Origin: a virus
Direction: 5' to 3' (one strand)
Virus record (IMG/VR): IMGVR_UViG_3300046532_002697
Location: 1-20,140 of that record
Length of the DNA stretch: 20,140 nt
Shown: positions 1 to 20,140 of the stretch, in pieces
Numbering within the stretch: the first letter of the stretch is position 1
Layout: every line of letters begins with the position of its first letter
Made by a program: the position numbers and the translations under genes
The notes under the pieces: generated by a model
What the model saw: the letters and a program-made list of their open reading frames with translations, nothing else
Databases searched by the model: none
Told to the model about the DNA's origin: nothing

Positions 1-1878
1 ACCTCCGACTCCTATACCCCCAAATGATACAGAATTCTTCGAGGTAGTGTTCGTGTCAGGTCCCCGGAAGTCCGGTGTGACGTTCTCTGACTTGAACTCC
101 AGCGTGCTTGGCATACCAGACATCGCCTGATCTACCTGCTGTTTCATCTGGCTCAGTTGCATCATCTTCATTGACCCTTCGACTTCCATCTGCAACGTAG
201 TCAACCTAATCTGGTCGAGGATTGCAGAGGCAGCCATGTCGTCACCATCTTCTTTCACGGCGCGGTACTGATCAAGTAACGCCAACACCGGTGCGGTCTG
301 GCGAGTCAGTATCTCCATGTTCTGAGAAGACAGTAGCTTGGGGTCTTGGATGTTAAGGATATGCTCGCGAACGTACTCAAGTGATGTAAGCGGTTCGCCT
401 GTCACAGTAGGCGCCATAGCCATGTTCGCTACGTTCCACCTGATGGTCTCGTCTTCTGGTAGGACGAGCTCAAGTGTTACAGTGATGGCGTCATGACCAA
501 TAATTTCACTCGGCTCAATTTCTTTGTTGCTGAACCTATGCCGGTCAAACCGTTTGCCCGAGACCGTTATGGGCTCAAACGCACCCGTCTCATACTGAGC
601 CACAAGAACTTCCAGACATCCCTCCAGACAGAGCTGGACCGCCTCCATCCGGGGCAGTACTCGATGTTCAAGGTTGTTTCCAAGTTGGCGGAGAGCTACG
701 GCACTGAGTGGCTTGTCTAGGATTCCGAATCCTTGAGGCGGGATACCACCAGCAATAGCGTCCCTCTGTAAGAATTCGAGGAGAACTCCTGCTGACCGGT
801 TCATATCCGGCGTGATCATAGGCTGAACGTCTTGTTGGTCTGCGGCAGACACTGCTACCTGAGAGCCCTTTTCGTTCCAGCCTTCTTCCAATTCTTTAGT
901 TCCGTCTGACGACGTTACCTTGGTCGGAGGGTCTGATGCCTTGGATACCATATCGACGATGTACGAGGCAGACCGGTTGATCTTGTCCCACACATGGCGG
1001 TTCTCAGCGAAGATGCTTTCACCGAAGTCGGCAATCATCTTGTTGTGCTTGTCGACGTTCTCTGTCTCACGAGGAGCTAGGTGAGGGTCTGAGCCTACTG
1101 GTGTGATGACACACGGGAAAGACAGAGTGAATAGATCAAATAGCTTCCTAGCCCACTGGTCGTTGACGAGCGTGCCCATCTTGTAGATGTAAGGATGGCG
1201 GTCAAATACTGACGGAGCCTCAGGGTCTGCGTCGGGGTTCTTCTCTCGAACGTAATAGTCGAATACTTCTTCGACTTCGTCGTCGTCGTCGACCTCGTGC
1301 TCCCACCCCTTGAACTCAGGATAGGTATCTCTGATCTCTCCTCGAGACATTCGACGTCTGTGCGACGCCCATACAGGCTCTTCTTCCCCGGGTTGGAATA
1401 CAAATTGAGCAGGGTCTATCGGAAGAATATCCTCGAAAGTCTCTCCGTTTTCACGGCGTCGAAGAAAAGCACGAGCCACAACGTAACGACCCCTAACAAC
1501 TGAGTGCCACGCAAGTTGGCGTTGAACACGAGGGTCTCCGTTCCGTCGCATACGGCGGTCTACGTTAGAAAGCATCCCAATACCGATAGCCTCTGTGAGC
1601 TTGTTACGCTCCTCTTGGTCTTTAGGGGCATCGTCGTTGGGGACACGGATAACCATCTCGGTCTCCGCAATGAAAGCAATAATCTTCTGCGCTAGTACAC
1701 GAGGTTGGTTGGTCGTGTACGCGTCTTCAGGCATGATCTGATCGTCGAGGTCTGGCTCCCAATCTTCAAGAGTCCAGTAAGTCTCGTAGTCACGGTGCAT
1801 ACGGCTGAAGATGGGTTCTTCGTTTCGGAAGTAACGACGTATTGTCTTTATTACTTCGCCGGGATTCGTCGATGGCAT
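1..1878 (-). CDS. Phage portal protein (C-terminus cut by window edge)
   Basis: The minus-strand frame stays open from the ATG at 1878 to position 1, giving at least 626 residues without a stop. It begins MPSTNPGEVIKTIRR and continues as a soluble, mixed alpha/beta protein with an acidic patch (EHEVDDDDEVEEVF) and a late Gln/Met-rich helical stretch (KMMQLSQMKQQ). Its ATG follows directly on the TAG of the large terminase gene, so the two are probably translationally coupled. A protein of this size directly downstream of TerL is, in tailed phages, almost always the portal: the dodecameric ring through which DNA enters the capsid and on which the packaging motor docks. I identify it from position, length and general composition; no short diagnostic portal motif exists. 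The start has no strong Shine-Dalgarno sequence, which fits coupling. The C-terminus lies outside the window. Confidence 0.75.
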   Translation of the reverse strand, partial: MPSTNPGEVIKTIRRYFRNEEPIFSRMHRDYETYWTLEDWEPDLDDQIMPEDAYTTNQPRVLAQKIIAFIAETEMVIRVPNDDAPKDQEERNKLTEAIGIGMLSNVDRRMRRNGDPRVQRQLAWHSVVRGRYVVARAFLRRRENGETFEDILPIDPAQFVFQPGEEEPVWASHRRRMSRGEIRDTYPEFKGWEHEVDDDDEVEEVFDYYVREKNPDADPEAPSVFDRHPYIYKMGTLVNDQWARKLFDLFTLSFPCVITPVGSDPHLAPRETENVDKHNKMIADFGESIFAENRHVWDKINRSASYIVDMVSKASDPPTKVTSSDGTKELEEGWNEKGSQVAVSAADQQDVQPMITPDMNRSAGVLLEFLQRDAIAGGIPPQGFGILDKPLSAVALRQLGNNLEHRVLPRMEAVQLCLEGCLEVLVAQYETGAFEPITVSGKRFDRHRFSNKEIEPSEIIGHDAITVTLELVLPEDETIRWNVANMAMAPTVTGEPLTSLEYVREHILNIQDPKLLSSQNMEILTRQTAPVLALLDQYRAVKEDGDDMAASAILDQIRLTTLQMEVEGSMKMMQLSQMKQQVDQAMSGMPSTLEFKSENVTPDFRGPDTNTTSKNSVSFGGIGVGG

Positions 1879-3390
1879 CTATATTCGTGCCTTTATTCGT
1901 CGCCTAGTGCGGCGCTTCACGCCAATGTTCTGTCTGAGCCCACGCCCAGTAGCATATCCCAATTTGTTCACGAACAGGTAGGTCAATGCCTTTATCGAGT
2001 CGCAATAATCGTCGTGAGGCTTAGCGGAAACAAGCTGTCCGGTCGTGTCGGTCTTGTATGAATATACATGTGTCTGACCGTCGAATGGATTTGGCGCGCC
2101 ACCTAGCTCTGAGATCAATAACCTTGCTCTTGGGGAGATAATCATGTTCGGCATGTGGGTATCAGGGTTGATAGTCAGCATGGTCTTGAACCTGTCGATG
2201 CCGGGGAGTATATCTACCTTCTGGGAAGACAGGTGAATGCGTAATTCGCGCTGCCACACCTCTGTATTGCTCTCTTGGGCGCCTGCATGGTACGTTCCTG
2301 CTACGTCGATGACGCCGATGACCTCGTCGTTACCCCACCAGTACTTAGTCTTCACCATTTCACAGATATCTCGCACCGTGAACCCGGGGGTGGAGAGTTT
2401 ATTGATGGCAATCTCGTCAATTACGTGCCATTGCTGGTGAGTATCGCCTGATTCCCCCACAATATCGTGTGGTTGGGTGACAACTACGGCGTAGGTGGAG
2501 CTTCTTCCTGAGTATCCGGGGTCAACCCCGAAATAGACCGGTAGGTCAGGGTCGTATTGAACCTTTGCAACGTGTCTAGTGACATCAAAGCTGCCAAACA
2601 CCCGCCCAGATGGGGGAGCCGGTATTGCAAGGTGTCGTTCTTTCCAAACATCCTCAGGTAACTGTGCTTTTGCACGCTTGAGTTCTTCATTATCTAGCCC
2701 TCCCGGATAAATAAACCGGTTCTCGTGGGAGGGGAATGAGTGTGACGCAGCGTGGTCTTCTTTTTGGGCAGCTTCACTCTGCCATTTAGTCCACAGAGTT
2801 GGATACCAGCCGAGCGAATTCTCGAAAGTTCCTGACATTATCAGTTGACCAAAGCCGGGAAACTGCGCACGTGCCTGCGCACTCCTCCCCAACAGTCTGA
2901 AGTAAACATCCTGACGTACCAAAGCTGCTTCGCAGAGCAGCGTCCACACGGGGGCTTCTGCACGTAAGTTTTTCGGGTCTGCTGCTGACCTTGTCTTGAT
3001 TTCTAATGGCTCTCCTCCGGGGACGGGGACGTTGATCTGTCCCGGGTCAATCATATTGGTAGGCTTGGTTCCCGGTAGTAGCTGCATAAGCCACTCGGCA
3101 ATGTACTCGAACTCAGGTCGGCACAGCTCGTAACTCTCTGCAACAATCCACGCCTTCGCACCTGACGCTTCTTTAGGATGCTTAGCAATGAAGTCGAGAG
3201 TAAGCAGGACAGCCTTCATTGCCGACGTGTGGGACTTAGAGCCTCGCTCTCCTCCAGACGCAAGCAAGGTCGGAGAACTGTCGAACATAAACTGCTCGTG
3301 GCTTGGTCCGGGCAGCTCGTAGCCTAACCCTGAACCGGGGGAACTGTCCTCTAGATACTTCCAAAGAACCTTTGCTTTTTCTACCTGCAT
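1879..3390 (-). CDS. terL: Terminase large subunit (packaging ATPase/nuclease)
   Basis: This 503-residue protein has the usual TerL size and two-domain layout. The N-terminal ATPase has a degenerate Walker A loop at residues 44-53 (ASGGERGSKS) and a Walker B-like strand at about 148-154 (VWTLLCEA) ending in an acidic residue. The C-terminal RNase H-fold nuclease shows three metal-binding acidic sites: D290 in VYFGVDPGYSG, D362 in VIGVIDVAG, and the HDDYCDS cluster near residue 460. TerL pumps DNA into the prohead at the portal vertex and cuts the concatemer. The gene is preceded on the same strand by two tiny genes and followed without a gap by the portal gene. It is oriented like the small terminase subunit at 8348-8839, but plus-strand genes separate the two. 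The family assignment is firm; which packaging strategy (headful, cos) it uses cannot be read from it. Confidence 0.93.
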   Translation of the reverse strand: MQVEKAKVLWKYLEDSSPGSGLGYELPGPSHEQFMFDSSPTLLASGGERGSKSHTSAMKAVLLTLDFIAKHPKEASGAKAWIVAESYELCRPEFEYIAEWLMQLLPGTKPTNMIDPGQINVPVPGGEPLEIKTRSAADPKNLRAEAPVWTLLCEAALVRQDVYFRLLGRSAQARAQFPGFGQLIMSGTFENSLGWYPTLWTKWQSEAAQKEDHAASHSFPSHENRFIYPGGLDNEELKRAKAQLPEDVWKERHLAIPAPPSGRVFGSFDVTRHVAKVQYDPDLPVYFGVDPGYSGRSSTYAVVVTQPHDIVGESGDTHQQWHVIDEIAINKLSTPGFTVRDICEMVKTKYWWGNDEVIGVIDVAGTYHAGAQESNTEVWQRELRIHLSSQKVDILPGIDRFKTMLTINPDTHMPNMIISPRARLLISELGGAPNPFDGQTHVYSYKTDTTGQLVSAKPHDDYCDSIKALTYLFVNKLGYATGRGLRQNIGVKRRTRRRIKARI

Positions 3391-3408
3391 AAAAGCAATA
3401 GTACACGA

Positions 3409-3501
3409 CTAACTCTTCGGAACAGGCTTGCCCTGAAGACTGACGTAGATCGCTCGCAGCAACGCTGGAGACACCGTAGTGCTTTGAATCTGCTCCGACA
3501 T
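3409..3501 (-). CDS. Tiny protein between small basic gene and TerL (30 aa)
   Basis: The ATG at 3501 overlaps the stop of the preceding small gene in a TAATG arrangement, and the frame ends 18 bases before terL. The product is MSEQIQSTTVSPALLRAIYV followed by SLQGKPVPKS: an uncharged N-terminus, a short predicted helix and a basic tail, with no membrane segment or cysteine. I do not recognise it. Its support is the overlapping start/stop and its place in a tight operon ending in terL and the portal gene. Confidence 0.5.
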   Translation of the reverse strand: MSEQIQSTTVSPALLRAIYVSLQGKPVPKS

Positions 3502-3599
3502 TACTTCTTCCTCTTTGGCATTGAAACAACCTTCTTAACTGGCTGCTTCTTAGAAGGACGACCCACCTTATTCCCGTACGTACCCTTGCCTGCTGGCAT
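3501..3599 (-). CDS. Very small basic protein, MPAGKGTYG type (32 aa)
   Basis: The product starts MPAGKGTYGNKVGRPSKK and ends VSMPKRKK; 10 of its 32 residues are Lys or Arg. The ATG at 3599 has an upstream AGGAA (TTAGGAATCAGTTATG), an acceptable ribosome-binding site. From memory, very similar short proteins beginning MPAGKGTYG and rich in RPPKK are common in marine phage genomes and have no assigned function; I cannot check this here. The GRPSKK stretch resembles an AT-hook core (GRP), so nucleic-acid binding is possible but is inference. It is the first gene of the left minus-strand operon and has a promoter-like sequence 36-66 bases upstream. Confidence 0.7.
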   Translation of the reverse strand: MPAGKGTYGNKVGRPSKKQPVKKVVSMPKRKK

Positions 3600-3634
3600 A
3601 ACTGATTCCTAACTATGCTGTCCCGGCTACCCGG

Positions 3635-3665
3635 GTGATACCTAACAGCATATACCCCATGTCAA
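3635..3665 (-). promoter_or_regulatory. Sigma70-like promoter for the terL operon
   Basis: On the minus strand a perfect -35 box TTGACA (3665-3660) is followed after 19 bases by TATCAC (3640-3635) as -10. The predicted transcript would start about 28 bases before the ATG at 3599. The spacer is longer than the optimal 17, so the -10 choice is uncertain. The same TATCAC hexamer is the best -10 for the minus-strand promoter at 9002-9030. Confidence 0.45.
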
Positions 3666-3728
3666 GTAAACTCAAACTCATAAAATACTGGCGGGGATAG
3701 TATTCTTACTTTAGCTCTAGTTCCGGTA

Positions 3729-3764
3729 AGGAGTACCCCGGTCTAACAAGACCCGGTTACTCCT
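3729..3764. repeat. Long imperfect hairpin, 15-bp arms
   Basis: AGGAGTACCCCGGTC (3729-3743) can pair with GACCCGGTTACTCCT (3750-3764) around the loop TAACAA, with two mismatches. No T-run follows on either strand, so it is not a canonical intrinsic terminator. It could be an RNA stability or processing element, or a protein-binding site. Confidence 0.6.
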
Positions 3765-3785
3765 ATAGCTATGCAGCTGTACAAC

Positions 3786-3803
3786 TACGTACTGTAGTAC
3801 GTA
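3786..3803. repeat. Palindrome TACGTACT-GT-AGTACGTA
   Basis: Eight-base arms flank a two-base centre. A related ACGTAC-TTT-GTACGT palindrome lies at 6154-6168 in the next gene-free stretch. The symmetry suits a dimeric DNA-binding protein, but no protein can be assigned. Confidence 0.5.
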
Positions 3804-3824
3804 AGTACAGACTGCCTGCTATTG

Positions 3825-3858
3825 TCCTCTTATCCACCCCGCCATGGTGGTAAGAGGA
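3825..3858. repeat. Hairpin TCCTCTTA...TAAGAGGA
   Basis: Outer arms of 8 bp (3825-3832 and 3851-3858) are continued by an inner CCACC/GGTGG pairing with one bulged T. The hairpin ends 24 bases before the -35 box of the plus-strand promoter at 3882. No T-run follows. Confidence 0.5.
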
Positions 3859-3881
3859 ACACAGATGATTGCTCCAACCTA

Positions 3882-3909
3882 TTGACACATGCGTACCTCA
3901 GTCTATAAG
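3882..3909 (+). promoter_or_regulatory. Strong sigma70-like promoter
   Basis: TTGACA (3882-3887), a 16-base spacer and TATAAG (3904-3909) make the best sigma70-type match I found in the window. A transcript would start near 3916 and read rightward through about 860 bases of hairpin-rich sequence before reaching the first confident gene at 4779. That long leader, or a separate small RNA, is an inference. Confidence 0.6.
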
Positions 3910-4388
3910 TTAGTACAATCAACTAGCGTAGTACCATGTAGCTTAGTAGCTAACACAGTGCAGACATCATGGTCTGTACTAGAGTGTTAGGTACACTCTG
4001 ACTCCTTCAGCTTGAGCTTCAGTCGTAGTTAGCTACTACGAACAACGGACTCGGATTCATACGGTAGTATGTTGTAGGTGTTGAATGACTACGAATCCAC
4101 AGGACTAGCATCTAGTACTGAGTAGTCAGATACCGACCTAGTTCCGATCTCCTACCTCTACTACAGCCGTAGAGGACGATCAGGTTCACACACATGTCGA
4201 ACCACACCGTGGACAAATGAAGCATCGCCCCTCGTCGCCCAAGCTCTCCTCAGCTCAGCTGTCCACTCTGCTACGAGCCGACGAGCAGCCCACCCTACGG
4301 GTGTAGGGAAGATGGCTGCACAGTCTGGCGGCAGGCTCGTACGCATCTGCTGCCACAAGTCTTCACAGCACAGCTCCTTCACACTCGC

Positions 4389-4505
4389 ATGAAGACCAAG
4401 CACAAGCCTTTGTATTGCTTGTCTTGTGGCACCCACCAGTATCTCTCCCCTTTGGGGAGCACTGAAGATACTGCTGTGCAGATGCACCTACTACCACCAA
4501 CTTGA
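4389..4505 (+). CDS. Possible tiny Cys-containing protein (38 aa)
   Basis: The frame begins MKTKHKPLYCLSCGTHQYL, with a CLSC zinc-knuckle-like pair, and ends TAVQMHLLPPT. Its ATG overlaps the TGA of an upstream 26-residue frame (4312-4392, beginning MAAQSGGRLVRICCHK) as ATGA. Before that, a 29-residue frame (4217-4306, beginning MKHRPSSPKLSSAQLS) overlaps an 8-residue frame at 4194-4220 in the same ATGA way. No good Shine-Dalgarno sequence precedes any of them. The overlaps resemble real translational coupling, but frames this short arise by chance. Confidence 0.2.
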   Translation: MKTKHKPLYCLSCGTHQYLSPLGSTEDTAVQMHLLPPT

Positions 4506-4695
4506 TACAGGGTACGGGAAAGAGTTGTGGAGATTAGGGCGTTGTATCCCCTTGGTGGTCACGTGTCACGGAAAGCCCTTGCTGCACCCATGCGTAGAGG
4601 TCTCACAGCGAGCCAGAGCACCTGCGCTCGTAGCGGACAGGCACTCAGTCACCAGTGAGCTTCCCTAACGCCTGTGTGAGAGGGCGCATTCCTCT

Positions 4696-4776
4696 ATGAC
4701 TCGCACCCACTTTCCCATAACCAGATCAAGATCGGGGGTAGTTCACTCTCGAACGTATAGCCAGAAAGAACAGTAA
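4696..4776 (+). CDS. Possible tiny basic protein ahead of DUF2493 gene (26 aa)
   Basis: The frame begins MTRTHFPITRSRSG and ends TYSQKEQ, stopping two bases before the start codon of the DUF2493 gene. It is basic and has no hydrophobic segment. No Shine-Dalgarno sequence is visible. The tight spacing to the next gene is the only positive evidence. Confidence 0.2.
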   Translation: MTRTHFPITRSRSGVVHSRTYSQKEQ

Positions 4777-4778
4777 CG

Positions 4779-5231
4779 ATGTCTACCACTAACGAGTTCC
4801 GACTACTAATCACGGGAGGTCGTGAGTTCACCGACCGTTCAGTGATCGAACGAGCGTTGCTCGATATCGAACAGCGACCCGACGTGGTCATCCACGGCGA
4901 TACAGCCGGAGCTGATCGTATCGCAGGTGAGATCGCAGACACACACGGAATCGACGTCTGGAAGTTCCCTGCGAACTGGGCACGGTACGGCAAGTCTGCC
5001 GGACCGCGCCGGAACCACCAGATGCTCGTCGAGGGACGCCCGACGCACGTTCTAGCGTTTCCCGGAGGACGGGGAACCGAGAACATGTGCAAACAGGCTT
5101 CTAAAGCCGGGTTGCTCGTGCGTCGTATAGAGCCAAACGAGCCCGAATGGAGCGAAGACGCTCTCGAACTCGTTCATCTCTCGTCGCCCTTTGCAGATGC
5201 ATTGAATACTCCAACTATCGACAAGGACTAA
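4779..5231 (+). CDS. DUF2493 / YspA-type SLOG-fold protein
   Basis: The 150-residue product has the features of the cpYpsA-related SLOG family (DUF2493). An N-terminal strand is followed by a Gly-rich turn (LLITGGREFTD, residues 8-18), then VIHGDTAGADRIAGEIA (about 37-53) with the HGDxxGAD signature, WxxWxxYGKSAGPRRN-like (FPANWARYGKSAGPRRN), and VLAFPGGRGTENM (about 90-102). SLOG domains bind nucleotides or nucleotide-derived ligands. DUF2493 proteins are common in phages, but their role there is not established. The length is typical for the single-domain form. The next gene starts four bases after its stop, so the two are cotranscribed. Confidence 0.85.
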   Translation: MSTTNEFRLLITGGREFTDRSVIERALLDIEQRPDVVIHGDTAGADRIAGEIADTHGIDVWKFPANWARYGKSAGPRRNHQMLVEGRPTHVLAFPGGRGTENMCKQASKAGLLVRRIEPNEPEWSEDALELVHLSSPFADALNTPTIDKD

Positions 5232-5235
5232 TGAT

Positions 5236-5952
5236 ATGTCAATGCTCACTAAAAATTCAAAGTTTGCCTACTACGTACACGAGTCCGAAGATGGTCAGCC
5301 TATGACCGTCGAGGGCACAGACGCTACGTTTAGCCATGTGATCGAAGTCACAACCACAGGTTGGACGCCGAGCACCGTAGACGTCTGGGGTGTTTGCACG
5401 ACCTGCAAACAGACAGTACGAGTTGAGCTCCACTCACACTCGCACAAATGCGAGCTCACAGACGTTGAGGGTTGCTCGTGGGTGAGCCCAGAGGATATCG
5501 AACATCCTCAAACGGACGGGCTCATCCCACCCGAAAGCATCGGAGATTGGGACTCATCGCTGTACCTCGTTGGACCGACAGGTTCCAACTACGGCAAACA
5601 AACTCGCCGTGTGAACGGCGTGGTTGTGGAGAGCGATGAAGTTACCCAGCTGCCTGAGAGGGCTCCCCGAGACCTTGAAGAGCTCGAAGCTCCATTCAAG
5701 TGCTCGTACTGCAAGGATACCTTCCAATCTGGAATTTACTATTCCATGTTGCACACTTGCCCCGGCTCAGCCGAAGGTAAAGCCATGCTGAAGCTTCTGA
5801 AAGCTGGCTTCTACGATACCGACAGCGAGCGACCGCAGCGAACTGTCGTCCGTCGTGAAGCGGCTTCACGAGACAACTGGTTCGATGCAGATCGCAACAA
5901 GGTTCCATCCGAGCTCGGCAAGCTCGACTGGATGAACCCTCGACAAGACTAA
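5236..5952 (+). CDS. Unknown protein with two CCHC zinc-knuckle modules
   Basis: This 238-residue protein is not a family I recognise. It carries two Cys/His modules of nearly identical layout: C54-x2-C57-x12-H70-x-C72 (VCTTCK...HKC) and C156-x2-C159-x13-H173-x-C175 (KCSYCK...HTC). Each could bind one zinc ion. An acidic linker of about 80 residues lies between them, and the C-terminal 50 residues are basic and Trp-containing. The arrangement suggests internal duplication of a small zinc finger and a nucleic-acid or protein-binding role, which is inference. It follows the DUF2493 gene by four bases. A strong terminator begins six bases after its stop codon. Confidence 0.8.
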   Translation: MSMLTKNSKFAYYVHESEDGQPMTVEGTDATFSHVIEVTTTGWTPSTVDVWGVCTTCKQTVRVELHSHSHKCELTDVEGCSWVSPEDIEHPQTDGLIPPESIGDWDSSLYLVGPTGSNYGKQTRRVNGVVVESDEVTQLPERAPRDLEELEAPFKCSYCKDTFQSGIYYSMLHTCPGSAEGKAMLKLLKAGFYDTDSERPQRTVVRREAASRDNWFDADRNKVPSELGKLDWMNPRQD

Positions 5953-5958
5953 TGCGCC

Positions 5959-5998
5959 GGGGAGTGGGCTTCTAACGAAGCCTGCTCCCCTTTTCTTT
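5959..5998 (+). terminator. Rho-independent terminator
   Basis: GGGGAGTGGGCTTC (5959-5972), loop TAAC, then GAAGCCTGCTCCCC (5977-5990), followed by TTTTCTTTT. The stem is continuous apart from a central T-T/T-G irregularity. It closes the 4779-5952 transcription unit. The GGGG-x-GGGC...GCC-TG-CCCC design recurs at 7443 and 7902. Confidence 0.92.
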
Positions 5999-6034
5999 TG
6001 GCACCAGCCTTCGATTTAGCCACACTGAGCAACC

Positions 6035-6133
6035 ATGGTTTCAGGGAGCTGGTCGGCGTGGGTGCGAGGCTCTGCGAGCGGCACCACGACGCCGACTCTT
6101 AGTGTCGGGATTGCGGCTATAGCAAGTCGTTGA
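6035..6133 (+). CDS. Possible small protein (32 aa)
   Basis: The frame reads MVSGSWSAWVRGSASG then TTTPTLSVGIAAIASR. It is Ser/Ala/Gly/Thr-rich with a weakly hydrophobic C-terminus. There is no clear Shine-Dalgarno sequence. It follows the terminator at 5959 and would need its own promoter. Weak candidate. Confidence 0.15.
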   Translation: MVSGSWSAWVRGSASGTTTPTLSVGIAAIASR

Positions 6134-6407
6134 CTTGCCAGCCACCCGGCACGACGTACTTTGTACGTATGCAACATTCTGACATTAGCTACCCTTCGAG
6201 TTCCTTCCAGCTGTGTCCTTGAACAGGGGCGGGAAACGAATCTGCACCAACGCTCATTCTCCATGCAGGAATTGGCTCTGCGGCACGCTGCTCAATCCGA
6301 GGCTTGAACAGCGTGAGGATGCACAATTCCCTAGCACTCCGACCACTTATGGAGCAGTTGAGTTACCTGTCGCCCTTGGGATTCAAGGGCACACAACAAG
6401 AGAAAGG

Positions 6408-6422
6408 AACCCTAACAGGGTT
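6408..6422 (+). promoter_or_regulatory. Hairpin between Shine-Dalgarno and start of 6431 gene
   Basis: AACCCT-AAC-AGGGTT lies between an AAAGGA purine run (about 6403-6408) and the ATG at 6431. The purine run is too far from the start to work directly, but folding the 15-base hairpin would bring it to about eight bases. Structure-bridged ribosome binding is an inference. A weaker alternative is that AGGG inside the hairpin is itself the Shine-Dalgarno sequence and the hairpin is inhibitory. Confidence 0.35.
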
Positions 6423-6430
6423 ATCCGCTA

Positions 6431-7186
6431 ATGACACAACAGAATATTGCACCGCAAGCGTTCAAATACGTCTGTGCATGTGGCGGTGGCTGCCGTAGTC
6501 TAGAGTATCTAGACCGACACATAGCCACTGCTGCTGACCCTACCAAGGAAACTTGGTACAGCATCGACGGAATTGCTCAGCTCTTCGGTCTGCCTGAAGG
6601 CACACACGCTCGCATTGGCGACGTTGTACCTCAGTACAACACCCAGATGGGTGCTGCTGACTTTCAGACAAACGTTGCTCAGTGGAAAGCTTTCCTTGCC
6701 GAACGTGGTATCGGAAAGTCTTCGGAGCCGAACACCTCGCCTGATGGCATCTGTGTTTCGCTCACGAAATCCACTGGTCTTCGTTGTGACCGACGTGCCG
6801 CTGGTGGCGCTGACATCTGCGCACCGCACTCTGCCCGACCGGGTCGAGACCGTATAACGGTCTATCCGACCATGGTAGGTCAGGTGCCTGCACCAACTGG
6901 TGTGCGAACACCAGTAGGGACTGGAGTGATCTTCACTCCTCAGACCCCGCACGTGCAGCCGTCAGCTCCAGTAGGAGCCGCCGACCCGGTCTTGCAGTCT
7001 CTGCAAGACATCATGGGTCAGCTGAAGAGCTTCGACTCTCGAATTACTTCGATGGAAGAAGTCTCCACTGCTCCAGCACCAGCTGCTGCGCCAGCGCCTG
7101 CCGTCGTACCGGTTCCAGAACCGGCTGCTAAGGAGTCTGTGACTCCGATTTCCGCACTTCTAGCGAAGCTCGGGAAATCCAGCTAG
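6431..7186 (+). CDS. Unknown protein with Cys-rich ends and Pro/Ala linker
   Basis: The 251-residue product is unrecognised. The N-terminus has a compact Cys cluster (YVCACGGGC, about residues 14-22) followed by LEYLDRH, possibly a zinc site. A second possible cluster is CVSLTKSTGLRCDRR...DICAPHS (about 108-135). Residues 195-210 form a short helix, followed by a Pro/Ala-rich linker (about 213-236) and a final helix (PISALLAKLGK). The Pro/Ala linker and terminal helix suggest a flexible tether to a partner. The start is the first ATG after an in-frame stop at 6413. A perfect GC hairpin begins seven bases after the stop codon. Confidence 0.8.
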   Translation: MTQQNIAPQAFKYVCACGGGCRSLEYLDRHIATAADPTKETWYSIDGIAQLFGLPEGTHARIGDVVPQYNTQMGAADFQTNVAQWKAFLAERGIGKSSEPNTSPDGICVSLTKSTGLRCDRRAAGGADICAPHSARPGRDRITVYPTMVGQVPAPTGVRTPVGTGVIFTPQTPHVQPSAPVGAADPVLQSLQDIMGQLKSFDSRITSMEEVSTAPAPAAAPAPAVVPVPEPAAKESVTPISALLAKLGKSS

Positions 7187-7192
7187 TTCTTA

Positions 7193-7218
7193 GCCCGCCT
7201 GCAACTTTGCAGGCGGGC
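7193..7218 (+). terminator. Perfect 10-bp GC hairpin after the 6431 gene
   Basis: GCCCGCCTGC (7193-7202), loop AACTTT, GCAGGCGGGC (7209-7218). The stem is perfect, but ACACCGG follows instead of a T-run. It may be an inefficient or Rho-assisted terminator, or a 3'-end stabiliser. The next gene begins only 25 bases later. Confidence 0.5.
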
Positions 7219-7242
7219 ACACCGGTTCTTCGGGAGATGCTG

Positions 7243-7434
7243 ATGCGTGAGCCAAAGCTCAAAGACATCATCGGTGGCATGTCTGCCACTGATTACTTGA
7301 ACTTTCAATCAAACGAGCGAATCAGAAAGACGACGTTACACCGTCGTCGAGTCGCTCGACTGATGAAAGAACGCGGATTCTCCGTGTTTATGGTTGGGCA
7401 GACCCAACGTGAACGCAAAACAGAATCCGCCTAA
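7243..7434 (+). CDS. Small basic unknown protein (63 aa)
   Basis: The product begins MREPKLKDIIGGMSATDYL and has a strongly basic centre (RKTTLHRRRVARLMKER). I choose the ATG at 7243 because GGGAG at 7232-7236 lies six bases upstream. An in-frame ATG at 7237 is too close to it, and a TTG at 7207 lies inside the preceding hairpin. The fold is predicted helical without a membrane segment. Nucleic-acid binding is possible from composition only. A GAAA-loop hairpin follows its stop codon by eight bases. Confidence 0.65.
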   Translation: MREPKLKDIIGGMSATDYLNFQSNERIRKTTLHRRRVARLMKERGFSVFMVGQTQRERKTESA

Positions 7435-7442
7435 CACACCGA

Positions 7443-7470
7443 TGGGGTGGGCTCGAAAGAGCCTGCCCCA
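7443..7470 (+). terminator. GAAA-tetraloop hairpin, terminator-like
   Basis: TGGGGTGGGCTC (7443-7454) pairs with GAGCCTGCCCCA (7459-7470) around a GAAA tetraloop, with two G-T wobbles. It shares the outer GGGG/CCCC and inner GGCTC-type design of the hairpins at 5959 and 7902 but lacks their T-run. The next gene starts 15 bases later with its own Shine-Dalgarno sequence. It may be a partial terminator or an RNA-end stabiliser. Confidence 0.55.
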
Positions 7471-7484
7471 CAGTTAGGAACTTT

Positions 7485-7793
7485 ATGGCATATTGTGGTG
7501 ATTGTAAAAGAGTGATTCGCAGAGGTATGAGTGGGAATCACGGCGTAGGTATCTGCGTCGATATGTTTCCACCTATCCCAGTTAGCGACATACGCACCTA
7601 CGGTCGAGCTCTCAGCAACGCTGATGATCTCGTCCCGGCTGAACTTGCGACTCACATGCTTGCTGACCTTGGGGGTCAGGGACTTGATAGTCCTGACTTG
7701 ACCCTCAAAGCAGCTCAAGTGTTAGCAACACTCGCTGTCGCTGATTCCCTCAGGGATATAGCTGATGCGTTAACAGACGCTAATAAAATATAG
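7485..7793 (+). CDS. Unknown small protein with N-terminal CxxC (102 aa)
   Basis: The product begins MAYCGDCKRVIRRG and has a third Cys in GICVDMF (about residue 24), suggesting a small metal-binding or knuckle element. The remaining 70 residues are acidic and helical (SNADDLVPAELATHML, then LKAAQVLATLAVADSLRDIADALTDANKI). AGGAA at 7476-7480 precedes the ATG at a short but usable distance. The stop TAG at 7791-7793 runs straight into GGAGGAG, the ribosome-binding site of the next tiny gene, so the two form an operon. I do not recognise a family. Confidence 0.7.
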   Translation: MAYCGDCKRVIRRGMSGNHGVGICVDMFPPIPVSDIRTYGRALSNADDLVPAELATHMLADLGGQGLDSPDLTLKAAQVLATLAVADSLRDIADALTDANKI

Positions 7794-7802
7794 GAGGAGC
7801 TT

Positions 7803-7895
7803 TTGGCTCAATTACGAGATATCAAGTTAGGTATTTTCATCATCATTGTGATGCAAATAGCTTTCTTCGCAGTCCACCAATTCGTGGGCTGCTAG
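7803..7895 (+). CDS. Tiny single-span membrane protein (30 aa)
   Basis: The product MAQLRDIKLGIFIIIVMQIA continues FFAVHQFVGC, with one hydrophobic span at about residues 9-24. It begins with TTG; the strong GGAGGAG at 7793-7799 is placed for it, and the upstream gene ends two bases before. A terminator follows its stop directly. Single-span proteins of this size occur in phages as lysis or superinfection-exclusion factors, but nothing assigns either role here. Confidence 0.6.
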   Translation: MAQLRDIKLGIFIIIVMQIAFFAVHQFVGC

Positions 7896-7901
7896 AACAA
7901 A

Positions 7902-7934
7902 GGGGTGGGAGCTAGCGCTCCTGCCCCTTTTTTT
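7902..7934 (+). terminator. Rho-independent terminator
   Basis: GGGGTGGGAGC (7902-7912), loop TAGC, GCTCCTGCCCC (7917-7927), then seven T. It ends the 6431-7895 plus-strand block. The stem design matches that of 5959 and 7443. Confidence 0.93.
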
Positions 7935-8124
7935 GCTCGCTTTCGCTAGCTTGAGCATTGTCCTAGCCCACCGGAACTAGCACGGGGAAGGTTCTCCTTC
8001 CCCATGCTCTCAAGGCTGTTAAGTCCGGGTTGGCAGCATAAGCAACCCTTTGACTGCCTAGCTTTTTTAGCTCGGCAACTATTAGGAACTAGAGCTAAAG
8101 GCTATTGCTAGGAAAGGGGAAATA

Positions 8125-8229
8125 ATGCTAGGGTCTAATTGCTGCATTGGAAGATTAGGAATATTTTTTAGCCTACTGGCTTACAGGAACATATCTAATC
8201 TTATGTGCAGCACCTGTAACAACCAGTAG
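8125..8229 (+). CDS. Possible tiny hydrophobic Cys-rich protein (34 aa)
   Basis: The frame starts MLGSNCCIGRLGIFFSLLAY and ends CSTCNNQ. AGGGGA at 8115-8120 lies four bases before the ATG. The middle (LGIFFSLLAY) is hydrophobic and four Cys are present. The last 58 bases of the frame coincide with the stem-loop at 8172-8230 and the stop lies in its descending arm, so the sequence may instead be a small RNA with its terminator. Confidence 0.3.
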   Translation: MLGSNCCIGRLGIFFSLLAYRNISNLMCSTCNNQ

Positions 8230-8240
8230 GTTATTTTTTT
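8172..8240 (+). terminator. Large composite stem-loop followed by T-run
   Basis: CCTACTGG (8172-8179) pairs with CCAGTAGG (8223-8230), TTACAGG (8181-8187) with CCTGTAA (8213-8219), and ACATA (8189-8193) with TATGT (8202-8206). TTATTTTTTT follows at 8231-8240. The pairing is too extensive to be chance, and the T-run makes it a plus-strand terminator. As it follows another terminator by only about 240 bases, it may end a separate short transcript. Confidence 0.65.
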
Positions 8241-8347
8241 ACCCACTTACAGGTACATAGCCCCACCTAAGCGACCGAAGCGCAGCAGTTATCCACCGGA
8301 ACTAATCACGGCGGTAAGACTCTTACAGGGGCAGTAAGTAATGCGAT

Positions 8348-8839
8348 TTATGAGGGGGATATAGGGGGAGCTGTATCTTCTTCTGTGGGTGGTGGTAATA
8401 CTGTTACTGTCCCTTGAGGTTCTTTTACAGCATCATCAGCACTAAGCCAAGCAAACAGACCAGCTACCTGATCATCTACCTTCGGCTGTTCCTTCCACAA
8501 GTTCAAGTTCTTACCCAACAACTCAAGAGTCCTATTGCTATTACTAAGCTCATTGTTCTCAAGAGCACGGTAATGGTTCTGAACTAGCTCACCAAGCACG
8601 AACTCTTCGCTCAATCTCTCGTGATACAGCTTCTGCTCTTGAATCTCCTCTATTCGCTCTGCTACTTGTGGTTGCTGAGCTAGCTTGAAAGCATTGCTAG
8701 AGATACTTCTGTCCTGCATATTAGCTGCGTCATAGCTGAGCTTATAAGCATCTATCAAAGCACTACCAGCAGCTATCTCTCGCGCGAATTGCTCTTGCTT
8801 GTACGTAAGACCGTTAGGAAGTTTGGGTAATTTAGGCAT
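8348..8839 (-). CDS. terS: Terminase small subunit
   Basis: The 163-residue product has the pattern of phage small terminases. After a basic Pro-rich start (MPKLPKLPNG) comes LTYKQEQFAREIAAG, then SALIDAYKLSYDAANMQDRSISSNAFKL-type sequence with a helix-turn-helix (about residues 11-60). A long helix with QVAERIEEIQEQ follows, then a helical oligomerisation region (about 75-125) and an acidic Pro-rich tail (PPPTEEDTAPPISPS). TerS rings bind the packaging start site and regulate TerL. It is minus-strand, like terL, but more than 4.9 kb away, with plus-strand genes between. Another frame (8773-8970) overlaps its start by 67 bases and carries a -1 slippery heptamer phased into this frame. Confidence 0.85.
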   Translation of the reverse strand: MPKLPKLPNGLTYKQEQFAREIAAGSALIDAYKLSYDAANMQDRSISSNAFKLAQQPQVAERIEEIQEQKLYHERLSEEFVLGELVQNHYRALENNELSNSNRTLELLGKNLNLWKEQPKVDDQVAGLFAWLSADDAVKEPQGTVTVLPPPTEEDTAPPISPS

Positions 8840-8970
8840 AGTCCCTGTATATTACCATCAGGCAGAGCCAGTACTACGCATACATTCGGCTCTTGCTTAG
8901 ACTCCGTTGTAGCACTACTCCCATTCTCCTTCCGAGTAGCTGCTCCGGAGTCGTTTTTTATTTCAGACAT
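8773..8970 (-). CDS. Small gene overlapping terS; possible frameshift donor (65 aa)
   Basis: The product begins MSEIKNDSGAATRKENGSS and is Ser/Lys/Glu-rich for about 28 residues, followed by VCVVLALPDGNIQGL. GGGGGT lies five bases before the ATG, a good ribosome-binding site, and a promoter-like pair sits at 9002-9030. The last 67 bases overlap terS in a different frame. The overlap contains C-CCA-AAC at 8827-8821, read in this frame as TAC CCA AAC. A -1 slip there would continue as CCC AAA CTT, exactly the terS frame, giving a TerS with about 45 extra N-terminal residues. It may instead be simply a short upstream gene coupled to terS. Confidence 0.5.
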   Translation of the reverse strand: MSEIKNDSGAATRKENGSSATTESKQEPNVCVVLALPDGNIQGLCLNYPNFLTVLRTSKSNSRER

Positions 8971-9001
8971 TGCTACCCCCTAAAGCTTTGTTTCCGCGCG
9001 T

Positions 9002-9030
9002 GTGATAAACCCAGAAACCTCTGAGGTCAA
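9002..9030 (-). promoter_or_regulatory. Sigma70-like promoter for the terS unit
   Basis: On the minus strand TTGACC (9030-9025), a 17-base spacer and TATCAC (9007-9002). The transcript would start near 8995, about 25 bases before the start codon at 8970. The -35 box overlaps the edge of the palindrome at 9029-9065, so a protein bound there would likely block it. Confidence 0.55.
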
Positions 9031-9070
9031 CTACTCGTCAAATACTACGTATTTGACTAGTAGTTATAAT
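9029..9070 (+). promoter_or_regulatory. 37-bp operator-like palindrome and consensus -10
   Basis: Positions 9029-9045 and 9049-9065 are reverse complements with one mismatch in 17, around TAC. The right arm runs into a perfect TATAAT at 9065-9070 for rightward transcription; no good -35 is present. The left arm abuts the -35 box of the leftward promoter. Placement between divergent -10 and -35 elements suggests a bidirectional operator. A cruciform or origin element is an alternative. Confidence 0.6.
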
Positions 9071-9079
9071 GGTGCGAAG

Positions 9080-9130
9080 ATGAAGTTATCGGAGGAGGTG
9101 TGGGAATTGTGGAGAAAGAGAGATAAGTAG
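9080..9130 (+). CDS. Possible leaderless leader peptide (16 aa)
   Basis: The frame reads MKLSEEVWELWRKRDK. Its ATG lies nine bases after the TATAAT box, so a transcript from that promoter would be almost leaderless. GGAGGAGG falls inside the frame. It precedes the 9164 gene by 33 bases. It may be a small leader peptide or a chance frame. Confidence 0.25.
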   Translation: MKLSEEVWELWRKRDK

Positions 9131-9163
9131 TCTCTCACTACACCCCCTTGAGAAGGAGAAATC

Positions 9164-9688
9164 TTGGATATAGATATAAACAACTTGCCGCCTGAGATAC
9201 AGGAGAAGCTGGCACAAGTTATGCGAATGGTGGAGGAAAGAGAGCCAGAAGGCGAAGTCTCTTACGACAGGCTTATCGCCTTGAACAATGAAGTCTTTGG
9301 TATCCGCCAAAAATTACTATCTGCTCAGCTAACCGGTGCAGAGGAAGCTACTGCTCACCTCATCGAAAGCATGGAGAAGGACAGCGACGTAAAGAACAGG
9401 GAGAAGGTGCTAAAGATGGCTATTGTCTCCCTTGAAGTCACCATCGACGACAGCAAGCAAGAGCTTGTTCAAGCCTTGCTCAAAGCTAAGTTCGAGGCAC
9501 GCAAGACAGGTAGCCGTGGCTCTAACGGCAACGGTAACGATAGGGACATGATTGATGCGATCATCGAAGCTGCTGAGATGGAAGCAGACTATGACCCTAT
9601 TGCTGTTCAACAGAAGCAGGAACAATCAATAAGCAAGCCTAAGCGAAACAGCGGCGGCTTTGGCTTCGGCACTTCAAGCCGAGTCTAA
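9164..9688 (+). CDS. Acidic coiled-coil protein preceding AAA+ gene (174 aa)
   Basis: Translation begins at TTG (MDIDINNLPPEIQEKLAQV) with AGAAGGAG well placed upstream. Residues 8-110 are highly charged helices with heptad-like spacing (LAQVMRMVEEREPE, VLKMAIVSLEVTIDDSKQELVQALLKAKFEARK). A Gly/Asn linker (GSRGSNGNGN) leads to an acidic helix (IDAIIEAAEMEADYDP) and a basic Gly/Phe tail (SGGFGFGTSSRV). No catalytic motif is seen. It is eight bases upstream of the AAA+ gene, which has its own perfect AGGAGG, so it may be a partner or scaffold of that ATPase. It is the first substantial gene downstream of the 9029 palindrome. Confidence 0.75.
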   Translation: MDIDINNLPPEIQEKLAQVMRMVEEREPEGEVSYDRLIALNNEVFGIRQKLLSAQLTGAEEATAHLIESMEKDSDVKNREKVLKMAIVSLEVTIDDSKQELVQALLKAKFEARKTGSRGSNGNGNDRDMIDAIIEAAEMEADYDPIAVQQKQEQSISKPKRNSGGFGFGTSSRV

Positions 9689-9696
9689 GGAGGACT

Positions 9697-11202
9697 ATGA
9701 AAACAGCGCAAACTCCAGCTAATAACTGGAAAGACTTTACCAAGAACGGTCGAGTACAAGAGATGGTGAACGTAGCAAGGGCTATCAAAAACCAAGGGCA
9801 AGGCATTAGCTATGCCGATTGGAAGCACACCTACGACCACAGTTTGATGGGGACAGTAAACTCTGTCGTTGTTGAGCACGATGCAAGCAACGCAGAGTGG
9901 CTTCACGCTACTATCGCCGGTCAGACCATCACGCTTGCTGAGATTGAGTATGGAAATCGCAAGAACTTCACACTGCATGACCCTCGCTTTGGTCAGAACG
10001 AGCGACAGTACAGTAGGTTAGACACAATCAACAAGGGCGTCATGCTAATGCTTGCTAAGCAGATGCACATGGAGCTCCTCTACGAAGGGACGCCAGCTGA
10101 GATTCATGACTACCAGAACGGTAGCCCAACGAACGGCACAACAGTAGACATTCAGGAATGGCGTTGGAACGACACCTACCCAGAGCCAGTAGATTACTGG
10201 GAGAACCCAGTCTCAACGAAAGCAACTAAAGCTTCTACAAAGAAGCACTTTGTTATTCCGGTCTTGCAACCAGACGAACTGGCTGCTGCTCGCTCACTGT
10301 CAGAGTTCCGAATCATCTACACCGAGTTCGCAGAGAAGCTAAAAGCTGTGTGTAAAGCACACATCAACGAGCCTATCTACTTCCAAGGTGCAGCAGGAAC
10401 AGGCAAGTCACTGATGGCTCAGGTACTTGGTGCTGAGACAGACAAGAAAGTAATCAACCGAGTTACGTTCACCGCCAAGATGGACGTAGCAATGACACTT
10501 GGCAACAAGTACCCGACCAGTATGTGGCGTGACCCTGACGGTGTTGTCGTTGCTAAGTCTGGCATCGGTGAGGACATGTCAGACCACCAGTTCTTAGGCA
10601 TTGGTCTTGACTGGCGTGACGGGGTAGTTACCAAGATGGCGAGACAGTCCGGCACTGGCGGCATGTTAGTGCTTGATGAGCTGCCAAAAGCTCCGCCAGA
10701 GTTCGTCAACAGACTGCATGAGATTCTTGAAGATGAGTTCCCTACTATGACCATCTACGAGAATGCAGAAGATCAGGCTTCAGTGAACGACGACCTATGG
10801 GTGGTAGCAACAGGCAACCCCGTTGGTGGTGGTTACTTCAACAACCCACTCGACAAAGCATTGCTTGATCGAATGAGGGTGTTCAACATCGACAAGCCTA
10901 TTGCTGACGAAGAACAGATTCTTGAAGGCTTACTGCCTAAGAAGTTCTTCGGAGAGACAACTGAGCACCTGCTACGTGCAGCTAAGACGCTCAGAGACAG
11001 CGAGGAGACAGCAATTAGTACTCGTGCCCTAATCATGGTTACTAAGAGCATCTTGAGAGGCATCGGTGTAGTCCCTGCTTTCCAGATCAACTTCTTCAAC
11101 ACACTACCGAAGGACAGAGCAGAACGTGCTGAGTCTGCTGTTCAAACACAGTTCTTCGAGGACTGGAACAAGTACGGTCCAGCAAGCAAGCTTCAGTACT
11201 AA
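9697..11202 (+). CDS. CobS/MoxR-type AAA+ ATPase
   Basis: The 501-residue protein has a unique N-terminal half (about 1-200) and a C-terminal AAA+ module. Walker A is GAAGTGKS (231-238), Walker B MLVLDE (323-328), sensor 1 VVATGNP (369-375) and an arginine-finger-like LLDRMR (389-394). GTGGMLVLDE and the insertion with DWRDGVV resemble the MoxR/CobS branch, whose members work with VWA-domain partners as chelatase-like or remodelling machines. The next gene encodes a VWA protein eight bases downstream, matching CobS-CobT pairing. CobS-like genes are known in marine phages (established knowledge), where their use in cobalamin metabolism is debated. No CobN homologue is in the window, so a metal-chelatase role is unsupported here; a remodelling ATPase is equally likely. 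AGGAGG precedes the ATG. Confidence 0.88.
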   Translation: MKTAQTPANNWKDFTKNGRVQEMVNVARAIKNQGQGISYADWKHTYDHSLMGTVNSVVVEHDASNAEWLHATIAGQTITLAEIEYGNRKNFTLHDPRFGQNERQYSRLDTINKGVMLMLAKQMHMELLYEGTPAEIHDYQNGSPTNGTTVDIQEWRWNDTYPEPVDYWENPVSTKATKASTKKHFVIPVLQPDELAAARSLSEFRIIYTEFAEKLKAVCKAHINEPIYFQGAAGTGKSLMAQVLGAETDKKVINRVTFTAKMDVAMTLGNKYPTSMWRDPDGVVVAKSGIGEDMSDHQFLGIGLDWRDGVVTKMARQSGTGGMLVLDELPKAPPEFVNRLHEILEDEFPTMTIYENAEDQASVNDDLWVVATGNPVGGGYFNNPLDKALLDRMRVFNIDKPIADEEQILEGLLPKKFFGETTEHLLRAAKTLRDSEETAISTRALIMVTKSILRGIGVVPAFQINFFNTLPKDRAERAESAVQTQFFEDWNKYGPASKLQY

Positions 11203-11210
11203 GGAGATAA

Positions 11211-13460
11211 ATGGCTAAATCAAAAACTAAATACTGGGGTCAGTTCTGGGGAAAGGCTGACGACGATGATGACTGGGGTGATTGGGAGCAAGGCGGTAAG
11301 GACGCTGGCTCTCTCGACCCCGAACGCAACAAGGGCAAGATGGGGTACATGCCCGAAGGGTGGACTGACGAACAGCGTCAAGCGATTGACCATGTAATCT
11401 GCCCTGACTGTGGCGCAACTGTGTTTGCCTCTGGCTACATAGTTCGTGACAAGTGTGACGTTTGCTGGTTCATGTTCCCCGATGCTAGTTGGAACATACC
11501 AATTAGCAAGGAAGCAGCGAAGGCAAACAAGGCTAGCCAAGGGACGCACACTGCCTATACAGGTAGCTACTCTAAGTCTCTGACCTCTTTCGCTAAGTTA
11601 GCTAGGTCAATAGTCGAACCTACTACCGACAAGGAAGATCACTTACTGTCTCGTATCCACATGGCAGAAATGCCTAACCGTAGATGGCAAGAAGAAGTAG
11701 AGAGCAATGCTAGCGGGAGCTCTAAGAGTGGTGTTCGTGACCAGACCAAGCACGTAACTAAGCAACACGCCAAGATCAAGACCAACGCCGATGAGTACCT
11801 GTCCAGCACAAGCGAGGCTTATGCCAACGAGATTGCTCAGGACATTGAGCTCTTTGCAAGGGCTCTTGAACTTGTGGTCGAAGCTAAAGGGCAGGACGGA
11901 CACGTTGATGTCGGTGATCGCACTAGCCAAGAGATAAGCGACAAGCAAGCTGACCTACGCCGCATGATTGAGGTCATGATGGGTGAGTTCGGTGCTGCTA
12001 CTGGTCACAAGATTGGGGACGACTGGTTCTTACGGGACACCACCGAAGAAGCACGTGCTATCCAAGAGCGAGCAGGTAGCCGCTACGACCAACCGATGTA
12101 CGGTGCTGCTTTGTATGGCGACGAAGGGGAAGGCTCTAGTCTCTCAGAAGTTACCTCTAAGAAATCACTAAACCTAAGTTCTGATACCGCTCAGTACCCT
12201 ACTGATGATCTTGCGAGCAGCAAGATTAGGGAGAAGATTCGTCAGGGTATCAAGAAGGCTGACGTTGCCACTGACCTAGACGCTGTAGCTACTGAGGTAG
12301 CTATGGCTAAGCAAGAAGATCGCATGACCGTGATGAAAGAACAGCTGATGCCTATCATCAGTAAGATTCTGGAAGAAGAAGGGTCAGAAGAAGTAGATCA
12401 AGAGGCTGCTTGCGACGCTATCGGTGAAGCTATGGGTGGTGAAAGCGACGACGGTAAAGAAAGAGCAGAGCCAGCCGACCGAGACCCAACCGACGGTAGT
12501 TACGAGGAAACAATGCGTGACTACATGAACGGTGTTGGTGATGAGATTCGCAAGGAACGGGAGGAACGTGCCAAGAAGAAAAGCAAGGAGGACAAGTGGA
12601 GTCAGACAGCAAAGAACATTGCTAAGGCTTACGGTCACGATTCCGGTAAGGGTTACAGTCACTTCGATGCAGTTGAACCTCTTGTTGAGTTCGCATCAAA
12701 AGCACCCAAGACAGTACCGCTGAACTTCAAGGGACAGCAGATGCTTGAAGCTATTGAGAGTGAACGCCGTGTTACTTGGGAGGAATCAGGGGATGCAACC
12801 GACCGTATGGTTGAGTTGAACTTCGGCAACCTCAAAGTATTCAGGCAAGAGGACACGTACTCACCGCAGTTAGTCATTGGTGTTGACGTGTCCGGTTCGA
12901 CTGGCTGCATACATACAGCTGGTGGCAATGACGTGTATCAAGATGTTGGCGGTCTGATGTGGGAGATAGCATCTGTTGTCTCTAGTGTTGGGTCAGAAGC
13001 AAACACCCAGCAGTACGCCTACCACAGCACACATCAAGGGTTCTTGACTGCCATTGAAGTACCAAGAGGTATGCGTCCTGTCTGCAACTGTGAGGTAATC
13101 GAGTCCTCACGTTATACATCAGGGGAAGTTCGTGAGCATGGTGGTGGTACACCTGAGTTAGCGATGCTTACCTACCTCAACGACAAGGCGCAGCAGTCAG
13201 GGGAGTTGAGCTCAACGACAGTGATACTGATTGTTGACGGTCAGCCTGATGATGAGGAAGCTTGTAAGAAAATGTCGGAGCAACTTGTTGCTGCCGGTGT
13301 TCAGTTCGGAGTGGTGGTCTGCGGTAACGATAACTACTTCGATGAGGAAGAAGAGAACTACTACTCCGCATCTGTTGCGGTGAAAGTCAGGAACTCTAGC
13401 GAGATCGACACCGCAATACCTAAGCTGATGTCTCTCATCAGGGCAAGAGGACTGGCGTAA
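11211..13460 (+). CDS. CobT-like VWA-domain protein with N-terminal zinc ribbon
   Basis: The 749-residue product begins with an acidic Asp/Trp-rich stretch (DDDDWGDWEQGG) and a zinc-ribbon-like C64-x2-C67...C82-x2-C85. A long charged, helical middle (about 150-480) is rich in Glu, Lys and Asp, as in CobT. The C-terminal VWA domain has a full MIDAS: D559-x-S561-x-S563 (DVSGS), T647 in GGGTPE and D676 in VDGQPDD. These coordinate Mg2+ in VWA adaptors. With the preceding AAA+ gene it forms a MoxR-VWA/CobS-CobT type pair, in which the VWA protein passes ATPase action to a substrate. AAGGAGAT lies before the ATG. Whether this pair acts on cobalt insertion, host proteins or phage complexes cannot be told from sequence. 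Confidence 0.85.
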   Translation: MAKSKTKYWGQFWGKADDDDDWGDWEQGGKDAGSLDPERNKGKMGYMPEGWTDEQRQAIDHVICPDCGATVFASGYIVRDKCDVCWFMFPDASWNIPISKEAAKANKASQGTHTAYTGSYSKSLTSFAKLARSIVEPTTDKEDHLLSRIHMAEMPNRRWQEEVESNASGSSKSGVRDQTKHVTKQHAKIKTNADEYLSSTSEAYANEIAQDIELFARALELVVEAKGQDGHVDVGDRTSQEISDKQADLRRMIEVMMGEFGAATGHKIGDDWFLRDTTEEARAIQERAGSRYDQPMYGAALYGDEGEGSSLSEVTSKKSLNLSSDTAQYPTDDLASSKIREKIRQGIKKADVATDLDAVATEVAMAKQEDRMTVMKEQLMPIISKILEEEGSEEVDQEAACDAIGEAMGGESDDGKERAEPADRDPTDGSYEETMRDYMNGVGDEIRKEREERAKKKSKEDKWSQTAKNIAKAYGHDSGKGYSHFDAVEPLVEFASKAPKTVPLNFKGQQMLEAIESERRVTWEESGDATDRMVELNFGNLKVFRQEDTYSPQLVIGVDVSGSTGCIHTAGGNDVYQDVGGLMWEIASVVSSVGSEANTQQYAYHSTHQGFLTAIEVPRGMRPVCNCEVIESSRYTSGEVREHGGGTPELAMLTYLNDKAQQSGELSSTTVILIVDGQPDDEEACKKMSEQLVAAGVQFGVVVCGNDNYFDEEEENYYSASVAVKVRNSSEIDTAIPKLMSLIRARGLA

Positions 13461-13462
13461 CT

Positions 13463-13519
13463 CCACAATATCCACACCCTTAGTGACACTCACTAAAATA
13501 TTTTGTGTGGATTGTGTGG
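13463..13519 (+). promoter_or_regulatory. Nested inverted repeats upstream of recombination operon
   Basis: Outer arms CCACAATATCCACAC (13463-13477) and GTGTGGATTGTGTGG (13505-13519) are complementary at 13 of 15 positions. Inside lies a perfect TTAGTGA-CAC-TCACTAA palindrome (13480-13496) followed by AAAATATTTT. TACAGT at 13520-13525 could be a -10 box. The site may combine a weak terminator for the VWA gene and an operator or promoter for 13551. Confidence 0.5.
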
Positions 13520-13550
13520 TACAGTACGCACAGTAGGAAGGAGAACCCTA

Positions 13551-14096
13551 TTGGAAGTAACCGAACAGGACGTAGGTTTAGTTCACGACATGGTTCGTGA
13601 CATGGCTGCGGAACAGTTCAGGCAATTCGGAGAGACACCTCCGTTCTTCGCTGCACTAGGCAGTAAAGAACCGGAGAGGCTAGAGGAGCTTACCGAGATT
13701 GGTGGGCTACCTCTAAAGATGGAGCAACTAACGAAGGGCAAAGGTCCTGTGCTAGTTGGCTTCTATCTGGCAAGCGTACCGAAGCAGCTATGGCACGGGC
13801 TAATGTCCGCTGTCGCAGGTGATATAGACGCTACTGCTCTTGTCTTTACAAACGCAACGACTGTTGCTTTGTTCCCGAATAAAAATGGTGAAGGGGAGGA
13901 AGCTGCGCAGGAATGGTATAAGACCCACTCTGATGTGAGTGAGTACCCCGACATAGAACAAGCAGTAGTTCTAAACGTGCACTACAAAGACAAGCCCTCT
14001 GTACTAGAGGTAGCGATGGTTGATGTTGGCACAAAAGAACTAGGAGAATTTGCCGTCGAGTACGGCAGGGAAGCAGGAGGAAACATCAAGTGGTAG
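13551..14096 (+). CDS. Unknown 181-aa protein heading recombination cluster
   Basis: The start is TTG at 13551 because AGGAAGGAG (about 13534-13542) lies eight bases upstream; an earlier in-frame TTG at 13503 falls inside the inverted repeat. The product begins MEVTEQDVGLVHDMVRDMA, then FRQFGETPPFFAALG, and continues with alternating strands and helices (KGPVLVGFYLASVPKQLW; ATALVFTNATTVALFP; AVVLNVHYKDKPSVLEVAMVDVG). It is soluble, has no Cys cluster and resembles compact alpha/beta phage hypotheticals. No family can be named. It overlaps the next gene by seven bases (GTGGTAG), indicating coupled translation with 14090 and, through it, the RecT-like gene. Confidence 0.75.
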   Translation: MEVTEQDVGLVHDMVRDMAAEQFRQFGETPPFFAALGSKEPERLEELTEIGGLPLKMEQLTKGKGPVLVGFYLASVPKQLWHGLMSAVAGDIDATALVFTNATTVALFPNKNGEGEEAAQEWYKTHSDVSEYPDIEQAVVLNVHYKDKPSVLEVAMVDVGTKELGEFAVEYGREAGGNIKW

Positions 14097-14467
14097 ACCT
14101 AGCGGCACACCTTGATACTTGGGAAGGGTTGAAGCAAGAGCAACGCGACCTGAACAACGAGATCGGAACTCTTGAAATGCAGATCAGAGACTTGATGATC
14201 GAGGACGAGGCTAGCTTGAACCTAGACCACCCTAAGTGGAAGGTCACATGGCAAGGCAAGCCTGAGTGGGACGAATCTGCGCTGATGGCGTTGCGTGAGC
14301 ACTACTCACCGGAGGAGATCAAAGGGTTGAAGAACAAAGCGAAGGAACCTACCTTCGACAAGCGAAAGCTAGCGCAACTAGCTAAGTACGGCGGCGAAAT
14401 TGGCAAGATAGTCAACGGGGCTAGAGGCGACAGCCAGCCTGAGTTGAAGATTGTGAGTAAGCAATGA
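14090..14467 (+). CDS. Small coiled-coil protein coupled to RecT-like gene (125 aa)
   Basis: Translation starts at GTG 14090 after AGGAGG (14075-14080). Residues 8-40 form a coiled coil (LKQEQRDLNNEIGTLEMQI), followed by WKVTWQGKPEWDESALMAL and a basic Lys-rich tail. The sequence order (acidic coiled coil, then x-VTW-x, then a basic helix) recalls small proteins that sit beside phage exonuclease/recombinase genes, but I cannot name the family. Its stop overlaps the next start as ATGA, so it is coupled to the RecT-like gene and is likely in the same recombination function. Confidence 0.7.
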   Translation: MVDLAAHLDTWEGLKQEQRDLNNEIGTLEMQIRDLMIEDEASLNLDHPKWKVTWQGKPEWDESALMALREHYSPEEIKGLKNKAKEPTFDKRKLAQLAKYGGEIGKIVNGARGDSQPELKIVSKQ

Positions 14468-15663
14468 CGAGTAAAGAGTTCAACCCTTTTGAAGGGACAA
14501 CGCCTCAGCCTGAGCCTACACCTGAGGACGAGATCGAAGTGGTAACTGCTAACGAGATCAAGAACGATGAGGCTGAGATGGCTGAGATGTATGAAGAAGC
14601 AGGGGAAACTATGCCTGCTGTTATTCAGACAACTCAAGTACCAGCAATCCCTACGTTCACACTCTCTGATGTGATGCAGCTTGCGACTATTGCTATGGCA
14701 TCGGGGAATTTCCCTGACCTACGCAACAACGAGCAAGCAATCATTCGCATCATGGCAGGTAGAGAGCTTGGCTTGCAGCCTATGACTGCACTCCGTGACC
14801 TCTATGTGGTCGAAGGTAAGGTAGCTATGTCCAGCGGCTTGATTGCCAGCATGGTACGTAACCACCCTAAGTACGACTACCGAATCACAGCGATGGACAA
14901 TGAGCACTGCGCAATCCAGTTCTATGAAGGCGAAGCCATGATCGGGGAGTCTGACTTCTCTATGGCTGATGCTGATAAGGCTGGTATCAACAGAGGTGGC
15001 AGCGGGTGGAGTAAGTATCCACGTAACATGCTGTTCGCTAGAGCGTTGACCAACGGAGCAAGATGGTATTGCCCTGATGCTTTCGATGGTGCTGTGTATA
15101 CACCAGAAGAATTACAGCCGGTAAGCGTGTCTACGTCACCGCCTGTTAGTGGTGTTGTAACCAACGCACAGGCTTCGGTAGGGGGTTGGGAAAGTCCAGC
15201 ACCTGTTAGCTCTATCGACGCCCTTCCTCAAGCACGAAGTCCGTACCCTGTTGGACTGGGTGCTGATGAACTAAAGAACGAAACCTGTCCCGTCCACTTG
15301 AATCACCCAGCAAGTATGAGTGAAGCAAGAGGCGCACCGGTATCGTTCTTCATGAAGGGTGCTATGCGTAGCCATGCTCACCCAACTGGACCGAAAGAAG
15401 CAAGAGCTCCTTGGTGTAGCTGGCAAGCTATGGCTGATGACATCAAGGACGAAGCTGCTGATGCACTAAGCGATGCTGGCTATGCGGAGGGTGGAGAGCG
15501 AAGGTCTATGGTTGAGGCAGTCTTTGACGACCTCATTGACGTACCGTTCACCGCCTACCGAATAGCTGACTGGCAAGCAATAGCAGACTATGACTGGGCA
15601 TCAACAGGAGGTAGCGATGGCAAGTCGATTGAAGATGAAGCAGAGCAGAACACGCTGCTCTAA
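14464..15663 (+). CDS. RecT-like single-strand annealing protein with zinc-like C-terminus
   Basis: After a Pro/Glu-rich N-terminus (about 60 residues) the core resembles phage RecT-type annealing proteins: LSDVMQLATIAMASG, then IIRIMAGRELGLQPMTAL (about 90-110), VVEGKVAMSSGLIASMVR (about 118-135), and SGWSKYPRNMLFARAL (about 180-195), ending in DAFDGAVYTPEEL. Such proteins anneal complementary single strands during recombination. The C-terminus (about 275-330) has CPVH, SHAHP and APWCSW, arranged as a possible Cys/His metal site often seen at the end of similar proteins. ATGA overlap with 14090 couples it to that gene. The RecT-like call rests on recollection of the core pattern. A following 63-aa zinc-ribbon gene overlaps its last 47 bases. 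Confidence 0.68.
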   Translation: MTSKEFNPFEGTTPQPEPTPEDEIEVVTANEIKNDEAEMAEMYEEAGETMPAVIQTTQVPAIPTFTLSDVMQLATIAMASGNFPDLRNNEQAIIRIMAGRELGLQPMTALRDLYVVEGKVAMSSGLIASMVRNHPKYDYRITAMDNEHCAIQFYEGEAMIGESDFSMADADKAGINRGGSGWSKYPRNMLFARALTNGARWYCPDAFDGAVYTPEELQPVSVSTSPPVSGVVTNAQASVGGWESPAPVSSIDALPQARSPYPVGLGADELKNETCPVHLNHPASMSEARGAPVSFFMKGAMRSHAHPTGPKEARAPWCSWQAMADDIKDEAADALSDAGYAEGGERRSMVEAVFDDLIDVPFTAYRIADWQAIADYDWASTGGSDGKSIEDEAEQNTLL

Positions 15664-15808
15664 GTGCGATGCGAAGAACGGATACATGCGTAACCAAGCA
15701 CTTAGCTTGGGTAAAGAATGGGTGTGCCGTGCTTGCGGTACTGAAACCCCTATGAAGGAGACAAGCGATGGGTTTGTTACAGATACTACGGCGACAGCCG
15801 AAGAATAA
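15617..15808 (+). CDS. Zinc-ribbon small protein (63 aa)
   Basis: The ATG at 15617 has GGAGGT at 15607-15612. The product starts MASRLKMKQSRTRC and has C14-x2-C17 and C37-x2-C40 spaced by about 20 residues, the layout of a zinc ribbon, with basic residues around the first pair. The C-terminus is Thr/acid-rich. It overlaps the RecT-like gene by 47 bases and the next gene by 41 bases, in different frames. A nucleic-acid-binding role is an inference from the ribbon and basic N-terminus. Confidence 0.65.
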   Translation: MASRLKMKQSRTRCSKCDAKNGYMRNQALSLGKEWVCRACGTETPMKETSDGFVTDTTATAEE

Positions 15809-16181
15809 GTTTGATTTAGTTGAGAAAGAACTCGACGAATTAGATGTGGCTATCAAATTACTAACGAAGCAAGTTGACCAACTTGATGACCTAGTAACTA
15901 GAGAAGAAAAACTTTTGGGGTTGGGGAAACCTACCACTAAAGCAAAGGCTAAGCCAAAGCCAAAGCCTGTTGCCACTAAGAAGAAGTTCAGGAACAAGAC
16001 AGCCATAAAAGAATTGACTGACTGGTTCAACAGACGCAGTAATAAGTACCTGACTAAAGAGCAGATACAAACGATGAGCACTAGCCCTCTAAAAGGGATA
16101 CCTAACTCTACGTTTTATGAAGTGGTCAAGTCCTTTGAACGTGATAGGTCAGAGCGACCAATCAAATACAGGTTGAGATAA
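15768..16181 (+). CDS. Coiled-coil basic unknown protein (137 aa)
   Basis: The ATG at 15768 follows AAGGAGACAAGCG. The product begins MGLLQILRRQPKNKFDL. Residues 18-52 form an acidic coiled coil (LVEKELDELDVAIKLLTKQ), then a Lys/Pro/Ala linker (KAKAKPKPKPVATKKK) and a basic helical end with LTDWFNRRSNKYLTKEQIQTM-type sequence. It looks like an oligomerising DNA- or RNA-binding protein, but no family is recognised. It ends seven bases before a perfect GC hairpin. Confidence 0.65.
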   Translation: MGLLQILRRQPKNKFDLVEKELDELDVAIKLLTKQVDQLDDLVTREEKLLGLGKPTTKAKAKPKPKPVATKKKFRNKTAIKELTDWFNRRSNKYLTKEQIQTMSTSPLKGIPNSTFYEVVKSFERDRSERPIKYRLR

Positions 16182-16187
16182 GCAATA

Positions 16188-16209
16188 GCCCCCGCCTTAG
16201 GGCGGGGGC
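16188..16209 (+). terminator. Perfect GC-rich hairpin GCCCCCGCC-TTAG-GGCGGGGGC
   Basis: Nine-base-pair stem with a TTAG loop (16197-16200). No T-run follows; instead AAAGAAGGAGA provides the ribosome-binding site of the next gene. It could be a weak terminator or a 3'-end/processing element within one operon. Confidence 0.55.
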
Positions 16210-16229
16210 AAAGAAGGAGATCAACGACA

Positions 16230-16610
16230 ATGACAATGAGAAGCTACGCTAGTAAAAGAAATAATCTAGCTAACAGAAGATCAGTTATAGCTGCGATGCG
16301 GAAACCTACGTGGCAAGAACATATAGACGATGCCACTAATACAGCACCGTACGGTATCCGATGGGGCAGAACTGCGAAGGGTTCTAGTACCCACATCATG
16401 GATTTCAACAAGTACCGAAATGAATGGATGGAACGCTGTTCCAAAACGAACCAAGCACAGGTTCTTCCTGCCAACGTGTACCTCAAAGCTAAGATTTGCA
16501 ATAGCTGTACCCAATGGCTACGAGGTGACGAAGAGCGTGCATATAAAGCTGACTGGAAACACTACACAGACCCTGCAACGGGTCGAACTAAGAGAGAGAA
16601 GCATAACTAA
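16230..16610 (+). CDS. Unknown basic protein with one CxxC (126 aa)
   Basis: The ATG at 16230 has AAGGAGA nine bases upstream. The product begins MTMRSYASKRNNLANRRSV, is basic throughout and has ICNSCTQWLRGDEE near residue 90, a single CxxC pair that could be half of a zinc site. It ends in a Lys/Arg-rich TGRTKREKHN. The stop TAA overlaps the next start as TAATG. No family is recognised; small basic Cys-containing proteins are typical of this cluster. Confidence 0.65.
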   Translation: MTMRSYASKRNNLANRRSVIAAMRKPTWQEHIDDATNTAPYGIRWGRTAKGSSTHIMDFNKYRNEWMERCSKTNQAQVLPANVYLKAKICNSCTQWLRGDEERAYKADWKHYTDPATGRTKREKHN

Positions 16611-16789
16611 TGGAAGAAATAACTAAGCTGGTAGCACACTACCGTAAGAAGGCTATTGGTATTAGGTCTGCTATGTCCCGTGAAGGGGTAGCACAATCAG
16701 CAATGATGCTGCTGTCAGTACGGGCAGCAGCCTATGAAGATGTAGCTGCCGACCTTGAAGCGTTCGTAGAGGAAAGCAATGACAACTAA
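16610..16789 (+). CDS. Small helical protein (59 aa)
   Basis: The TAATG overlap gives the start. The product begins MEEITKLVAHYRKKAIGIR and is an amphipathic helical hairpin: a basic N-terminal helix and an Ala/acidic C-terminal helix (VRAAAYEDVAADLEAFVEE). It overlaps the next gene by 11 bases. It has the look of a small phage regulatory or adaptor protein; no function is inferred. Confidence 0.6.
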   Translation: MEEITKLVAHYRKKAIGIRSAMSREGVAQSAMMLLSVRAAAYEDVAADLEAFVEESNDN

Positions 16790-17078
16790 AGAACACATTC
16801 ACCACTGGCTATGCGAGCCACCGAACGGTGAGTGGGCAGCCGCAGTATGTAAGCATTGCGGTGAGGAGTCTAAGTTTCGCAACAGTCCTGAACACGTAAC
16901 AGCGTGGCAAAGGCGAGCTAATATCGAGAAGGGACATGGCTTGAGCAAGAGTCAGCTAAAGACTGCGCTGGATAAGAAGGGCGAGCTGATGCCTGACTAC
17001 CCACGTGAGCTTGAAAACGATATAACAAAGAAGGAACGAGTAGATGCTAAGCAAAGCACAGCTAAAGGTACGCAATAG
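16779..17078 (+). CDS. Small Cys/His protein (99 aa)
   Basis: The product begins MTTKEHIHHWLCEPPNGEW and has H8, H9, C12 and C24-x2-C27 (VCKHCG), a likely zinc site, then a charged helical tail ending DAKQSTAKGTQ. Small proteins starting with a His-Trp-Cys stretch and CxxC are common phage hypotheticals. It overlaps the preceding gene by 11 bases and the next by 35. No further function can be assigned. Confidence 0.65.
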   Translation: MTTKEHIHHWLCEPPNGEWAAAVCKHCGEESKFRNSPEHVTAWQRRANIEKGHGLSKSQLKTALDKKGELMPDYPRELENDITKKERVDAKQSTAKGTQ

Positions 17079-17580
17079 AGAGATCGTCAAACAGCTAAGG
17101 GAAACTAGTGACGATGGTAAGTTTCGCCATACCTATCAGACCATCGGTGATTTATGGGGCATAACCCGTGAGCGTGTTAGGCAGATCGGGAAGATGGGTG
17201 GCAATGCTAATCGGAATGATGCCCTCAAAGAACGAAACCAAATCACACGTGACTCTGCACCCAAGTGTGCAATAGAGCATTGCTCTAACAAGGTGAAGGT
17301 TCTTGAAACAGCTACCGTCACATACTCTACTACTGGTAGGTGCGCAGACCACGGCAGGGACGTAGTGCTTATCACCTGTGCTGAGTGTGGCAAGCAAACA
17401 GAGCGTGAAAGCTATCAAGTTCGCAGCGACCACAAGAAAAATAAGCTTCGCACCAAGCCTCAAACACAGTGGTTCTGTGACAACCACTGTCAGGGTAAGT
17501 TCATCGGCAGAGAGTACGGCTTTATTGCACACCCTGAGAACGCTATGTATTCGAAAGAGCTTGCAGATGCACTGGAGTAG
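17044..17580 (+). CDS. Sigma-region-4-like HTH plus zinc-finger DNA-binding protein
   Basis: The 178-residue product begins MLSKAQLKVRNREIVK. Residues 30-52 read TYQTIGDLWGITRERVRQIG, the pattern of the region-4 helix-turn-helix of sigma70-family factors, which reads -35 boxes. The C-terminal part has several Cys/His groups: KCAIEHCSNK, CADHG, ITCAECGK and WFCDNHCQGK, probably two zinc sites. There is no region 2, so it is not a complete sigma factor. It could be a transcription regulator or anti-repressor acting on the phage promoters. The gene lies within the overlapping small-gene run leading to the RuvC-like resolvase. Confidence 0.7.
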   Translation: MLSKAQLKVRNREIVKQLRETSDDGKFRHTYQTIGDLWGITRERVRQIGKMGGNANRNDALKERNQITRDSAPKCAIEHCSNKVKVLETATVTYSTTGRCADHGRDVVLITCAECGKQTERESYQVRSDHKKNKLRTKPQTQWFCDNHCQGKFIGREYGFIAHPENAMYSKELADALE

Positions 17581-17779
17581 GTACTACTCAGCTATCTGTC
17601 GTGTTGGTGACTACTATGCCAACCAGCACGACGATTGCAGCATCGCTAAGTGTAAGTGTGAGTGCCATCAGGAGGTACAAAACAATGGGAACAATCCTAG
17701 CAATAGACCCCGGCACAGTGAAGTCGGGGTGGTGCGTGATGGAGCAGGACGGTACAGTCAACGAGTTCGGGTGGACTGA
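17567..17779 (+). CDS. Overlapping small Cys-rich protein (70 aa)
   Basis: From ATG 17567 the frame reads MHWSRYYSAICRVGDYY, then DDCSIAKCKCECHQEV, a compact CxxxxCxCxCH motif, and a less structured C-terminus. It overlaps the end of the HTH gene by 14 bases and the RuvC-like gene by 95 bases. The Cys cluster, placed before the overlap, looks real; a shorter product cannot be excluded. AAAGAGC is a weak ribosome-binding site. Confidence 0.4.
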   Translation: MHWSRYYSAICRVGDYYANQHDDCSIAKCKCECHQEVQNNGNNPSNRPRHSEVGVVRDGAGRYSQRVRVD

Positions 17780-18251
17780 CAACGACGACCTGTTAGAGAG
17801 GGTCATTAGCAGTCGGAAAATAAACCTTGTGCTAGAGGACATCTCTAACTACGGTATGGCTGTCGGTCGTGACACTTTTGAAACGGTGAAGTGGCTTGGC
17901 AGGTTTGATAGGAAGCGTGAGCATACTTACATCACCCGACCTACCATCAAGGCTGCACTGTGTAATACAGTGAAGGCTACTGATGCTAACGTGAGGCAAG
18001 CGGTGATCGACAGGTATGGCGGTGACGCTGTGGCTATCGGTGGCAAGAAGTGCATCAACTGTAAGGGGAAGGGCTGGACTGGTAGAGATCACGACGCTTG
18101 TGAGTTCTGCCACTGTCATGGCTGGAAGCAAGGTGGCTGCGGCACGGAGACACACAAAGGGCAGCTGTATGGTGTGAGCAGTCACGTATGGTCTGCGATA
18201 GCACTAGGGCTGACGTACTTAGATCAGGAGAAGGAAGCAAGCAACATCTAA
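17685..18251 (+). CDS. RuvC-like resolvase with inserted DnaJ-type zinc knuckle
   Basis: I choose ATG 17685 because GGAGGT (17671-17676) lies eight bases upstream and the N-terminal strand MGTILAIDPGTVKSG is then complete. D8 (AIDPGxxxSG), E51 (LVLEDIS) and the late GVSSHVWSAIALGL (H167) correspond to the acidic/His sites of RuvC-like RNase H-fold nucleases that cut Holliday junctions. Between them, residues 123-152 contain CINCKGKG, then CEFCHCHG and GCG: a DnaJ-type CxxCxGxG knuckle inserted in the fold. The H in place of a final Asp and the insertion are notable. It fits the RecT-like gene as a recombination/branch-processing partner. The 188-residue length is close to RuvC's usual 170-180 plus the insertion. 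Confidence 0.85.
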   Translation: MGTILAIDPGTVKSGWCVMEQDGTVNEFGWTDNDDLLERVISSRKINLVLEDISNYGMAVGRDTFETVKWLGRFDRKREHTYITRPTIKAALCNTVKATDANVRQAVIDRYGGDAVAIGGKKCINCKGKGWTGRDHDACEFCHCHGWKQGGCGTETHKGQLYGVSSHVWSAIALGLTYLDQEKEASNI

Positions 18252-18256
18252 CAACG

Positions 18257-18512
18257 GCGGGGAGTTTGCATAGGCAGGGCTAAATTTTGTCCTGCACCAG
18301 TAGCCTTGATTCAGTCGCAGGACTGATGAGCATAAAGGGTTAACTACGCATCCTACTCCTTTCGCTGGTAGAGCATATGGCGTGTAAAACGTAGTGAATT
18401 AGACCCAGCACTGGCAGTCTGTGTTACACATCGGTAGCATGGCGGGGTTCTCGTCTCCCCCTCATAAAGTTGCACCGCTAAAGGTACGTGCGAGTCGTAC
18501 CTGCTCCCCGCC
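18257..18512 (+). ncRNA. Possible structured RNA closed by a 9-bp stem
   Basis: GGCGGGGAG (18257-18265) is the exact complement of CTCCCCGCC (18504-18512), which would close a 256-nt region that has no convincing gene. Inside are GCAGGGC/GTCCTGC with an 8-base loop, CAGTC-GCAG-GACTG, TGTG-TTA-CACA, GGGG/CCCC and AGGTACG-TGCGAGT-CGTACCT. The latter's 7-base loop resembles a tRNA T-loop. It is not a tRNA, and hallmark motifs of RNase P RNA or tmRNA are absent. The RNA could lie in the operon's mRNA between the RuvC-like gene and the small 18537 gene. Confidence 0.4.
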
Positions 18513-18536
18513 AATCTAACCACAAGGAAGAACAGT

Positions 18537-18704
18537 ATGCCGATCACCGCAACTTGCAAGCACGGTCAGAAAATAGAGAGTAACTACGGCAACAACAACC
18601 ACATGTGCAGCGGCACTGTTATCCGCTGGAAGGTGTGGGGTGTAAGCGGCAGATACCTAGAAGAGTGTGAGTGCTACTGCCACGCTAGCACTGGTCACAA
18701 ATAA
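18537..18704 (+). CDS. Small Cys-rich protein (55 aa)
   Basis: The ATG at 18537 follows AAGGAAGAACAGT. The product begins MPITATCKHGQKIESNYGN, has HMCSGT and ends LEECECYCHASTGHK: five Cys and four His in 55 residues, a likely zinc site. The CECYCH ending echoes the CKCECH of the 17567 protein. Its 3' end overlaps the end of the opposing 18685-18774 gene by 20 bases. Confidence 0.6.
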   Translation: MPITATCKHGQKIESNYGNNNHMCSGTVIRWKVWGVSGRYLEECECYCHASTGHK

Positions 18705-18774
18705 AAATACCGAACCACAGCACAGTTGCATAGACTAGTGCTAGCCACACTACTGGCATCCACCCTCTCATCAT
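18685..18774 (-). CDS. Tiny membrane protein at the end of the tatC operon (29 aa)
   Basis: The product MMRGWMPVVWLALVYATVLW continues FGIFICDQC: essentially one transmembrane helix. The ATG at 18774 overlaps the TGA of the previous tiny membrane gene (TGATG). It is the last member of the minus-strand tatC operon and converges on the plus-strand 18537 gene. Such proteins are easily missed but the chain of overlapping starts and stops supports it. Role unknown. Confidence 0.45.
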   Translation of the reverse strand: MMRGWMPVVWLALVYATVLWFGIFICDQC

Positions 18775-18860
18775 CGCAGCAGCCACACAGCAAGCGTCAC
18801 AGTGACCCAGACAGCCATAGCAATACGGTTCGTCCACTTGTTGTGTATGAAGCCCTTCAT
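18771..18860 (-). CDS. Tiny membrane protein directly after tatC (29 aa)
   Basis: The product MKGFIHNKWTNRIAMAVWVT continues VTLAVWLLR, a basic N-terminus and a single hydrophobic helix. Its ATG overlaps the tatC stop as TAATG, so it is translationally coupled to tatC, and its own stop overlaps the next start as TGATG. The basic N-terminus predicts the helix has its amino end in the cytoplasm. It could be a regulator of TatC or a lysis-type peptide; neither is shown. Confidence 0.5.
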   Translation of the reverse strand: MKGFIHNKWTNRIAMAVWVTVTLAVWLLR

Positions 18861-19714
18861 TAGAACTTGTTGTTGTCCTTGAACTTGTTGCGAATCTTGT
18901 GAACCATCACAACAGGTCGGCTCACGACCCACGCTAGTAATACCTGCCCTTTCTCAACCATAGGCAGGTCAGCAAAGTAGTTCCCCTCTTCTCTGTGCGT
19001 AAGCCAGCTAGCAAGCAACCCTATTTCATATAGCATCAACATCGGGATGGCTACGAGCAGGGTAAGAGTCCCGTCTAGTGACGGGGTGATAAGGGCAGCG
19101 AAGATAAAGGCTGTCGGGATAACCCACTTGCGTAGCGTACTAGCCCTTGCATATGAGACAAGCCTGAACCTAGCCAGCAACTGCATCACAACAGGCAGCT
19201 CAAACGACACACCTATCCAGAAGATCAACGACAGTAGTAGGGCTAGGTACTCAGTGAGCAAGATTACTGGGATGGCTACGCCTTCACCAAACGTCAGCAA
19301 GAACTGCAAACTCACCGGCATCATCACCCAGAACACGAACGATGCACCTAGCAAAAACATTCCGATGGACAGGGCTGTGTACGTTGTTACAAACAGCCAG
19401 AAGCGTCGGGGAACGAAGGGCTTGAGCATACTTAGTATGCCCACGATCAACACAGGTAGTGCTAGAACCTGCCCACCCTTCATAGACAGGCTCAGCGTAG
19501 CCCCGAACATATCTGGGACACCTGTGAATATGGGTAAGCCTCCCTCGAAGGGGGATAGCTTGTCTTCTGCGGGGGCAAGCAGGAAAGCAAACACCTCTGG
19601 ATGCCACCAAAAGGTAGCACCTGCCCCAATACTCCAGACTAAGATCGTAAGGAATACAGTGTTCCGAAACCGCTGACCGAACTTATACCCCCGCTCGTAA
19701 GCGGAGAGACTCAA
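18860..19714 (-). CDS. tatC: Divergent TatC-family translocase subunit
   Basis: The 284-residue polytopic protein begins at TTG. It has six hydrophobic segments (about 19-37, 80-97, 105-140, 148-180, 198-210 and 216-238), as in TatC. Family marks in the second half are clear: GASFVFWVMMPVSLQFL (about 123-139), IGVSFELPVV with E172, LRKWVIPTAFIFAALITP, TPSLD (210-214) and PMLMLYEIG (224-232). By hand alignment to E. coli TatC, the N-terminal HLxELRxR motif is replaced by YKFGQRFRN and the HERR motif by FVPRR (101-104). Both twin-arginine-binding glutamates therefore appear lost. TatC is the signal-peptide receptor of the Tat pathway, so this phage copy may have an altered ligand. It is three bases downstream of a tiny membrane gene and overlaps another by TAATG. 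Confidence 0.88.
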   Translation of the reverse strand: MSLSAYERGYKFGQRFRNTVFLTILVWSIGAGATFWWHPEVFAFLLAPAEDKLSPFEGGLPIFTGVPDMFGATLSLSMKGGQVLALPVLIVGILSMLKPFVPRRFWLFVTTYTALSIGMFLLGASFVFWVMMPVSLQFLLTFGEGVAIPVILLTEYLALLLSLIFWIGVSFELPVVMQLLARFRLVSYARASTLRKWVIPTAFIFAALITPSLDGTLTLLVAIPMLMLYEIGLLASWLTHREEGNYFADLPMVEKGQVLLAWVVSRPVVMVHKIRNKFKDNNKF

Positions 19715-19717
19715 AAG

Positions 19718-19840
19718 CTATGCGCCTTTGTCGGTCTTATCTTTACTCTTTGTACCGCTCATCATTCCGTTGATTGCTGTGTAACCTAGTACAGCTATGG
19801 CAATAACGGCGATGCCGATAATGATTGGGTCGTTTGGCAT
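19718..19840 (-). CDS. Tiny membrane protein upstream of tatC (40 aa)
   Basis: The product MPNDPIIIGIAVIAIAVLGY continues TAINGMMSGTKSKDKTDKGA: one transmembrane helix (about 5-19), a short hinge and a soluble charged tail, the outline of a miniature TatA/TatE. It lacks the conserved FG hinge of TatA and its amphipathic helix is short, so the assignment is speculative. AAGAGGG precedes the ATG. Its stop lies three bases before tatC's TTG start, making coupling likely. Confidence 0.6.
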   Translation of the reverse strand: MPNDPIIIGIAVIAIAVLGYTAINGMMSGTKSKDKTDKGA

Positions 19841-19851
19841 ATAGAGCCCTC

Positions 19852-19956
19852 TTATTTTTTCTTGATGCTCCCTATGTTGAGAACACCTAACTTGTTTATC
19901 TTACCGAAAATATTTCGGCGAACACTAATAACTGAACCATCAAAGCTCTTCATCAT
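19852..19956 (-). CDS. Small basic protein (34 aa)
   Basis: The product reads MMKSFDGSVISVRRNIFGKI then NKLGVLNIGSIKKK, strongly basic and without a membrane segment. AAGAGG lies immediately before the first ATG, so the second ATG at 19953 may be used. The start overlaps the 19940-20113 gene by 17 bases. A twin-Arg pair in SVRRNIFG is present but no hydrophobic region follows. Confidence 0.4.
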   Translation of the reverse strand: MMKSFDGSVISVRRNIFGKINKLGVLNIGSIKKK

Positions 19957-20113
19957 CCCTCTTGTGTTTATCAGAGTGAACACTGTTACGAAATATTATT
20001 CCCTCAACAGTGTTACCTAATTCAAAGCGAGCGATCTTCACAGCTTGAACAACCGTGGCTGCCCCAACGATTGAACCGATGAAGTACTTGAGCATCCAGC
20101 CGAGCGGGTGCAT
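19940..20113 (-). CDS. Small membrane-associated protein (57 aa)
   Basis: The product begins MHPLGWMLKYFIGSIVGAAT, with one moderately hydrophobic helix (about 8-24), followed by a charged soluble tail ending SDKHKRDDEEL. The ATG overlaps the stop of the partial upstream frame as TAATG. It is an upstream member of the operon leading to tatC. Its charged tail and single span resemble small phage membrane proteins, but no function is assigned. Confidence 0.5.
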   Translation of the reverse strand: MHPLGWMLKYFIGSIVGAATVVQAVKIARFELGNTVEGIIFRNSVHSDKHKRDDEEL

Positions 20114-20140
20114 TAGTCACGCCTCTTGCGACTGAGCAGC
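20113..20140 (-). CDS. C-terminal end of a gene entering from the right
   Basis: Only the last nine residues or so are in the window, ending LLSRKRRD before the TAA at 20115-20113, which overlaps the ATG of the next gene as TAATG. This coupling is the reason to call it. The gene's identity cannot be told. Confidence 0.35.

Follow-up and report, generated by a model that had tools for sequence, protein, structure and literature searches.

To our knowledge, TatC reads the twin-arginine signal in every Tat system, and an initial annotation had picked out a phage gene for a TatC that appeared to lack both glutamates implicated in binding this signal. What a phage might do with such a protein is the question raised by this locus. 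The stretch of DNA analysed (hereafter the window) is a 20140-base virus record. Besides the large and small subunits of terminase, it encodes a MoxR-type AAA protein, a Holliday junction resolvase, and an annealing protein of the RecT type. Its minus strand carries the terminase genes and the TatC gene, its plus strand the replication genes; TatC adjoins the virion genes without a gap, at the 3' end of their operon, and the replication operon lies beyond it. Lysis genes of tailed phages are commonly found between these two operons.

Several other genes of these phages were noted in passing. The MoxR-type AAA ATPase (9697-11202, plus strand; Pfam AAA_5 and Mg_chelatase) is followed by a gene for a 749 aa protein (11211-13460, plus strand) that is possibly VWA-like by eye and had no Pfam hit, and a similar pair occurs in two other phage contigs, G002 and G003. 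The window also encodes a YspA-type SLOG protein (4779-5231, plus strand; Pfam YAcAr) and a protein with a weak match to sigma-70 region 4 (17044-17580, plus strand; 8.7e-5, below the Pfam cut-off). A transporter of the Vut_1 family is phage-encoded in contig G016 (23564-24073, minus strand).

A TatC homologue in phages

The ORF at 18860..19714 (minus strand; 284 aa from a TTG start) had been called a phage TatC, and both profile and structure bore this out. Pfam TatC (PF00902) matched residues 15-224 with an E-value of 2e-34 and 119.7 bits, above the gathering cut-off of 25.1 bits, and Aquifex aeolicus TatC (4b4a) matched the protein at 1.6e-20 by phmmer. AlphaFold modelling, which the initial annotation had proposed, returned a TatC fold: the AlphaFold2 model (mean pLDDT 88.8, pTM 0.77) was matched by Foldseek to 4b4a, 9e02, and 9e01 at E-values of 1e-7 to 1e-9, its strong PDB matches were TatC structures only, and the TM-scores of the predicted fold to the TatC targets were 0.66-0.74. 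By Pfam and predicted fold, the ORF is a TatC homologue. None of the viral TatCs scored reached the curated cut-off of the NCBIfam TatC equivalog, TIGR00945 (132.7 bits); the window protein scored 103.8 and other viral branches 81-125.5, vs. 206 for a cellular control. The viral TatCs are under purifying selection, with dN/dS values of 0.10-0.21 between pairs (0.15-0.21 for pairs with the window). An unnamed PHROG family, phrog_36238, matched viral TatC (E-values of 6e-10 to 2e-18), and one viral protein with a TatC fold, UPI0003282282, was present in the BFVD library.

The supposition that a TatC is unusual in a phage was also supported. No description of a phage TatC was found in the literature searched, and the TatC hits that we inspected in INPHARED look bacterial, lying in bacterial tat operons or beside Bacteroidota-like neighbours and keeping Glu where read. 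CAKLQH020000005, CAKLQH020000024, AFYI01000004, and others are bacterial tat operons given phage names or placed among the phage records, i.e., contamination of that collection. In one bacterial-looking contig filed as phage (L228; MT837480.1), a Cys-rich repeat peptide with a Tat-like leader (SRREFF; 2222-2746) adjoins a radical-SAM-like gene and tatC.

Scanning viral contigs twice yielded 16 with close TatC relatives, and later scans added further branches; relatives were gathered by pattern-seeded scans, and their number is not a census. A first scan of genome contigs with the phage alignment returned no relative. In a tree of 81 TatCs (a quick search, rooted at the midpoint only), a branch with an SH-aLRT of 100 set the 13 viral sequences apart from every one of the 68 cellular rows, Chloroflexota included; its stem measured 1.07 changes per column. 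The nesting inside a host clade that is expected of a recently captured host gene (AMG) was not seen among these 68 cellular TatCs under the midpoint root. Viral and host TatCs were ~30-37% identical, with none above 37% among the matches listed in 301 Chloroflexota genomes.

Loss of signal-binding residues

Residues were numbered as in Salmonella TatC, following an alignment of 16 viral and 84 cellular TatCs that included Salmonella and other TatCs. The predicted loss of E15 and E103 proved stronger than had been stated, since it extends to 16/16 viral sequences vs. 0/84 cellular ones, and no alignment with the TatC family restored Glu at either position; a third signal-peptide residue that the prediction had overlooked, F94, was found to be lost as well. 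The E15 column of the viral TatCs held R in 14 of the 16, Q in one, and Y in one; that of F94 held M (11), L (4), or D (1); and that of E103 held F (11), W (3), Q (1), or H (1), such that all three residues were replaced in every viral sequence. Among the cellular TatCs, E15 was E in 74/84, F94 was F or Y in 84/84, and E103 was E in 80/84, and, allowing for a one-column shift, every one had an acidic residue in at least one of the two glutamate columns. Placement of the E103 column is trusted because one branch (L173) aligns there without gaps (VPPQQRRF vs. LYKHERRL) and gives a change from E to Q. The weak points of the E15 claim are L162, which has Glu one position ahead of that column, and L174, for which the E15 column is uncertain because the N-terminus is short. 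In the Planctomycetota TatCs L064, L065, L070, L079, L085, L087, and L089, EVLR or EILR stands in place of EELR, with V or I at E15 and Glu one position earlier.

Other TatC residues were retained. R17, P48, and D211 were present in all 16 viral TatCs, and the window protein keeps the equivalents of these and of E170, T208, and E227; in the L130-L132 clade the equivalents of E170 and E227 are gone too. In the polar cluster on TMH5-6 defined for TatA/TatB binding (PMC10197872), T208 was T or S in 16/16 and Q215 was T in 14, Q in one, and A in one. A double F94A/E103A change in E. coli was reported to block signal-peptide binding (PMC5102672), and the best reading of the viral branch is that it has ceased to act as a twin-arginine receptor.

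A conserved micro-gene cassette

The larger finding is a cassette of micro-genes around TatC that had gone unnoticed in the initial annotation. In the window its order is B-C-D-TatC-E-F, syntenic and closing the late operon at its 3' end, with all genes on the minus strand; the TM segments and topology of the micro-proteins were judged by eye from sequence. Gene A is represented in the frame translation by its C-terminal end (LLSRKRRD; 20114..20140), its remainder lying beyond the contig end; in relatives it encodes 96-124 aa, with an amphipathic stretch at the C-terminus and, in most of them, a high Lys content. Gene B (19940..20113; 57 aa, MHPLGWMLKYFIGSIVGAATVVQAVKIA...) has a single predicted TM. 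It was 79-87% conserved in close relatives and 43-46% in L130-L132, where the gene order is unchanged, had dN/dS values mostly <=0.25, and across the main branches keeps a length of ~55 aa and one predicted TM. Gene C (19852..19956; 34 aa), which overlaps gene B, is basic and contains VRRNIFGKINK; it was found at ~34 aa in all cassettes read, fused to B in L173. Gene D (19718..19840; 40 aa, MPNDPIIIGIAVIAIAVLGYTAING...) combines a single predicted TM with a basic C-terminus, was 80-95% identical in close relatives (dN/dS 0.03-0.18), and has 40-47 aa and one predicted TM across the main branches. Gene E (18771..18860; 29 aa, MKGFIHNKWTNRIAMAVWVTVTLAVWLLR), also with a single predicted TM, has a start that overlaps the TatC stop (TAATG) and is present in L005 too. 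The start of gene F (18685..18771; 28 aa, MRGWMPVVWLALVYATVLWFGIFICDQC) overlaps the end of gene E in turn, and its product has a single predicted TM and a CxxC end.

Aligned members of gene F (n = 10) have 28-33 aa with an invariant Y, an invariant G, and the C-terminal CxxC; the L001 copy was entered without its second residue. The gene F pattern matched once per phage genome where present, near TatC and in many cassettes, and gave 0 matches in 20 sets of shuffled sequence and 0 in 590 kb of cellular loci. The copy in G003 sits on the opposite strand, and no copy lies near TatC in G002 and L173. Overall, the order A-B-C-D-TatC was preserved at 40-47% identity; L174, the second TatC of contig G015, has a different upstream neighbour.

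Known identities were sought for these micro-proteins. Neither B nor D gave a TatA or TatB hit in Pfam or NCBIfam, and hhalign of D against the TatA profile returned a probability of 1.9%, which speaks against D being TatA by sequence. Gene C was considered as a Tat signal peptide and rejected, since RR occurs in most members but a hydrophobic stretch does not, and L130 has RQ. Reading the locus as a defence system was dropped as well, there being no PADLOC hit.

The cassette is shared by phages that otherwise differ greatly. Terminase and portal were only 24-38% alike among TatC-bearing contigs, complete genomes among them, even between phages with TatCs 75-88% alike. The window and G002 were 75% identical in TatC, 88% in D, and 82% in B, vs. 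38% in terminase and 27% in portal, and the window and G001 were 88% identical in TatC vs. 24% in terminase; in both comparisons the cassette was far more conserved than the rest of the phage genome. Very recent, identical transfer of the cassette is spoken against by TatC dS values of 0.3-1.4 in the pairs tested. The TerL neighbours of the window were fragments only. Contigs G007, G008, G009, L128, L129, and the window itself break off inside the cassette, which fits an assembly break at shared sequence. One contig of 64.6 kb, G015, holds two different viral TatC cassettes, with TatC at 18897-19715 and near 60.3 kb, and may be two phages joined or one phage with two systems.

Probable host and searches for lysis genes

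A VTT (DedA-like) gene adjoins TatC in G002 (35723-36376, plus strand) and L173 (6911-7474, minus strand), convergent to it in both, and is carried by the G005 contig as well. The window has no VTT gene; all viral contigs found with one (4/4) also hold TatC. The VTT proteins of G002 and L173 were 82% identical. Matches to the VTT protein were found at an E-value of 1e-5 or better in 129 of 197 genomes from the class of a SAR202 genome, and at 1e-10 in 0/198 Actinomycetota and 0/299 Pseudomonadota genomes; the best match, at 47% identity, came from a Dehalococcoidia MAG of Lake Baikal (genome of L040). The cellular TatCs closest to viral TatC are those of Chloroflexota, and 270 of the 301 Chloroflexota genomes had a TatC match. 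Since VTT and TatC are both closest to Chloroflexota, these two genes point to a host of the SAR202/Dehalococcoidia type for this group of marine viruses. SAR202 genomes have been reported to lack peptidoglycan synthesis genes (PMC6306507); nothing relevant on SAR202 phages was found in the literature searched. E. coli mutants in DedA are reported to be poor exporters of amidases that depend on Tat (Sikdar & Doerrler 2010, cited in PMC6849406).

Searches with Pfam and PHROGs found no endolysin, holin, or spanin family, nor any family of peptidoglycan-degrading enzymes, among the called proteins of G002 and G016, which are complete or near-complete genomes (for G016, the PHROG result covers the leading 25 of its 36 families); ORF calling was simple and greedy, and profile searches miss diverged lysis proteins. 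A scan for predicted Tat signals, suggested by the initial annotation, found no credible twin-arginine signal on the ORFs of eleven phage contigs, some of them partial.

Proposed function

The most likely explanation, to which we assign a probability of roughly 0.38, is that the cassette encodes a Tat-derived late membrane complex that is not a twin-arginine receptor and serves host lysis or egress. Lysis or egress is the best single reading because of the position at the operon end, the single-TM micro-proteins (B, D, E, and F adjoin TatC there, their TMs predicted from sequence), the lack of a lysis enzyme in profile searches, and a probable host reported to be without peptidoglycan genes; among the functions that the initial annotation had put forward (a different ligand, altered host Tat traffic, exclusion, or lysis), this context favours a late membrane role of such a kind. 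Viral TatC would be the largest subunit of a membrane assembly to which B, D, E, and F contribute one TM each, with the basic proteins A and C on its cytoplasmic side. Expression of the assembly would be late, from the 3' end of the operon for virion genes, and its target would be the cytoplasmic membrane in a Chloroflexota (SAR202/Dehalococcoidia-type) host, where a Tat-like oligomer might open or thin the membrane without a signal peptide and so bring about lysis or egress. An endolysin would not be needed, since the host is reported to be without peptidoglycan genes. We infer complex formation, topology, late timing, host, membrane opening, and lysis, as we do the step from a signal-blind TatC complex to membrane opening. 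Counting against lysis, profile searches could overlook an endolysin or holin that has diverged, the conserved TatC fold and many of its residues would fit a working translocase too, and the host was assigned from gene similarity only, with the viral clade outside the Chloroflexota TatCs. Lipid or PMF homeostasis would account for the DedA-like neighbour no less well than lysis.

We rank lysis or egress ahead of a translocase for clients that lack the twin-arginine signal, of interference with host Tat, and of a virion or entry component, in that order. As a dedicated translocase or insertase, viral TatC would work with D (perhaps B) in place of TatA on a phage or host client without a twin-arginine signal. 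Retention of the TatC fold and of D211, R17, and P48, the strong purifying selection, the predicted TatA-like orientation of D, and the L131-clade D, in which the TM is followed by a charged segment (RLYKRFEARAVANAEKK), all agree with this, and host TatA could serve as the partner of viral TatC. However, D has no TatA similarity (hhalign 1.9%; no TatA hit in Pfam or NCBIfam), the signal-binding residues are lost, Q215 is T in 14/16, and no candidate client was found on the ORFs of the eleven phage contigs, some partial, and we consider a translocase unlikely.

We are more doubtful that viral TatC co-assembles with host TatA/B/C and thereby blocks or redirects traffic or excludes other phages. 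The likely hosts own a TatC (270/301 genomes match), TatC is an obligate oligomer (PMC5102672), and a receptor unable to bind signals could poison such oligomers; yet the dominant-negative E. coli TatC variants tested still bind substrate (PMC5102672), viral and host TatCs are very diverged (~30-37%), the gene lies among late genes, and the conserved micro-gene cassette would be left unexplained. Less probable again is that TatC and the small TM proteins reside in the particle, or in the membrane, for passage of DNA. The genes do follow on from the virion genes without a gap, at the end of that operon, but these are tailed phages (terminase, portal, capsid), and polytopic membrane proteins are not usual in tailed-phage particles. 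Finally, common cellular gene though TatC is, the reading that misassembly or mis-binning put an ordinary host tatC into the contig, which the initial annotation had named as one of two findings that would undo its claim, has practically no chance of being correct and is ruled out by tree, synteny, and complete genomes: the cassette occurs in at least 16 viral contigs of several lineages, two of them with exact terminal repeats (127 bp in G016, 95 bp in G004), G002 is probably complete since its end genes overlap in near-identical sequence, the viral TatCs form one clade, and no relative exceeds 37% identity among the matches listed in 301 Chloroflexota genomes.

Comparison with known systems

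It is possible, if doubtful, that a signal-blind TatC core and single-TM micro-proteins, one of them CxxC-ended, make up a phage-evolved machine for lysis or egress where there is no peptidoglycan. If so, it would represent a novel type of lysis strategy; no earlier Tat homologue, as far as we know, has been shown to act in anything but transport that depends on a signal peptide. A TatC lineage that has lost the site, kept the fold, and, across very different phages, is accompanied by its own micro-proteins provides a natural experiment for telling the parts of Tat that serve recognition from those that serve membrane opening. The finding also bears on how phages leave bacteria reported to be without peptidoglycan genes, such as SAR202.

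Viral TatC resembles the TatC of the Tat translocase (E. coli; A. aeolicus 4b4a; the 2025 TatBC/TatAC cryo-EM structures 9e01, 9e02, and 9e07) in its Pfam domain, predicted fold, R17, P48, and D211. It differs in being without E15, F94, and E103, in scoring below the TIGR00945 cut-off, and in having mostly T at Q215; in addition, its cassette has no TatA or TatB gene by sequence, and its neighbours are new micro-proteins. Two further likenesses are to phrog_36238, which matches viral TatC and has no named function, and to DedA/VTT proteins, by way of the VTT gene beside TatC in the G002, L173, and G005 contigs but not in the window. With phage lysis cassettes (holin, endolysin, spanin), the viral TatC cassette shares a place at the end of the virion operon and overlapping genes for small TM proteins. 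In contrast to them, it comes with no endolysin or spanin family that we found, its probable host is reported to be without peptidoglycan genes, and its main component is a TatC homologue.
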